DNA of 64,000 nt, taken from NCBI RefSeq assembly GCF_003997495.1, contig NZ_RZRU01000025.1:1-64000 (forward strand), written 5' to 3'. Source of the DNA: Mesorhizobium sp. M7A.F.Ca.US.008.03.1.1 (lineage in GTDB: Bacteria; Pseudomonadota; Alphaproteobacteria; Rhizobiales; Rhizobiaceae). Within the stretch, counting starts at the first letter, position 1. Each line of letters starts with the position of its first letter. Made by a program: the position numbers and the translations under genes. Shown piece after piece: positions 1-64,000 of this stretch. The notes under the pieces were generated by a model. That model saw only the letters and a program-made list of their open reading frames with translations, was not told the origin of the DNA and did no database searches.

Positions 1-81
1 GAGGTCGGGCAGCGCCAATGCCGCCCGCCCGCCGCATTCGCCGGCGCCGATGATGAGCATCCCCCCCGCCATGTCAGTCAT
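1..81 (-). CDS. Ferredoxin reductase, N-terminal fragment (mocF-like)
   Basis: Only the first 27 codons lie in the window; the rest is beyond the left edge. The visible translation contains a glycine-rich MLIIGAGECGG stretch, the dinucleotide-binding start expected of FAD-dependent NAD(P)H:ferredoxin reductases. Its start codon overlaps the stop of the upstream Rieske ferredoxin gene (ATGA), so the two are probably translated together. The pairing with a ferredoxin and a membrane diiron oxygenase matches the mocDEF arrangement of rhizopine-degrading rhizobia, where MocF is the reductase that feeds electrons to MocE. An internal ATG at 72 is an alternative start. Family assignment is inferred from a short N-terminus plus context. 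Confidence 0.6.
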   Translation of the reverse strand, partial: MTDMAGGMLIIGAGECGGRAALALPDL

Positions 82-392
82 CCGATCTGGATCAGCACTT
101 TGCCGGCATCGACCTTGACCGGGTAGGTCTTGAGATTGACGCAGACCGGGGCGCCGCGGGCGCCGCCCGTCTTGTAGTTGAAGCGCCCATTGTGCTTGGG
201 GCATTCGATGATGTCATCCATCACCAGCCCGTCGGCCAGGTGCACCCTTTCATGCGTGCATAGGCCGTCGGTGGCGAAGAACTCATCGTCGGGGCTGCGA
301 TAGATGGCGAAGGTGCGGCCGCCATGGTCGAAGCGCATCACATCCTCCTCGTCTATGTCGCCGGTGGCGCAGGCCTCGACCCAGTCGCTCAT
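78..392 (-). CDS. mocE: Rieske-type [2Fe-2S] ferredoxin, MocE-like
   Basis: A 104-residue soluble ferredoxin. The Rieske ligands are visible as CTH at residues 45-47 and CPKH at 64-67, the C-x-H / C-x2-H pattern that binds a [2Fe-2S] cluster. The length is that of a stand-alone Rieske ferredoxin and not of a terminal oxygenase. It sits between a membrane diiron oxygenase gene (490-1581) and a ferredoxin reductase, all on the minus strand, so it most likely carries electrons from the reductase to the oxygenase. In the published model for Rhizobium leguminosarum, MocD, MocE and MocF remove the methyl group from the rhizopine 3-O-methyl-scyllo-inosamine. The Rieske assignment is firm; the substrate is inferred. 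Confidence 0.85.
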   Translation of the reverse strand: MSDWVEACATGDIDEEDVMRFDHGGRTFAIYRSPDDEFFATDGLCTHERVHLADGLVMDDIIECPKHNGRFNYKTGGARGAPVCVNLKTYPVKVDAGKVLIQIG

Positions 393-489
393 TCAAGTCC
401 TCCCCAAAAGCAAATCCAGGAAAAGTGCGCAGCGGTTTTCCGTCCGGAATTGCGTTAAAATAAACAGTCTAGATCGGATGGAAGCACGA

Positions 490-1581
490 TCATTCCGCCG
501 CGGCGGCGATAGTCTCGTTGTGGAATTCTTCGCGATATGGCCGTGCGGTCGGCGGCAGCTCGCGCTTGAGGAAATAGTTCTCGTTGCGCAGCTGGCGCAG
601 GAAGACCGGGATCATCTCGCGGTAGCCGGCCAGGATCGACGGTGTCGGCTCCGGCAGATCGTGCTTGATCAGTTCGTGCAGCCTCGGCAGCGCATGATAG
701 GGCACCATCGGAAACATGTGATGCTCGACATGGTAGTTCATGTTCCAGTAGATGAAGCGGCTGATCGGGTTCATGTAGACGGTGCGGCTGTTCAGCCTAT
801 GGTCGGTGACATTGTCGGCAAGGCCGCCATGCTGCAGCAGCCCGACCATGACATGGTGCCAGGCGCCGTAGAGCCTGGGCAGGCCGACCAGCATCAGCGG
901 CAGGAACGAACCGGTGTAGAGCGCCAGCCCGACGGTGGCGGCATAGATCGCCGTCCAGATGCGGGCGACGCGGATCGCCTTGGGCTGTTCCTGTTGCGGA
1001 ATGAAGGTCTTTTCGGCAGCGCTGACGGTGCCGGCGGCGTTGCGCAGCATGTCTGACATCGCATGCCAGGCGTCGAGCACGCCAACGAAGCCCAACATGG
1101 CGCGAACCAGATCAGGCGGCCGCATGACCGAGATTTCCGGATCGCGGCCAACGATGACGGTGTCGGTGTGGTGGCGCGTGTGACTCCAGCGCCAGGTCAC
1201 CGGATTGCGCATGATCATGAAGCAGGCGATCTGATAGACCGCATCGTTCATCCACTGCGTTCGGAAGGCGGTGCCATGACCGCATTCGTGCCAGCGTGAA
1301 TCCGTCGAGGAGCCGTAGAGCACGCCATAGACGAAGAAGAACGGCACGCACCACCAACTGCCCCAGAACCAGACGCCGCCGCCGCCGCTGACGATCAGCG
1401 CGGCGAACCAGATTGCCGTATCGCGGATCGCCGGCCCGTCGGAGCGCTGCATCAGCTCCTTCATCTGCTTGCGCGGTACCTCGGTGTGATACCACTCGGC
1501 CGCCGACAGGCCGGTCTCGACGGCGAGCCTGGCGTCGCGGCCGATCAGGCTGTAGTCACGCCGGGACGGCGCAGTGGACAT
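490..1581 (-). CDS. mocD: Membrane diiron fatty-acid-desaturase-type oxygenase, MocD-like
   Basis: A 363-residue integral membrane protein. Three histidine clusters typical of the desaturase/hydroxylase superfamily are present: HECGH at 98-102, HTRHH at 134-138 and HVEHH at 284-288, which together bind a non-haem diiron centre. Hydrophobic segments lie around 55-90 and 205-235. I chose the ATG at 1581 because GGGAGG lies just upstream of it; a longer reading frame extends 63 codons further but would run into the divergent control region. With the adjacent Rieske ferredoxin and reductase it should form a three-component oxygenase, most like the rhizopine demethylase system MocDEF. A lipid or alkane hydroxylase role cannot be excluded from sequence alone. 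Confidence 0.78.
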   Translation of the reverse strand: MSTAPSRRDYSLIGRDARLAVETGLSAAEWYHTEVPRKQMKELMQRSDGPAIRDTAIWFAALIVSGGGGVWFWGSWWCVPFFFVYGVLYGSSTDSRWHECGHGTAFRTQWMNDAVYQIACFMIMRNPVTWRWSHTRHHTDTVIVGRDPEISVMRPPDLVRAMLGFVGVLDAWHAMSDMLRNAAGTVSAAEKTFIPQQEQPKAIRVARIWTAIYAATVGLALYTGSFLPLMLVGLPRLYGAWHHVMVGLLQHGGLADNVTDHRLNSRTVYMNPISRFIYWNMNYHVEHHMFPMVPYHALPRLHELIKHDLPEPTPSILAGYREMIPVFLRQLRNENYFLKRELPPTARPYREEFHNETIAAAAE

Positions 1582-1664
1582 GGTTGCCTCCCTCGGCAAA
1601 GGCATCCGCCAGGGCGGATGCCATGAAATCCTTTGGCTTCGAGCATCAAAGTAACGCCTACCGA

Positions 1665-1699
1665 TGATAGACTCAACATCGCGAAGATAGTTTCTATCA
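1665..1699. promoter_or_regulatory. Candidate LacI operator(s) in divergent mocD/lacI region
   Basis: A hyphenated palindrome GATAG-TTT-CTATC lies at 1686-1698, and a related TGATAGA half-site begins at 1665. Read on the minus strand the first is TGATAGAAACTATC, closely resembling TGATAGAATCCATCA at 2813-2827 on the other side of the lacI gene. Sharing of this motif by both flanking intergenic regions suggests it is the operator of the LacI regulator encoded between them. Confidence 0.5.
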
Positions 1700-1751
1700 T
1701 TTCCCATCAGGGTGATGTACGAAGGCTCAAAGCAAACCCGACGAGGCAAGC

Positions 1752-2783
1752 ATGGTGAAGCGGCCGACAATATCCGATCTGGCGCGCATCTCGGGCGTCA
1801 GTGTCGCCACCGTCGACCGCGTGCTGAACAACCGGCTGCCGGTGCGCGAAGAGACAGCGCGCCGCGTCTACGAGACCGCTACCGATATCGGCTACCACGC
1901 CGCCGGCCTTATCAAGCAGCGCATGCGCCAGGAATTGCCGGAGTACCGGCTGGGTTTCCTGCTGCTGCGGGGCAATGATGCCTTCTACGGTGACTTCGCG
2001 CGGGAACTCGAACTGGCCATCTCGCAATCGCAACGCTTCCGCGGCGTTGCGACCATCGATTTCGCCAGTTCCCTGGCTCCCGACGAGATCGCCTCCCAGA
2101 TGCGCAGACTGGCGGCGAAATCGAGGGCCATCGCCGTTGTCGGTCCGGACCATCCGACCCTGACGGCGGTCGTGGAAACCTTGAAGGCGAGAGGCCAGCC
2201 GGTCTTTTCGGTGCTGTCCGACTTTGCCGCCGGCATCCGGGAGGGCTATATCGGCCTCGACAACCGCAAGGTCGGGCGCACAGCCGCATGGATGATCTCC
2301 AAAGCAGCCAAGCGGCCCGGCAAGGTCGCCCTCTTTGTCGGCAGCCACCGCTTCCACGGCCATGAGCTGCGCGAGATCGGCTTTCGCTCCTTCTTCCGCG
2401 AGCATGCGCCGGAGTTCAGCGTGCTTGAAACGCTGGTCAATCTGGAAGCCAACCAGGTGACCCATGACGCGATGATCGATCTTCTGGCGCGTTATCCGGA
2501 TCTTGCCGGCTGCTACGTCGCGGGCGGCGGCATGGAAGGCGCGGTCTCGGCGCTGCGGGCAGCGAAGCCCGCGACCATGCCGGTGGTGGTCTGCAACGAG
2601 ATCAACGCCGAATCGCGCGCGGCGCTCGCCGACAATATCCTCACCATGGTGATCTCGACCCCGCTCGCCGCTTTGTGCCGTGAGCTTGTCGACCTGATGG
2701 CGCATGCCATCGAAACCGGCGCCGCCAACGCTCCGGGCCAGACCTTCCTGCCCTTCGACATCTACCTGCCGGAAAACATCTAA
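1752..2783 (+). CDS. LacI-family transcriptional regulator of the moc-like cluster
   Basis: A 343-residue repressor-type protein. Residues 5-27 form the LacI helix-turn-helix (TISDLARISGVSVATVDRVL), followed by the hinge helix and a periplasmic-binding-protein-like sensor domain. It lies between the divergent oxygenase/ferredoxin genes and the downstream ABC importer, and similar palindromes occur on both sides of it, so it probably represses both units and itself in response to an inositol-like ligand. Known rhizopine regulation in Sinorhizobium uses MocR, a GntR-family protein, so this is a different type of control. Family assignment is clear; the ligand is inferred from neighbours. Confidence 0.88.
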   Translation: MVKRPTISDLARISGVSVATVDRVLNNRLPVREETARRVYETATDIGYHAAGLIKQRMRQELPEYRLGFLLLRGNDAFYGDFARELELAISQSQRFRGVATIDFASSLAPDEIASQMRRLAAKSRAIAVVGPDHPTLTAVVETLKARGQPVFSVLSDFAAGIREGYIGLDNRKVGRTAAWMISKAAKRPGKVALFVGSHRFHGHELREIGFRSFFREHAPEFSVLETLVNLEANQVTHDAMIDLLARYPDLAGCYVAGGGMEGAVSALRAAKPATMPVVVCNEINAESRAALADNILTMVISTPLAALCRELVDLMAHAIETGAANAPGQTFLPFDIYLPENI

Positions 2784-2812
2784 CCCGCCGCGCGCAAGCC
2801 CGCCGAGGCAAA

Positions 2813-2827
2813 TGATAGAATCCATCA
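2813..2827. promoter_or_regulatory. Candidate LacI operator upstream of the ABC importer operon
   Basis: An imperfect palindrome, TGATAGAATCCATCA, lies 30 bp after the lacI stop codon and about 40 bp upstream of the predicted -35 box of the importer operon. It matches the motif between mocD and lacI. Confidence 0.5.
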
Positions 2828-2867
2828 GAGCGATGCGTAAATCGGCCCGCGGGCCGCGGAATCGCCC

Positions 2868-2902
2868 TTGACGCCCCGATGTGAAATGGAATAAATATTT
2901 CA
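2868..2902 (+). promoter_or_regulatory. Promoter of the ABC importer operon with overlapping IolR-like site
   Basis: A sigma-70-type promoter is visible: TTGACG at 2868-2873, a 17-bp spacer and ATAAAT at 2891-2896. The -10 box lies inside a palindrome whose arms are TGAAAT (2882-2887) and ATTTCA (2897-2902). This contains GGAA-N6-TTTC (2888-2901), one base from the GGAA-N6-TTCC motif reported for the RpiR-type regulator IolR of Sinorhizobium meliloti. The same GGAA-N6-TTTC occurs before iolC at 13376-13389, and GAAATGGAAT is shared with the iolR upstream region. A repressor bound here would block RNA polymerase. Confidence 0.55.
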
Positions 2903-3083
2903 TCATCTGTGTATTTTGGTTCTTTCGTTCCGGAGCATCTGTTTCAAACAGGGGGTTTGACGTTCCAGCCAACGGCAAGCGTCATCCGGAACAGGAGAGG
3001 CCATCGGGAGAGATTCCCCGGGGAGATCGGGGATTCCGGATAAATCGGTGAAACCGGACACCAATATGTGGAGGAGAAACACA

Positions 3084-4025
3084 ATGAAGAAATTGATTTT
3101 GGGCGTCGCTTTCGCGGCGCTGATGAGCTCATCCGCCTTGGCCGCCAAGGTTGGCGTGTCGATGGCCAAGTTCGACGACAACTTCCTGACCGTGCTGCGC
3201 AACGGCATGATCGAGCAGGCCAAAGGCATGAGCGGCGTGGAGCTGCAGGTCGAGGACGCACAGAACGACGTCGCCAAGCAGCTCGACCAGATCAAGAACT
3301 TCGCCGCTTCGGGCGTCGATGCCATCATCGTCAACCCGGTCGACACTTCGGCCACGCAGGCGATGTCGGATGCCGCTGCAGCAGCCAAGATCCCGCTGGT
3401 CTATGTCAACCGCGAGCCCGTCAATGTCGACACGCTGCCCGACAACCAGGCCTTCGTCGCCTCGAACGAAGCCGATTCCGGCACGCTCGAGACCAAGGAA
3501 GTCTGCCGCCTGTTCAAGGAAGCCGGCAAGAAGGAAGCCAATGTCTATGTGATCATGGGCGAGCTTTCCAACCAGGCCGCCGTGCAGCGCACCAAGGACA
3601 TCGACGATGTGATCGCGACGCCGGATTGCAGCTTCATCAAGATCATCGACAAGCAGACGTCGAACTGGAACCGCGACGAGGCGCAGAACCTGATGACCAA
3701 CTGGCTGTCGACCGGCAAGCCGTTCGACGGCGTCATCGCCAACAATGACGAAAGTGCCATCGGCGCCATCCAGGCGATGAAAGCCGGCAACATCGACATG
3801 AAGGCGGTTGTCGTCGGTGGCGTCGATGCCACCCAGGACGCGCTAGCGGCCATGCAGGCGGGCGACCTCGACGTAACCGTGTTCCAGGACGCCGCCGGCC
3901 AGGGCGCCGGCGCTCTCGATGCGGCGCTCAAGCTTTCCAAGGGTGAGAAGGTCGAGCACAAGGTCTACGTGCCCTTCCAACTGGTGACGCCGGCCAACAT
4001 CGACAAGTTCCTGAAGAAGAACTGA
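3084..4025 (+). CDS. mocB: Periplasmic sugar/inositol-binding protein of an ABC importer, MocB-like
   Basis: A 313-residue exported solute-binding protein. Residues 1-20 form a signal peptide (MKKLILGVAFAALMSSSALA) with cleavage before AKVGVSMA, followed by a type I periplasmic-binding fold of the RbsB/XylF group (PBP type 1). The ATG at 3084 is preceded by GGAGG at the right distance; an upstream in-frame start would add non-signal residues. It is followed by a permease and an ATPase, giving a complete ribose-type importer. Position next to mocD/mocE-like genes and a MocA-like dehydrogenase makes an inositol or methyl-inositol ligand most likely. MocB of Sinorhizobium is the same kind of protein, but orthology is not proved here. 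Confidence 0.85.
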   Translation: MKKLILGVAFAALMSSSALAAKVGVSMAKFDDNFLTVLRNGMIEQAKGMSGVELQVEDAQNDVAKQLDQIKNFAASGVDAIIVNPVDTSATQAMSDAAAAAKIPLVYVNREPVNVDTLPDNQAFVASNEADSGTLETKEVCRLFKEAGKKEANVYVIMGELSNQAAVQRTKDIDDVIATPDCSFIKIIDKQTSNWNRDEAQNLMTNWLSTGKPFDGVIANNDESAIGAIQAMKAGNIDMKAVVVGGVDATQDALAAMQAGDLDVTVFQDAAGQGAGALDAALKLSKGEKVEHKVYVPFQLVTPANIDKFLKKN

Positions 4026-4046
4026 GCCGCCAAACGGTTCGATACG

Positions 4047-4078
4047 AGCGGCGCTCTCGATCAAGACGGCGCCGCTCC
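4047..4078 (+). repeat. Hairpin between binding-protein and permease genes
   Basis: Arms GAGCGGCGC (4047-4055) and GCGCCGCTC (4070-4078) pair perfectly around a 14-nt loop. There is no U tract, so partial termination or protection of the binding-protein message from 3' decay is more likely than full termination. Confidence 0.55.
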
Positions 4079-4139
4079 CCTCTCTCCCTCAGCGCCGGCA
4101 CGGCGCGAGGGCGACCGCGGCTGATGGAGGACAGAATAC

Positions 4140-5216
4140 GTGGCACAGACATCCCATGGCGTCGGCGGCGTCGGTTATGATGCGAGGAAGCGCACATGGC
4201 CGGCCGAGTTCAATGTTTTCCTCGCACTGGTCATTCTCGTCGTCATCTTCGAACTGATCGGCCGCGTCTTTCTCGGCGACAGCTTCCTGTTCAACACACG
4301 CAGCGACGTCGGCGGCATCTTCAACGAAGCGCGCCTGCAGATCATTATCCTGCAGGTGTCGATCGTCGGCATCATCGCCATCGGCGTGACGCAAGTGATC
4401 ATCACCGGCGGCATCGACCTGTCCTCGGGCTCGATCGTCGGCGCGACCGCCATGATCGCCATGAGCTTCGCCCAGGTGGCGACGGTCAACGGCAACCCCA
4501 ATCCCAAGGCGATGTTCCTGGCGCAAGGCTGGACCGACCTGCCTGTCATCGTGCCGCTGCTGGTGGCGATCGCGTGCGGCCTCTTCGCCGGCCTGGTCAA
4601 TGGTGCGCTGATCGCCTACACGCGCATTCCGCCGTTCATCGCCACGCTCGGCATGATGGTGACCGCGCGCGGCATCGCCAAATGGTGGTCCAAGGGCCAG
4701 CCGATCTCGTTTCCCACCGAGAGTTTCGCCAGCATCGGCAAAGGCCTGATGCCCGTCGTCATCTTCCTGTCGCTGGCCATCCTGTTCCAGCTGATCATGA
4801 CCTACACCAGGTACGGCAAGCACTGTTACGCGATCGGCTCCAACGAGGACGCCGCGCGCATGTCCGGCATCAAGATCGCCAACCACAAGATCCTGGTCTA
4901 CGTCATCGCCGGCATTCTCGCAGCGCTCGCCGCCGTGGTGCTGAGCTCCAAGAACCTGACCGCGCAGTCCGGCATGGGCGTGATGTACGAGCTCGACGCC
5001 ATCGCCATGGCGGTCATCGGCGGCGTCTCCCTGTCGGGCGGCCGCGGCTCGATCATCGGCACGGTGATCGGCTCGCTGATCTTCGGCGTCATCATCTCCG
5101 GCTTCACCTTCCTGCGCCTCGACGCCTACTACCAGGAGATGGTCAAGGGTGTGATCATCGTCGGCGCGGTGGTTCTCGACCAGTGGCGCCAACGCCTGCG
5201 GGCAATGAGGGCATGA
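4140..5216 (+). CDS. ABC transporter permease, ribose/inositol type
   Basis: A 358-residue polytopic membrane protein of the RbsC/AraH permease family (BPD_transp_2). It contains the family's ITGGIDLSSGSIVG motif early in the protein and a conserved GGVSLSGGRGS stretch near the C-terminus that contacts the ATPase. Translation starts at GTG with GGAGG 10 nt upstream. The gene ends in ATGA, overlapping the start of the ATPase gene. It forms the membrane channel for the importer whose binding protein precedes it. Substrate specificity cannot be read from the sequence; inositol or a methylated inositol is inferred from context. Confidence 0.88.
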   Translation: MAQTSHGVGGVGYDARKRTWPAEFNVFLALVILVVIFELIGRVFLGDSFLFNTRSDVGGIFNEARLQIIILQVSIVGIIAIGVTQVIITGGIDLSSGSIVGATAMIAMSFAQVATVNGNPNPKAMFLAQGWTDLPVIVPLLVAIACGLFAGLVNGALIAYTRIPPFIATLGMMVTARGIAKWWSKGQPISFPTESFASIGKGLMPVVIFLSLAILFQLIMTYTRYGKHCYAIGSNEDAARMSGIKIANHKILVYVIAGILAALAAVVLSSKNLTAQSGMGVMYELDAIAMAVIGGVSLSGGRGSIIGTVIGSLIFGVIISGFTFLRLDAYYQEMVKGVIIVGAVVLDQWRQRLRAMRA

Positions 5217-5986
5217 CCATGTCAGACATCGTCCTGAAGACCGAAAACCTGACCAAGCGCTATGGCGGCGTGCATGCGCTGGAAGGCGCTGACTTCGAGC
5301 TGCGCAAGGGCGAGCATGTCGCCATCATGGGCGACAACGGCGCCGGCAAGTCGACCTTCGTGCGCCAGATCACCGGCGTCGAGCAGCGTACCAGCGGCCA
5401 GATCTGGTTCGACGGCAAGGAAGTGAATTTTGCCGGGCCGATCGAGGCCCGCACGGCGGGCATCGAGACCGTGTTCCAGAACCTGGCGCTGGCCGACGAT
5501 CTCGATGTGCCTTCGAACCTGTTCCTCGGCCGCGAGAAGGTTTTGTTCAACCTCGGCCCGTTCTCGATCCTGGACCGCAAATACATGCGCAAGGCGACCG
5601 AAGCGGCATTGGTCCGCACGGCGGTGAAGATCCCCAATCTGTCCAACACCATCCGCCACATGTCGGGCGGCCAGCGCCAGTGCGTGGCGATCGCCCGGAC
5701 CGCGACCTTCGCCTCCAAGCTGATCATCATGGACGAGCCGACGGCAGCACTTGGCGTGCAGGAGACCGCGCAGGTCGAGAACATCATCCGTACGCTCAAG
5801 GACAATGGCGAGCCGCTGATCCTGATCAGCCACAATATGCGTCAGGTGTTCGATCTCTGCGACCGCATCGTCGTGTTCCGGCGCGGCCGCATCGTCGCCA
5901 ATCTGCGCAAGGAGAACACCGACGGAAACGACATCGTCTCCTACATCACCGGCGCCAAGACCGGGGAGGCGGAACTCGCGGCCTAA
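5213..5986 (+). CDS. ABC transporter ATP-binding protein, single-domain
   Basis: A 257-residue ATPase (255 if the second ATG at 5219 is used). Walker A is GDNGAGKST, the signature is MSGGQRQ and Walker B is LIIMDEPTAAL, followed by the switch histidine in ISHNM. Unlike the two-domain RbsA protein at 23.5-25.0 kb, it has a single nucleotide-binding domain, as in FrcA-like fructose and some inositol importers of rhizobia, so it should act as a homodimer. Its start overlaps the permease stop. A strong inverted repeat spans its stop codon. Confidence 0.9.
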   Translation: MTMSDIVLKTENLTKRYGGVHALEGADFELRKGEHVAIMGDNGAGKSTFVRQITGVEQRTSGQIWFDGKEVNFAGPIEARTAGIETVFQNLALADDLDVPSNLFLGREKVLFNLGPFSILDRKYMRKATEAALVRTAVKIPNLSNTIRHMSGGQRQCVAIARTATFASKLIIMDEPTAALGVQETAQVENIIRTLKDNGEPLILISHNMRQVFDLCDRIVVFRRGRIVANLRKENTDGNDIVSYITGAKTGEAELAA

Positions 5987-6011
5987 AACAGGACGATCAC
6001 CCTGTTTTAGG
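5982..6011 (+). repeat. Hairpin spanning the stop codon of the ATPase gene
   Basis: Perfect 11-bp arms CCTAAAACAGG (5982-5992) and CCTGTTTTAGG (6001-6011) enclose an 8-nt loop; the TAA stop codon is in the left arm. This could attenuate or process the transcript between the importer and dehydrogenase genes. Confidence 0.55.
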
Positions 6012-6102
6012 GACGATATGCGTGCTTGAAACAATCTTGCCCCTTCCTCAGGGAAGGTGCGGACACAACTCTCTCTAACCCATCCCCCTAGAGGAAATAC
6101 CC

Positions 6103-7098
6103 ATGACCGTTCGCTTCGCTCTCCTCGGTGCCGGCCGCATCGGCAAGGTCCACGCCCGCGCCGTCGGCTCCAACCCGCAGGCCAAATTGGTTGCCGTCGC
6201 CGATGCGTTCGAGAAGGCCGCCAAAGAGCTGGCGGGCGCCTATGGCGCCGAGGTGCGCAGCATCGAGGATATCGAGAAAGCCGGAGATATCGACGCCGTC
6301 GTCATCTGCACGCCGACCGACACCCATGCCGATCTGATCGAGCGCTTCGCCAAGGCCGGCAAGGCGATCTTCTGCGAGAAGCCGATCGACCTCAACGTCA
6401 AGCGCGTCGAGAAGTGCCTGGCCGTGGTCGAAAAGACCAAGGCGACGCTGATGGTCGGCTTCAACAGGCGCTTCGATCCGCATTTCGCTGCCGTGCGCAA
6501 GGCGATCGACGACGGCGCCATCGGCACCGTCGAGATGGTCACCATCACCTCGCGCGATCCCGGCGCGCCGCCGATCGACTACATCAAGCGTTCGGGCGGC
6601 ATTTTTCGCGATATGACCATCCATGATTTCGACATGGCGCGCTTCCTGCTCGGCGAGGAGCCGGTGGCGGTCAGCGCCCATGCCTCGGTGCTGGTCGACA
6701 AGAAGATCGGTGCTGCCGGCGATTTCGATAGCGTCAGCGTCATCCTCGAAACCGCTTCCGGCAAACAGGCCGTCATCTCCAACTCGCGCCGCGCCACCTA
6801 TGGCTATGACCAGCGCATCGAGGTGCATGGCTCGAAAGGCATGATCGCGGCCGAGAACCAGCGCCCGGTGTCGATCGAACTGGCCAACGAGAAGGGCTAC
6901 ACCCGCCCGCCGCTGCACGACTTCTTCATGACCCGCTATCTCGACGCCTATGCCATTGAGATCGCCGCGTTCATCACAGCCGCGACCTCGGGCAAGAAAG
7001 CGTCGCCGAGCGGCGCGGATGGGCTGGTGGCGCTGAAGCTGGCCGATGCGGCGCTGAAGTCAGCAACGACCGGCAAGACCGTCCGTCTCGACAAGTAA
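6103..7098 (+). CDS. Inositol 2-dehydrogenase-like Gfo/Idh/MocA oxidoreductase
   Basis: A 331-residue NAD-dependent dehydrogenase. The Rossmann motif GAGRIG is near the N-terminus, the family EKP signature is at residues 92-94, and Asp170 and His174 in DMTIHDFD are the catalytic region seen in inositol dehydrogenases. It closely resembles rhizobial IdhA/IolG and MocA proteins, which oxidise myo- or scyllo-inositol-type rings to the keto-inositol. AGAGGA precedes the ATG. It follows the ABC importer, so imported inositol or the inosamine ring left after demethylation is its probable substrate. Whether it is the main IolG of this genome or a MocA-type enzyme cannot be decided here. Confidence 0.82.
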   Translation: MTVRFALLGAGRIGKVHARAVGSNPQAKLVAVADAFEKAAKELAGAYGAEVRSIEDIEKAGDIDAVVICTPTDTHADLIERFAKAGKAIFCEKPIDLNVKRVEKCLAVVEKTKATLMVGFNRRFDPHFAAVRKAIDDGAIGTVEMVTITSRDPGAPPIDYIKRSGGIFRDMTIHDFDMARFLLGEEPVAVSAHASVLVDKKIGAAGDFDSVSVILETASGKQAVISNSRRATYGYDQRIEVHGSKGMIAAENQRPVSIELANEKGYTRPPLHDFFMTRYLDAYAIEIAAFITAATSGKKASPSGADGLVALKLADAALKSATTGKTVRLDK

Positions 7099-7129
7099 GA
7101 CCCTTGGAAAGAACCACAGGAGCAAAGCG

Positions 7130-7924
7130 ATGAGCGGAACAGCAGATCGCAATTCACAGACGCGCGCCATCGTTACCGGTGGCGCCCAGGGCATCGGCTT
7201 CGCCGTTGCCGAAGCGCTGGCCGAGGAAGGTTGCCGGGCACTGGCGCTCATCGGCCGCTCGCAGGAGAAGGGCGACAAGGCCGTTGCCCATTTCAAGAAA
7301 GCGGGCGTCGACGCGATCTTCATCAGCGCCGACGTCTCGAAGGTGGCCGACTGCAAGCGGGCGGTCGCAACCGCGATCTCGCATTTCGGCACCATCAACG
7401 CGCTGGTCAACGCCGCCGCGACGTCGGCGCGCGGCTCGCTGGTCGAAACCAGCGAAGCGCTTTTCGACACCATCTTCGACACCAATGTGCGCGGGCCGTT
7501 TTTCCTGATGCAGGGCGTGGTGGCGCATCTCTTGGAGAAGAAGGCGCCCGGCTCGATGGTCAACGTGCTGTCGATGTCGGCGCATACCGGCCAGTCGTTC
7601 CTGACGCCCTATTCGACCAGCAAGGGGGCGCTGATGACGCTGACCAAGAACGTCGCCAATGCCTATCGCTATAACCGCATCCGTTGCAACGCGGTGCTGC
7701 CCGGCTGGATGGACACCGAGGGTGAGGACATCGTCCAGAAGAAATGGCACGACGCGCCAGACGACTGGCTCCAGAAGGCCGAAGCCGCGCAGCCGATGGG
7801 GCAATTGGTGAAGCCCGACCAGCTGGCGCGGCTGATCAGCTACATGGTCAGCCCGCAGTCGGGCGTCATGACCGGATCGCTGGTCGATTACGACCAGAGC
7901 ATTGCGGGGTCGTCGCCGGAGTAG
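7130..7924 (+). CDS. Short-chain dehydrogenase/reductase (SDR)
   Basis: A 264-residue classical SDR. The cofactor motif TGGAQGIG is at residues 16-23 and the catalytic Tyr161-x3-Lys165 is in YSTSK. It starts 31 bp after the inositol dehydrogenase-like gene and is probably co-transcribed. The position suggests a second oxidation or reduction of a cyclitol or of an intermediate in its breakdown. SDR substrate specificity is not predictable from these motifs. Confidence 0.85.
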   Translation: MSGTADRNSQTRAIVTGGAQGIGFAVAEALAEEGCRALALIGRSQEKGDKAVAHFKKAGVDAIFISADVSKVADCKRAVATAISHFGTINALVNAAATSARGSLVETSEALFDTIFDTNVRGPFFLMQGVVAHLLEKKAPGSMVNVLSMSAHTGQSFLTPYSTSKGALMTLTKNVANAYRYNRIRCNAVLPGWMDTEGEDIVQKKWHDAPDDWLQKAEAAQPMGQLVKPDQLARLISYMVSPQSGVMTGSLVDYDQSIAGSSPE

Positions 7925-7951
7925 CAGCACAGCATCGCGAAACGCCTACAA

Positions 7952-8138
7952 CTTCGTCATCCACGGGCGGAGCAAGGAGCGCAGCGACGCGGCGCAGACC
8001 CGAGGACCCATGCCGCGACCTCTGAGCGCCGCCGCGGTGCGGAATTCTGTTCCGCCGCACCCTTTGGCATGGTCACGGAATGGATCCTATGGTCTTCGCA
8101 ACGGAGCTTCGCTCCTGCTTCGCCATAGGATGACGAAG
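7952..8138. repeat. Palindromic intergenic repeat, family A, copy 1
   Basis: A 187-bp element bounded by inverted ends CTTCGTCATCC (7952-7962) and GGATGACGAAG (8128-8138). Most of it matches a 188-bp element at 18655-18842, including the GGCGGAGCAAGGAGCG block after the left end and the ACGGAGCTTCGCTCCTGCTTC segment near the right end. No gene is supported in this 280-bp gap apart from this repeat. Confidence 0.8.
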
Positions 8139-8205
8139 CCGGGGGCGGTCCCATACTTAATTGGCCTTCATCAGGGCACGTGACAAGCGCCTCCGCTTCG
8201 ACTAT

Positions 8206-8286
8206 ATGAGCCTCATGATCAACCTGACCGCCACATATTGGTACTTTAGGAGCTCGCTGGCGGCGGGAGGATTGCGCTCGATCTGA
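8206..8286 (+). CDS. Aromatic leader peptide (attenuator) upstream of DAHP synthase
   Basis: A 26-codon reading frame ending in TGA, with Tyr-Trp-Tyr-Phe encoded consecutively at 8236-8247. Such a run of aromatic codons directly before an aromatic-biosynthesis gene is the hallmark of a transcription-attenuation leader. A second in-frame ATG at 8215 would give a 23-residue version. No strong ribosome-binding site is visible. Its stop codon lies just beyond RNA segment 2, so a ribosome finishing translation would mask that segment while a stalled one would leave it free. The evidence is sequence architecture only. Confidence 0.72.
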   Translation: MSLMINLTATYWYFRSSLAAGGLRSI

Positions 8287-8335
8287 AGATTGCAGCAACA
8301 AGATCCGAACAGCCGCCATACCTGGCGGCTTTTTT
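8257..8335 (+). terminator. Attenuator: mutually exclusive antiterminator and terminator hairpins
   Basis: Segment 2 (CTGGCGGC, 8257-8264) and segment 4 (CTGGCGGC, 8322-8329) are identical, and both can pair with segment 3 (GCCGCCA, 8312-8318). The 3:4 stem AGCCGCCA/TGGCGGCT has a 4-nt loop and runs into six T residues (8330-8335), a typical intrinsic terminator. The 2:3 pairing is the antiterminator. The terminator ends about 40 bp before the DAHP synthase start. Confidence 0.75.
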
Positions 8336-8373
8336 GTTTCAGCCGGCAGGTTCCCAAACAGGAGCAGAAAGCC

Positions 8374-9465
8374 GTGTTGACCACCACAGACGACCTCCGG
8401 GTCAAGGAAATACGAGAACTGAGTACGCCGGACGAGGTGATGCGGGAAATCCCGCGCACTTTGACGGCGACGCGCACCGTCAGCGCGTCTCGCAACGCAA
8501 CCCATGCCATCTTGAACGGGACCGACGACCGGCTGCTCGTCATCGTCGGTCCGTGTTCGATCCACGATCCGGTCGCGGCCGTCGACTATGCCAGCTGTCT
8601 GGCGGCGCTGCGCGAGAGCCTGTCGGACCGGCTGGAGATCGTGATGCGGGTCTATTTCGAGAAACCGCGCACGACGGTCGGCTGGAAAGGCCTGATCAAC
8701 GATCCCGACCTCGACGGCAGCTTCAACATCGACAAGGGGCTGCGGATGGCGCGCAACGTGCTGTCGGCCGTCAACAATCTAGGCCTGCCGGCAGCGACCG
8801 AATTCCTCGACATGACCACGCCGCAATATATTGCCGACCTCGTCGCCTGGGGCGCGATCGGCGCGCGCACGACCGAGAGCCAGATCCACCGCGAGCTCGC
8901 CTCGGGCCTCTCCTGCCCGGTCGGCTTCAAGAACGGCACCGATGGAAATCTGCGGATCGCCGCCGAAGCGGTGAAATCGGCCGCCCAGCCGCATCATTTC
9001 ATGGCGGTGACCAAGGGCGGGCGCAGCGGCATCGCCACGACCACGGGCAATGAGGACTGCCACGTCATCCTGCGCGGCGGCGTTCAGCCCAACTATGACG
9101 CGGCGAGCGTCGAAGCCGCCGCTGTGGAACTCGCCCGCATCGGGGTTGCGCCCAGGCTGATGATCGATGTCAGCCACGCCAACTCAGCCAAGAAGCCCGA
9201 GAACCAGCCCAAGGTCGCGGCCGATGTCGCCGGCCAGGTCGCGGCAGGCGACGAGCGCATCATCGGCCTGATGATCGAGAGCAATCTCGTCGCCGGCCGG
9301 CAGGACGTGGTGCCAGGCAAGCCGCTGGTCTATGGCCAGAGCATTACCGATGGCTGCATCGACTGGGCGACCACCGAGACGGTGCTGCACGGCCTTGCCG
9401 GCGCCGTCGAATGGCGCCGCTCGGCTAGGCGCGCGATGATCGACAGCCGGCAGGGGGCCGCTTGA
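8374..9465 (+). CDS. 3-deoxy-7-phosphoheptulonate (DAHP) synthase, class I
   Basis: A 363-residue enzyme that condenses phosphoenolpyruvate and erythrose 4-phosphate, the first step of aromatic amino acid synthesis. The class I (AroFGH-type) motifs GPCSIHDP, KNGTDG and DVSHANS are present. I chose GTG at 8374 because GGAG lies 9 nt upstream; an ATG at 8290 would place the N-terminus inside the terminator hairpin. The leader peptide with Tyr, Trp and Phe codons and the terminator just upstream imply control by aromatic amino acid supply. Which of the E. coli isoenzymes it matches cannot be told from motifs. Confidence 0.93.
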   Translation: MLTTTDDLRVKEIRELSTPDEVMREIPRTLTATRTVSASRNATHAILNGTDDRLLVIVGPCSIHDPVAAVDYASCLAALRESLSDRLEIVMRVYFEKPRTTVGWKGLINDPDLDGSFNIDKGLRMARNVLSAVNNLGLPAATEFLDMTTPQYIADLVAWGAIGARTTESQIHRELASGLSCPVGFKNGTDGNLRIAAEAVKSAAQPHHFMAVTKGGRSGIATTTGNEDCHVILRGGVQPNYDAASVEAAAVELARIGVAPRLMIDVSHANSAKKPENQPKVAADVAGQVAAGDERIIGLMIESNLVAGRQDVVPGKPLVYGQSITDGCIDWATTETVLHGLAGAVEWRRSARRAMIDSRQGAA

Positions 9466-9502
9466 GAGGGCATGCCCTGCACATGCTCTTCCCACAAAAG
9501 GG

Positions 9503-9702
9503 CAATCGCATATGGCAGCGCCGGCCCCCACTCCGTCTCGGCTTCGCCGATCCACCTCTACCCCCACATTCGTGGGGGAGAGGAAATGCCAATCGCCAAG
9601 TTCGCCGCCTTGAAAGGCTTGGGTTTCCTCTCCCCCATGGACATGGGGGAGAGGTGGCCGCGCAGCGGCCGGAGTGGGGGTGGGCGCCGCAATATGCGAT
9701 TG
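9503..9702. repeat. Large palindromic intergenic repeat, family B, copy 1
   Basis: A 200-bp element delimited by inverted ends CAATCGCATAT (9503-9513) and ATATGCGATTG (9692-9702). Within it, further inverted blocks pair (GGCCCCCACTCCG with CGGAGTGGGGGTGGG; CACCTCTACCCCCAC with CCCCATGGGGGAGAGGTG-like sequence). It fills most of the gap between the DAHP synthase and LysE genes and contains no supported gene. Confidence 0.7.
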
Positions 9703-9726
9703 GAAGGGTTGGGTCACAAGGATTTG

Positions 9727-10362
9727 TCACGCCGCCCTTAGTCCTTCCCATGCGGTGAACACCGACACGGCAAAGAGCAGCAGTCCGGCCGCCCGGCCGG
9801 CAAAAATGGTCGCCCGCGGATTGGCGATCAGAAGGTTGCGGCTGCGGCCGGCCGTGATCGCCAGCCCGCCATAGATCGCAGCCTGTGTGACCACGGTCAG
9901 CAGCCCCATGATCGTCGCCTGCATCCAGATCGGACCGTAGTCCGGTTTCAGGAACTGAGGGTAGACGGCAAGCACGAACAGGTATGCCTTCGGGTTGATC
10001 AGGCAGGTCACAAAACCCTGGCGAAAGGCCTTCCATGCGGAACGGCTGCCGGTAGGCCCCTCCTGGCCGACGGTGATGGAGCTGCGCATCAGCGTGATGC
10101 CGATGAAGGCCATGTAGGCGGCGCCGGCAAGCAGCAGCGGCTTGAACAGGATCGGCACGAAATGCATCAGCAGGCCGACGCCGATCGCGCCGTTCAGCGT
10201 GTGCACCATGCCGCCGACCATGATGCCGCCGGTCGCGGCGAGACCTCTGTCGCGACCGCCGGTCAGTGCATTGGCAAGCACGAAAAGCATGTCCATGCCC
10301 GGAACGGCGATGATGCCGAACAGCAGGATAAAGAAAAGCCAGAGATTTTCCGCATAGCCCAT
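9727..10362 (-). CDS. LysE/RhtB-family amino acid exporter
   Basis: A 211-residue inner-membrane protein with about six hydrophobic helices and the LysE-family pattern, including GGMVHTLNGAIGVG and the INPKAYLF segment. Members export amino acids such as lysine, homoserine or threonine. ATG at 10362 was chosen because the family begins shortly before the first helix; the frame continues upstream but crosses the operator region. It is divergent from a WYL-domain regulator gene, and a perfect inverted repeat lies between them, so it is probably that regulator's target. Confidence 0.85.
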   Translation of the reverse strand: MGYAENLWLFFILLFGIIAVPGMDMLFVLANALTGGRDRGLAATGGIMVGGMVHTLNGAIGVGLLMHFVPILFKPLLLAGAAYMAFIGITLMRSSITVGQEGPTGSRSAWKAFRQGFVTCLINPKAYLFVLAVYPQFLKPDYGPIWMQATIMGLLTVVTQAAIYGGLAITAGRSRNLLIANPRATIFAGRAAGLLLFAVSVFTAWEGLRAA

Positions 10363-10441
10363 GTCAGTTGCCTGTCGCCTCGCCCGGCCAAACCGCCGCG
10401 GATTGTGTTGATTTTCAATTCGATAGGCGCTCCTATAGGTC

Positions 10442-10473
10442 AGTCCAACTGACAATGGTGTGTCAGTTGGACT
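10442..10473. promoter_or_regulatory. Perfect 13-bp inverted repeat, candidate operator
   Basis: Arms AGTCCAACTGACA (10442-10454) and TGTCAGTTGGACT (10461-10473) are exact reverse complements separated by 6 bp. A third copy of TGTCAGTTG overlaps the lysE start (10362-10370). Location between divergent lysE and WYL-regulator genes fits an autoregulatory operator. Confidence 0.65.
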
Positions 10474-10491
10474 CGCAAACTGGGGTAAAAA

Positions 10492-11193
10492 ATGCGCAAG
10501 GCGTCACGCCTGCTCGAGATCATCCAGATCGTGCGGCTGGCGCGGCAGCCGGTGACGGCAGCGACGATTGCCGAGCGGCTGGAAGTGACGGTGCGCTCGA
10601 TCTATCGCGACATCGCAGCGCTGCAGGCGATGCGCGTGCCGATCGAGGGCGGACGCGGCATCGGCTATATCCTGCGCCCCGGCTTCGACCTGCCGCCGCT
10701 GATGTTTTCGATCGAGGAGATGGAGGCTATCGTCCTGTCACTGGCGCTGCTGGAGCGCACGGGCGACAGCGAGCTCAAGCAGGCGGCCAAGCGCGTCAGC
10801 GCCAAGATCGCCGGCGCGGTGCCGCCACCCTTGCGCCAGGTATTCGACGCCAATGCGCTGCATGCCTGGGGATTCGCTGCGCCCTCGACCGGCGCGGTAG
10901 ATCTGGCGCTGATGCGGCGCGCCATCCGCGACGAGGAAAAGCTCGAGCTCTCCTATCGCGACGAAATGGGCCGCGCCTCCGAGCGCCTCATCCGCCCGAT
11001 CGCGCTGATCTATTACGCCGAAACCGCCAACATCGTCGCCTGGTGCGAGCTGCGCCAGGCGATCCGCAATTTCCGCAGCGACCGGATCGAGAATTGCCAG
11101 GCGACGGGGCTGCGGTTCAAGGGCGAAGGCGACCGGTTGCGGCAGGTCTGGGTAAGCGGGTGGGAGACGAACGTCGCTGCCACCGTCGTCTGA
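10492..11193 (+). CDS. HTH-WYL transcriptional regulator, YafY type
   Basis: A 233-residue regulator. Residues about 5-50 form a winged helix-turn-helix of the HTH_11/DeoR-like type (AATIAERLEVTVRSIYRDIAAL), and the C-terminal half is a WYL-type ligand domain ending in a conserved segment with VWVSGW. It is divergent from the LysE exporter gene with a perfect inverted repeat between them, so it probably controls that exporter. The signal is unknown. Confidence 0.85.
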   Translation: MRKASRLLEIIQIVRLARQPVTAATIAERLEVTVRSIYRDIAALQAMRVPIEGGRGIGYILRPGFDLPPLMFSIEEMEAIVLSLALLERTGDSELKQAAKRVSAKIAGAVPPPLRQVFDANALHAWGFAAPSTGAVDLALMRRAIRDEEKLELSYRDEMGRASERLIRPIALIYYAETANIVAWCELRQAIRNFRSDRIENCQATGLRFKGEGDRLRQVWVSGWETNVAATVV

Positions 11194-11203
11194 AGCGGGC
11201 TTA

Positions 11204-12313
11204 TCACCGCACATCCACCCAGCGTTTTTCCTCGAACGAACGCGCCATCGCGTGCACCGTGCGCTCGATCTCCAGCCCTTCGGCAAACTCGATGAGCCGC
11301 GCCGGCTTGCCGGCAAGCCGCGTCAGCAATTCGTGGCACTCGATTATCTTCAGGTCGTTGAAGCCGAGGCCATGGCCCGGCGCCGGCACGAAGAGGTCAT
11401 AGGGCTTGTGGTGCGGCGCCACCAGGATGGTGCGGTAGCCCTGCTCGGTCGGACGATCTGATGTGAGATAGAGCTGGAATTCGTTCGATCGCTCCTGGTC
11501 GAACAGGATCGAGCCTTTCGAGCCGAAGATCTGGACGGCGATGCGGCCCTTGCGGCCCCAGGCCGAGCGGTTGACCAGCAGCGTGCCGGCAATGCCGTTT
11601 TCCAGATGCATCAGCACGCTGGCGATGTCGTAGGTCTCCACCGCGCGACGGCCGCCGCTGGCCAGCTTGCGGTCGGCATAGGGTTTGGCCATGTCGCAGA
11701 TGACACTGGCGACGCGGCCGAACAGGGCTGAGACCAGCGACAGTGGATGCACGGCGAAATCGTCGAGCGCGCCATAGCCTGACGCGGCTTCGTGCTTCCA
11801 GAAGAACAGCGCTTCGGGGTCGGCCATGAAGTCCTCGTCCATCTCGATGCGCAGATGGTTGACCTCGCCGATGATCTTCTCGTCGAGCAGTGCGCCGATG
11901 TGGCGGATGGCCGGGCTCTGGATGTAATTGTAGCCGAGCGCCGCGACCTTGCCGGACTTGCTCGCCGCCGCAGCCATCGCCTCGGCCTCGGCAAAGCTCG
12001 GCGCCATCGGCTTTTCGCACCACAGATGCTTGCCTGCTTCGAGGATGGCGATGGCCATTTCCGGATGGAACTGGTTGGGCGTGGTCAGCGAGACGATATC
12101 GACTTCCGGATCGTTGACGACGGCGCGCCAGTCGCCCGACGCCTTGGCGAAACCGAACTCGCCCGCCTTGCGCCGGGCAAGCTCTTCATTGACCTCGCCG
12201 AGATGGACCAGCCGCGGCTTGGCAACATCGGGGAAGACGGCGCTGACGGCACTCCATGCGATGGCGTGACACTTGCCCATGAAACCCGTGCCTATGAGAC
12301 CGACACCGACCAT
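11204..12313 (-). CDS. Gfo/Idh/MocA oxidoreductase, inositol locus (IolY-like position)
   Basis: A 369-residue NAD(P)-dependent dehydrogenase with an N-terminal Rossmann motif (GTGFMG) and the CEKP signature around residue 98. It lies divergent from the RpiR-type iolR gene and upstream of iolCDEB, the position of iolY (SMc01163) in Sinorhizobium meliloti, where the gene is linked to use of inositol isomers. It is clearly different from the 331-residue dehydrogenase at 6103, so the region encodes two inositol-type dehydrogenases that may favour different isomers. GGAGAAACGGGA precedes the ATG. The precise substrate is inferred. Confidence 0.78.
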   Translation of the reverse strand: MVGVGLIGTGFMGKCHAIAWSAVSAVFPDVAKPRLVHLGEVNEELARRKAGEFGFAKASGDWRAVVNDPEVDIVSLTTPNQFHPEMAIAILEAGKHLWCEKPMAPSFAEAEAMAAAASKSGKVAALGYNYIQSPAIRHIGALLDEKIIGEVNHLRIEMDEDFMADPEALFFWKHEAASGYGALDDFAVHPLSLVSALFGRVASVICDMAKPYADRKLASGGRRAVETYDIASVLMHLENGIAGTLLVNRSAWGRKGRIAVQIFGSKGSILFDQERSNEFQLYLTSDRPTEQGYRTILVAPHHKPYDLFVPAPGHGLGFNDLKIIECHELLTRLAGKPARLIEFAEGLEIERTVHAMARSFEEKRWVDVR

Positions 12314-12356
12314 TCCCGTTTCTCCACTGATTGAAGCGTTGCGTGGATGAATTAAT

Positions 12357-12378
12357 CCATTTTATCCCGAAATGGAAT
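12357..12378. promoter_or_regulatory. Candidate IolR operator between iolR and the divergent dehydrogenase
   Basis: CCATTT (12357-12362) and AAATGG (12370-12375) form a palindrome with a 7-bp spacer, and GAAATGGAAT at 12369-12378 is identical to bases 2883-2892 in the ABC importer promoter. Confidence 0.5.
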
Positions 12379-12447
12379 GTCTGCCTCATTTTTTATGGTG
12401 TTCTTGCGCAGGCTCGCTATGATGATGCACAGAGGGACGCTTCACGC

Positions 12448-13314
12448 ATGAGCTTGGACAGAGCGACGATGGACGAACGGGTACCTCGCGATTTCGAGAC
12501 GCTGCGCACCACCATCCTGGAGCGGCGCGAAAGCCTGCCGAAGCGCATCGCCCAGATCGCCGCCCATGCGCTCGACAATCCCGACGATATCGCCTTCGGC
12601 ACCGCCGCCAGCATCGCCGCTTCGGCCGGCGTGCAGCCTTCGACCCTGATCCGATTTGCCCAGCAGCTTGGCTTCGATGGTTTCACCAGCCTGCAGCAGG
12701 TGTTTCGCGAACGGCTGCGCGAGCGCAACTCATCCTATGACGAAAGGCTGCAGGCGTTGCGCGCCAAGGCAGAGGGCGGCGCCGGCCACCGGGCGATCTT
12801 CGACGGCTTCGTCGCCGCCGCCAGCACCTCGCTCAACGACATTTCGCGCACGCTGGACGAAGCGCATCTGGAAGACGCTATTTCCCTGCTGGCAAAGGCG
12901 GAAACCATCTATGTGCTGGCCAAGCGGCGCTCCTATCCGGTGGCGTCCTACATCGCCTATGCGCTGGGCAAGCTGAAGATCCGCAACCAGCTTATCGAAT
13001 CGGCGGCCGGGCTGAATGCCGAGATGATCGGCTTTGCCACGCCGGCGGATGCCGTCATCGCCATCTCCTTCTCGCCCTACGCGCCGGCCACCATCGAGGA
13101 AGCGCGAAGCATTTCGGAACAGGGCGTGCCGATCGTCGCCATCACCGACAGCTCGTTTTCGCCGCTCGCCCAGTTCGCCAAGGTCTGGTTCGAGGTTGCA
13201 GAGGCCGATTTCGCCGGCTTCCGCTCGCTATCGGCGACAATGGCGCTGGCCATGGCGCTGACCGTCGGCGTCGGCGAGAAACGACGCGACACGAGCCGGA
13301 AGCGCAAAGCCTGA
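12448..13314 (+). CDS. iolR: RpiR-family transcriptional regulator of inositol catabolism
   Basis: A 288-residue regulator with an N-terminal RpiR helix-turn-helix (AASIAASAGVQPSTLIRFAQQLGF) and a C-terminal SIS sugar-phosphate-binding domain from about residue 130. It is immediately upstream of iolC and divergent from a Gfo/Idh gene, as in Sinorhizobium meliloti, where IolR represses iol genes until a pathway intermediate appears. ATG at 12448 is chosen because AGAGGGA lies about 10 nt upstream; the frame extends 39 codons further. Candidate target sites are noted at 2882-2902, 12357-12378 and 13376-13389. Confidence 0.85.
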   Translation: MSLDRATMDERVPRDFETLRTTILERRESLPKRIAQIAAHALDNPDDIAFGTAASIAASAGVQPSTLIRFAQQLGFDGFTSLQQVFRERLRERNSSYDERLQALRAKAEGGAGHRAIFDGFVAAASTSLNDISRTLDEAHLEDAISLLAKAETIYVLAKRRSYPVASYIAYALGKLKIRNQLIESAAGLNAEMIGFATPADAVIAISFSPYAPATIEEARSISEQGVPIVAITDSSFSPLAQFAKVWFEVAEADFAGFRSLSATMALAMALTVGVGEKRRDTSRKRKA

Positions 13315-13354
13315 TCCACCCGCCGAAAAGGCACTTTTCGCCGAAGGAACACTC

Positions 13355-13394
13355 ATTCCATATTGACTATGTATTGGAATTATTATTTCATATT
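13355..13394 (+). promoter_or_regulatory. iolC upstream region with IolR-like site
   Basis: GGAA-N6-TTTC is present at 13376-13389, the same variant found over the importer promoter. ATTCCA and TGGAAT also form an inverted pair flanking a TTGACT -35-like box at 13363-13368. No clear -10 box with normal spacing is visible. The iolC start is about 80 bp downstream. Confidence 0.45.
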
Positions 13395-13470
13395 CCCGGC
13401 GCCACGCTGCCGCTAGCGCGTGTTACCCAAACAATGTTGTTCATGACAACAAGGCCGACGGGAGGTTCCA

Positions 13471-15405
13471 ATGAGCGAAGCCGTGGACGCTGGATACGCG
13501 CCGCTCGACGTCATCACCATCGGTCGCGCTTCCGTCGACCTTTACGGCCAGCAGATCGGCTCGCGGCTGGAGGACATCACCTCCTTCGCCAAGTCGGTCG
13601 GCGGCTGCCCGGCCAATATCTCTGTCGGCACCGCCAGGCTCGGCCTGCGCTCGGCGCTGCTCACCCGCGTCGGCGACGAGCAGATGGGCCGCTTCATCCG
13701 CGAGCAGCTGACGCGTGAAGGCGTCAATGTCGACGGCCTGAAGACCGACAAGGAGCGGCTGACCGCACTGGTGCTCCTGTCGGTCGAGGACGAAGGCGTC
13801 TCGCCGATGATCTTCTATCGCTCGGACTGCGCCGACATGGCGCTGGCGCCGGAAGACATCGACGAGGCCTTCATCGCCTCGGCCCGCTCGATCGTCGTCA
13901 CCGGCACGCATTTTTCCAGGCCTAACAGCGATGCCGCGCAGCGCAAGGCGATCCGCATCATGAAGGCCAAGGGGGGCAAGGTGGTGTTCGACATCGACTA
14001 CCGGCCCAACCTCTGGGGCCTCGCCGGCCATGCCGAAGGGTTCGAGCGCTATGTGAAATCGGACCGGGTCTCGGCGCAGCTGAAGACGGTGTTGCCCGAC
14101 TGCGACCTCATCGTCGGCACCGAGGAAGAGATCATGATCGCGTCGGGCGCTGACGACTGCCTGAGCGCCTTGAAGACGATCCGCTCGCTGTCGTCCGCCA
14201 CCATCGTCCTGAAGCGCGGCGCCATGGGCTGCATCGTCTATGACGGACCGATCAGCGACGACCTCGAGGACGGCGTCGTCGGCAAGGGGTTTCCGATCGA
14301 GATCTACAATGTGCTCGGCGCCGGCGACGCCTTCATGTCCGGCTTCCTGCGCGGCTGGCTGGGCGGTGAGAACCATGCGACGGCTGCGACCTGGGCCAAT
14401 GCCTGCGGCGCTTTCGCCGTGTCGCGGCTGCTCTGCGCGCCGGAATATCCGACCTTCGAGGAGCTGCGGTTCTTCCTCAAGAACGGCAGCAAGCATCTGG
14501 CGTTGCGCAAGGACGAGGCGATCAACCACATCCATTGGGCAACGACGCGCCGGCGCGACATTCCCTCGCTGATGGCGCTCGCCTGCGACCACCGCGTGCA
14601 GCTCGAGGATGTGGCGGCGAAGGCCGGTGCCGATCCGGCGCGGATCGAAGAATTCAAGGTGCTGGCGGTCAAGGCCGCTGCGAAGGTTGCCGCCGGCCGC
14701 GACGGCTACGGCATGCTGATCGACGAGAAACACGGCCGCAAGGCGATGTTTGAATTCGCTAGGCATTCCTTCGCCTGGCTCGGGCGGCCGGTGGAGTTGC
14801 CGGGTTCGCGGCCGCTGCGCTTCGAATTCTCGCAGGACATCGGCTCGCAGCTCACCGAGTGGCCGGTCGACCACTGCATCAAGTGCCTGTGCTTCTATCA
14901 CCCAGACGATCCGGCGGCGCTGAAGGAAGAACAGCAGCAGAAGCTGCGTGCGCTGTTCGAAGCCGCACGCAAGGTCGGCCGGGAGCTTCTCATCGAGATC
15001 ATCGCCGGCAAGCATGGCAAGCTCGACGAGACGACGATCCCGCGCGCGTTGGAGGAACTGTATGCGCTCGGCATCAAGCCGGACTGGTGGAAGCTCGAGC
15101 CGCAGGCGTCGAGCGGCGCCTGGGCGAAGATCGAGGCCGTGATCCTGAAGCACGACCCCTGGTGCCGCGGCGTCGTGCTGCTTGGCCTGGAAGCGCCGCA
15201 GGACGAGCTGGAAGCGGCGTTCGCCGCCACTGCCAAGGCGCCTATCGTCAAGGGGTTCGCCGTCGGCCGCACCATCTTCGTCCATGCGGCCGAACAATGG
15301 CTGGCCGGCAAGATGTCGGATGACGAGGCGATCGCCGACATGGCGCAGCGCTTCGAACAGTTGACGGATGCGTGGCTTGCCGCGCGCGGCCGCAAGGCGG
15401 CATAA
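13471..15405 (+). CDS. iolC: Bifunctional 5-dehydro-2-deoxygluconokinase with C-terminal DUF2090 domain
   Basis: A 644-residue fusion. Residues 1 to about 330 are a PfkB-family kinase, with the signature GAGD at 283-286 followed by AFMSGF; this half phosphorylates 5-dehydro-2-deoxy-D-gluconate in the inositol pathway. The remainder is a DUF2090 domain, which is aldolase-like and widely annotated as the following aldolase step (IolJ role). The fusion is common in rhizobia, which would explain the absence of a separate iolJ here. GGAGG precedes the ATG. Kinase assignment is firm; aldolase activity of the C-terminal half is from family annotation. Confidence 0.92.
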   Translation: MSEAVDAGYAPLDVITIGRASVDLYGQQIGSRLEDITSFAKSVGGCPANISVGTARLGLRSALLTRVGDEQMGRFIREQLTREGVNVDGLKTDKERLTALVLLSVEDEGVSPMIFYRSDCADMALAPEDIDEAFIASARSIVVTGTHFSRPNSDAAQRKAIRIMKAKGGKVVFDIDYRPNLWGLAGHAEGFERYVKSDRVSAQLKTVLPDCDLIVGTEEEIMIASGADDCLSALKTIRSLSSATIVLKRGAMGCIVYDGPISDDLEDGVVGKGFPIEIYNVLGAGDAFMSGFLRGWLGGENHATAATWANACGAFAVSRLLCAPEYPTFEELRFFLKNGSKHLALRKDEAINHIHWATTRRRDIPSLMALACDHRVQLEDVAAKAGADPARIEEFKVLAVKAAAKVAAGRDGYGMLIDEKHGRKAMFEFARHSFAWLGRPVELPGSRPLRFEFSQDIGSQLTEWPVDHCIKCLCFYHPDDPAALKEEQQQKLRALFEAARKVGRELLIEIIAGKHGKLDETTIPRALEELYALGIKPDWWKLEPQASSGAWAKIEAVILKHDPWCRGVVLLGLEAPQDELEAAFAATAKAPIVKGFAVGRTIFVHAAEQWLAGKMSDDEAIADMAQRFEQLTDAWLAARGRKAA

Positions 15406-15439
15406 GAAGGCGCGGAATAGGACTGCGGAGGAAACCACC

Positions 15440-17290
15440 ATGACAAAGACAATCCGCCTGACGATGGCGCAGGCGCTGACTCGCTTCCTGTCGTGCCAGA
15501 TGACCGAGATCGACGGTAGCAAAGTCCCGATCTTCGGCGGCGTCTGGGCGATCTTCGGCCACGGCAATGTCGCTGGCATCGGCGAGGCGCTCTATCAGGT
15601 GCGCGACGAACTGCCGACCTTCCGCGCCCACAATGAACAGGCGATGGCGCATGCGGCGATCGCCTACGCCAAGGCCAATTTCCGCCGCCGCTTCATGGCC
15701 GCGACCTCTTCGATCGGCCCCGGCGCGCTCAACATGGTGACGGCGGCAGCGCTCGCCCATGTAAACAGGTTGCCCGTCCTGTTTTTGCCGGGCGACGTCT
15801 TCGCCAACCGCATTCCCGACCCGGTGCTGCAGCAGGCCGAGGATTTCTCCGACGGCACCGCGACGGTCAACGACTGCTTCCGTCCGGTTTCGCGCTATTT
15901 CGACCGCATCACCCGGCCGGAGCAGATCATTCCTGCGCTCAGCCGCGCCATGGCTGTGCTGACCGATCCGGCCGAATGCGGCCCGGTGACCCTGTCGCTG
16001 TGCCAGGACGTCCAGGCCGAGGCCTACGACTACCCCGTGAGCTTCTTTGCCGAGCGGGTCTGGCACCAGCGCCGGCCGCGCCCGGACCGCCAGGAACTGG
16101 CCGCCGCGTTGGCGGCGCTCAAGGGAGCAAAAAAGCCTCTGGTGATCGCCGGCGGCGGTGTCCTCTATTCGCAGGCGTCGGACGAGCTGGCGAAATTCGC
16201 CGAGAGCGCCGGCATCCCGGTCTGCGAGACGCAAGGCGGCAAATCCTCGCTGCCGGACGATCATCCGCTCAACATGGCGGCGGTCGGCGTCACCGGCACT
16301 TCTGCCTCCAACCGGCTGGCTGAGGAAGCCGATGTCGTGCTGGCCATCGGCACGCGCCTGCAGGATTTCACCACCGGCTCATGGGCGCTGTTCAAGAATT
16401 CGGGCAAGACCATCATCGGGCTCAACGTGCAGCCCTTCGACGCCGGCAAGCACCGCGCCCTGCCATTGGTGGCCGATGCGGCCGAGGGCCTGGCCGAACT
16501 CGGAGCTGGGCTGAAGGGCTGGAAGGCGCCGGCAGCCTGGACCGACAATGCGTCCTCCGGCAAGAAGACCTGGCAGGCCGAGGCAGCCAAGGTGACGGCG
16601 TCGACCAATGCCGCCTACCCGTCCGATGCGCAGGTGATCGGCGCCGTGCAGCGCGCCATGGGCTCCGGTGTGACGCTGCTGAATGCCTCCGGGGGGTTGC
16701 CGGGCGAATTGCACAAACTGTGGCAGGCTGGCGCGCCCGGCTCGTACCATGGCGAATATGGCTTCTCGACCATGGGCTACGAGATCGCCGGCGGGCTCGG
16801 CGCCAAGATGGCGAAGCCCGATCAGGAGATCGTCGTCATGATCGGCGACGGCTCCTATCTGATGATGAATTCGGAGATCGCCACCTCGGTGATGCTCGGA
16901 CTGAAACTGACCATCGTTCTGCTCGACAATCGCGGCTATGGCTGCATCAACCGGCTGCAGATGGCGACCGGCGGCGCCAACTTCAACAATCTCCTGAAGG
17001 ACTCGCGCCACGAGGTTCTGCCCGACATCGACTTTGCCGCGCATGCGGCGAGCATGGGGGCGATCGCCGAGAAAGTGCTGTCGATCGCCGGGCTGGAAAA
17101 CGCGCTGGCACAAGCCAAGAAGAATACGCGCACCACGGTGCTCGTCATCGATACCGACCCGCTGGTTTCCACCGATGCCGGGGGCCATTGGTGGGACGTG
17201 GCGGTGCCCGAAGTGTCTGTGCGGCCGCAGGTCAACGCGGCGCGCAAGGCGTATGACGAGAAGCGGAAGATGCAGACCGTCGGCGATTGA
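15440..17290 (+). CDS. iolD: 3D-(3,5/4)-trihydroxycyclohexane-1,2-dione hydrolase
   Basis: A 616-residue thiamine-diphosphate enzyme that opens the inositol ring. The N-terminal TPP domain has the catalytic-type glutamate in AHNEQAMAHAA, and the C-terminal domain has the ThDP/Mg motif beginning GDGSYLMMN and ending in LLDN. The frame begins upstream inside iolC, but ATG at 15440 has GCGGAGG just before it. It lies 34 bp after iolC and is followed by iolE, so the three form one operon. Length and motif order are normal for IolD. Confidence 0.95.
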   Translation: MTKTIRLTMAQALTRFLSCQMTEIDGSKVPIFGGVWAIFGHGNVAGIGEALYQVRDELPTFRAHNEQAMAHAAIAYAKANFRRRFMAATSSIGPGALNMVTAAALAHVNRLPVLFLPGDVFANRIPDPVLQQAEDFSDGTATVNDCFRPVSRYFDRITRPEQIIPALSRAMAVLTDPAECGPVTLSLCQDVQAEAYDYPVSFFAERVWHQRRPRPDRQELAAALAALKGAKKPLVIAGGGVLYSQASDELAKFAESAGIPVCETQGGKSSLPDDHPLNMAAVGVTGTSASNRLAEEADVVLAIGTRLQDFTTGSWALFKNSGKTIIGLNVQPFDAGKHRALPLVADAAEGLAELGAGLKGWKAPAAWTDNASSGKKTWQAEAAKVTASTNAAYPSDAQVIGAVQRAMGSGVTLLNASGGLPGELHKLWQAGAPGSYHGEYGFSTMGYEIAGGLGAKMAKPDQEIVVMIGDGSYLMMNSEIATSVMLGLKLTIVLLDNRGYGCINRLQMATGGANFNNLLKDSRHEVLPDIDFAAHAASMGAIAEKVLSIAGLENALAQAKKNTRTTVLVIDTDPLVSTDAGGHWWDVAVPEVSVRPQVNAARKAYDEKRKMQTVGD

Positions 17291-17309
17291 TATAGGCGCT
17301 GCCACCCCT

Positions 17310-17330
17310 ACCTCCCCCTTTGCGGGAGGT
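17310..17330 (+). repeat. Small hairpin between iolD and iolE
   Basis: ACCTCCC (17310-17316) pairs with GGGAGGT (17324-17330), loop CCCTTTG-like. It belongs to the CTCCCC-TTGC-GGGAG class of rhizobial intergenic palindromes also seen at 22379-22407 and in the larger repeats. Confidence 0.5.
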
Positions 17331-17353
17331 GAACAAGAAACCGGAGTGACGAC

Positions 17354-18271
17354 TTGAAAGCCAAACTGGGCATGTCCCCCATTGCATGGTGGAACGACGA
17401 TCTCGCCGAACTCAGCGATGACGTGTCGCTGGAGGAATGCCTGCGCCAGTCGCGCTCGGCCGGCTTCACCGGCATGGAGATGGGCCGGCGTTTTCCCAAT
17501 GATCCCGAAATCATGCTGCCGATCCTGAAGGCCGCCGACGTCACGCTGTGCGGTGGCTGGTTCTCGGGCACGCTGGTCGACGGGGAGATGGCCGGCAACA
17601 AGGATCGCATCCAGCCGATGATCGACCTGTTCAAGGCGGTGAACGCGCCTTGCATCGTCTATGGCGAGGTCGGCCGCTCGATCCAGGGCGACCGCTCGAA
17701 GCCGCTGGCCACCAAGCCGAAGCTGTCGGACGACGAGATGAAAGCCTATGCGAGGCGCCTCACTGAATTTGGCGAATGGTGCGCCGAGCAGGGCATGCCG
17801 CTCTCCTATCACCACCATATGGCGGCCCTGGTCGAGACCGAGCCGGAACTCGATGCCTTCATGCGTTATTCCGGAGCCGGCATTCCGCTGCTGCTCGATG
17901 CCGGACATCTGGCATTCGCCGGCGGCGACGTGCTGCGCGCCATCGACAACCACCATACCCGGATCAGCCATGTGCATGTGAAGGACGTTCGCATGGGGGT
18001 GATCGAAAAGCTCGATCGCACCAAACAATCCTTTCTCGACGCGGTGACGCTCGGCGCCTTCACCGTGCCGGGCGACGGTTCGCTGGACTTCGGCGCCATC
18101 GTGCAGCGCTTCGCCGACCATGGCTATGAGGGCTGGTTCGTGGTCGAGGCCGAGCAGGACCCGAAGAAGAACCCGCCGCTCAGAATGGCGCAAGTTGGCT
18201 ACAAGGAATTGATGCGCGTCATGACCGCCGCCGGCTACACGGTCGAGACGCAAGGCTTTCCCAATGCCTGA
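17354..18271 (+). CDS. iolE: Myo-inosose-2 dehydratase (MocC-like)
   Basis: A 305-residue TIM-barrel protein of the AP endonuclease 2/xylose isomerase-like superfamily that dehydrates 2-keto-myo-inositol. Metal-site features include the YHHHMAALVE segment, LLLDAGHLAFAGGD and HVHVKDVR. Translation starts at TTG with GGAG 8 nt upstream. The MocC protein of the Sinorhizobium rhizopine locus is a homologue of this enzyme. Position between iolD and iolB matches the S. meliloti iol operon. Confidence 0.93.
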   Translation: MKAKLGMSPIAWWNDDLAELSDDVSLEECLRQSRSAGFTGMEMGRRFPNDPEIMLPILKAADVTLCGGWFSGTLVDGEMAGNKDRIQPMIDLFKAVNAPCIVYGEVGRSIQGDRSKPLATKPKLSDDEMKAYARRLTEFGEWCAEQGMPLSYHHHMAALVETEPELDAFMRYSGAGIPLLLDAGHLAFAGGDVLRAIDNHHTRISHVHVKDVRMGVIEKLDRTKQSFLDAVTLGAFTVPGDGSLDFGAIVQRFADHGYEGWFVVEAEQDPKKNPPLRMAQVGYKELMRVMTAAGYTVETQGFPNA

Positions 18272-18328
18272 TCAAGGGGGCCTGATGCGACGGGTTCCCG
18301 GCGAGGCCGATTGCTGTAGATTGGCCCG

Positions 18329-18577
18329 ATGAAAGATTCCGAGCACCCCTTCTTCCGGCCTTTGTGGCGGCGTGTCGCCATCGTCGCGGTCTGCGTCATC
18401 TGGTCGATCATCGAGTTCGCCACCGGCACGCCGTTCTGGGGCATGATCGCGCTCGGCTTCGCCGGCTACGCCGTCTGGCAGTTTTTTTATCTCTACAAGC
18501 CGGCCGATGAGGGCAAGGCACCGGCTGACGAACCGAAGACTAGCGAACCAAAGGCCGGCGCTGAGCCAAAGGAATGA
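18329..18577 (+). CDS. Small membrane protein, DUF3329-like
   Basis: An 82-residue protein with two hydrophobic segments, about residues 15-32 and 34-52, and a charged Pro/Ala/Glu-rich cytoplasmic tail. It resembles the DUF3329 family. It lies between iolE and iolB on the same strand but has no evident role in inositol breakdown. Assignment is from general pattern only. Confidence 0.65.
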   Translation: MKDSEHPFFRPLWRRVAIVAVCVIWSIIEFATGTPFWGMIALGFAGYAVWQFFYLYKPADEGKAPADEPKTSEPKAGAEPKE

Positions 18578-18654
18578 TTGGAGACGGTCCTGTGGATCGA
18601 AGACTGCGTGGGTAGCGGATTGCATACGTTGGCGATTGGCCGAAACGCCTCTCG

Positions 18655-18842
18655 CTTCGTCATCCTAGGGCGGAGCAAGGAGCGAAGCGACGCGGCGCAG
18701 ACCCTAGGATCCATGCCGCGCCCCATGGGCGCCGCTACGGTGGAGAATTCTGCTCCGCTGCGCCCCTCGGCTGAGGTAACGGCATGGATCCTAGGGTCTT
18801 CGCGACGGAGCTTCGCTCCTGCTTCGCCCTAGGATGACGAAG
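18655..18842. repeat. Palindromic intergenic repeat, family A, copy 2
   Basis: A 188-bp element with inverted ends CTTCGTCATCC (18655-18665) and GGATGACGAAG (18832-18842), closely similar to 7952-8138 and also preceded by CGAAACGCCT. It occupies most of the 344-bp gap between the small membrane protein and iolB; nothing else is recognised there. Confidence 0.82.
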
Positions 18843-18921
18843 TTGGGAGGCTTCGGCCAATCTCGAAGATTTGCGACCGTCCGGCACCCGGCGCCTCGGT
18901 CAAAGGATAGGAGAGACAAGA

Positions 18922-19734
18922 ATGTCGAAGCTGCTCGTCAAAGCCAACAAAGGCCATGGCCGCGTCGCCCATGTGACGCCGAAAAGCGCCGGCTGGACCT
19001 ATGTCGGTTTCGACCTGCATCGGCTGAAGCCCGGCGAGAGCGCCTCCGGCAAGACCGATGATCGCGAAGCCTGCCTGGTGTTCGTCACCGGCAAGGGCAA
19101 TGCGAAAGCCGGCGGCAAGGAGCTTGGCCTGCTCGGCGGGCGCATGTCGCCTTTCGAGGGCAAGCCGTGGTCGGTCTACCTGCCCCAGGGATCGGACTGG
19201 TCGGTGACGGCGGATACCGAGCTGGAACTCGCGGTCTGCTCGGCGCCGGGCCTTGGCGGCGGCCTGCCGGTGCGGGTGATCGCACCGGACGATCTCGGCC
19301 AGGAGGTGCGCGGCAAGGGCACCAACACGCGCTACGTCACCAACATCCTGCCGGAGGGCAAGCCGGCCGATTCGCTGCTGGTGGTCGAGGTCATCACGCC
19401 TGGCGGCCACACGTCGAGCTACCCGCCGCACAAGCACGACCAGGACAATCTGCCCGCCGAATCCTATCTCGAGGAAACCTACTATCATCGCCTCAACCCG
19501 CCGCAGGGCTTTGCCTTCCAGCGCGTCTACACCGACGCCGACAAGAATGGCCATCGCGCGCTCGACGAAGCAATGGCGATCGAGGATGGTGATGTCGTGC
19601 TGGTGCCCAAAGGCTATCACCCCTGCGCTGCCTGCCACGGCTACGACCTCTATTATCTCAACGTCATGGCCGGGCCGAAGCGGACGTGGAAATTCCACAA
19701 CGCGCCTGAGCACGAGTGGCTGATGAAGGCCTGA
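18922..19734 (+). CDS. iolB: 5-deoxy-glucuronate isomerase
   Basis: A 270-residue cupin-type isomerase converting 5-deoxyglucuronate to 5-dehydro-2-deoxygluconate, the substrate of IolC. The metal-binding histidine pattern is seen in SSYPPHKHDQDN and the later ...EETYYHR segment. ATG at 18922 has AGGAGAG upstream. It lies 345 bp after the small membrane gene, separated by a palindromic repeat, so it may have its own promoter or be read through from iolCDE. Confidence 0.93.
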   Translation: MSKLLVKANKGHGRVAHVTPKSAGWTYVGFDLHRLKPGESASGKTDDREACLVFVTGKGNAKAGGKELGLLGGRMSPFEGKPWSVYLPQGSDWSVTADTELELAVCSAPGLGGGLPVRVIAPDDLGQEVRGKGTNTRYVTNILPEGKPADSLLVVEVITPGGHTSSYPPHKHDQDNLPAESYLEETYYHRLNPPQGFAFQRVYTDADKNGHRALDEAMAIEDGDVVLVPKGYHPCAACHGYDLYYLNVMAGPKRTWKFHNAPEHEWLMKA

Positions 19735-19887
19735 TCGGTCGCTGCGTGAGCACTCGCTCCCTGGTCCAGCACGAAAAAATCGTCGGCTAATGACCCCGCC
19801 GCAGCGTTTTGTTACCTGAAAGCCAGCAAGGCTTCGTCAATTCGTCATGGAAATCACCTATGGCAGCGAAGCTGACAAGGACTTTCC

Positions 19888-20595
19888 ATGCGTTATGCCA
19901 TCTATTTCACTCCCCGGCAGGACGAGCCACTGGCGCGGATCGCCGCCGACTGGCTGGGCCGCGACCCGTTTGGCGCCGCAACGAGGCCGGTCGAAGCGGT
20001 GGCCGACCTGTCGGCGGCGGAAGTCGCTTTCCACACCGCTTCGGCGCGCCGCTATGGTTTCCATGCGACGCTGAAAGCCCCCTTCCGCCTGGCTGCCGAC
20101 GAGACGGAAGCCTCGCTGCGCGCCGCACTCGACCATTTTGCCGAGGCGACGCCGGTGGTGACCATCCCGCGTCTCGTCGTCAGCCAGATCGACGGCTTCT
20201 TCGCGCTGGTGCCGGAAGGACCGCTGCCGGCGCTCAACCGCTTCGCCGATGATGTCGTGCGCGACTTCGACCGGTTTCGCGCACCGCTGAGCGAGGCGGA
20301 AATCGAGCGGCGCAGCCCGGATTCGCTGAAGCCGGCCGAGTTCCGCAACCTCTGCCAATTTGGTTACCCCTATGTCTTCGAAACCTTTCGCTTCCACATG
20401 ACGCTCTCCGGCCGGGCGGGGTCACAGGAAAGCCCTCGTTTGCGCGCAGCGATCGACAGCCTGTTCGCGGAAGTGCTGCAACAGCCGGTGCTGGTGGATG
20501 CGCTGACCTTGTTTGTCGAAACCGAACCGGGTGCACCGTTCATGGTGCTCTCGCATCACGCGCTCGGGCGCCGCCCGACCAGAAAAACCGCCTGA
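19888..20595 (+). CDS. DUF1045 protein, 2H-phosphoesterase type, phosphonate-linked
   Basis: A 235-residue protein with two H-x-T motifs, FHATLKAPF (around residue 57) and FHMTLSG (around residue 170), the pattern of 2H phosphoesterases such as RNA ligase/cyclic phosphodiesterase enzymes. DUF1045 proteins are typically encoded with phn genes, and this one is 13 bp upstream of phnM. A phosphodiesterase role on a cyclic ribose phosphate, like PhnP, is a reasonable inference but not shown. Confidence 0.82.
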   Translation: MRYAIYFTPRQDEPLARIAADWLGRDPFGAATRPVEAVADLSAAEVAFHTASARRYGFHATLKAPFRLAADETEASLRAALDHFAEATPVVTIPRLVVSQIDGFFALVPEGPLPALNRFADDVVRDFDRFRAPLSEAEIERRSPDSLKPAEFRNLCQFGYPYVFETFRFHMTLSGRAGSQESPRLRAAIDSLFAEVLQQPVLVDALTLFVETEPGAPFMVLSHHALGRRPTRKTA

Positions 20596-20608
20596 AGGAC
20601 TGCCTGAA

Positions 20609-21748
20609 ATGACCGCCGAGACCGTTCTCCACAATGCCCGCATCGTGCTTGCCGACGAGATCGTCGAGGGTTCGCTGGTGCTGCGCGACGGCTTTATAGC
20701 CGGCATCGAAGCCGGCACCAGCCACATCGGCGAGGATATGGGCGGCGACTATATCATTCCGGGGCTGGTCGAATTGCACACCGACCATCTTGAAGGCCAT
20801 TACGCGCCGCGGCCCAAGGTGCGCTGGAACCCGATCGCCGCCGTGCTCGCCCATGACGCGCAGGTGGCAACCGCCGGCATCACCACCGTGCTCGACGCCT
20901 TGCGCGTCGGCATGGACGAAGACGCCGACCTGACATCGGCCGACATCCGCAAACTGGCCGACGCGATCGAGGACAGTGTGAAGCAGGACCGTCTGCGCGC
21001 CGACCATTTCATCCATCTGCGCTGCGAGGTTTCGGCACCGGACTGCCTCAGGGCTTTCGTCAATTTCGACGGCGACGAGCGGGTCAAGCTGGCATCACTG
21101 ATGGACCATGCGCCAGGCCAGCGCCAGTTCGTCAACCTCGAGACCTATGCCTACTATTACCAGCGCAAGCTGAAGCTGACCGATCGCGACTTCAAAGTGT
21201 TCTGCGAAAAGCGGATGGCAGAATCGGCGCGCAATTCGGCGCCGAACCGGGCGGTGATCGCCGCCGCCTGCCAGGAGCGCGGCATCGTGCTGGCCAGCCA
21301 CGACGACGCCACATCAGGCCATGTCGACGAGGCGATCGAACAGGGCGTCCGGGTCGCCGAATTCCCTACCACGGAAGAGGCGGCCAGGGCCTCGAAAGAG
21401 GCCGGGATGGGTGTGCTGATGGGCGCGCCCAACGTCATGCGCGGCGCCTCGCATTCGGGCAATGTTTCGGCCCGTACGCTGGCCAGCGACGGCCTGCTCG
21501 ACATCTTGTCGTCCGACTACATTCCCTTCAGCCTGATTCAGTCGGCGTTCTTCCTCGGCGATGTCGTCGAAGGCATTTCCCTGCCGCAGGCGGTCGCCAT
21601 GGTTTCGAAAAACCCGGCCGATGCGGTTGGCCTGACCGACCGCGGCGTCATCGAGCAGGGCCGCCGCGCCGATCTGGTGCGGGTGCGTGTCGACGACCAT
21701 GTCCCAGTCGTGCGCACCGTCTGGCGGCAGGGGCGCCGGGTGGCATGA
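20609..21748 (+). CDS. phnM: Alpha-D-ribose 1-methylphosphonate 5-triphosphate diphosphatase
   Basis: A 379-residue amidohydrolase-superfamily enzyme of the carbon-phosphorus lyase pathway. The metal-binding HTDH motif follows the characteristic PGLVELHTDHLEGH, and SHDDAT supplies another ligand region. ATG at 20609 follows the DUF1045 stop by 13 bp; an upstream in-frame start would overlap that gene. The stop overlaps the phnN start. The core lyase genes phnGHIJKL are not in this window. Confidence 0.93.
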   Translation: MTAETVLHNARIVLADEIVEGSLVLRDGFIAGIEAGTSHIGEDMGGDYIIPGLVELHTDHLEGHYAPRPKVRWNPIAAVLAHDAQVATAGITTVLDALRVGMDEDADLTSADIRKLADAIEDSVKQDRLRADHFIHLRCEVSAPDCLRAFVNFDGDERVKLASLMDHAPGQRQFVNLETYAYYYQRKLKLTDRDFKVFCEKRMAESARNSAPNRAVIAAACQERGIVLASHDDATSGHVDEAIEQGVRVAEFPTTEEAARASKEAGMGVLMGAPNVMRGASHSGNVSARTLASDGLLDILSSDYIPFSLIQSAFFLGDVVEGISLPQAVAMVSKNPADAVGLTDRGVIEQGRRADLVRVRVDDHVPVVRTVWRQGRRVA

Positions 21749-22374
21749 TGGTGTCGGCACTGATCGAGCGGGAACTGTCGGCCGAGACGTTTCCGATCCG
21801 CGGTGGCGTTTTCGTCGCCGTGGTCGGCCCAAGCGGCGCCGGCAAGGACACGGTGATCGGCTACGCCCGCAGCCATTTTGCCGATGAGACAAGGCTGGAG
21901 TTCGTCCGCCGGGTCATCACCAGGCCGAGCGATATGGCCAGCGAGGATCACGACACGCTGGCGGATGCCGCCTTCGTCGAAGCCGAAGCCGACGGCGCCT
22001 TCGCCATCTCCTGGGAAGCGCACGGCTTGCGCTACGGCATCCCCGCCGATATCGACTGGTCTGTCGCCAATGGCCGTGTTGCTGTCGCCAATGTGTCGCG
22101 CGCGATCATCCCCTTCTTGCGCGAACGCTATGCCAATCTGGCCATCGTCGAGATCACCGCCTCACCTGAAGTGCTGGCCGAGCGCCTGGCGATGCGCGGC
22201 CGCGAGTCACGCGGCGAAGTGCTGGCGCGGCTGGCACGCAGCGCCAATGTCACTCTGTCCGGGCCCGGCGTCACCTCGATCGACAACAGTGGCCCGCGCG
22301 AGGCGGCTGGCGAACGCTTCGCCGAGGTGCTGCGCAAGGCGATGGCATTTTCAGACATGTCGGGCCTGATCTGA
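21745..22374 (+). CDS. phnN: Ribose 1,5-bisphosphate phosphokinase
   Basis: A 209-residue P-loop kinase of the guanylate-kinase-like type, with Walker A GPSGAGKDT. It converts ribose 1,5-bisphosphate to PRPP at the end of C-P lyase catabolism. The start overlaps the phnM stop by 4 bp. It is followed by a strong palindrome and converges with the next operon. Confidence 0.9.
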   Translation: MMVSALIERELSAETFPIRGGVFVAVVGPSGAGKDTVIGYARSHFADETRLEFVRRVITRPSDMASEDHDTLADAAFVEAEADGAFAISWEAHGLRYGIPADIDWSVANGRVAVANVSRAIIPFLRERYANLAIVEITASPEVLAERLAMRGRESRGEVLARLARSANVTLSGPGVTSIDNSGPREAAGERFAEVLRKAMAFSDMSGLI

Positions 22375-22378
22375 CGTT

Positions 22379-22407
22379 CTTCCTTCTCCCCTTGCGGGAG
22401 AAGGAAG
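22379..22407. terminator. Bidirectional hairpin between convergent operons
   Basis: CTTCCTTCTCCC (22379-22390) and GGGAGAAGGAAG (22396-22407) pair perfectly with a CTTGC loop. It lies between phnN (ends 22374) and a minus-strand permease gene (ends 22419), so it probably ends transcripts from both sides, though U tracts are absent. Confidence 0.6.
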
Positions 22408-22418
22408 TCCGCGCCGTG

Positions 22419-23414
22419 CTATTCCGCGGCCGCGCCGGCAGCGCTTTTGCGGGTGGCGTCGACCATCAGCCGCCGTTCCCGGAACACACCCCATTGCTGG
22501 TCGACCAGCACGCCGATGAGGATGACGCCGCCCATCACCGCGAAGTTGAGCGAGGACGGAATGCCAAGCAGATTGACGAGGTTCTGCAACTCCTGCAGCA
22601 GCACCGTGCCGAGGATGACGCCGATCAGCGAGCCTTCGCCGCCGCGCAGCGAGAAGCCGCCGAGCACGGCTGCGGCGATGGCGTAGAGTTCGTAGAACTG
22701 GCCGTGGCTGGCCGGCGAGATCGAGCGCGTGTACATGGCGAAATAGATTGCCGACAGCGCCGTCAGCACGCCGCAGATGACATAGGCGGCGATGACGACA
22801 CGGCCGGTGCGGATGCCGGAATATTTCGCCGCCTCCTCGTTCTTGCCGATGGCGTAGAGATAGCGGCCGAACACCGAGCGGTGCAGCACCACCCACATGA
22901 CGATCGAAATAACGATCAGCGCGATGAAGCTGTTCGGCACGCCATAAGAGCGCCCGGCGGTGAGGAATTCGAGGTCGGGGAAATTCTGGCCGAACGCAAA
23001 GCCGGCGGTGCCGTCGCCAGTGTAGAAGCGGGCGACGCCGCGGTAGATCAGCAGGCCGCACAGCGTGACGACGAAAGGCTGCAATTTCAGTCTTGTGATC
23101 AGCCAGCCATGCGCCAGGCCGATGATGGCGCCAAGCACCAGGATGAGCACGAAGGCGACCGGCCATCCCATGCCGCGCACGGCGATGAAGTCGATGAACA
23201 GCGTGCCCAGCAGCGCCACCACCGAGCCGACCGACAATTCGATGCCGCCGGTGATGATGACGAAGGCCTGGCCGATCGACAGGATGCCGAACAGGCCGAT
23301 CAGGTTCGAGGTGTTGGCGAGGTTGATCGGCAACAGGAAGCGCGGATTGATGAGCGCAACGATCGCCCCGACCACCAGGATCAGGATCAGCAGGCCGAGA
23401 TCTTTCTTGCTCAT
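22419..23414 (-). CDS. Ribose-type ABC transporter permease (RbsC family)
   Basis: A 331-residue polytopic permease with the RbsC-family ITGGIELSVGSVVA motif near residue 65 and GGFSLRGGEGS near 260. AGAAG-type ribosome-binding sequence (GGGGAGAAG) lies before the ATG at 23414. It is the last gene of a minus-strand operon whose order is binding protein, ATPase, permease. The transported sugar is unknown. Confidence 0.9.
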   Translation of the reverse strand: MSKKDLGLLILILVVGAIVALINPRFLLPINLANTSNLIGLFGILSIGQAFVIITGGIELSVGSVVALLGTLFIDFIAVRGMGWPVAFVLILVLGAIIGLAHGWLITRLKLQPFVVTLCGLLIYRGVARFYTGDGTAGFAFGQNFPDLEFLTAGRSYGVPNSFIALIVISIVMWVVLHRSVFGRYLYAIGKNEEAAKYSGIRTGRVVIAAYVICGVLTALSAIYFAMYTRSISPASHGQFYELYAIAAAVLGGFSLRGGEGSLIGVILGTVLLQELQNLVNLLGIPSSLNFAVMGGVILIGVLVDQQWGVFRERRLMVDATRKSAAGAAAE

Positions 23415-23473
23415 CGTCTTCTCCCCAATGCCTGCCTGGACAGGTTCCGCGAGAACCCTCGGCAGAACAAAAA

Positions 23474-25015
<1,542 letters not shown>

Positions 25016-25083
25016 GCCTGACAGCGATTGGCGGGCCGACCTTTTGGCAGACTGACGATCCTCGCGCGGTTCGTCAATGCGAG

Positions 25084-25113
25084 CAGCCGGCTCAAGCGAA
25101 CTCGAGCCGGCTG
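25084..25113 (-). repeat. Hairpin between binding-protein and ATPase genes
   Basis: CAGCCGGCTC (25084-25093) and GAGCCGGCTG (25104-25113) pair perfectly around a 10-nt loop, immediately after the binding-protein stop. As at 4047-4078 and 57601-57629, this may stabilise the binding-protein message. Confidence 0.55.
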
Positions 25114-25127
25114 AACTGCTTCAAGTC

Positions 25128-26090
25128 TTAATTTCCAGCCATTGCCTTCAGGTTGGCGGCATAGGCGTCGACGTCATCCTTGCCGATGATCTTGGTCGGG
25201 ATGATGATGAGGTTGCCTTCCGGGATGCCCGACTTGTCGCCCTTGAGGTAGGCAGCCATCAGCTTCATGCCCTGATAGGCCCATTCGAAGGGCTGCTGCA
25301 CGACGGTGGCGGCAATGGTGCCTTCCTTGACGCCGCCCAGCGTGATCGGATCGTCATCGAAACCGACGACGGTGATCGAGCCGAGCTTGCCGGCGTCGCG
25401 CAGCGCTTCATAAATGCGCGGCGTGTTGTAGGAGTAGAAGCCGACCATGCAGGTGACGTCGGGGCTGGCGACCAGCGCGTCCTCGACATTCTTCTTGGCG
25501 CGCGCCTGGTCGATGTCGTCGCCGCGCACGTCGATCAGCTCGATCTTGGTGCCGGCCAGGCCGTCCTTCATGCCCTGGATGCGCTCCTTGGCATTGTCGG
25601 CGCCGAGCAGGCCGACGAAGCCGAGGCACTTGCCGCCATCGGGCATCGCCTTCTTGGCGATCTCGGCCGCCTGCTTGCCGGCATCGACGTTGGACGAGCC
25701 GATATAGGCGACGCGCTTGGTCTGCGGGGCGTCCGAGTCGGTGGTGAACAGCGCCGTTTCCGAGGCGATCTTGTTGAGGCCATCAGTCGAGGTCTTGGGA
25801 TCGACGGCCGAGACCATGATGCCCTTGACGCCGGCCGTCACCAGATCGTCCATCAGCCGCTGCTGGATGGCGACCGAGGACTGCTCGGGATATTTGAGCT
25901 CGAGCGTGTAGTCCGGCAGTTCGCCCTGCGCCTTCTTGACGCCGGCTTCGGCGGCCTTCCAGAAATCGGAAGCGCCGTTGACGACGAAGGCCAGCGTCGG
26001 CTTGTCGTCGGCGCGCGCGATCGCCGTGGCCGACAGGCCAAGCAGCAGCGCGGTCGCGGCTACGGATGCATTTCGTATCAAGGATTTCAT
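25128..26090 (-). CDS. Periplasmic sugar-binding protein (RbsB family)
   Basis: A 320-residue exported protein. Residues 1-27 form a signal peptide with cleavage near AIARA/DDKPT. The mature part is a type 1 periplasmic-binding fold with GFDDDPITLGG near the C-terminal hinge. ATG at 26090 has GGGAGGT upstream; the frame extends further but without signal sequence. It is first in the operon with the RbsA and RbsC-like proteins and divergent from a LacI-family gene. Confidence 0.9.
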   Translation of the reverse strand: MKSLIRNASVAATALLLGLSATAIARADDKPTLAFVVNGASDFWKAAEAGVKKAQGELPDYTLELKYPEQSSVAIQQRLMDDLVTAGVKGIMVSAVDPKTSTDGLNKIASETALFTTDSDAPQTKRVAYIGSSNVDAGKQAAEIAKKAMPDGGKCLGFVGLLGADNAKERIQGMKDGLAGTKIELIDVRGDDIDQARAKKNVEDALVASPDVTCMVGFYSYNTPRIYEALRDAGKLGSITVVGFDDDPITLGGVKEGTIAATVVQQPFEWAYQGMKLMAAYLKGDKSGIPEGNLIIIPTKIIGKDDVDAYAANLKAMAGN

Positions 26091-26649
26091 GTTCAACCTC
26101 CCGTTTGGCTCAGTCGTTGGACCGGCCGATCTTGCACTGACCTGATTTGCCGTTTGCAGCGTGGACGCCCTCCTCCTCAAAGGGGTTCCCGGCACAGAAA
26201 GAATGGCGTCGTTCCAGCCACGATCATGGACCTTAGAGACTCATCCTTCGTTCGTAAATAGTCCGATTTGTCTGACATATCACATATCTGCGACAAGGCT
26301 TGCGGGGGTAGGATCCGCTCGCCATCGGGCCATTTTTCGTACTCTCCCGCCGCCCGAGCCCACCGGGCCGGATGCGACAGATTGACGGTACAGCGCATTT
26401 TTGTATTAGTAAACAGTATTAGTTTTAGGCAATGCCGGCGGTTTTCGCGGCGTATCCACCGGCGAGCCGTCCGCACGGCCAGGCCGCCGCCCGAGCCTTT
26501 CGCCCTTTGAGTTTTGGCTTGTATGGAGATGCATGGCGGATGGACCTCCGGCTTACTAATAGTTATAAACGACCTTGACGATATCTCTATAGATCGACGG
26601 CGTCACGCCATCTTGCCGGCCTGACCGGCCTGCCAGACTGGGATTTGCC
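26091..26649. promoter_or_regulatory. Divergent control region of the second ABC importer and its LacI regulator
   Basis: A 559-bp AT-richer region between divergent genes. TATTAGTAA at 26404-26412 recurs inverted as TTACTAATA at 26554-26562, a candidate pair of operator half-sites, one near each gene. No coding sequence in it is supported. Confidence 0.45.
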
Positions 26650-27771
26650 ATGAGCGAGACGACGGATCGGGCCAGCGACACGGCGAGGCGGCGCAAGGCG
26701 CCGGCCAAGGGCGCCAAGAGCCGCGTCACCATGATCGATATCGCCAGGGCGGCCGGCTGCTCGCAGGCGACCGTTTCCTTCGTGCTCAACAATTCGCCAG
26801 GGATCAAGCTGTCGCAGCAGACCCGCGAACGGGTGATCGAAGCCGCGCGGACGCTTGGCTACACCGCGCCTGCTTTCGAGGCACTCCACCCGGCGCTGCC
26901 TGCCTTCGAGGGGCCCGCCTTCGAAGGCCTGGACGGCGTCATCGGCTTCGCCGTCGACCAGCTCGCCACCAGCCCGGAAGCCGTCGTTGCCATCGAGGGT
27001 GCGCGCCAGGCCTCGTGGAATGCCGGCAACGTGCTTCTGGTGGCGCAGACGCTGGGCGATTCCGTCATGGAGCCGCGCGCCATCGCAGCCCTGACCAAGC
27101 GGGGCATTTCGGCGCTGATCTACATGACCATCTTCACCCGCGAGATCACAGCGCCCGACTATCTCTACGGCCTCGACATCCCGGTGATCCTGCTCAACTG
27201 CTACACGGCGGATTACGCCTTCCCCGCCGTGGTGCCGAGCGAGATCGCCGGCGGCCAGAGCTCGACCCGCCATCTGATCAGCCACGGCCACCGCCGCATC
27301 GCCACCATCACCGGCGAGCCGTGGATGCAGGCCGCACAGGACCGGCTGAAGGGCTACCGCCGCGCGCTCGCCACCGCCGACATCCCGTTCGATCCGGAGC
27401 GGGTGATCGAGGGCGACTGGTCGGCCAGCGCCGGCTACGCCGCGACCGTCAAGCTCTTGGCGCTGAAAGACCGCCCGACCGCCATCTTCTGCCAGAACGA
27501 CCGCACCGCGATCGGCTGCTACGAAGCGCTGAAGGAAGCCGGCCTGCACATCCCTGGGGACATTTCCGTCGTCGGCTACGACGACGAGGAAATCGCCCGT
27601 CACCTCTTCCCGCCGCTGACAACCTCCATCCTGCCGCACATGGCGATGGGCCAATGGGCGATCGAACAGCTGGAAGCGCCGGCGGCGGCGGGACGGGGGA
27701 GGTATCCGATCACGAAGCTGGAGTGCCCGCTGGTGGAGCGGGAGAGTGTGAGGGGGGTGGGAGTTACTTGA
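26650..27771 (+). CDS. LacI-family transcriptional regulator of the second ABC importer
   Basis: A 373-residue regulator with a basic N-terminal extension of about 25 residues, a LacI helix-turn-helix at about 27-50 (MIDIARAAGCSQATVSFVLN), and a sugar-sensor domain. It is divergent from the binding-protein gene of the RbsA/RbsC-type importer, so it probably represses that operon. An unusual repeat-like stretch (APAFEALHPALPAFEGPAFE) lies just after the DNA-binding domain. Confidence 0.88.
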   Translation: MSETTDRASDTARRRKAPAKGAKSRVTMIDIARAAGCSQATVSFVLNNSPGIKLSQQTRERVIEAARTLGYTAPAFEALHPALPAFEGPAFEGLDGVIGFAVDQLATSPEAVVAIEGARQASWNAGNVLLVAQTLGDSVMEPRAIAALTKRGISALIYMTIFTREITAPDYLYGLDIPVILLNCYTADYAFPAVVPSEIAGGQSSTRHLISHGHRRIATITGEPWMQAAQDRLKGYRRALATADIPFDPERVIEGDWSASAGYAATVKLLALKDRPTAIFCQNDRTAIGCYEALKEAGLHIPGDISVVGYDDEEIARHLFPPLTTSILPHMAMGQWAIEQLEAPAAAGRGRYPITKLECPLVERESVRGVGVT

Positions 27772-27931
27772 GGCCGCGAACCTTTCGCGCAACGCAACAA
27801 GCCAGAACCAAGCGGGCTAGGCGGATTGGCAACAGGAATCAGTTGGTGCACATCCGCGCCAGCGCACATCTTGACCTGACCGCCGCCTAGTAGTTCTTCT
27901 TATTGATGGCCTATTGGCTTTAACTTAGCGG

Positions 27932-28681
27932 TCAGATATCGGCGATCATTAGTTTAGTCGAAATAAGATCAGACACTACGTTAGACGCCTGGATGCTATC
28001 GAAGCAATCGATCAGCTTGAAGCCGCCGATGGAATTGACTTCTGCCATTAGCTTTCGGAAAGACCGGCGCTCGAAGAGCTTCTTGTTACCTTTATAAGAC
28101 GCAACGAGCCTTTCTAGGATCGCTCCAAAAAGTTCCGTCGACTGCGACGTCGTCGGCCTTTCGACTAGGTTTGCCCGGACGTCAGACTTGAAAAGAAAAG
28201 CCTCGAGCGCGACCTCCCTATCAAGCTCGGGTACGCGAGCGCAGAGATGCGCCATCCACCAGAGCCGCGACCCTGCGTTGTCTCGTTCGCTTTGACGTTT
28301 ATCACGGGCGAAGAAGTGCCTGCGTATATGCGTAACGGCCTGCTCATCGTCGTTCGGGATCGGCCATCGGCGTCTCGAATATTCCAGGAGATGGGTGTGG
28401 ACATAATAAGCCCACAGCCGCTCGTCACGAGCCTCATAAGCTGTAAGGCCGTCGAAGGCATCGTAGAGAACAATGCAGTTGTCCACCTCATAGTGGTCGG
28501 CGCCCTTCGAAAACGTCATGTCCTTGAGACGCGACTCATTCACTTCGCGGTCAAGCGAGAACCAAAGGGCGTCGTCGACTTCAATGCTTTCGAAGTTTCC
28601 ACTTCGATATTGCTGAAGATTGGTCGGAACCGCCTGACGGAGTTCTTCGAGGGTCACACCCTTCAGGAGTCTAGCCTTCAT
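27932..28681 (-). CDS. Uncharacterised protein, DUF6339-like, of the methyltransferase/GHKL cluster
   Basis: A 249-residue protein of unknown function, probably of the DUF6339 type. It is largely alpha-helical by composition, with no signal peptide or membrane segment. Its start overlaps the stop of the 278-residue protein upstream by 4 bp, so it is translationally coupled to it. It is the last gene of a minus-strand set with a GHKL ATPase and a cytosine methyltransferase. Base composition is visibly more AT-rich than in the flanking operons. Any defence role is inferred from context only. Confidence 0.75.
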   Translation of the reverse strand: MKARLLKGVTLEELRQAVPTNLQQYRSGNFESIEVDDALWFSLDREVNESRLKDMTFSKGADHYEVDNCIVLYDAFDGLTAYEARDERLWAYYVHTHLLEYSRRRWPIPNDDEQAVTHIRRHFFARDKRQSERDNAGSRLWWMAHLCARVPELDREVALEAFLFKSDVRANLVERPTTSQSTELFGAILERLVASYKGNKKLFERRSFRKLMAEVNSIGGFKLIDCFDSIQASNVVSDLISTKLMIADI

Positions 28682-29514
28682 AAATCCGCCTTGAAGAAAT
28701 AAGCGTCGATGAGCTTCATAGGATGTTTCATTAGTTCCTGAGCTACGAAAGACGCGCTCTGATGGTCCAGGTTGATCGACAGGTCATCACACCTCTTGTG
28801 GAAGATGTGCGCCCATCTATAGTTCTCGACTTCATCGGGTTCGTACTTCAGTAGCGAAACGCACTGGATAACCGCGCCAAGATAGATCGAGTTGAGAAGG
28901 ATGGCCTTTTTCCCGCTATCGTTGCGGGCTAGGTCGATTTTTGCCTTGGTGTCGGGGCTGACAGAGATAATAACTTTGTCGCCGTAGGGGTCCACGCGCC
29001 ATTGATTGTCGGGGACGTCATAGCTCTTGACCAGCTGGAACGCCGAACTAATGGGTTTGAACGCGTCGCGATCGACGTAGATCGCCTGTGGGACCTCGAG
29101 CGCCAGTGCTGCGCCTTCATCGAAGGCGAACGGGCCTGCGCCGAATTCGGCATTGATCCATTTGCACGTGAAGCTTGCGATGTTCGTCCTCGCCACGACG
29201 TAGGGGTAGATCAGCACCTCACCGCGAATGGACCCTGCAGGAAAACTGTGAGAGAACGTCGGGACATCGCTAAGCACAGCCTTCCGGAAGTAGGTGTCGC
29301 GGCATGCGAACACCACGGAATATGCAGCGCGTCCGGCTTCGATTTCCGCCACGATCTCGGGCACCGAGAGGGCGAAGGAGATATTAGCCGTAAGCGTCAG
29401 ACCGTCGCCCGATTGGGTGAAGTCGACGGTCGCTTGGATGTCGCCATCGATATAGTCGTCAACCGATGGACGAAGAACGGGGTAGGGGAACGCCCTGAGA
29501 AGATCAAACTGCAT
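28678..29514 (-). CDS. Uncharacterised protein of the methyltransferase/GHKL cluster
   Basis: A 278-residue protein I do not recognise. The N-terminal half looks beta-rich (repeated short hydrophobic strands) and the C-terminal third helix-rich; there is no signal peptide, membrane segment or known catalytic motif. It overlaps the GHKL ATPase gene upstream by 11 bp and the downstream gene by 4 bp, which indicates tight co-expression with both. Confidence 0.72.
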   Translation of the reverse strand: MQFDLLRAFPYPVLRPSVDDYIDGDIQATVDFTQSGDGLTLTANISFALSVPEIVAEIEAGRAAYSVVFACRDTYFRKAVLSDVPTFSHSFPAGSIRGEVLIYPYVVARTNIASFTCKWINAEFGAGPFAFDEGAALALEVPQAIYVDRDAFKPISSAFQLVKSYDVPDNQWRVDPYGDKVIISVSPDTKAKIDLARNDSGKKAILLNSIYLGAVIQCVSLLKYEPDEVENYRWAHIFHKRCDDLSINLDHQSASFVAQELMKHPMKLIDAYFFKADL

Positions 29515-31378
29515 GTGTTACAACCTTGATCGTGCCGATAAACTCACGGTCGAGTTCGACCTCGAACGACAGACGTTCCCCTGAAATCATCTGAAGCGAA
29601 CCAACAATTCCGGCTGTTACCTCGCCGATCGTCGAATTTACGACGTTCAGAGGTCTATCGGTGTCAGCTCCGGAATCCTGGAGCACAACTCGCCCCATAC
29701 CGGTTCTCAGCGGTGTGAAGGCGATCCGGCGGCGCCGTTTGTCTAAGAGGGGAACGGCTCGGACGTCCCGGACCGGAGCTGCGGAAAAAGCTCCGTGTTG
29801 CGCGTTGCCCATCCCGCCCTCGCTCGCGTCGTCTCCACCCGAGCTATCGTTTGCTGTTGCCTCCCCTGCACCGCCTGCGCCGGGGCCAATATTTTTGCCA
29901 TCCGCATTGGTCTCTTCGGGACTGTCGACGACGTCGTTGTCGTCGAGGTCTAAGACGACCTCGTTGGTAGCCGAGACAGAGTTTGGCGCTCGCGTTTTAA
30001 TCTTTATCTGCCGCGCACGGATGACGATTTTTCCTGCAGGGTTTTCATCCGGCTTCTTTCCGCCCCCTTCGTCTTCCTCGTCGGCGAAAAAGTCCGCTAG
30101 TTCATCAAGATTCGTCACCTCAGTGACAGGATCTTGGGCATGACGCTTAAGCATTTCGCGAACAAATGCAGCAAGCTCTTTAAGTGCCGTTTTGCCAGCG
30201 CTACGCTTATCTGGCGGAAGCCGCTCTGGTTCGAAGGCATCATGGCGTGGCGGCTCCATTCCGCGTAGCAGTGCCTGACCCTTGGTGCTGGTGCACTCAA
30301 GCACCGCAACGAAGTCTTTGAATTCGCCGAAGCGCTTGAGCCCAGTGAGCTCCTCAGTAATCAGCATACCGTTTCTCAGCACGGCCACTTTTTTCGGCAG
30401 CTTTTCACCGACAAGAATTCGTACTTGGCAGTCGCCAAGATGAAGGTTTTGCGTGTTCTCGATAGAAACGCCTTCGCCACCTTCCAGAGCTTCCAGGTAG
30501 CTCAGAATTGTCCTGAAGCGCCCTGCTTCGCCTTCCTGCTCGTCGGCCACCTTGGCCAGCGTCGTGTCGTTCAGCAAAGTATCCAGGCTTGCCAAATTGA
30601 TGTCGTGGCCTCCCTCGATGGAAACTTCCAGCTCGCCGCGTTTGATCGCGCCAAAGAAATTCATGAGGATGTTGGCAGTCAAAACTTTCTGCCAGTCCTT
30701 CACAGCGTCGAAGCCTAAGATGCTAAGCGTCGTGCCGGCGAAGCCTGAAATCTGACTGTCATGCGTTCTGCGTAGCCAATCAGGAACGTCATCCGTGATA
30801 GAGGTGATGGGCATGCATCCGTCGGTTTCGCCCCAAAACCCGGTTCCTCTTCGTACCTTTTTCTTGTCGAGGTGGGACATAAGTACGGACTTGCCCTGGA
30901 CGTAATGGTGCCAGTTCTCGTCCTCGTCTTTCCAAACTGTCGTCACGAAGACCGTACGCAATCCGGAAACGGTGAAAGGTGCGAACTTTCCGATGCCGTA
31001 GGATCCCGTTGATGTATCAGCCTTACGGCTCTGGCCTGTGGCTTTCAGAAGGGCGAAGAACGGCTGCCCGTTTTCACACGGACCTTTAACTCCGATCGTG
31101 TTCGAATCTTCGATTTGCAGAACGAGCAGGTCTTTTTTCTTGAGCAGGCCCTGCGCGTGATTGAAAAACTTGATCGCCTTCTCGTTTTGCTCGACCTTCG
31201 CAGAAACTAAGCACTTGTCGATCGTTGCTGAAAAGCTATCGAAGTCGGGAATTCGGGACGGGGAGATTTTCTTAAGCGAAACGCGGATGCGCGCCGGATT
31301 TCCGGCTTTCGCGTCTATGGTGTTCTGTGGGACCTCGCGGCCAAGATGCTGAAACGGGTTGCCGCTGAAGTGCTCCAT
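29504..31378 (-). CDS. GHKL-type ATPase (MutL/Hsp90-like fold) linked to a DNA methyltransferase
   Basis: A 624-residue protein with an N-terminal GHKL ATPase domain. The N box is seen at residues 15-23 (EVPQNTIDA), motif II is an altered form at 88-96 (QIEDSNTIG, with Asp91) and the G box is GSYGIGK at 125-131. A linker rich in Asp, Glu, Gly and Ser lies at about 440-530, followed by a C-terminal domain with beta-strand character. GHKL ATPases of this kind are known beside DNA methyltransferases in prokaryotic modification and defence clusters. It starts 70 bp after the cytosine methyltransferase. Specific function is unknown. Confidence 0.78.
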   Translation of the reverse strand: MEHFSGNPFQHLGREVPQNTIDAKAGNPARIRVSLKKISPSRIPDFDSFSATIDKCLVSAKVEQNEKAIKFFNHAQGLLKKKDLLVLQIEDSNTIGVKGPCENGQPFFALLKATGQSRKADTSTGSYGIGKFAPFTVSGLRTVFVTTVWKDEDENWHHYVQGKSVLMSHLDKKKVRRGTGFWGETDGCMPITSITDDVPDWLRRTHDSQISGFAGTTLSILGFDAVKDWQKVLTANILMNFFGAIKRGELEVSIEGGHDINLASLDTLLNDTTLAKVADEQEGEAGRFRTILSYLEALEGGEGVSIENTQNLHLGDCQVRILVGEKLPKKVAVLRNGMLITEELTGLKRFGEFKDFVAVLECTSTKGQALLRGMEPPRHDAFEPERLPPDKRSAGKTALKELAAFVREMLKRHAQDPVTEVTNLDELADFFADEEDEGGGKKPDENPAGKIVIRARQIKIKTRAPNSVSATNEVVLDLDDNDVVDSPEETNADGKNIGPGAGGAGEATANDSSGGDDASEGGMGNAQHGAFSAAPVRDVRAVPLLDKRRRRIAFTPLRTGMGRVVLQDSGADTDRPLNVVNSTIGEVTAGIVGSLQMISGERLSFEVELDREFIGTIKVVTHAV

Positions 31379-31447
31379 CGCGGAATCGTTGAAACCGTCC
31401 CATTAACCCGACGCGTCAATCGGGAACTCGAACCCCACCTTTGCCAA

Positions 31448-32437
31448 TTAGGATACCCCATTCACAAGCTTGGCTTTTACGCGTTCCGCTAAAAGTTTTG
31501 CTACCGGAACAGCGATCGCATTACCAACTTGTGTATAACGTTTCGCACGCGGCACAACCTCAGGAAACGAAAAATCCTTTGGAAAACCTTGCAATCGCAA
31601 GCATTCGTTCTCGGTCAGCTTTCTCAATCCGTGGCCATTCATAATGAATGGCACATTATGACCGCCGAGGCCCATATTGGCAGTCAGTGTTGGGCAAACA
31701 CCCGCTTCCTTCGCGCGTACCTCATACTTGCGAAGCTGATAAAGGCGCTCGCGATCAGTCACGGCTTCTGAGATCATCTTGTAGTAACGATTCTCATTAT
31801 CAAGATAATATTCGTCTGCTACGCTTTCTTCGAAGCTGATGTAGTCCCTCAGGCGCTTCGGCGTCGCATTCTTCTCAGCCGGGAAAGTGAATCGCCCGCT
31901 GTTGAAGTGCTCCATGGAGAGGGCGACCATAAACAGGCGGGTTCGCTGCTGGGGCAACTCTGTCAGTTCGAAGGCGCTCAGTTCTTGGGCGTTTTCTGGT
32001 CTGAACCAATATCCAGCCTTCTGGATGGCACGCTGAACCTCCAGAAACCATGCTCCACCCTCACCATACCGTAGAAACGGCGCATTCTCCAACACTAGAA
32101 CTTTTGGCTTTTCGTCGCCGAATTGCTCGATGATGCGGATGATCTCGAAAAACAGGCGACCTCGAGGATCCTCAAAGCCTTTCTTTTCTCCGGCCTGAGA
32201 GAAGCTCTGGCAAGGAAAGCCTGCATGAAGGATATCCACAGGCGTCAAGCTGTCAGCGACGACGTCGATTTCGGATACGCTTTTCGTGATCAGGCGGACG
32301 TGCGGAAGGTTTCTCCTGTACGTTTCCGCCGCATGATCGTCGATCTCCACTGCCCAAGAAGATTGAAAACCAGCCTGCTCGAAGCCGAGACAGAATCCGC
32401 CGATTCCGGAGAACAAAGCACCGCAAGTTAACGTCAT
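31448..32437 (-). CDS. C5-cytosine-specific DNA methyltransferase
   Basis: A 329-residue enzyme. Motif I is FSGIGGF at residues 9-15, the catalytic PCQ has Cys76 (GFPCQSFSQAG), motif VI is ENA at 117-119 instead of the usual ENV, motif VIII is QQRTR at 163-167 and motif X is QVGNAIAVPV near the C-terminus. All core motifs are present, so it should be active. I chose ATG at 32437; the open frame continues upstream to 32494, and no strong ribosome-binding site distinguishes them. No restriction endonuclease is seen beside it; the next genes are the GHKL ATPase and two unknown proteins. Confidence 0.92.
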   Translation of the reverse strand: MTLTCGALFSGIGGFCLGFEQAGFQSSWAVEIDDHAAETYRRNLPHVRLITKSVSEIDVVADSLTPVDILHAGFPCQSFSQAGEKKGFEDPRGRLFFEIIRIIEQFGDEKPKVLVLENAPFLRYGEGGAWFLEVQRAIQKAGYWFRPENAQELSAFELTELPQQRTRLFMVALSMEHFNSGRFTFPAEKNATPKRLRDYISFEESVADEYYLDNENRYYKMISEAVTDRERLYQLRKYEVRAKEAGVCPTLTANMGLGGHNVPFIMNGHGLRKLTENECLRLQGFPKDFSFPEVVPRAKRYTQVGNAIAVPVAKLLAERVKAKLVNGVS

Positions 32438-32832
32438 TTCTATACCAATTCTGAGACTCACAGACGCGCCGGAGCGCGCCTCTTTGTACACCAACGATCG
32501 ACAGTTCGGCAGCGGGTCTTGAAAAAATAAGGTTGTGCGTGCGATGTCGACGTAATGCCGCCTTTGCTCGACAAGGCGTTTTTTAGCCTAGGTAGTCGTT
32601 CGGACTTCAAACGGCTTGAGTTTTTACCTGGGCGCAAGGCCATCGCGAAAGCGACCGCAATTCATGCCCTTTGGAACACATATTGCCAGTGAGATCGCTT
32701 GGGATTGCTAAATGCCGTTACGTTACGCGCAAGTCATTCTGATTCCGACATGATTGGGAGAAGCTATTGGGCGATCCCAAAATTACGCTTCGTGAAAAAT
32801 CGCAAAAATTTCAATTGTTTGGTGATGTGTCA
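32438..32832. other. AT-rich non-coding stretch between methyltransferase and tRNA-Arg
   Basis: About 395 bp with lower GC than the rest of the window. Short frames here are not supported by start signals or recognisable sequence. It probably holds the methyltransferase promoter. Confidence 0.5.
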
Positions 32833-32909
<77 letters not shown>

Positions 32910-33041
32910 TTCCCGGAATCCGGAAAACGAACCAGCCGGTGAACCGGCAAGTCACGGCTTCTTAGCGGAAGCAGGCGCGGGCTTCAACGGGCAATTGGAG
33001 ATTGGCGGCGAGTTGGCTCGGGGCTTCCAGGCTGCGGCCTA

Positions 33042-33965
33042 TCAGGTTGCCGCCCCGCTCTTAACCGTCCGCCGCCCTCGCACCGCCCGCTTCGGCTTCT
33101 TCGCACCTGTCAGTTCGTGCATCGCATCCAGCTGCATCTGCTGCATTTCGGCCAGGCGGGTCCATTGGCGCGAGATGAGGTAGTCGAGTTTTTCGTGCAG
33201 GTGGCGCACTTCGAGCTCGGCCTTGAGATTGACGCGGTAGTCGTTGAAGGAGCGCAGGCGGTCCTTGGACTCCTGCCGCCTCTGGCTCATCATGATGATC
33301 GGCGCCTGGATGGCGGCGATGCAGGAGAGCAGCAGGTTGAGCAGGATGAAGGGGTAGGGATCGAAGGCGGCGCTCATGCCGGCGATCAGGTTGATGCCGA
33401 TCCACACCAGCAGCACGCTGCCGAAGGAGATCAGGAACCACCAGCTGCCGCCGAAGGAAGCCATGTTGTCGGAGACGCGGTCGGCAAAGGTGCGGTGCTC
33501 CTCGAACTCCTCCTCCGAGTTTTCGGAAATGGTGTCCTGCCTGGCGATCGATTCGACCACCTGGCGGTCGAGCTCGGAGAATTCGCCGTGCTCCTGCTGC
33601 AGCAGCTCCTCCATGTAGCGCATGCGGTAGCGGCCGAGCTCGGCGCGGCTGATGCGGGCGCCGGCCGGCAGGTCGGGATGGTCCGAGCGGATGCGGTCGG
33701 CAAGGCTCGGGCGCAGCGTGTCGATGCGCACCAGATCGCGCTTGCGGAATTTGCGGCCCGAGATCGCCGATGGTTTTTTCTTCGGCTTGCCACGGTGGGC
33801 GCCTGGGCCCGCAGGTTCGGAGTCCGGCACTTCGGGCGTCTCGAAGTGCTCGTCCGATACCGGATCGGCCTCCAGCTCACCGACGATCGGCGCCTCGAAA
33901 TATTCGCCGCCGTCATCGTTCTGATTGTCGGCCGGTTGCTCGGGCGTTTTGGGGACGGTGCTCAT
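33042..33965 (-). CDS. DUF1003 membrane protein
   Basis: A 307-residue protein. An acidic low-complexity N-terminus (about residues 1-70) precedes a helical region and two transmembrane helices at roughly 185-235 (FLISFGSVLLVWIGINLIAG and the following PFILLNLLLSCIAA), then the DUF1003 signature with MMSQRRQESKDR. AGGAG lies before the ATG at 33965. The family is widespread in bacteria and its function is not established. Confidence 0.85.
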   Translation of the reverse strand: MSTVPKTPEQPADNQNDDGGEYFEAPIVGELEADPVSDEHFETPEVPDSEPAGPGAHRGKPKKKPSAISGRKFRKRDLVRIDTLRPSLADRIRSDHPDLPAGARISRAELGRYRMRYMEELLQQEHGEFSELDRQVVESIARQDTISENSEEEFEEHRTFADRVSDNMASFGGSWWFLISFGSVLLVWIGINLIAGMSAAFDPYPFILLNLLLSCIAAIQAPIIMMSQRRQESKDRLRSFNDYRVNLKAELEVRHLHEKLDYLISRQWTRLAEMQQMQLDAMHELTGAKKPKRAVRGRRTVKSGAAT

Positions 33966-34067
33966 TGTGGGCTCCTGGTGGTGCTGGGCGGTGATATGCC
34001 TATGCCGCAACATCGCCAGCTTCGCGACGGATTTCGCGGCGGTACAATTGTTTTTGATCGAGGCCGA

Positions 34068-34130
34068 TCGCTCGTCATCCACGGGCGGAGCGGGAGCGAA
34101 GCGGTCGCGCGGACCCGAGGATCCTGTGTG
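34068..34130. repeat. Partial copy of palindromic repeat family A
   Basis: CTCGTCATCCACGGGCGGAG followed by AGCGAAGCGG and GACCCGAGGATCC matches the left part of the elements at 7952-8138 and 18655-18842; the right half is missing. Confidence 0.6.
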
Positions 34131-34170
34131 TTGTTGCGGTGAAGAACTTGCCCGATGTTAGCGCCAATCA

Positions 34171-34324
34171 CCCCCTCTGTCCTGCCGGACATCTCCCCCG
34201 CAAGGAGGGAGATTGGCTGTTATCCCGGCTTTCGCCAATTTCCACCGTCACAGGAGTGAGCGTAGCGCCGAAGCCGCTGATCTCCCCCCTTGCGGAGGAG
34301 ATGTCCGGCAGGACAGAGGGGGGT
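34171..34324. repeat. Palindromic intergenic repeat with CCCCCTCTGTCCTGCCGG ends
   Basis: About 154 bp with long inverted ends: CCCCCTCTGTCCTGCCGGAC at the left and GTCCGGCAGGACAGAGGGGG at the right, with inner ATCTCCCCC/GGAGAT blocks. It contains no supported gene. Together with the partial family A copy and the terminator at 34371-34393, it fills the gap between 33966 and 34508. Confidence 0.7.
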
Positions 34325-34370
34325 GCTGTCCTGCCAGCGTCCCGCAAAGGTTCTGCACGGCGACGGCAAC

Positions 34371-34393
34371 AAAAAACCCGCCTTGCGGGCGGG
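34371..34393 (-). terminator. Intrinsic terminator of the D,D-carboxypeptidase gene
   Basis: On the minus strand CCCGCC-CGCAA-GGCGGG is followed by six T residues, the classical form. It lies about 115 bp after the carboxypeptidase stop. Confidence 0.8.
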
Positions 34394-34508
34394 TCACGTT
34401 TCCGGTGGATCAATTGGCGCGACTCGGCACCATAGCCAAAACAGTAGCATAACTGCCCTCACCGGGCAATCCATCACCGCGCAGCCAGGTGCAAACGTGC
34501 GGCGGCCG

Positions 34509-35399
34509 CTATTGTTCGGCGAACATCAGCCTTGTCTTGGCGCCGTCCGTCGTCGGCGACAGGCTCCGCTGGATCAGCGCTTCGACATGGTCGTTGCGCT
34601 GGCGGGCTGAGTCGGCGCCCATCACCACGACGATCAGGTTGCGGCCGTCGGCATTGTAGGAGGTGACGATGTTGAAGCCCGACGCCCTGATGTAGCCGGT
34701 CTTGATGCCGTCGACGCCGCGCACGCGGCCGAGCATGTCGTTGTGGCCGCGCACCAGCCTGCCGCGGAACATGAAATCGCTTTCGGAGAAATAGTGGAAC
34801 TGCTGGGGAAAGCGCTGATGCAGCGCCATGCCGAGCACCGCCATGTCGCGCGCGGTGGTCATCTGGCTGTCGTCGGGCAGGCCGGAGGCGTTGCGGAAGG
34901 TGGTGCTGGTCATGCCGAGCTGGCGCGCCTTGGATGTCATCATGGCGGCGAACTGATCTTCACTGCCGCCGAGATATTCGCCGACCGCCACCGCCACGTC
35001 GTTGGCCGATTTGACGACGATGGCGCGGATCGCCGAATCGACGTCGATGCTCTCGCCGCGCCGGAAGCGCATCTTGGTCGGCGGCTGCGAGGCGGCATGG
35101 TCGGAAACCGGGATCTGCGTCTCCTTGGTGACGCGGCCGGACTCCAGCGCCTCGAACAGCAGATAGAGCGTCATCATCTTGGTCAGCGAGGCCGGATAGC
35201 GCTGCGCCGTCGAGCTGACCTCGAACAGCTGCTTGCCGGTCCTGGCGTCGACGACGATGGCGGCATATTTCTGCGCCGGCGCCGGCACGGCCAGCACGCT
35301 GTCGGGCGGCGTCGTGGTGGTGCAGCCGGCAAGCAGCACCAGCAGGGCGAGTGCCGCAAAAACTCTCTGGATGAGCGGAAGGGGACGCAGGTTGGACAA
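34509..35399 (-). CDS. D-alanyl-D-alanine carboxypeptidase, lipoprotein (peptidase S11)
   Basis: A 296-residue penicillin-binding-protein-type serine enzyme that trims the D-Ala of peptidoglycan stem peptides. The three active-site motifs are SLTK (71-74), SAN (131-133) and KTG (234-236). The N-terminus has a lipobox LLAGC with Cys26, so the protein is probably anchored to the membrane by lipid. The start appears to be TTG at 35399, because no ATG precedes the lipobox. The C-terminal PBP5 domain seen in longer homologues is absent. Confidence 0.92.
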   Translation of the reverse strand: MSNLRPLPLIQRVFAALALLVLLAGCTTTTPPDSVLAVPAPAQKYAAIVVDARTGKQLFEVSSTAQRYPASLTKMMTLYLLFEALESGRVTKETQIPVSDHAASQPPTKMRFRRGESIDVDSAIRAIVVKSANDVAVAVGEYLGGSEDQFAAMMTSKARQLGMTSTTFRNASGLPDDSQMTTARDMAVLGMALHQRFPQQFHYFSESDFMFRGRLVRGHNDMLGRVRGVDGIKTGYIRASGFNIVTSYNADGRNLIVVVMGADSARQRNDHVEALIQRSLSPTTDGAKTRLMFAEQ

Positions 35400-35608
35400 G
35401 GGCAGGACTGTTCTGGCGAAGCTGTTGCTGAGATGAGGCGAAGCTAACGTAACGCAAGTGATGCGTCCATTTGGTTAATGGCTGACAGGCCCAGGATTGT
35501 CGAGGGCTGAGGCTCGCCCCGAAAACGCCCGTTTCCGGTGTCTTTCCTTGCCAAGGCCGCGTTTCCTGTGGGAAGGGGCGTGGTATCTGGCGGCTAGGGG
35601 GGCTTGGC

Positions 35609-37423
35609 ATGACACATATCGGGGCCGGGGGCGCTGCGCCCTCGCTTATCAGGGCATCGCTCAGCCGCACCGGCAAATGGGCCGGCAGCGTCGCTTTCAT
35701 CAGCGGCGCCGTTGGCGACGTGCTCAATCCGCTGGCGCCGTTCGCCGCCTATATCGCGCTGGTCGCCGCGGTGGCTGCGGCCATCATCGCCATTGCCATC
35801 GCGCTCAGGCTGGTGCTGGCCGCCAAGGCGCTGCCGGCTTTGATCTTCGCCACAAGTGCTGCCGCCGTCGCCGGCGGCGTCTACGGCCTGCAGCAGCAGA
35901 CCAACGCACAGAACGGGGTAATCGCCAGCCTGGTGCCGGCCATCGCCGAGCTGCAGAAATCGATGGGCATCGTGTCCGAAAAGGTGGCCAGGATCGAGCA
36001 GACGGTCACGCAAACACAGAAGACGGTCGAAGAGGTCAAGCAGTCGACCGACACGGTGGTGAGGAAAACCGACGAGATCGCCTCCGTCCAGCAGCAGCAG
36101 ACGCAACAGACGGCGGAAGTGCAAAAGACCGCGCAAGAGGTCAAGAAGCAGACCGAGACGCTGGCCGCCGGCCAGGCGCAGCAGCAGGCCCAGACCGAGA
36201 AGCTGCAAGCGACGACGCAGCAGATCGCCGCATCGATCGACACCATCGCCAAGGGGTTTGCCGCCTTGGCCGTGCAGGGCGGGGCGATTGCCGAGCCCAA
36301 GCGCCCGGACGAGTTCTACCACAATGCCCGCGTCTACGAGCTGTCCGGCGACATGCTCAATGCGCGGCGCTCCTACCTCGCCTTTGCCGGTTTCGATGTC
36401 GACGCCATCGACCCCTACACGCGCTTTGCCACGCTGCTTCGGGTGCAGGACGGCAAGGCCGGCGCGCGCGAAGTGTTCGGCGCGCTTGCCGACAAGGGCA
36501 AGGCGCTGTCGATCAAGCTGGTGCATATCCAGCAGTTCGATGACGCCCAGCGCCTCGACAAGCTCAACGCCTTCATCGCCGCCAATCCAGATTTTGCGCC
36601 GGCCTATTTCCTGTTGGCGCAGGAGTTTTCCGAAGACCGCCTCGGCACCCAGACGCTGGCCGACAAGCGCAACGAGGCCAAGGCGCTGACCACGTTCACG
36701 TCCTACGAAAAGGATGGCGGGCTGCTGAAATATTTCGTCGACCAGACGCAGCTGGCCGACTGGCTGGACCGCAGCCGCAGCCGGCTGGCAGCCCTTGGCG
36801 ACGTGCTCGATCCCGCCCGCTTCGTGCCTTCGCTGACGCCGATGCGCTCCAACCAGGGCTGGTCGATGACCATCTCGCTGCCGGAGCCGGCGACCGCCAT
36901 CTCCTGGCGCATGGGCGACAGCGGCCCGTTCACCGACACCGGCTTCCTGGCCATGAACGACCAGACGACCGGCAAGCCCATGGCCAATCCGAGTTTCGAG
37001 ATGCCCGACAGCACCGCGGCCGGGATCATCGCGATCAAATATCTCGACATCCGAGGCCGCGAGACCGGCCCGTTCGACATCCGCTTCGACCCCGAGACCG
37101 CGCTTCAGCAAGGCAACAAGCAGATCCTCGACCAGTTCTGGACCTCGTGGATCGCCTTCGATGCCAGCGGCAATCATGGCCTGGTCTATTTCACCCAGAT
37201 GCTGTCCTACCGCTGCGCCATCAAGCAGGTGCATTACAGCCTGAACGGCGCGGCGCTCGACAAGGAGATCAAGATGCCGCCTTGCGACAAGAAGGACCCC
37301 TACGCCATCCCCTACGACTACCAGCCCTATTTCAAGGTCGCCGACAGCGTGAAGTCGATGTCGGTGCAGGTCACCTACACCGACGACACCAAGTCGCCTG
37401 TGCGGGAATACAAACGGCAGTAG
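35609..37423 (+). CDS. Large membrane-anchored coiled-coil protein of unknown function
   Basis: A 604-residue protein. Two hydrophobic helices at about 45-68 and 75-93 anchor it; a long Gln-, Thr- and Lys-rich heptad region at about 112-225 (for example QQQQTQQTAEVQKTAQEV) predicts a coiled coil; the remainder is soluble, with a possible helical-repeat segment at about 240-330 and a beta-rich C-terminal domain. I do not recognise the family. The neighbours give no functional clue. Confidence 0.8.
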   Translation: MTHIGAGGAAPSLIRASLSRTGKWAGSVAFISGAVGDVLNPLAPFAAYIALVAAVAAAIIAIAIALRLVLAAKALPALIFATSAAAVAGGVYGLQQQTNAQNGVIASLVPAIAELQKSMGIVSEKVARIEQTVTQTQKTVEEVKQSTDTVVRKTDEIASVQQQQTQQTAEVQKTAQEVKKQTETLAAGQAQQQAQTEKLQATTQQIAASIDTIAKGFAALAVQGGAIAEPKRPDEFYHNARVYELSGDMLNARRSYLAFAGFDVDAIDPYTRFATLLRVQDGKAGAREVFGALADKGKALSIKLVHIQQFDDAQRLDKLNAFIAANPDFAPAYFLLAQEFSEDRLGTQTLADKRNEAKALTTFTSYEKDGGLLKYFVDQTQLADWLDRSRSRLAALGDVLDPARFVPSLTPMRSNQGWSMTISLPEPATAISWRMGDSGPFTDTGFLAMNDQTTGKPMANPSFEMPDSTAAGIIAIKYLDIRGRETGPFDIRFDPETALQQGNKQILDQFWTSWIAFDASGNHGLVYFTQMLSYRCAIKQVHYSLNGAALDKEIKMPPCDKKDPYAIPYDYQPYFKVADSVKSMSVQVTYTDDTKSPVREYKRQ

Positions 37424-37431
37424 CGGCGCTT

Positions 37432-37566
37432 ACCCTCCCCTTTGTGGGGAGGGTCGGCGAGCGGACGAAGCGAAGCGGAGACCGTTCGACGGGGTGGGGG
37501 TCTGGCGCCGGCGTCACCCCCACCCCGATCCTTTGCGCGGATCGACCCTCCCCACAAGGGGAGGGT
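37432..37566. repeat. Palindromic intergenic repeat of the CCCTCCCC class
   Basis: A 135-bp element. ACCCTCCCCTTTGTGGGGAG at the left and CTCCCCACAAGGGGAGGGT at the right are near-perfect reverse complements, and each end is itself a hairpin. It separates the coiled-coil gene from the mutarotase-like gene. Nothing coding is supported here. Confidence 0.75.
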
Positions 37567-37659
37567 GAAGGGGGCGCTGATGCAAATTGCCGGTCGCTAT
37601 GCTTGCGTATTCGCAACCCAGCGGGTTTTGCTGGCGCAGACAGAATCAACAGGTGCGCG

Positions 37660-38760
37660 ATGACCATCCATACGATCAAGGCCAGAGGCATTTCGGTTTC
37701 GCTCGACCTCACGGTCGGCCACATCGCCGACATGGTCGTCGAGAGCGGCGGACGGCAGCTGAAGCCGCTGCACCGCGCGCCCTGGGTCGATGCGAACGAG
37801 ACGCTGCCGGACAATTTGCCGGAAGGCACGGTTCGGCTTTCCGGCGATTTTCTCTGCGCGCCGTTTTCACGCAGCGATGTCGAGGAAGCGCCTCTGCATG
37901 GCTGGCCGGCCAACAGCGCCTGGGATGTCGTCGAGAGTGCCGCGACAGACGACGGCAGGCGCGCGGTCTACCGCCTGCGGCACAAGGTGATGGGCGCCAG
38001 CGTCGACAAGATCCTGACGCTGCGCGACGGCCATCCCTTCCTCTACCAGGAGCATGTGTTTTCCGGCGGCCATGGTGCGATTTCGGTCGCGCATCATCCG
38101 ATGACGGCGATGACCGGCGGCGGCAGGCTGGCCTTTTCGCCCAAACGTTTTGCCGCGACGCTGGACGACCCGCTGGAGCCCGACCCCGTCCGCGGCCGCT
38201 TCATGCTGGCCTATCCGGCGCGGTCTTCGGATCTGTGCCATTTCCCCGCCGCCGGCGGCGGTACGCTCGACCTGACGGAGTACCGCATGGATGACCGCCG
38301 CGAGGATTTCATCACCCTCGTCGAAGCCGATCATGGCGGGCCGGGCTGGACCGCGCTTGCGCGCCAGGCCGAGGATGATCTGGTGCTGGTGCTGAAGAAC
38401 CCGACCGAGCTGCCGATCACCATGCTGTGGTTCAGCAATGGCGGACGCGACTACGCGCCGTGGAGCGGCCGCCACCTTGGCGTGCTCGGCATCGAGGATG
38501 GCCGCGCTGCCGTCGGCCATGCCGCCTCGATCGGCGACAACTGGCTGAAGCGCGAAGGGATAGCGACCGCCTTTGCACTGGGCGAAGGCCAAAGCGTGTC
38601 CTTTCGCCATGTCATCGGCGCCGTGCCCTTGTCCGGGGACGAGCCGCCGCAGGCGATCACGACGGCGGATGGCCGCATGCGGCTGGCAGCCGGTGACGCG
38701 ACCCGGGAGGTTCCCTTCGACAGCGATTTCCTGCGCATTGGTCAGCCAGCGGCCTCATAG
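37660..38760 (+). CDS. Aldose 1-epimerase-like protein
   Basis: A 366-residue protein with the overall beta-supersandwich pattern of galactose mutarotase-like proteins. Recognisable points are the early GGRQLKPLHRAPW segment, the VAHHPMTAM region and the C-terminal EGQSVSFRH. ATG at 37660 was chosen because upstream in-frame sequence is the palindromic repeat. It may interconvert sugar anomers, but the classical catalytic pair is not certain. Assignment is moderate. Confidence 0.68.
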   Translation: MTIHTIKARGISVSLDLTVGHIADMVVESGGRQLKPLHRAPWVDANETLPDNLPEGTVRLSGDFLCAPFSRSDVEEAPLHGWPANSAWDVVESAATDDGRRAVYRLRHKVMGASVDKILTLRDGHPFLYQEHVFSGGHGAISVAHHPMTAMTGGGRLAFSPKRFAATLDDPLEPDPVRGRFMLAYPARSSDLCHFPAAGGGTLDLTEYRMDDRREDFITLVEADHGGPGWTALARQAEDDLVLVLKNPTELPITMLWFSNGGRDYAPWSGRHLGVLGIEDGRAAVGHAASIGDNWLKREGIATAFALGEGQSVSFRHVIGAVPLSGDEPPQAITTADGRMRLAAGDATREVPFDSDFLRIGQPAAS

Positions 38761-38866
38761 GTGGGATTGCGCGGCCGTAGGGTTTGAAATTTCCACGAAC
38801 TGCCGGCAAGATGTGGCCGAAATCATCATGCATGGTGGATTTGAAGCTCCTGCCAGAGAGGCTCTC

Positions 38867-39487
38867 ATGTCCGAAATCGCCCATCTCGCCGCCACCATCT
38901 TCAAACGCGCCGGCAAGGCAAACCGCTTCATCGTCGCCATTGCCGGCCCGCCGGGCTCCGGCAAGTCGACGCTGTCGGCAAGGCTGCATGAACTGCTGCC
39001 CGAAGGTGCTTCGGAAGTCGTGCCTATGGATGGCTTCCACTATGACGACGCGGTGCTCGAGCGGCGCGGCCTGCGCGCGCGCAAGGGGGCGCCGGAAACC
39101 TTCGACTTTGCCGGTTTTGAGGCCCTGCTGAAGCGTATCCGGGCCGGTGAAGCCGATATCGCCATCCCGGTGTTCGACCGCAGCATGGAACTGTCGCGCG
39201 CGGCCGCCTCGATCGTCGCCACCGAGACCAAATTCATCCTGGTCGAGGGCAACTACCTGCTGCTCGACGAGGAGCCGTGGTCGCGGCTGGCGCCGCTGTT
39301 CGATTTCTCGATCTTCGTCGACGTGCCGCGCAACGAACTCGAGCGCCGCCTGATGGAGCGCTGGCACGGACATGGCCGCTCCGATGAAGACGCGCGCGCC
39401 TGGATCGCGTCCAACGACCTGCCCAACATCGAGCGCGTGCTCGCCCGCCGCAGTGCCGCAGATCTGGTGATCGGCCTTTCCGCTTGA
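38867..39487 (+). CDS. P-loop nucleoside/sugar kinase, uridine-kinase-like
   Basis: A 206-residue kinase with Walker A GPPGSGKST at about residues 26-34, the MDGFHYDD segment, and the VEGNYLLLD motif typical of the uridine kinase/pantothenate kinase group. AGAGAGG precedes the ATG; an earlier ATG at 38828 is possible. FrcK of the rhizobial fructose operon belongs to the same group, but no fructose importer is next to this gene. Substrate unknown. Confidence 0.82.
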   Translation: MSEIAHLAATIFKRAGKANRFIVAIAGPPGSGKSTLSARLHELLPEGASEVVPMDGFHYDDAVLERRGLRARKGAPETFDFAGFEALLKRIRAGEADIAIPVFDRSMELSRAAASIVATETKFILVEGNYLLLDEEPWSRLAPLFDFSIFVDVPRNELERRLMERWHGHGRSDEDARAWIASNDLPNIERVLARRSAADLVIGLSA

Positions 39488-39573
39488 TTGGGCGAATTGC
39501 GCAAGGGGAACCTTAAGACTTTCAGGCCGTTATCCCGAACACGGCAATTCTGCCAAAAGAGGGATTCGGTCCA

Positions 39574-39921
39574 ATGGCAACCAAGGCAAGAAAGCCCGCG
39601 CCCGCCAAGGGCAAGGCGACCCAATCCAAGGCCGGCGCAGGCCCGGCGATGACAGCCCGTTCGAAAGACGCCAAGCCGGCCTTCGGCAAGGCTGCGCCGA
39701 AGAAAGTGGTGCCGGCCGCAGCGAAAGCCGCGCCAAAAGCCGCGAAGCCGAAGAAGCCCGCGAGTTCCAGCGACTCCCTGAGCGGCGGTGCGATGCGCAC
39801 GGCCAAGGCCACGGCCAACGTCGCTGCCGGCGCGGTCATGGTCGCCGCCCGAGGGGCTGCGTCGCTTGCTGCTTCCGTCATGGGCAAAGGCGGTTCGAAG
39901 GCCAAAGCGAAGGCGAAATAG
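39574..39921 (+). CDS. Histone H1-like Lys/Ala/Pro-rich protein
   Basis: A 115-residue, strongly basic protein of Lys-Ala-Pro repeats (for example AAPKAAKPKKPA), with a hydrophobic Ala/Gly segment at about 77-100. Low-complexity basic tails of this kind occur in bacterial H1-like nucleoid proteins. The stop region is duplicated: a 31-bp unit at 39895-39925 is repeated directly at 39926-39956. Confidence 0.65.
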   Translation: MATKARKPAPAKGKATQSKAGAGPAMTARSKDAKPAFGKAAPKKVVPAAAKAAPKAAKPKKPASSSDSLSGGAMRTAKATANVAAGAVMVAARGAASLAASVMGKGGSKAKAKAK

Positions 39922-39956
39922 CCGCTCGAAGGCCAAAGCGAAGGCGAAATAGCCGC
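39895..39956 (+). repeat. 31-bp tandem duplication at the end of the H1-like gene
   Basis: Bases 39895-39925 and 39926-39956 are identical and each contains AAGCGAAGGCGAAATAG including a TAG stop. The second copy is therefore outside the coding region. Confidence 0.85.
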
Positions 39957-39975
39957 GCTTCGGAGGCTGGTTCGG

Positions 39976-40680
39976 CTATCCCTTGGCCGGGATGGTCAGC
40001 CCTTTCTGCACCGCCGGCCGTGCCAGGCCACGCTCCAGCCATGTTCCCACATTGGCGAAATCGTCAAAGCCGACCAGTTCGCGCGCTTCGTAGAAGCCGA
40101 TCAGGTTGCGCACCCAGCCGAGCAGCGAAATGTCGGCGATGGTGTAGTCATTGCCCATGATCCACTTGCGGCCCTTCAGCCTGCCATCGAGCACGCCGAG
40201 CAGCCGCTTTGATTCGTCGCGATAGCGCTCCAGCGGGCGCTTGTCGGCGATCTCGCGGCCGGCGAATTTGTGGAAGAAGCCGACCTGGCCGAACATCGGT
40301 CCGACCGAGGCCATCTGGAAGAACACCCACTGGATGGTCTCGTAGCGGCGCGCGGCATCAATGGGCATGAGCAGGCCGGTCTTTTCGGCAAGATAGAGCA
40401 GGATGGCGCCGGATTCGAATAGGCCGATCGGCTTGCCGTCCGGACCGTTCGGATCGATGATCGCCGGTATCTTGCCGTTGGGGTTGAGCGACAGGAATTC
40501 CGGTGTCCAGCTTTCGTTCTGGCCGATGTTGACCCAATGCGGCTCGTAAGGCAGGCCGAGTTCCTCCAGGGCGATCGAGATCTTCACGCCGTTCGGCGTT
40601 GTCGCCGAATAGAGTTGAAGCTGGTCCGGATGCCTGGCCGGCCAACGCGTTGCGATCGGAAAGGCGGACAGGTCGGCCAT
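39976..40680 (-). CDS. Glutathione S-transferase family protein, YfcG/YghU-like
   Basis: A 234-residue protein with an N-terminal thioredoxin-like domain starting TTPNGVKISIALEE and a C-terminal helical domain. The TPNG segment and the conserved ESGAILLYLAEK pattern match Nu-class GSTs such as YfcG and YghU, which have disulfide reductase activity. GGAG precedes the ATG at 40680. Confidence 0.88.
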   Translation of the reverse strand: MADLSAFPIATRWPARHPDQLQLYSATTPNGVKISIALEELGLPYEPHWVNIGQNESWTPEFLSLNPNGKIPAIIDPNGPDGKPIGLFESGAILLYLAEKTGLLMPIDAARRYETIQWVFFQMASVGPMFGQVGFFHKFAGREIADKRPLERYRDESKRLLGVLDGRLKGRKWIMGNDYTIADISLLGWVRNLIGFYEARELVGFDDFANVGTWLERGLARPAVQKGLTIPAKG

Positions 40681-40735
40681 GGAAACTCCTGAATGGGGAT
40701 TCGCCGAGCGGCGCGGTTAGATCAGACAGCCTTGT

Positions 40736-41944
40736 TCAGACGGCCTTGAAGGCCAGCACCGCATTGGTGCCGCCGAACGCGAAGCCGTTGCTGATCGCGG
40801 CGCGCACCTTGCGCTCGCGCGGCACATTCGGCGTGACGTCGAGGTCGCAATCGGGATCGGCCTCACGAAAATTGGCCGTCGGCGGCACGATGCCCTCGCG
40901 GATGGCCATCACGCAGGCGATCATCTCCAGCGCACCCGACGCGCCGAGGCAATGGGCATGCATCGACTTGGTCGACGACACCGAAAGCTTGTAGGCATGG
41001 TCACCGAAGACGCGCTTGATCGCTGCCGTCTCGATCTGGTCGTTGGCCTTGGTGCCGGTGCCATGGGCGTTGAGGTAGTCGACATCCTCGGGATTGAAGC
41101 CGGCATCGGCCAGGCAGGCGCGCATGGCCGCTGTCGGCCCTTCGACGGTTGGGGCGACAATGTCGGAGGCGTCGGCGGAGAGGCCGGCGCCGGCGACCTC
41201 GGCAAGGATGGTGGCGCCGCGCGCCATGGCGTGCTCGTACGTCTCCAGGACCGCCATGCCGGCACCCTCGCCGAGCGACAGCCCCTGGCGGTCGGCCGAG
41301 AATGGCCGGCAGGTGTCGGGCGCCAGCACGCGCAATGCTTCCCAGCCCTTCAGGATGCCCCAGACCAGCGGCGCATCGGTGCCGCCGGCGACCATCACGT
41401 CGGCGCGGCCAAGCCTGATCTGGTCTACGGCCGAGGCGATGGCGTGGTTGGATGAGGAGCAGGCCGAGGTGACGCCGAAGACCGGACCGCGCAGGCCCAG
41501 ATTCATGCTGACGTGGCCGGAGGCCGCGCTTGGCATAACCTTTGGCACGGTGAAGATACCGGCGCGGTTCTTGCCCTCAACCAGGATGGCGCGATAGTTC
41601 TCTTCGATCGCCTCCCAGCCGCAGACGCCGACACCGACGACAGTGCCCATCCGATAGGTGGTGGCCTCATTCGAAACCAGGCCGGCCTGCAGCATGGCTT
41701 CCCTGGCTGCGATCGTCGCCAGCAGGCTGAAGCGGTCCATCGACACGGTCTGCTTGCGGTCGATGCCGTGATCGGGAAGCGTCTTGATTTCGCAGCCGAC
41801 CTTGACCTTCAAATCATGCAGTTGGGGACTTGTGATCTGGCCGATGGCCGAGCGGCCGGCGCGCATCTCGTTCCAGATCGCGGGCGCGCTGGTGCCGAGC
41901 CCGCAGATGCCGCCCATGCCGGTGATGACAACGCGCTGCCGCAT
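40736..41944 (-). CDS. Beta-ketoacyl-ACP synthase, NodE-like
   Basis: A 402-residue condensing enzyme with the KAS II catalytic triad: Cys162 in TSACSSS, His294 in NAHGTGT and His331 in KSMHAHCLG. From memory, long stretches resemble NodE of Rhizobium (for example [15 protein letters not shown] and [14 protein letters not shown]), more than the housekeeping FabF. It is paired with a NodF-like carrier protein, 5 bp downstream of it. NodE and NodF make the unsaturated acyl chains of Nod factors. No nod box is apparent upstream, so the product may be another lipid. Confidence 0.87.
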
Positions 41945-41949
41945 TCAGT

Positions 41950-42204
41950 TCAGGCTTTTTTCGCGATCAGCGCGCGCACAGCTTCGACCATGTCGCCGAC
42001 GTTCTTCAGATTGCTCCAGGCGTCGACCGTGTTCATCTCGATCTCGATGCCATACTCTTCCTCAAGATCGAAGATAATCTCCGTCAGCTCGAGCGAATGG
42101 ATGCCAAGCGAAGTCAAATCGGTGGTGGTGGTGATTTCTTCGCCGCCCGGCTCGGCATGAGCCTTGATCTTCGCGATGATATCCGTTGCCAGCTGGTCGG
42201 CCAT
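41950..42204 (-). CDS. Acyl carrier protein, NodF-like
   Basis: An 84-residue carrier protein. The phosphopantetheine serine is probably Ser37, in LGIHSLELTE. The residue before it is His36, where most carrier proteins, including NodF, have Asp. The C-terminal EMNTVDAWSNLKNVGDMVEA is strongly NodF-like. It is translated just before the NodE-like synthase, with which it should function. The substitution at the attachment site is worth checking because it is normally part of the phosphopantetheinyl transferase recognition motif. Confidence 0.85.
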   Translation of the reverse strand: MADQLATDIIAKIKAHAEPGGEEITTTTDLTSLGIHSLELTEIIFDLEEEYGIEIEMNTVDAWSNLKNVGDMVEAVRALIAKKA

Positions 42205-42419
42205 TCGGTTCCTTCCCCACTATCTCGCGTTTCCCGACGCCAACTGAGCAGCGCCCCTTTTTCTCCTGGTATCAAGCCGCCGTCGTCGTTTAATACCCCC
42301 GCCAAGCGCAGCATGACCGTACCAAGGTGGTTCCCTCTATAGAAACCGAAACGTTGTCAAGCAACAAGCTATATCGAACTCCATATCGACAAAGCCGCCG
42401 GAGTGCTTAACGTGCAGGC

Positions 42420-43253
42420 ATGGATACGATCGAACATGGCGGGATTTCGACGCAGCGCGTTGCGGGCGTCGCGCGGCTTTCCTGCGCGCTCAGGGAGGGC
42501 CGCACGCGCCTGCGGCGCCTCTATCAAGACGGCGCCGCCAAGATAAGAATGCCGGCCGTCTCGGCCGATCCGCTCGAAGCGGTGCTGATCAACACCGCCG
42601 GCGGAATGACGGGTGGCGACCGTATCGCCTGGGACGTGGATGTCGGCGCGGCCGCTTCGGCATCGATCACCACGCAGGCCTGCGAGAAGATCTACCGGGC
42701 CGCGTCCGACCGTGCCGAAGTGCGGGTCAATTTGTCGGTCGGGGAAAACGGCCGCATCGCCTGGCTGCCGCAGGAAACCATCGTCTTCGACCGGGCGGCT
42801 TTTGCCCGCACGCTCGACGTCGAGCTTGCCGTCGGCGCCGAGGCGCTGGTGCTGGAAGCCGCCGTCTTCGGCCGCCTGGCGATGGGCGAACGCGCCACGC
42901 GGGGCAACTTCCATGACCGCTGGCGTGTCCGCCAGGAGGGCGCCCTCATTCATGCCGAGGATTTCCGGATCGGACCAGATATCGCCGCCACGCTCGACCG
43001 CCCGGTGGTTGCCGGCGGCGCGATCGCGGTGGCGACGCTGCTTCTGGTGTCGCCGCGCGCCGAAGCCCTGCTCGATCCGGTCCTGGAGATCGTCGGCGAC
43101 CACGGCAGCGCCAGCGCCTGGAGCGTGAAGAAATCTGGCAAGCTTCTTGCGAGGCTCTACGCCGGGGACGGCTACCGGCTGCGCCAGCGGCTGGTTCCAC
43201 TCGTCGAATTGCTCAACGGAAGGGCGGGGTTGCCCAAATTATGGTCACTATAG
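42420..43253 (+). CDS. ureD: Urease accessory protein UreD
   Basis: A 277-residue protein with the UreD/UreH pattern: [15 protein letters not shown] near residue 36, [10 protein letters not shown] around 61-70, and [12 protein letters not shown] in the middle. It scaffolds apo-urease for nickel insertion with UreF and UreG. It is the first gene of the urease cluster; 215 bp separate it from the divergent NodF-like gene, where promoters for both should lie. Confidence 0.95.
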
Positions 43254-43281
43254 GCCTGTCTCTACCAATCCAGGGAAACGC

Positions 43282-43584
43282 ATGAACCTGACGCCGAGGG
43301 AAAAGGACAAGCTGCTGATCGCCATGGCGGCGATCGTGGCGCGCAAGCGGCTCGAACGCGGCGTCAAGCTCAACCATCCGGAAGCGATCGCGCTGATCAC
43401 CGACTTCGTCGTCGAGGGCGCCCGCGACGGCCGCCCGGTCGCCGAACTGATGGAGGCCGGCGCTCATGTCGTCAGCCGCGCGCAAGTCATGGAAGGCATC
43501 GCCGAGATGATCAATGACGTGCAGGTCGAGGCGACTTTTCCCGACGGCACCAAGCTGGTGACCGTGCACGAACCGATCCGTTGA
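43282..43584 (+). CDS. ureA: Urease gamma subunit
   Basis: A 100-residue structural subunit, the normal length for a separate UreA. The characteristic beginning [17 protein letters not shown] and the ending [19 protein letters not shown] are clear. ATG at 43282 lies 28 bp after ureD. Confidence 0.97.
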
Positions 43585-43594
43585 GGAGGACAGG

Positions 43595-43849
43595 ATGCTG
43601 GAGCTGCGTCCCAACTGCGAATGCTGCGACAAGGACCTGCCGCCTGAGGCGGCGGATGCGCTGATCTGCACCTTCGAGTGCACCTTTTGCGCCGGATGCG
43701 TGGAACAGGTGTTGGGTGGCATCTGCCCCAATTGCGGCGGTGGTTTTTCGGCGCGGCCGATTCGGCCGGCGGCAATGCTGAAGAAATATCCGGCGTCGAG
43801 CAAACGCGTTCTCAAGGCCGACGGCTGCGGCCCTCGCAAGGCCGCGTGA
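43595..43849 (+). CDS. DUF1272 small zinc-ribbon-like protein
   Basis: An 84-residue cysteine-rich protein with two CxxC-type knuckles (CECCDKDL, CTFC-AGC and CPNCGG), matching the DUF1272 family, whose function is unknown. It starts 10 bp after ureA and is probably co-transcribed with the urease genes. Confidence 0.9.
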   Translation: MLELRPNCECCDKDLPPEAADALICTFECTFCAGCVEQVLGGICPNCGGGFSARPIRPAAMLKKYPASSKRVLKADGCGPRKAA

Positions 43850-43877
43850 ACAGCACAGCAAACGAAAGGCAAATAGA

Positions 43878-44465
43878 ATGATCCCTGCCAAACGCCTCTG
43901 CCTGTCGGCGATCCTGCTGCTGGCCGCTGCCATGCCGGCCTATGCCCATGTCGGCATCGGCACGGCCTCCTCCTTCACGGCCGGCTTCATGCACCCGCTT
44001 TCCGGGCTCGATCACATGACGGTGATGATCGCGGTCGGACTGTGGGCGGCGCTCAAGGGCGGCAAGGCGGTTCTTGCCTGGCCGGCGGCTTTTGTCGGTG
44101 TCATGCTGGTCGGCGGCGCGCTGGGCATGCTGCATATGCCGCTGCCCTTCGTCGAACCGGGTATACTGGCATCGGTCGTGACGCTCGGGCTGCTGGTGGC
44201 GCTGGCGATCGATCTGCCGGTCTCGGCCGGCGTCGCCATCATCGGCCTGTTCGCACTTTTCCACGGCCACGCGCATGGCACCGAGGTGCCGGAGAATGCC
44301 GGCGGGCTTGAATACATGGCCGGCTTTGCCGTCGCCACGCTGTTGCTGCATGCCACCGGCATCGCCGCCGGTCTCAGTCTCGGCATCCGGTTCCGTGGCC
44401 TGGCCCGCGCTGCCGGTGCCGCCTGCGCGGCGATCGGCATCGGTCTCGCCTTTGGCATCGTGTGA
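43878..44465 (+). CDS. HupE/UreJ-family membrane protein, probable nickel permease
   Basis: A 195-residue protein with a signal-like first helix and about five further membrane segments. The family motif HPLSGLDHM is present near residue 40 and HGHAHGTE near 133. HupE/UreJ proteins import nickel, the cofactor metal of urease, which fits its position between ureA and ureB. Confidence 0.92.
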
Positions 44466-44473
44466 GGGTGAGC

Positions 44474-44779
44474 ATGATCCCCGGTGAAATCATCACGGTG
44501 GGCGGCGACATCGAGCTCAACAAGGGCCTGCCGACCGTCACCTTGAAAGTCGCCAACAGCGGCGACCGGCCGATCCAGGTCGGCAGCCACTACCATTTCT
44601 TCGAGACCAATGAGGGGCTGAAGTTCGACCGGGAGCGCGCCAGGGGCATGCGCCTCGACATTGCCGCGGGCACGGCCATGCGTTTCGAGCCGGGCCAAGA
44701 GCGTGACGTCACGCTGGTGCCGCTCGGCGGCAAGCGCGAGGTCTACGGATTTCAGCAGAAGGTGATGGGCAAGCTGTGA
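44474..44779 (+). CDS. ureB: Urease beta subunit
   Basis: A 101-residue structural subunit with the UreB start MIPGEI, the VGSHYHFFE motif and [16 protein letters not shown]. It starts 8 bp after the HupE/UreJ stop. Confidence 0.97.
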
Positions 44780-44799
44780 GATCTTCCGGCGCGCTCAGC

Positions 44800-45294
44800 T
44801 CAATTCGACGGCTTGGCCGCGGCGTAGATGACGATCTTTCCGGGATCGCCGAATTCGACGGCGAGGACATCCTGCGCCTGCAAGCGCCGCGATTCGATGG
44901 CGTTGAACAACAGCGCGTTGGCCTCGATCTCCTTGCGCAGCTCCGCGATGTCGTCTTGATGCTGCTTGACCTTGCTTTCGATCTCCGGCGGCGGGCCGCC
45001 TTCGCTGCGCGCGGCGTCGGTGAGGAACACGATGTCAACCTTGTCGAGCTTGGACGTCTTGCGCACCGTACCGATGTTTTCACGCGTGCGGTCGATCGCC
45101 GTGTTGACGCTGCGGGCTTCGGCGGTGGCCTTGGCCTCTTCCTGCTTTACCTGCGAGCCGACGATGCGGTTGACGGTCTCGGTGCTTTCCAGCCCTTGCG
45201 CCTTCAGTCCGGCAGCAGAACCTGCCACCGCCAGGAACGCCATGACGCTGGCCGCCCGCAGCCGTCTTTTGGGAGAAAAGGAAGTGGTCGCCAT
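44800..45294 (-). CDS. Exported protein of unknown function within the urease cluster
   Basis: A 164-residue protein with a signal peptide (cleavage near GLKA/QG) and a mostly helical, charged mature region. AGGAG lies just before the ATG. It is on the opposite strand to the urease genes, between ureB and ureC. I do not recognise the family. Confidence 0.72.
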   Translation of the reverse strand: MATTSFSPKRRLRAASVMAFLAVAGSAAGLKAQGLESTETVNRIVGSQVKQEEAKATAEARSVNTAIDRTRENIGTVRKTSKLDKVDIVFLTDAARSEGGPPPEIESKVKQHQDDIAELRKEIEANALLFNAIESRRLQAQDVLAVEFGDPGKIVIYAAAKPSN

Positions 45295-45389
45295 CGCTCG
45301 CTCCTGAGAGAAATCGTTTCGGGGCGCGGGTTAGCGCGAAAAGAACAAAACGAATCCCGCCCGGCGAAGGTTCCTTTCCCGATGCGGCC

Positions 45390-45412
45390 GGCGGGCCGGA
45401 TGCCGGCCCGCC
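45390..45412 (-). repeat. GC-rich palindrome after the Pro-rich exported protein gene
   Basis: GGCGGGCCGG (45390-45399) and CCGGCCCGCC (45403-45412) form a 10-bp stem with a 3-nt loop, directly after the stop of the 45424-45807 gene. It has no U tract. Confidence 0.5.
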
Positions 45413-45423
45413 GCGCCGTGGCG

Positions 45424-45807
45424 TCAGCTCGCCTTCTTGGTGATCAGGGTCAGTGCGCCATTGGGTTCCATGCTGGCGGCCACGACTTGCGCCGAACTGA
45501 GCCCCTTGGCCTCCAGCGCGGACTTGACCTTGGGCGTGGCGTCGATCGAGCTGCGCAGTTTCTTCAAGCCGTCGTCGCCGCGTTGGGCGATCACCTGGTT
45601 GACCTGCGTCTGGGTGTCCTTTGGCAGCTCCGTGATGTCGACGATGTTGACGCTCTGGATCGTCGGCACCGCCGGCTGAGCCTGGGGCGTGGCTGGAGCA
45701 GGCGTTGTCGGCGCCGGAGTGGGCTGTGGCGCGGGTTGCTGCTGGGCACTGGCGGCGCCCGCCAGCATCAGGCTGGCTGCGGCGGCAAGAACTATCGTTT
45801 TGCGCAT
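45424..45807 (-). CDS. Exported Pro-rich protein within the urease cluster
   Basis: A 127-residue exported protein with a signal peptide ending at about GAASA/QQQ, a Pro/Ala/Thr-rich linker (residues 22-48) and a small C-terminal domain. The function is unknown. It is on the strand opposite the urease genes, next to the 164-residue exported protein. Confidence 0.72.
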   Translation of the reverse strand: MRKTIVLAAAASLMLAGAASAQQQPAPQPTPAPTTPAPATPQAQPAVPTIQSVNIVDITELPKDTQTQVNQVIAQRGDDGLKKLRSSIDATPKVKSALEAKGLSSAQVVAASMEPNGALTLITKKAS

Positions 45808-45989
45808 GGATTTTCCTTTCCATCGATTGGCAAACGGTCGGTCTGGGGTGACCCCATAACCTCAACCGCCAAATGGGATCAGAAGGTGTCGCCCAGCAGG
45901 TCATTGCGTGACCATAGGATGGCAGCAATGTGCCGCCGCGCTTCAATCCAACCGCATTCCGGCAAACCGCATTTCAGGAGCAATCGCTG

Positions 45990-47702
<1,713 letters not shown>

Positions 47703-47713
47703 GGCTTCCGACA

Positions 47714-47756
47714 AAGTTCATGAACTTGGTCAAGTGCGCCTGACCAATGCGCACTT
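47714..47756. repeat. Palindromes after ureC
   Basis: A perfect 14-bp palindrome AAGTTCATGAACTT lies at 47714-47727, followed by inverted AAGTGCGC (47732-47739) and GCGCACTT (47749-47756). Together they may fold as a transcript terminator or processing signal. A long U tract is not seen. Confidence 0.45.
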
Positions 47757-47892
47757 TGTCAAATGTGACCTTCGTGAAAGCGCGCGCGCTTTGTCAATTG
47801 CGACTGAAAGGATGTTGCGCGGAAGAACCTGAGCAAGCTCCACCGTTTTGTCTGGCTTGGAAATTTCGCTCTTTGAGAGCAATATATCCTGA

Positions 47893-48381
47893 ATGAACAA
47901 GATTTTTCGAAGACAGCAATTGACGCCCTACGATGCCGACTACGCTCAGTGGTGCGCCGAGCAGGGCGCGCTGTTGCGCGAAGGTCGTCTCTCTGACCTC
48001 GATCGCGAGAACTTGGCGGAGGAGATCGAGAGCTTGGGGCGGAGCGACAAGAGGGAAATAGCAAACAGGCTTGGCATATTGCTTTTGCATCTGCTGAAGT
48101 GGCAGTTCCAAGCCAAAATGCGCAAGGCGGGTTGGTTGCTTACAATCCGGGAGCAGCGGCATCAGATCGGGAAGCTGATCGATGAAAGCCCAAGCCTGAA
48201 GGCCTACCCACGAACGCAGATCGTCAGCGAATTCGAGTTTGCGCGCCTGAAAGCTATTGACGAAACGGGCTTGCCTGAAAAGGATTTTCCGATCGATTGT
48301 CCATACGAAATTGCGGACGTTCTCAACCAGGACTTTTTCCCTGGCGCGCCATTGCTGCCGGAGCAGCTTGTTCGCACCTGA
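47893..48381 (+). CDS. DUF29 protein
   Basis: A 162-residue protein of the DUF29 family, with the DRENLAEEIESLGRSDKRE segment typical of it. Function is unknown. It is more AT-rich than its urease neighbours, lies between ureC and ureE and has no strong ribosome-binding site, which suggests later insertion. DUF29 genes often appear in several copies in cyanobacterial and proteobacterial genomes. Confidence 0.78.
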   Translation: MNKIFRRQQLTPYDADYAQWCAEQGALLREGRLSDLDRENLAEEIESLGRSDKREIANRLGILLLHLLKWQFQAKMRKAGWLLTIREQRHQIGKLIDESPSLKAYPRTQIVSEFEFARLKAIDETGLPEKDFPIDCPYEIADVLNQDFFPGAPLLPEQLVRT

Positions 48382-48443
48382 ACCCATTGCGGCACAGGAC
48401 CGGACGCCGCACTATGCGGCTCAACGAAACCGCGTGACTAGCC

Positions 48444-49037
48444 ATGGCCACCGAAATCGCTTCCGCCCACGACATCTTCCCGCATATCCGGATCGTCATG
48501 GGCATGGTGATCGGGCTTGGCGTTGCCCGTCTGCTCTCGGGGGTGGCGCGCATCGTCCAGCATCCCGGCCAGTACAAGCTCTATACCGTGCATCTGGCCT
48601 GGGTCGTCTCGGTGCTCCTGATGCTGGTGCATTTCTGGTGGTGGGAGTTCGGCCTCTACGCCATCGAAACCTGGACCTTCGGCAAGTACCTGTTCATCAT
48701 CTTCTATGCGATCACGCTGTTCCTGCTGTGCGCGCTTTTGTTTCCGGATTCGATGCTGGACTACACCAGCTACGAGGATTTCTTCTATTCGCGCCGGGCG
48801 TGGTTCTTCGGCCTGCTGGCGGCGACCTACCTGCTCGACGTGATCGACACGCTGCTGAAGGGGCCGGAGCATTTCGCCCGCTTCGGCAACGAGTATCTGT
48901 TCCGCACGCCGGTCTTCGTCGCGCTCTGCATCATCGCGATCCTGGTGCGCGACCGCCGCTTCCACATCGCCTTCGTCACGGCGGCGCTTGTCTATCAGAT
49001 ATCGTTCATCCTGCGGCTCTTCGACACCATCGTCTGA
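48444..49037 (+). CDS. Polytopic membrane protein of unknown function
   Basis: A 197-residue protein with about five or six hydrophobic segments (for example VVSVLLMLVHFWWWEFGL and LFIIFYAITLFLLCALLF). I do not recognise the family. It is on the same strand as the urease genes but has no known link to them. Confidence 0.7.
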   Translation: MATEIASAHDIFPHIRIVMGMVIGLGVARLLSGVARIVQHPGQYKLYTVHLAWVVSVLLMLVHFWWWEFGLYAIETWTFGKYLFIIFYAITLFLLCALLFPDSMLDYTSYEDFFYSRRAWFFGLLAATYLLDVIDTLLKGPEHFARFGNEYLFRTPVFVALCIIAILVRDRRFHIAFVTAALVYQISFILRLFDTIV

Positions 49038-49081
49038 ACGAACGCGATGGTCTAGCTTGTTGGGGAAAGGCAGGGTTCGAC

Positions 49082-49687
49082 ATGTACAAGGCCGTTGGAT
49101 CGCGTGGATCCCGGGTCAGCCGCGTTCTCTGGATGCTCGAGGAGCTCGGGCAGCCTTATGAATTCGTCGAGGTTCATCTGCGCTCACCGGAAGCCTATGC
49201 GCTCAACCCATCGGGCAAGGTGCCGATTCTCATCGATGGCGAACTGACAGTGACGGATTCGGCGGCGATCTGCGTTTATCTCGCCGACAAGCACGCGGAG
49301 AAGGACATGGGCGCCAATCCGGGCGTCGCCGGCCGTGCCGAGATGGATTCCTGGATGCATTTCGCCCAGAGCGAGTTCGAGGCGCCGCTGTGGAACAAAT
49401 TGCGCCATCGCTTCCTGCTGCCTAGGGATGTGCGCGTCGATGTCGGTCCTGCGGCGGCTTACGATTTTGCCTCGGAACTGAAGGCGCTGGAGCGGCGTCT
49501 GGGCGACAAGCCGTTTGCTCTAGGCGAGCGGTTTTCAGCCGTCGACGTGCTGCTCGGCGACATGGGTGGGTGGGCGCGTGCCGGCCGGTTTGCGATCGAG
49601 TCCGAACGCGTCAACGCCTATTTCGACCGCGTGCTGGCGCGGCCTGCGCGTGTGCGGGCACAAGCAAATGGGGGATCCATGAAATGA
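49082..49687 (+). CDS. Glutathione S-transferase family protein
   Basis: A 201-residue GST with an N-terminal thioredoxin-like domain ([16 protein letters not shown]), the [12 protein letters not shown] proline motif and [12 protein letters not shown], and a C-terminal helical domain. Its stop overlaps the ureE start (ATGA), so it may be co-translated with ureE. Confidence 0.88.
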
Positions 49688-50277
49688 AACTCAACCTGAA
49701 CACCGACTTCACCAAATTCCCGCGCGCCGTCTCGGTGCTGTCCGCCGGCCATGCCGGAACCACCCTACCGTCCGGCCGGGCCATTCTCGCCCATGACGAG
49801 CGCCATCTGCGCCGCCGGGCTATCGAACTTGCCGACGGCAGCAAGGTGCTGGTCGACCTGCCCGAACCCGTCGCCTTGAACGATGGGGACCGGCTGGTGC
49901 TGGAGGATGGCGGCCATGTTGAGATCGCCGCGGCGCCGGAAGAGGTCTACGACATCCGCGCCCGCGACGGCGTGCATCTGGCCGAACTCGCCTGGCATAT
50001 CGGCAACCGTCATCTCGCGGCGAGCATCGAGGCCGGGCGCATCCTCATTCTGCGCGACCATGTCATCAAGGCGATGCTGGAGGGGCTGGGCGCCACGGTG
50101 ACCGACGTGTCCGAACCGTTCAAGCCGGTGCGCGGCGCCTATTCCGGCCATGGTGGGCAAAGCCACGATCACGGCCATGCGCATGCGCACAGCCACGCGG
50201 AAGCGCACAGCCATTCTCATGGCGAATCGCATTCCCACTCGCACAGTCATGCCGGCCATGACCACGATCATGACTGA
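49684..50277 (+). CDS. ureE: Urease accessory protein, nickel chaperone UreE
   Basis: A 197-residue metallochaperone. The C-terminal tail from about residue 158 is almost entirely His with Ala, Ser, Asp and Glu (for example [18 protein letters not shown]), the nickel-binding tail of UreE proteins. It overlaps the GST stop by 4 bp and the ureF start by 8 bp. Confidence 0.93.
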
Positions 50278-50941
50278 CCAGCCTTCGAACATCGCCCTGC
50301 TGCGGCTGATGGCGTGGCTGTCGCCTGCCTTTCCGGTCGGCGGCTTTTCCTACAGCCATGGTCTCGAGCGTGCGGTGCATGACGGGCTGGTTGCCGATGC
50401 CGGGAGCCTGGCCAACTGGCTGGAAACGCTTGTCGAGATCGGTTCGGGCTGGAACGACGCCGTGCTGTTCGCCGAGAGCTGGCGCCGGGCGCGCGGCGCC
50501 GGTGATCTCGATGAAGTGGCGGCACTCGCCGAGGCGCTGGCCGGCTCGCGTGAACGCCATACCGAGACCATGCTGCAGGGTGCGGCCTTCCTCAAAGCGG
50601 CGGCAGCCTGGCCTAATCCGGTGCTGGAGCGCTTGCCGGCCGAATGCGCCTATTGCGTCGCCGTCGGCGCCATTGCCGGCGGCAACGGCATCGCGCTTCA
50701 GGATGCGCTGTCGGCTTTCCTGCAAACCTTCTTCTCCAATCTCGTGCAGGCAGCGATCCGGCTTGGCATCGTCGGCCAGAACGGCGCGACCGCGTTGTTG
50801 GCCGGCTTCGAGCCGCTGGCCCTGGCGACCGCAAGCCGCGCCGCGCGCTCGGCATTGGACGATCTCGGTGGCTGCGCCTTCGTCTCCGATGTCATGGCGA
50901 TGAAGCATGAAACCCAGTATTCGCGGCTGTTCCGCTCATGA
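50270..50941 (+). CDS. ureF: Urease accessory protein UreF
   Basis: A 223-residue protein with the UreF signature [17 protein letters not shown] near the N-terminus. It acts with UreD and UreG in nickel insertion. ATG at 50270 lies inside the end of ureE, giving tight coupling; the open frame reaches further upstream but is antisensical to the His tail of ureE. Confidence 0.94.
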
Positions 50942-51378
50942 TTTTTCTCGCCTTCGCGCTCTCCCTTGTCCTGCTGCTGATCACCGCGCTGCATGTCTAT
51001 TGGGGCCTTGGCGGCATCTGGCCGGGCCAGGATGCGGCCTCCTGCGCTCGTGCCGTGGTCGGCTTTCGCGGCGTCGACGAGATGCCGACGCCGTTCGCCA
51101 GTTTCGCCGTTGCCGCGTGCCTCTGCCTGGCGACACTATGGCCGCTGGCGCTCGAAGGCGTCTTTGCCTCGCCCTTTCCCAGGGAGGGCCTCGCCGCCAC
51201 CTCGCTGCTCATCGGTCTCGTGTTCCTGGGACGCGGCATTGCCGGCTTCACGTCATGGTGGCGGCGGCTGACGCCGGAACAGCCTTTCGCGCGGCTCGAT
51301 GTCCGCTATTATTCGCCGCTATGCCTGTTGATCGGGCTCGGCTTTGCCATCCTCGCCATCACGGAGTTTCCCGCATGA
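50938..51378 (+). CDS. DUF3995 membrane protein
   Basis: A 146-residue protein with about four membrane segments, resembling DUF3995. It overlaps ureF and ureG by 4 bp each, so it is translated with the urease accessory genes, but no urease function is known for it. Confidence 0.82.
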
Positions 51379-52019
51379 CACAGACAAATGGTCCGCTGCG
51401 CGTCGGCATTGGCGGCCCGGTCGGTTCGGGCAAGACGACGCTGACCGAAAAGCTGTGCAAGGCGCTGCGCGACGAGTTTTCCATCGCCGTCGTCACCAAC
51501 GACATCTACACCAAGGAAGACGCCATGATGCTGGCGCGGCTGCAGGCACTGCCCGAGGACCGCATCATGGGTGTCGAGACCGGCGGCTGCCCGCACACCG
51601 CCATCCGCGAGGATGCGTCGATCAATCTGCAGGCGATCGCGCAGATGAACAGGAAATTCCCGGATCTCGACATCGTCTTCATCGAATCCGGCGGCGACAA
51701 CCTTGCCGCCACCTTCTCGCCGGATCTGGCCGACCTGACGCTCTATGTCATCTCGGTTTGCCAGGGCGAGGAGATTCCGCGCAAGGGCGGGCCGGCGATC
51801 ACCCGCTCCGATTTCCTGGTGATCAACAAGAGCGATCTTGCTCCTTACGTGAACGTCAACCTCGATGTCATGGAGAGCGACGCCGGCCGCATGCGCGGCA
51901 AGCGGCCGTTCGGCTTCACCGACCTGTCGCGCGGCAAGGGATTGCAGGAGGTGATCGATTTCATCATCGAGCATGGCGGCCTGCGAGCCGGCGCTGCCGC
52001 TGCCAGCACGGCGGCGTGA
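51375..52019 (+). CDS. ureG: Urease accessory GTPase UreG
   Basis: A 214-residue SIMIBI-class GTPase that powers nickel insertion. Walker A is [10 protein letters not shown] (residues 13-22), [14 protein letters not shown] contains the Cys-Pro-His metal site, and NKSD is the guanine-specificity motif. Confidence 0.97.
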
Positions 52020-52102
52020 GACACGCCATCCCTGCACCAACCAAAACCGGTTGCGGGAATGGGCTGGCCACGGCATTCTTGCCGAAACCGGAGGATTTTT
52101 CG

Positions 52103-52870
52103 ATGAGCCTTGCCCGTCTGCAAAAGGAACCGCTGACCAACCTGCCCTACTATGAGGAGCGCGTCGATCTCGCCTGCGCCTTCCGCTGGACGGCGCGGCT
52201 CAACATGCACGAGGCGGTGGCCAATCATTTCTCGCTGGCCGTCAATGATGGCGGCACACAGTTCCTGATGAATCCCAACCAAGTGCATTTCTCGCGCATC
52301 AAGGCGAGCGACCTTCTGATGATCGATGCCAACGATCCAGAAACGCTCTCCGGCCCCAATGCGCCCGACCCGACGGCGTGGGGGCTGCATGGCGCCATCC
52401 ATCGCAATGTGCGCCACGCGCGCTGTGTCATGCATGTGCACTCGATCCACGCCACGGTGCTGGCCTCACTCGCTGACTCGACATTGCCGCCGATAGACCA
52501 GAATTCGGCGATGTTCTTCAACCGCCATGTCGTCGACGCGCATTATGGCGGGCTGGCCTTCGAGGAGGAGGGCGAGCGCTGCTCGCAGCTTCTCGTCGAT
52601 CCCAAGGTCAAGGTTATGGTGATGGGCAATCACGGCGTGCTGGTGATCGGCGATACGGTCGCCGATGCCTTCAACCGCATGTTCTATTTCGAACGCGCCG
52701 CCGAGACCTACATCAAGGCGCTGTGGACCGGCCGTCCGCTGCGCACGCTGTCAGATGCGATCGCCGAAAAGGCGGCGAGCGAGATGGACGACTATCCCGG
52801 CCAGGCCGAACGCCATCTCAGCGAGTTGAAGGCGATCCTCGACGAGCAGGAACCGGCCTACCGGAACTGA
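52103..52870 (+). CDS. Class II aldolase/adducin family protein
   Basis: A 255-residue protein with the aldolase II metal site in HVHSIHATVLASL and MGNHGVLVIGD. ATG at 52103 has GGAGG upstream. Members include sugar-phosphate aldolases and many proteins of unknown substrate. It follows ureG by about 80 bp on the same strand but has no known urease role. Confidence 0.88.
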   Translation: MSLARLQKEPLTNLPYYEERVDLACAFRWTARLNMHEAVANHFSLAVNDGGTQFLMNPNQVHFSRIKASDLLMIDANDPETLSGPNAPDPTAWGLHGAIHRNVRHARCVMHVHSIHATVLASLADSTLPPIDQNSAMFFNRHVVDAHYGGLAFEEEGERCSQLLVDPKVKVMVMGNHGVLVIGDTVADAFNRMFYFERAAETYIKALWTGRPLRTLSDAIAEKAASEMDDYPGQAERHLSELKAILDEQEPAYRN

Positions 52871-52931
52871 GGGCTCTTAGTTTGACGCAATTCCGGACGG
52901 AAAACCGCTTCACACTTTTCCTGGAATTGCT

Positions 52932-53564
52932 TTAAAGCCCCAGTTCGGCGCGCAATTCTTCGGCGCTGTTGATGACGACGGCGCCAGGAGGGCCTTCCAT
53001 CGGCTTTTCCGGCCAGAAGATCGTCTTCATGCCCGCCGCCAGTCCCGCCATGGCGCCCGGCCAGCTGTCGTCGATCGCCACGGCGTGCGCGGGGTCGACA
53101 TCGGCCAGATAGGCGGCGCGCAGGAACGGCTCGGCATGCGGCTTGCCTTCGCGCACATCGTTGCGGCTGATCGTCTTCATGCCGGGGTAGGTCAGGCCGA
53201 CCATGCTCAGATTGGCGTCGACGATCATCCGGTCCGAATTCGAGACCACGGCTTGCGCCACGCCCCTTTCCCGCAGCTCGCTGAAAATCTCGATCGCGCC
53301 GGGGCGCGGGTTCAAGCTCTCCACCAGCGGCAGGTAGTGTTCGTATTTGCGCATGATCCAGTCGTCGAAAGGCAGGTCCAGGCCGAACTCGTCACGCATC
53401 ATCTCGTAGACCGGCCAAGCGGCAACGCCGAGTACGCGCTCGTGCAGGTCATCAGGCGGGACAAGGCCGACATTGCGCATCGCCGCCATCAGGGCGGCCT
53501 CGTGCAGCGGTTCGCTGTCGACCAGCGTGCCGTCCATGTCCCAGAAAACCGCTTTCGGCGTCAT
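52932..53564 (-). CDS. HAD-family sugar-phosphatase-like hydrolase
   Basis: A 210-residue haloacid-dehalogenase phosphatase. The nucleophile motif is DMDGTLVDSEP, the second motif contains VVSNSD, and the third includes GKPHAEPF and AIDDSWPG. AAGGAG precedes the ATG at 53564; the frame extends upstream but without a better start. The substrate is unknown; members often dephosphorylate sugar phosphates. Confidence 0.87.
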   Translation of the reverse strand: MTPKAVFWDMDGTLVDSEPLHEAALMAAMRNVGLVPPDDLHERVLGVAAWPVYEMMRDEFGLDLPFDDWIMRKYEHYLPLVESLNPRPGAIEIFSELRERGVAQAVVSNSDRMIVDANLSMVGLTYPGMKTISRNDVREGKPHAEPFLRAAYLADVDPAHAVAIDDSWPGAMAGLAAGMKTIFWPEKPMEGPPGAVVINSAEELRAELGL

Positions 53565-53821
53565 GTGAGGCTCCTTTTTGCCATCCCTTAAAGGGTTTGA
53601 GCCGGGAGATAAACCTTCGGGACCGAAGAACGTGCCGCCTGCCGCGACCGGGGGCAAGTCTCTTTGGGGACAGAGACATCGTCGGAGAAGAAAAGCTGAG
53701 CCGTGCCTGCGCCGATGGACAGCAAGCAATTGCCCCCGAGATTGACAATTGCGCAGCAGGCCGTTCCCTGCGAAAGTGGGCATGGGCCGCTCTCATGACG
53801 GCGGTCTCGGGAGGCAAGACT

Positions 53822-54781
53822 TTGAATAGCCGGCAGGATGGTGGCAGCAACAGGCTGGACGATGCGGCGCGCGCCGGCTGGCTTTATTATGTTGCCGGCA
53901 ACACACAGGACCAGATCGCTTCGACGCTTGGCATCTCGCGGCAAACGGCGCAGCGGTTGGTGTCGCTGGCGGTGTCGGAGGGCTTGATCAAGGTTCGCGT
54001 CGACCATCCGATCGCCAACTGCCTCGATCTGGCGGCACGGCTGAGATCGCGCTTTGCCCTTGATCTGGTCGAAGTGGTGCCGAGCGACCCCAACTCGTCC
54101 TCGACCACGATCGGTATCGCCGAAGCGGCTGCCGCCGAGATCGAGCGGCGGTTGCGTTCACCAACCCCGATCGTCATGGCGATCGGCACCGGGCGCACGC
54201 TGAAGGCGGCGATCGAGCAGCTGCCGCCGATGGAATGCCCGCAGCACAAGGTGGTGTCGTTGACCGGCAACATCTCGCCGGACGGTTCGGCCGCGTTCTA
54301 CAACGTCATCTTCACCATGGCCGACAGGGTCAAGGCGCGCTCCTTCCCGATGCCCTTGCCGGTCATCGCCTCGTCGCCGGAGGAGCGCGAGATGCTGCTC
54401 AACCAGCCGATGATCCAGCCGACGCTGGCGCTTGCCGCCGAGGCCGACGTCACCTTCATCGGCATCGGCGACCTCGGCGCCAAGGCCCCGCTCTACGAGG
54501 ACGGCTTCATTTCGGAGAGCGAACTGAAGGCGCTGCAGAAGGCCGGCGGCATCGCCGAGATCGTCGGCTGGGTGTTCGATAGGGAAGGCCGCATGATCGA
54601 GGGCATCACCAACGACCGGGTGTCGTCGGCGTCGCTGCCGTCACGTGAGAAATCGCTGGTCATCGCACTGGCCATGGGCGAACGAAAGCTGCCGGGCATC
54701 CTGGCGGCCGCCAACCGGCGGCTGATCAACGGCCTCATCACCGATGAACGGACCGCCGCCGCCCTGCTGGCCAGCATCTGA
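53822..54781 (+). CDS. SorC/DeoR-family transcriptional regulator
   Basis: A 319-residue regulator with an N-terminal helix-turn-helix (NTQDQIASTLGISRQTAQRLVSLA) and a sugar-binding domain of the SorC type, containing GTGRTLKAAIEQLP and GIGDLG. TTG at 53822 has GGAGG upstream; an ATG at 53795 would add nine residues. In Sinorhizobium meliloti a SorC-type gene precedes smoEFGK-mtlK, so this is probably the polyol regulator, although a LysR/DUF1127 pair lies in between here. Confidence 0.85.
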   Translation: MNSRQDGGSNRLDDAARAGWLYYVAGNTQDQIASTLGISRQTAQRLVSLAVSEGLIKVRVDHPIANCLDLAARLRSRFALDLVEVVPSDPNSSSTTIGIAEAAAAEIERRLRSPTPIVMAIGTGRTLKAAIEQLPPMECPQHKVVSLTGNISPDGSAAFYNVIFTMADRVKARSFPMPLPVIASSPEEREMLLNQPMIQPTLALAAEADVTFIGIGDLGAKAPLYEDGFISESELKALQKAGGIAEIVGWVFDREGRMIEGITNDRVSSASLPSREKSLVIALAMGERKLPGILAAANRRLINGLITDERTAAALLASI

Positions 54782-54816
54782 CCGGAAGCAACTGGTTTGC
54801 GATAAAACCAACCGCA

Positions 54817-55002
54817 TTAGCCGTGCCGGCCGAAAGGGTCATTGCCATCGAGAAAACCGAGATCGCGCTGCAGATGCGGCGACAGGTCCCTGATGTCGAG
54901 ATGCGCCCGTTTTTTGGCCGCGAACCAGCCGAATCCATCCGTCAGCCACGAAAACCAGCGGTGATCCGGTGCGTGAGTGCATTTTTGCTGCGCCATGGTC
55001 AT
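54817..55002 (-). CDS. Small DUF1127 protein
   Basis: A 61-residue protein whose C-terminal half (RDLSPHLQRDLGFLDGN) matches DUF1127, a family of small proteins common in alphaproteobacteria and linked to phosphate, RNA or stress functions in some members. ATG at 55002 has GAAGG about 9 nt upstream. It is divergent from a LysR-family gene, a frequent arrangement. Confidence 0.72.
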   Translation of the reverse strand: MTMAQQKCTHAPDHRWFSWLTDGFGWFAAKKRAHLDIRDLSPHLQRDLGFLDGNDPFGRHG

Positions 55003-55112
55003 GATCGTCAACCTTCGCTATCCTGAACCCGAATGACGGGTTGACTGGGAATGTCGGTCCTGACGGCCGCCTTTGCCAATCGAACGTCGATAAGGACCCA
55101 TAAGGAGACTTT

Positions 55113-56018
55113 ATGCCGGATCTCAGCTCTCGGCAGGTTTCACAGCTTCCGCCGCTGCAGGCGATCCGGGTGTTCGAAGCGGTGGCGCGGCATCTTTCCT
55201 TCACCAAGGCGGCCGAGGAACTTGCCATGACGCAAGCGGCGGTCAGCTATCAGATCAAGGTGCTGGAGGAACGGGTCGGCGCGCCGCTGTTCCTGCGACG
55301 ACCGCGTCAGATCGCACTCACCGAGGCCGGACAGCGCCTCGCGCCGGCGGTCAGCGAGGCCTTTGCCATTCTCGGCCAGGCCTATGCGGCGGCGCGCGGC
55401 GGCGCCGACGGATTGCTGTGCGTCACGACGGTGCTGACCTTTGCCTCGAACTGGCTGGCGCACCATCTGGGCTCATTCCAGATCGCTCATCCCTCCCTTG
55501 CCGTGCGGCTCGAAACGTCAAGCCGGCTGACGGATTTCGCTCGCGAGGATGTTGACCTCGCCATCCGGTCGGGCGGCGGCAAATGGCCGGGGCTGGAAGC
55601 CTACAAGCTGCTCGATGCCGATTTCACGCCGATGCTGAGCCCGAAGCTCGCGGCAAGCATCGGCGGCGTCAGGGAACCGGCGGACCTGTTGCGGCTGCCG
55701 ATCCTCGATCCCGGCGATGTCTGGTGGACGCAATGGTTCGAGGCTGCCGGCGTGCACTCGCATGATCTCGCCAAGCGGCCCGGCAGCAGCATGGGCGCGC
55801 AGGCCTATGAGGCCAATGCGGCGATCGCGGGTCATGGCGTGGCGATCCTGACCAGGGCGCTGTTCAAGGCGGAACTCGCCGACGGGCGCCTGATCCAGCC
55901 TTTCGATCTGGTTGGCGACGATGGCCATGCCTATTGGCTGGTCTACCCCGAGGCGCGCCGCAACGTGCCGAAGATCCGTGCCTTCCGCGACTGGCTGCTG
56001 GCCGAGATCGCCTGCTGA
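55113..56018 (+). CDS. LysR-family transcriptional regulator, GcvA-like
   Basis: A 301-residue regulator. The winged helix at about residues 13-70 has the GcvA-type pattern LPPLQAIRVFEAVARHLSFT followed by TQAAVSYQIKVLEE. The remainder is the LysR substrate-binding domain. It is divergent from the DUF1127 gene, its likely target. Confidence 0.9.
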   Translation: MPDLSSRQVSQLPPLQAIRVFEAVARHLSFTKAAEELAMTQAAVSYQIKVLEERVGAPLFLRRPRQIALTEAGQRLAPAVSEAFAILGQAYAAARGGADGLLCVTTVLTFASNWLAHHLGSFQIAHPSLAVRLETSSRLTDFAREDVDLAIRSGGGKWPGLEAYKLLDADFTPMLSPKLAASIGGVREPADLLRLPILDPGDVWWTQWFEAAGVHSHDLAKRPGSSMGAQAYEANAAIAGHGVAILTRALFKAELADGRLIQPFDLVGDDGHAYWLVYPEARRNVPKIRAFRDWLLAEIAC

Positions 56019-56244
56019 CCGGCAAGCTTCCGGGCTGCACCTGGTTCTCGCAGATCTATCCGCTGTTGCCCCACTGTAATGCGGCCGGGACGATCCTCGC
56101 CCTGGCAATTTCCGCTCGCCCCGGCCTGCGGTGTCGCCCGAGTGCTGCGCTGCAGCATCGAATCCGACTTGACATAATTCACGCCAAGTGAGTAATTGCC
56201 CAAAGCCAAGGCAAATGCTCATCTTGGTTCAAGGGAGGAATTTG

Positions 56245-57555
56245 ATGAAACTTCGCACGCTCACCCTGGGCTTGTTGTCGGCCAGCACGCTTGCGTTCGC
56301 CGCACATGCCGAATCCATCACCATCGCCACCGTCAACAACGGCGATATGGTCCGCATGCAAAAGCTGACCGAGGACTTCACCAAGGCGAACCCCGATATC
56401 CAGCTCAACTGGGTTACGCTCGAAGAGAATGTGCTGCGCGAGCGCGTCACCACCGACATCGCCACCAAGGGCGGCCAGTACGACGTGATGACCATCGGCA
56501 CCTATGAGGTTCCGATCTGGGCCAAGCAGAGCTGGCTGCTGCCGCTCGACAAGCTCGGCGACGACTATGACGCCAAGGACATCATCCCGGCCATCGCCGG
56601 CGGCCTTTCGGTCGACGGCAAGCTCTATGCCGCGCCCTTCTACGGCGAAAGCTCTTTCGTCATGTACCGCAAGGACCTGATGGAAAAGGCCGGGCTGAAG
56701 ATGCCCGACGCGCCGACCTGGGACTTCATCAAGCAGGCCGCCGACAAGATGACCGATCGCGCCAATGGCGTGAACGGCGTGTGCCTGCGCGGCAAGGCCG
56801 GCTGGGGCGAGAACATGGCTTTCCTGACCGCCATGTCGAACTCCTTCGGCGCCCGCTGGTTCGACGAGAACTGGAAGCCGCAGTTCGACCAGCCGGAATG
56901 GAAGAACACGTTGCAGTTCTATGTCGACCTGATGAAGGCCGACGGCCCCGAAGGGGCTTCCTCCAACGGCTTCAACGAAAACCTGGCGCTGTTCCAGCAG
57001 GGCAAATGCGGCATGTGGATCGACGCTACGGTCGCGGCGTCCTTCGTTTCGGATCCGAAGAACTCGACCGTCGCCGACAAGGTCGGCTATGCGCTGGCGC
57101 CCGACAATGGCCTGGGCAAGCGCGGCAACTGGCTGTGGGCCTGGTCGCTGGCCATTCCGGCCGGCACGCAGAAGGCGGATGCCGCCGAGAAGTTCGTCTC
57201 CTGGGCGACCAGCAAGCACTATGCGGAGCTCGTCGCTTCGAAGGAAGGCTGGGCCAACGTTCCTCCGGGCACGCGCTCCTCGCTCTATGCCAATGCCGAG
57301 TACCAGAAGGCGGCTCCGTTCGCCAAGATGACGCTGGACTCCATCAACGCCGCCGACCCGACGCATCCGACGGTCAAGCCGGTGCCCTATGTCGGCGTCC
57401 AGTTCGTCGCCATCCCTGAGTTCCAGGGACTTGGCACCACGGTCGGCCAGCTCTTCTCGGCGGCTCTTGCCGGCCAGTCGAGCGTCGACGATGCCCTGAA
57501 GCAGGCCCAGGACGCTGCCACCGCGGCAATGACCGAGGGCGGATACATCAAGTAA
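56245..57555 (+). CDS. smoE: Polyol ABC transporter, periplasmic binding protein
   Basis: A 436-residue exported solute-binding protein of the family 1 (MalE) type. The signal peptide ends near AFAAHA/ESIT. GGAGG precedes the ATG at 56245. It is first in an operon with two MalF/MalG-type permeases, a MalK-type ATPase, a sorbitol-type SDR and mannitol dehydrogenase, the smoEFGK arrangement for sorbitol and mannitol uptake in rhizobia and Rhodobacter. Confidence 0.93.
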   Translation: MKLRTLTLGLLSASTLAFAAHAESITIATVNNGDMVRMQKLTEDFTKANPDIQLNWVTLEENVLRERVTTDIATKGGQYDVMTIGTYEVPIWAKQSWLLPLDKLGDDYDAKDIIPAIAGGLSVDGKLYAAPFYGESSFVMYRKDLMEKAGLKMPDAPTWDFIKQAADKMTDRANGVNGVCLRGKAGWGENMAFLTAMSNSFGARWFDENWKPQFDQPEWKNTLQFYVDLMKADGPEGASSNGFNENLALFQQGKCGMWIDATVAASFVSDPKNSTVADKVGYALAPDNGLGKRGNWLWAWSLAIPAGTQKADAAEKFVSWATSKHYAELVASKEGWANVPPGTRSSLYANAEYQKAAPFAKMTLDSINAADPTHPTVKPVPYVGVQFVAIPEFQGLGTTVGQLFSAALAGQSSVDDALKQAQDAATAAMTEGGYIK

Positions 57556-57600
57556 GGCTCCTCCCGGTGCCGAATGCCGGTCGCCTCCTTGACCGGCAAC

Positions 57601-57629
57601 GGCCGCCCGAGTTCCCAGTTCGGGCGGCC
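57601..57629 (+). repeat. Hairpin between smoE and smoF
   Basis: GGCCGCCCGA (57601-57610) and TCGGGCGGCC (57620-57629) pair perfectly with a 9-nt loop. A CTTT-containing tail follows, so it may terminate part of the transcription and keep binding-protein levels high. Confidence 0.6.
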
Positions 57630-57679
57630 GCCTTTAACGCCTTTTGAAAATTCCGTCTGACCAGTGAAGGGTGACCGTC

Positions 57680-58552
57680 ATGGCTACTCAGCAGACCCGT
57701 TCGCTTGCCCGTTTCATGATGGCGCCATCCGTGGTGCTGCTGTTCGTCTGGATGATTGTGCCGCTGGTCATCACCATCTGGTTCTCCTTCCAGCAATACA
57801 ATCCGCTCAATCCGATCCGCGACGGCTTCGTCGGCTTCTCGAACTACGCGCTGTTCTATTCCAACCCGGCCTTCCTGCAATCGATCCTCAACACGCTCAC
57901 TTTGGTGGTCAGCGTGCTCCTGATCACGGTGATCGGCGGCATCCTTTTGGCGCTGCTGATCGACCAGCCGATGTGGGGCCAGGGCATCGTGCGCATCCTC
58001 GTCATCTCACCGTTCTTCGTCATGCCGCCGGTGGCCGCATTGGTCTGGAAGAACATGATCATGCACCCGCAATACGGGGTGTTCGCCGATATAGCCCGCT
58101 TCTTCGGGGCCCAGCCGATCGACTGGTTCGGGCAACATCCGATGCTGGCGATCATCATCATCGTCGCCTGGCAGTGGCTGCCCTTCGCGACGCTCATCCT
58201 CTTGACCGCGTTGCAGTCGCTCGACGGTGAGCAGAAGGAAGCCGCCGAGATGGACGGCGCCGGCTTCATCAGCCGCTTCATCTATCTGACGCTGCCGCAC
58301 ATGTCGCGCGCCATCACGGTCGTCATCCTGATCCAGACGATCTTCCTCCTCTCCGTCTATGCCGAGATCCTCGTCACCACCAATGGCGGGCCGGGATACG
58401 CCTCCACCAACCTGCCCTTCCTCGTCTACCAGAAGGCGTTGCTGGAGTTCAAAATCGGCCAGGCATCCGCTGGCGGTGTGATCGCCGTCATTCTCGCCAA
58501 CATCGTTGCCTTCTTCGCCATGCGCGCCGTCGGCAAGAACCTGGACAAGTAA
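57680..58552 (+). CDS. smoF: Polyol ABC transporter permease 1
   Basis: A 290-residue MalF-type permease with about six membrane helices. The EAA loop is EAAEMDGAGFISRFIYLTLP. ATG at 57680 is preceded by GAAGGG; a GTG at 57671 is an alternative. It forms the channel with the following permease. Confidence 0.92.
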   Translation: MATQQTRSLARFMMAPSVVLLFVWMIVPLVITIWFSFQQYNPLNPIRDGFVGFSNYALFYSNPAFLQSILNTLTLVVSVLLITVIGGILLALLIDQPMWGQGIVRILVISPFFVMPPVAALVWKNMIMHPQYGVFADIARFFGAQPIDWFGQHPMLAIIIIVAWQWLPFATLILLTALQSLDGEQKEAAEMDGAGFISRFIYLTLPHMSRAITVVILIQTIFLLSVYAEILVTTNGGPGYASTNLPFLVYQKALLEFKIGQASAGGVIAVILANIVAFFAMRAVGKNLDK

Positions 58553-58563
58553 GGGAGGATACG

Positions 58564-59388
58564 ATGGCACGCTCAGTCACCACCCAGCACAAGACGATCG
58601 CGACAGTTGCCGCCTGGATCGTCGCCCTGCTGATCTTCTTCCCGATCCTCTACACGATCATCACCTCGTTCAAGTCGGAGCAGGAAGCCATCCAGGGCTT
58701 CAGCATCATCCCGTCGGGAACGTTCGAGAGCTATGCCGAAGTTCAGGCGCAAAGCGGCTACTTCAAGTTCTTCTTCAACTCGGTGCTGCTCTCGGTCGGC
58801 TCGACCATCCTGGCCCTGCTGGTCGCCATACCGGCGGCATGGTCGATGGCCTTCTCGCCGACCAAGCGGACCAAGGACATCTTGATGTGGATGCTGTCCA
58901 CCAAGATGATGCCCGCGGTCGCGGTGCTGTTCCCGATCTACCTGATCTTCCGGGACACAGGACTGCTCGACAGCCGCATAGGCCTGATGATCATGCTGAT
59001 GCTGATCAACCTGCCGATCGTGGTGTGGATGCTCTACACCTATTTCCGCGAAATACCGGGCGAGATCCTGGAAGCGGCGCGCATGGACGGCGCATCGCTG
59101 TGGAACGAGATCGTCTATGTGCTCACACCCATGGCGGTGCCGGGCATCGCCTCGACAATGCTGCTCAACATCATCCTGGCCTGGAACGAGGCGTTCTGGA
59201 CGATCCGGCTGACGACGACGGAAGCCGCACCCCTGACCGCCTTCATCAGCTCGTTTTCCAGCCCGCAAGGCCTGTTCTGGGCCAAGCTCTCGGCCGCCTC
59301 GACACTGGCCATCGCGCCGATCCTGATCATGGGCTGGTTCAGCCAGAAGCAGCTGGTGCGCGGCCTGACATTCGGTGCGGTGAAGTAA
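58564..59388 (+). CDS. smoG: Polyol ABC transporter permease 2
   Basis: A 274-residue MalG-type permease with six helices and the EAA loop LEAARMDGASLWNEIVYVLTP. GGGAGG precedes the ATG 11 bp after smoF. Confidence 0.92.
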   Translation: MARSVTTQHKTIATVAAWIVALLIFFPILYTIITSFKSEQEAIQGFSIIPSGTFESYAEVQAQSGYFKFFFNSVLLSVGSTILALLVAIPAAWSMAFSPTKRTKDILMWMLSTKMMPAVAVLFPIYLIFRDTGLLDSRIGLMIMLMLINLPIVVWMLYTYFREIPGEILEAARMDGASLWNEIVYVLTPMAVPGIASTMLLNIILAWNEAFWTIRLTTTEAAPLTAFISSFSSPQGLFWAKLSAASTLAIAPILIMGWFSQKQLVRGLTFGAVK

Positions 59389-59437
59389 CGGAATTGCCCG
59401 AAGCAATCGGCAGAAATAACCCCTCGGGGAGGAAACC

Positions 59438-60436
59438 ATGGGAAACATCACGCTCAAGAACGTCTCCAAATCCTTCGGAGCAACGTCCATCATCCCCGGC
59501 CTTGACCTGGTGATCGAGAATGGCGAGTTCGTCGTCTTCGTCGGGCCGTCCGGTTGCGGCAAGTCAACGCTGCTGCGCCTGATCGCCGGGCTCGAGGACA
59601 CCAGCGGCGGCTCCATCAACATCGACGGCCGCGACGTCACCGGCGAGGCACCGGCCAAGCGCAAGCTGGCCATGGTGTTCCAGTCCTACGCGCTCTATCC
59701 GCACATGACGGTGGCCAAGAACATCGGCTTCCCGCTGAAGATGGCCGGCGAGGACAAGGCGACCATCGACAGGAAGGTGGGAGACGCGGCGCGCGTGCTC
59801 AACCTGACCAACTATCTCGAACGCCGGCCCGGCCAGCTTTCCGGCGGCCAGCGCCAGCGCGTCGCCATCGGCCGCGCCATCGTGCGTCAGCCGACCGCCT
59901 TCCTGTTCGACGAACCGCTGTCCAACCTCGATGCGGCACTGCGCGGGACCATGCGGCTGGAGATCAGCGAGCTGCACCATCAGCTCAAGACCACCATGAT
60001 CTACGTTACCCACGATCAGGTCGAAGCCATGACCATGGCCGACAAGATCGTCGTGCTGAACGCCGGCAACATCGAGCAGGTCGGCTCGCCGATGGAACTC
60101 TACAAGACGCCGAAGAACCTGTTCGTCGCCGGCTTCATCGGCTCGCCGAAGATGAACCTGATAGAAGGCGCACCGGCTGCCAAAAACGGCGCCAAGACCA
60201 TCGGCATCCGTCCGGAGCACCTGGAGATCTCGACCACGGCGGGCGAATGGAAGGCGGTCGTCGGCGTCGCCGAGCATCTCGGCTCCGACACCTTCCTGCA
60301 TGTTCAGGCCGATGGCGTCGGTCCGCTGACGGTGCGCGCCGACGGCGAACTCGCTGTCCATCATGGCGACACCATCTACCTGACAGCAGACAAGGCCAAG
60401 CTGCATCGCTTCGGCGCCGACGGAAAGGCGATGTGA
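59438..60436 (+). CDS. smoK: Polyol ABC transporter ATP-binding protein
   Basis: A 332-residue MalK-type ATPase with Walker [10 protein letters not shown], signature [16 protein letters not shown], Walker [13 protein letters not shown] and a C-terminal OB-fold/TOBE domain beginning around residue 235. It is 49 bp after smoG. Confidence 0.93.
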
Positions 60437-60438
60437 AC

Positions 60439-61209
60439 ATGCGACTGGCCGGCAAATCCGCGCTGATCACAGGTTCGGCCCGCGGCATCGGCAGAGCTTT
60501 CGCCGAAGCCTATGCCGGCGAAGGCGCTACCGTCGCCATTGCCGACATCAATCTCGAGGCCGCGCAGAAGACCGCCGCCGAGATCGGCGGCAAGGCCTAT
60601 GCGGTCAGGCTCGACGTCACCGACCTCGCCTCGATCGAAGCGGCGGTGAAAGCCGTCGAGACGAAGACCGGTGGCCTCGATATCCTGATCAACAACGCCG
60701 CCCTGTTCGATCTGGCGCCGATCGTCGAGATCACCAAGGCAAGCTACGACAAATTGTTTTCCGTCAATGTCGCCGGCACGCTGTTCATGCTGCAGGCGGC
60801 CGCCCGCTCGATGATCGCGCGGGGCAAGGGCGGCAGGATCATCAACATGGCGAGCCAGGCCGGACGCCGCGGCGAGGCACTGGTCGGCGTCTATTGCGCC
60901 ACCAAGGCAGCCGTCATCTCGCTGACCCAGTCGGCGGGGCTCGACCTGATCAAGCACCGCATCAACGTCAACGCGATTGCCCCTGGCGTCGTCGACGGCG
61001 AGCACTGGGATCACGTCGATTCGCTGTTCGCCAAATATGAAAACCGACCGAAGGGCGAGAAGAAGAAACTGGTCGGCGAGGCGGTGCCGTATGGCCGCAT
61101 GGGCACGGCGCAGGATCTTACCGGCATGGCGGTTTTTCTCGCCAGCGCCGACGCCGAATACATCGTCGCCCAGACCTACAATGTCGATGGCGGCCAGTGG
61201 ATGAGTTGA
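60439..61209 (+). CDS. smoS: Sorbitol (L-iditol 2-) dehydrogenase, SDR family
   Basis: A 256-residue SDR with TGSARGIG at 11-18 and the catalytic Tyr152-x3-Lys156 in YCATK. It closely resembles SmoS, which oxidises sorbitol to fructose and galactitol to tagatose. It begins 2 bp after the smoK stop. Confidence 0.9.
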   Translation: MRLAGKSALITGSARGIGRAFAEAYAGEGATVAIADINLEAAQKTAAEIGGKAYAVRLDVTDLASIEAAVKAVETKTGGLDILINNAALFDLAPIVEITKASYDKLFSVNVAGTLFMLQAAARSMIARGKGGRIINMASQAGRRGEALVGVYCATKAAVISLTQSAGLDLIKHRINVNAIAPGVVDGEHWDHVDSLFAKYENRPKGEKKKLVGEAVPYGRMGTAQDLTGMAVFLASADAEYIVAQTYNVDGGQWMS

Positions 61210-61366
61210 GGGCGGGGGACGGCCTTTGCTCCCCGTACCTCCGCGGGGAGCAGAGGCCGACATCAGAGGCTATATCGACCTCAGGAAGTGCCACCCCTTA
61301 GCCTCTCCGTGTGAAGACGGGGAGAGGGCGTAACGAAGGCCGAAGCCCGGCCAAAGGGTAAAACAG
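61210..61366. repeat. Degenerate palindromic region between smoS and mtlK
   Basis: CTCCCCGTACCTCCGCGGGGAG and a later CCTCTCCGTGTGAAGACGGGGAGAGG-like hairpin recall the CTCCCC palindromes elsewhere in the window. Nothing coding is supported. Confidence 0.45.
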
Positions 61367-62845
61367 ATGACCGTGAAACTCTCGTCCTCAAACCTCTCCA
61401 AGCTGCCCACCGAGGTCGCCGGGCCGAAATATGACCGCGCGACATTGAAGGCCGGCATCGTGCATTTCGGCGTCGGCAATTTCCATCGCTCGCATCAGGC
61501 CGTCTATCTCGACGATCTGTTCAATGCTGGCATCGGCCATGACTGGGCGCTGATCGGCGCCGGCGTGTTCGACGGTGAAAAGATCGGTCGCAGCAAACTG
61601 GAAGAGCAGGATTGGCTGACCACCGTGGTCGAGCAGGATAGCGGCCATATGAGCGCACGCGTCACCGGCGCGATGATCGACTTCCTGATGCCCGGCGATG
61701 CCGTCGGCATCATCGAACGGCTCGCCGATCCGGCGATCAAGATCGTTTCGCTGACCATCACCGAAGGCGGCTATTTCATCGACCCGGCCTCCGGCGTGTT
61801 CAACCCGACCCATCCCGACATCGTTGCCGACGCGCAGGCCGGCGCCACGCCGAAGACGGTGTTCGGCATCATCCTTGCCGGGCTGGTGCGCCGCCTCGAC
61901 GAAGGCACCGTGCCGTTCACCGTCATGTCATGCGACAACATTCCTCACAATGGCCATGTCACCTCCGACGGCGTCATCGGTCTGGCCCGCCTGATCGACG
62001 AGGATCTGGCGAACTGGGTCAGCGAGCATGTCGCCTTTCCGAACGGCATGGTCGATCGCATCACGCCGGCCACATCAGACCGCGAACGCGGCATTCTGGC
62101 CAAGGACTTTGGCCTTGAGGACAACTGGCCGGTGTTTTGCGAGCCGTTCCGGCAGTGGGTGCTAGAGGACCATTTCACCGATGGCCGGCCGCCGCTGGAA
62201 AAGGTCGGCGTGCAGTTCGTCAAAGACGTTGCGCCCTATGAACTGATGAAGATTCGCATCCTCAATGGCGGCCATGCCACCATCGCTTATCCGGCCGGCC
62301 TGATGGACATTCATTTCGTCCATGAGGCGATGGAGGAGCCGCTGGTGAGCGGTTTTCTGGCCAAGCTCGAACGGGAAGAAATCATCCCTACGGTGCCGCC
62401 GGTGCCGGACACGGTCCTGGAAGACTATTACCAGCTCATCGAGAGCCGCTTTTCCAATCCCAAGATCGGCGACACGGTGCGCCGACTCTGCCTCGACGGC
62501 TCCAACCGCCAGCCGAAATTCATCATCCCGACCATCGCCGACCGGCTGAAGGCCGGGAAAGGCGTCGCCGGCCTGGCGCTGGAATCGGCATTGTGGTGCC
62601 GCTACTGCTTCGGCACGACGGACAGCGGCGCCGTCATCGAGCCCAACGACCCTAGCTGGGACCGGTTGCAGGCAACGGCAAAAGCGGCAAAGGATGCGCC
62701 CGCCGCCTGGCTTGCCATGGAGGACATCTATGGCGATGTCGGCCGCGCGACGGCGTTTGTCGAGGCCTTCGCCCATGCGCTCAACGTGCTGTGGGCGAAT
62801 GGCGCGCGCGCCACGCTGACGCGCTACCTCGCCGGCAAGCTCTGA
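61367..62845 (+). CDS. mtlK: Mannitol 2-dehydrogenase
   Basis: A 492-residue polyol-specific long-chain dehydrogenase oxidising mannitol to fructose. The catalytic motif K-I-R-I-L-N-G-G-H is at residues 295-303, giving Lys295, Asn300 and His303 as in characterised bacterial mannitol dehydrogenases. The NAD site FGVGNFHRSHQ is near residue 31. It follows smoS in the polyol operon. Confidence 0.95.
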   Translation: MTVKLSSSNLSKLPTEVAGPKYDRATLKAGIVHFGVGNFHRSHQAVYLDDLFNAGIGHDWALIGAGVFDGEKIGRSKLEEQDWLTTVVEQDSGHMSARVTGAMIDFLMPGDAVGIIERLADPAIKIVSLTITEGGYFIDPASGVFNPTHPDIVADAQAGATPKTVFGIILAGLVRRLDEGTVPFTVMSCDNIPHNGHVTSDGVIGLARLIDEDLANWVSEHVAFPNGMVDRITPATSDRERGILAKDFGLEDNWPVFCEPFRQWVLEDHFTDGRPPLEKVGVQFVKDVAPYELMKIRILNGGHATIAYPAGLMDIHFVHEAMEEPLVSGFLAKLEREEIIPTVPPVPDTVLEDYYQLIESRFSNPKIGDTVRRLCLDGSNRQPKFIIPTIADRLKAGKGVAGLALESALWCRYCFGTTDSGAVIEPNDPSWDRLQATAKAAKDAPAAWLAMEDIYGDVGRATAFVEAFAHALNVLWANGARATLTRYLAGKL

Positions 62846-62860
62846 GAGCCATTCTCCGTC

Positions 62861-63544
62861 ATGACGCCTGAACTGGTCATCTTCGACTGCGATGGCGTGC
62901 TGGTCGACAGCGAGGCGCTCTCCGTCTCGGCGCTGCTCGGCATGGTCAAACTTGCCGGCGGCAGCGTCGGTGAGGATGCCGCCTACGAGCATTTCCTCGG
63001 CAAGAGCATGAAAAGCGTGCGCGAGATCCTCGGCCGCGACTTCGGGCTCGATATCACCGACCTGCACCTGACCGAGATGCGCGTCGAATTGATGCGCAAA
63101 TTCCGTGAGGAGCTGAAGCCGATCGCCGGCGTCAAGGAGATGCTGCCGAGGCTTGGGCTGCCGTTCTGTGTCGCGTCCTCGGGCACGCTCGACCGCATCC
63201 GCTACGCGCTCGACGTCACCGGATTGCTCGGACTGATGGAGCCGCATCTGTTCAGTGCCACCATGGTGGCCAAGGGAAAGCCGGCGCCGGATCTGTTCCT
63301 GCATGCCGCCGCCAGCATGCGGGCCCATCCGCGCAGATGCCTCGTCGTCGAGGACAGCCCGGCCGGCATCGCTGCTGCGCGGGCGGCGGGGATGCGCGTG
63401 CTTGCCTTCACCGGCGGCTCGCATGCCGGCAATCCGACCTTGAAAGCGCGGCTTGCGTCGAGTGAGCCGGACTTTATATTCGCTGACATGCTGCAATTGC
63501 CCGATCTGATTGCAGGCCTGGGAGCGAGAGACAGAGCATCTTGA
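62861..63544 (+). CDS. HAD-family hydrolase of the polyol operon
   Basis: A 227-residue phosphatase with the nucleophile motif DCDGVLVDSE, VASSGT, and GKPAPDLFLHAA with VVEDSPAG. It starts 15 bp after mtlK and its stop overlaps the following kinase start (TTGA), so it is part of the polyol operon. The substrate is probably a sugar or polyol phosphate. Confidence 0.88.
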   Translation: MTPELVIFDCDGVLVDSEALSVSALLGMVKLAGGSVGEDAAYEHFLGKSMKSVREILGRDFGLDITDLHLTEMRVELMRKFREELKPIAGVKEMLPRLGLPFCVASSGTLDRIRYALDVTGLLGLMEPHLFSATMVAKGKPAPDLFLHAAASMRAHPRRCLVVEDSPAGIAAARAAGMRVLAFTGGSHAGNPTLKARLASSEPDFIFADMLQLPDLIAGLGARDRAS

Positions 63545-64000
63545 CGAAACAGTTTGTCTGCGCGGTCGATGTCGGCACCGGGAGCGCTCGCGCGGGCATT
63601 CTCGACATCAGTGGCACCTTGCTCGGCCGCGCCGAGCGGCCGATCGCCATGAACCGGCCGAAGCCCGATCACGCCGAGCATGATTCGTGCGATATCTGGT
63701 CGGCCGTCTGCACCGCCGTGCGCGCTGCCCGCGAAAAAGCCGGCGTCGAGCCTGAGGACATTGTCGGCATCTCCTTCGATGCCACCTGTTCGCTGGTGGT
63801 GCGCGACCGGCAAGGCAGCCAGCTCAGTGTCTCGGTCACCGGCGACAAGCGCTGGGACACCGTCGTCTGGCTCGACCACCGCGCCATCGCCGAGGCCGAC
63901 GAATGCACGGCAAGCGGCCACGCCGTGCTGAATTACATCGGCGGCGTCATGTCGCCGGAAATGGCGACGCCGAAGCTGATGTGGCTGAAACGCAATTTGC
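63541..64000 (+). CDS. FGGY-family carbohydrate kinase, 5' part
   Basis: The first 153 codons of a sugar kinase; it continues past the right edge. The start is TTG at 63541, overlapping the preceding stop. The ATP-site pattern CAVDVGTGSARAGILD and GISFDATCSLVV show the FGGY family, and the GGVMSPEMATPKLMWLKRN region suggests a pentulose (ribulose- or xylulose-type) kinase. A kinase for ketoses made by the polyol dehydrogenases fits its position. Confidence 0.85.
   Translation, partial: MTKQFVCAVDVGTGSARAGILDISGTLLGRAERPIAMNRPKPDHAEHDSCDIWSAVCTAVRAAREKAGVEPEDIVGISFDATCSLVVRDRQGSQLSVSVTGDKRWDTVVWLDHRAIAEADECTASGHAVLNYIGGVMSPEMATPKLMWLKRNL

Follow-up and report, generated by a model that had tools for sequence, protein, structure and literature searches.

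In the 64,000-nucleotide stretch of Mesorhizobium DNA analysed here (the window), a short open reading frame with clustered aromatic codons stands just before a DAHP synthase gene, which raises the question of whether the two are linked by transcription attenuation and, if so, which amino acids the leader would read. For alphaproteobacteria, little could be found in print on how the first step of aromatic synthesis is controlled. The element (8179-8373) is flanked by an SDR gene (7130-7924) and the DAHP synthase gene (8374-9465); all features of the element and this downstream gene lie on the forward strand. The initial annotation had taken the latter for a DAHP synthase gene, and profile searches agreed: its product matched type I DAHP synthases in PF00793 (DAHP_synth_1; E 3.2e-92) and in TIGR00034 (E 1.5e-155; 517 bits against a cut-off of 173). 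It starts at GTG 8374 or TTG 8377 and has the Shine-Dalgarno sequence AGGAG at 8360-8364. We call it aroG as a shorthand name, given that its product scored 531.7 against the AroG equivalog NF006723, below the cut-off of 568, and 493.4 against NF009396, a subfamily named Trp-sensitive AroH, above the cut-off of 463.

A leader of 26 codons had been proposed at first. An ORF of this length does run from ATG 8206 (MSLMINLTATYWYFRSSLAAGGLRSI), and to that extent the proposal stood; as the leader start, ATG 8206 was rejected on two grounds, its overlap with the -10 box CTATAT (8202-8207) and the lack of an ATG at this place in 13 of 55 leaders. The ATG at 8215 was kept in all 55 Mesorhizobium leaders, and on sequence grounds it is most likely the start of a leader of 23 codons (MINLTATYWYFRSSLAAGGLRSI, 8215-8286, stop 8284-8286). 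Just upstream of the leader lies a promoter motif (8179-8207), in which the GTGAC of the -35 box CGTGAC (8179-8184) is followed, after a 17-nt spacer, by CTATAT, itself 7 nt before ATG 8215; the alphaproteobacterial promoter consensus is CTTGAC-N17-CTATAT. Among 33 representatives, the same spacing was found with the script's pattern in 22; in 28, a distance of 7 or 8 nt separated the best -10-like hexamer from the leader ATG. This hexamer shared 5 or 6 of its 6 bases with CTATAT in 22 representatives and was weak, sharing 2 to 4, in the remaining 11. No Shine-Dalgarno-like motif could be observed upstream of the leader ATG in any of the 33. Because of the -10 distance of 7 or 8 nt and the lack of such a motif, the leader transcript is predicted to be leaderless, beginning at the leader ATG.

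Four consecutive aromatic codons, Tyr-Trp-Tyr-Phe (TAT TGG TAC TTT), are present at 8236-8247, as first described, and aromatic codons are kept in relatives. In a simulation with 8.3% aromatic codons assumed, a four-aromatic run among 22 codons arose by chance with a probability of ~0.0008. The choice of Phe codon was also unusual: the 33 leaders contained 63 TTT and 22 TTC, versus 14 TTT and 185 TTC in the aroG genes that these leaders precede. The p value of this TTT bias, to which the window's own codon at 8245-8247 contributes, was 2e-30 by a statistic that ignores kinship. No clear bias relative to the aroG genes was observed for the leader Tyr codons (p 0.08).

Beyond the control codons, CTGGCGGC occurs twice, at 8257-8264 (segment 2) and at 8322-8329, and GCCGCCA (8312-8318) is able to pair with either copy; these points of the initial annotation were found exactly as it gave them. 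Upstream of the codons, segment 1 (ACCGCCA, 8227-8233) is complementary to segment 2 over six bases, and when this sequence is folded with no ribosome, segment 2 finds its partner upstream of the aromatic codons. Segment 3 (AGCCGCCA, 8311-8318) is common to antiterminator and terminator, and segment 4 (TGGCGGCT, 8323-8330) forms the 3' arm of the terminator. According to alignment pair counts, a second antiterminator helix would be formed by GGAT (8269-8272), facing ATCC (8303-8306). The terminator reads AGCCGCCA-TACC-TGGCGGCT (8311-8330) with T at 8330-8335; its stem and T run, also part of the first description, were recovered at 8311-8335 by a terminator scan of 601 bases, which gave two terminator-like sites (that of the element and one on the opposite strand) against a mean of 0.5 in shuffled sequences. 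The folding energy of the whole element was unremarkable (z -1.52), which would fit a plain promoter-proximal terminator accompanied by a fortuitous ORF. We regard such a coincidence as scarcely credible, considering that the leader codons and both alternative pairings are kept over many families of the class.

On the basis of the ORF, its codons, the alternative pairings, their geometry, their conservation and the promoter motif, all of which were observed directly, we consider it very likely that the element is a ribosome-mediated transcription attenuator of aroG, and aroG would very probably be switched on when Tyr, Trp and Phe run short. The transcription start, the stalling, the termination and the response to each amino acid are what we infer from these features, as follows. 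Transcription would start at or beside ATG 8215, judging from the promoter motif and its spacing, and a ribosome would load on the leaderless 5' end. When charged Tyr, Phe or Trp tRNA is scarce, the ribosome would wait at 8236-8247 and cover segment 1, so that segment 2 stays free; aided by the GGAT/ATCC helix, segment 2 would then pair with segment 3 before segment 4 is made, giving readthrough into aroG. When the aromatic tRNAs are charged, the ribosome would reach the stop codon at 8284-8286, segment 3 would pair with segment 4 and transcription would stop at the T run, the product being an RNA of ~120 nt. If the leader is not translated, segment 2 would fold onto upstream sequence, and termination would be the default. 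The mechanism thus proposed appears to be classical trp-type attenuation.

We analyzed the pairings and their geometry in an alignment of 33 dereplicated element sequences (A1). In the terminator, including its segment 4 arm, 97.0% of cells were paired, with a change from G-C to A-U at one pair in 6 sequences, and the six T columns of the T run were invariant. The antiterminator together with the second helix had 82.2% of cells paired, and 4 of 10 pairs had changed on both sides. The best slid controls reached 62.1% for the terminator and 53.4% for the antiterminator, and shuffled alignments equalled the number of covarying pairs in 15 of 500 and 49 of 500 cases, respectively. For the three inner pairs of the second helix, 75.8% of cells were paired and two of the three pairs had changed on both sides; some sequences, among them L081, L083, L090 and L093, lacked this helix or formed it poorly. 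Because the G+C stem cores hardly vary, covariation is moderate, not strong, and most pairs are uninformative on pairing. The attenuator reading of the initial annotation was nevertheless strengthened by the relatives, which keep the aromatic codons, the terminator and the complementarity of segments 2 and 3 while other positions change.

In 29 of the 33 sequences, 8 or 11 nt separate the end of the last aromatic codon from segment 2, a gap that fits the forward edge of the ribosome footprint. This distance from the aromatic codons to segment 2 is the constant feature of the leaders, a point that bears on whether the nascent peptide might be arrested as in TnaC, sensing a free aromatic amino acid or a pathway intermediate and not uncharged tRNA. 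The clustered aromatic residues and the partly conserved C-terminus L-A-x-x-G-x-R-S would suit such an arrest; however, Tyr, Phe and Trp interchange and vary in number, as expected for codons that are read singly, and we consider arrest very improbable. Consistent with the attenuator, when the bases under a ribosome on an aromatic codon were masked and the RNA ended after segment 3, folding predictions paired at least 4 of 5 segment-2 bases with segment 3; this held at all control codons in 28 of the 33 sequences, and at some of them in the other 5. The proposal that a stalled ribosome frees segment 2 is hence borne out in these models. With no ribosome, at least 3 of 5 segment-2 bases were predicted to pair upstream in all 33 sequences; the partner lay before the aromatic codons in 21, in the codons themselves in 4 and between the codons and segment 2 in 8. 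Segment 1 is therefore not alike everywhere. In full-length equilibrium folds with the ribosome at the first and at the last aromatic codon, the terminator was open in 56 of 62 genus loci; outside the genus it was open at both stalls in only 10 of 44 loci. Since equilibrium folds there rarely keep the terminator open, antitermination outside the genus would have to be kinetic, taking place before segment 4 is transcribed.

The end of the leader was examined in the 62 genus loci, where the last 11 codons contained one synonymous change (TTA for TTG) and four single amino-acid changes. The C-terminal peptide SSLAAGGLRSI is thus nearly invariant in the genus, which could be expected if the peptide or the short RNA acted elsewhere in the cell and attenuation in cis were secondary, and a precedent exists in Sinorhizobium meliloti, where peTrpL and rnTrpL act in trans (part of PMC7298713). 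On the other hand, these codons hardly change even synonymously, so it appears to be RNA pairing that is kept; the C-terminal peptide varies across families, and the element is tied to aroG. A main role in trans seems improbable to us.

The element is real and conserved, as its conservation among relatives shows. The aromatic codons and stems were kept beside aroG in the comparison with relatives that had been proposed at the outset. In the Mesorhizobium genus sample, aroG was identified in 57 of 61 genomes, and the leader preceded it in all 56 Mesorhizobium loci inspected. When the samples of the family, order and class were added to that of the genus, the leader was seen upstream of aroG in 101 of the 102 genomes examined; in the remaining genome (G652), a contig end cuts the leader off, and a covariance-model match was found near the end of another contig. 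The leader loci numbered 106, including five duplicates (L058-L062) that were left out of the 102 genomes. In one genome (G007) only the gene start was on the contig, and the leader was seen (L056). A fragmented aroG (G042) and a locus with a weak protein match of 19 bits (L108 in G672) were set aside, and the leader pattern was loosened after inspection, which admitted L099 and L100. In four Mesorhizobium loci (L003, L012, L020 and L046), ~55-63 nt of extra sequence, REP-like to the eye, was present between the terminator and the start of aroG.

Which amino acids the leader would read was approached through its codons. All 106 leader loci contained Phe and Tyr codons, and 98 contained Trp; the eight Trp-less leaders were L024, L096 and L099-L104, among which L024 reads Tyr-Arg-Tyr-Phe and L100 contains a single codon each for Phe and Tyr. 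When traced on the AroG tree, Trp presence required 5 changes, of which the starred branches force at least 3 to 4, and the Trp codon has been gained or lost several times. It is plausible that, in this genome, the leader would read all three amino acids, as the initial annotation had supposed. We would give an even chance to a broader reading, in which a shortage of Tyr, Phe or Trp alone would activate the attenuated DAHP synthase, lineages would retune the codons (that is, gain or lose Trp and extra Phe or Tyr codons), and similar gates would act on a type II DAHP synthase, which is not homologous to aroG, and, with a Tyr-rich leader, on tyrS. It is also possible, though we lean against it, that a working attenuator responds chiefly to Phe, or to both Phe and Tyr, with only a minor part played by the Trp codon. 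The universal Phe and Tyr codons, the eight leaders devoid of Trp and its repeated change on the tree all suit such narrower sensing, as does the Corynebacterium glutamicum aroF leader, which has Phe-Tyr-Phe and for which Tyr availability was reported to be irrelevant (in the part of PMC11802643 used here). Against this, a single core position carries Trp in all but one of the 62 genus loci, which include five duplicates (the exception has Arg), and masked folds freed segment 2 equally at all four codons (L001).

To see the element independently of its gene, a covariance model (R1) was built from 33 sequences and the terminator structure; many of these came from the same genomes that were searched, so that the positives are partly so by construction, and the multi-genome runs used stricter filters. 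In the order, R1 matches of at least 60 bits were found in 39 of 297 genomes, exactly the 39 with aroG; in the class, they were found in 14 of 385 genomes, the same 14 with aroG when the 19-bit case of G672 was set aside. The best R1 match away from aroG in the order had 43.2 bits and was a Tyr-rich leader before tyrS. At an E value of 0.01, at least one match, mostly weak, occurred in 163 of the 297 genomes (often the terminator only) and in 113 of the 385. Among the weaker places, 17 stretches were taken, L185 and L186 were left out, and the 15 inspected comprised three tyrS leaders, three trp leaders, one leader upstream of a type II DAHP synthase gene and eight places without a leader. The three trp leaders were detected at 27-30 bits, and trpE was confirmed for two of them. 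A candidate second copy in the window's own genome (G000:C44:11894, 28.6 bits) was rejected, as an ORF ends in this stretch and the terminator there is an ordinary one.

A DNA pattern search of named genomes returned at least 117 stretches; among the 80 listed, 75 were located directly before aroG on the same strand, one was at a locus end (L282) and four were chance matches (L241, L243, L244 and L289). Genera among the matches listed included Mesorhizobium, Bradyrhizobium (B. japonicum and B. diazoefficiens being two of its species found), Phyllobacterium, Kaistia, Devosia, Phenylobacterium and Novosphingobium. One record, named Frankia sp. RB7 (L319), has an aroG 78% identical to that of the window and, like Bradyrhizobium, shows the element pattern in front of this gene; the record is probably misnamed or mixed. 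In the sample of the whole phylum, an AroG match was found in 107 of 200 genomes. Of 17 new AroG loci from other classes, four had a comparable leader (L222, L223, L225 and L226) and 13 had none by the detection script, whose negatives are not exact, as it fails to find the leader in 7 of the 107 upstream regions in the main set (the cut L097 among them). The eight of these loci without a leader that were placed on the AroG tree formed one group (96/86), and gene and leader therefore seem to travel together.

Attenuators of the E. coli pheA and trp type use alternative pairing, control codons and an intrinsic terminator. The present element appears to share this logic; the E. coli leaders, however, each serve one amino acid, whereas Tyr, Trp and Phe codons stand together here. 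The part of PMC11802643 used here names the pheA and trp attenuators and places E. coli aroF and aroH under TyrR and TrpR. The nearest described case, by analogy, is aroR-aroF of C. glutamicum, for which the same part of PMC11802643 describes ribosome-stalling attenuation with a Phe-Tyr-Phe leader; this attenuator is predicted in PMC4046766, where, in the section drawn on, aroF is one of two DAHP synthases. Compared by codons and gene only, both systems have clustered aromatic codons before a DAHP synthase gene; the aroR leader of this actinobacterium is Phe-Tyr-Phe without Trp, in contrast with Tyr-Trp-Tyr-Phe here. Within alphaproteobacteria, S. meliloti trpL uses trp-type attenuation, and its transcript begins with the leader ORF (PMC7298713, in part), similar to the position predicted here. 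Unlike trpL-trpE(G), which has WWW codons only and belongs to the Trp branch, the aroG element has mixed codons and precedes the first common step, and it does not belong to that family.

Start-site mapping in B. japonicum revealed many leaderless mRNAs (parts of PMC4842269), and aroG, attenuation or leader peptides were not mentioned in the main text of that paper. In gammaproteobacteria, a Shewanella aroF motif is listed as an attenuator sensing Tyr-tRNA (PMC2659441) and putative attenuators of Vibrio DAHP synthase-tyrA operons are tabulated (PMC1173090); in the portions of these sources used, they also stand before DAHP synthase genes, and they are computer predictions from another class. 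No description of an attenuator before aroG in alphaproteobacteria was found in the open-licence main texts, as far as these were covered, and an earlier prediction is possible. What appears to be new here is the mixture of Tyr, Trp and Phe codons in an apparently leaderless leader, its spread over several orders and families of the class, and its changeable codon set. The element would be a specific and testable switch in nitrogen-fixing symbionts (Mesorhizobium and Bradyrhizobium) and would also add a new RNA family, a group of conserved leader peptides and, as a prediction, a small RNA of ~120 nt. Should the gate respond to all three amino acids, the natural variants that have or lack the Trp codon would amount to a ready experiment on multi-input attenuators.

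Several related arrangements were observed at other genes. The window's own genome also has a type II DAHP synthase gene (L109), upstream of which no leader was found with the detection script; this second DAHP synthase appears to be free of aroG-type control. In the same genome, an ordinary trp leader ending in IWWWAC precedes trpE(G) (L358, G000:C53, upstream of 67543), in addition to the element before aroG, so the common step and the Trp branch would each have their own attenuator. In the class sample, a type II match was present in at least six genomes with aroG (G000, G495, G522, G560, G625 and G652). Of 32 type II DAHP synthase upstream regions examined in the class (the 30 best-scoring loci, L109, and L187, chosen for its R1 match), a leader was found only at L187 (G643:C67:15000-17000), where MPPAAGALYFARYFTRWYGPAA and a terminator precede the gene (TIGR01358); this genome has a second type II DAHP synthase gene. 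In three genomes from one family of the order (L175, L176 and L177 in G292, G442 and G409, respectively), a leaderless-looking, Tyr-rich leader (MIKTAATFVYFYYVTSIPAAA and variants) with a terminator is followed by the tyrosyl-tRNA synthetase gene tyrS (TIGR00234), and it is probably a Tyr attenuator of tyrS, judging from its codons.

Rfam contained no family, T-box and trp leader included, that reached its gathering score on the element or on the leaders of 20 other loci; a sub-threshold match to RNAI overlaps the element (23.5 bits, cut-off 47). Elsewhere in the window, Rfam matches were observed to the 5' ureB sRNA (46140-46431, reverse strand), the mesorhizobial RNA MH_s36 (49044-49132, forward strand) and a tRNA (32836-32909, reverse strand).
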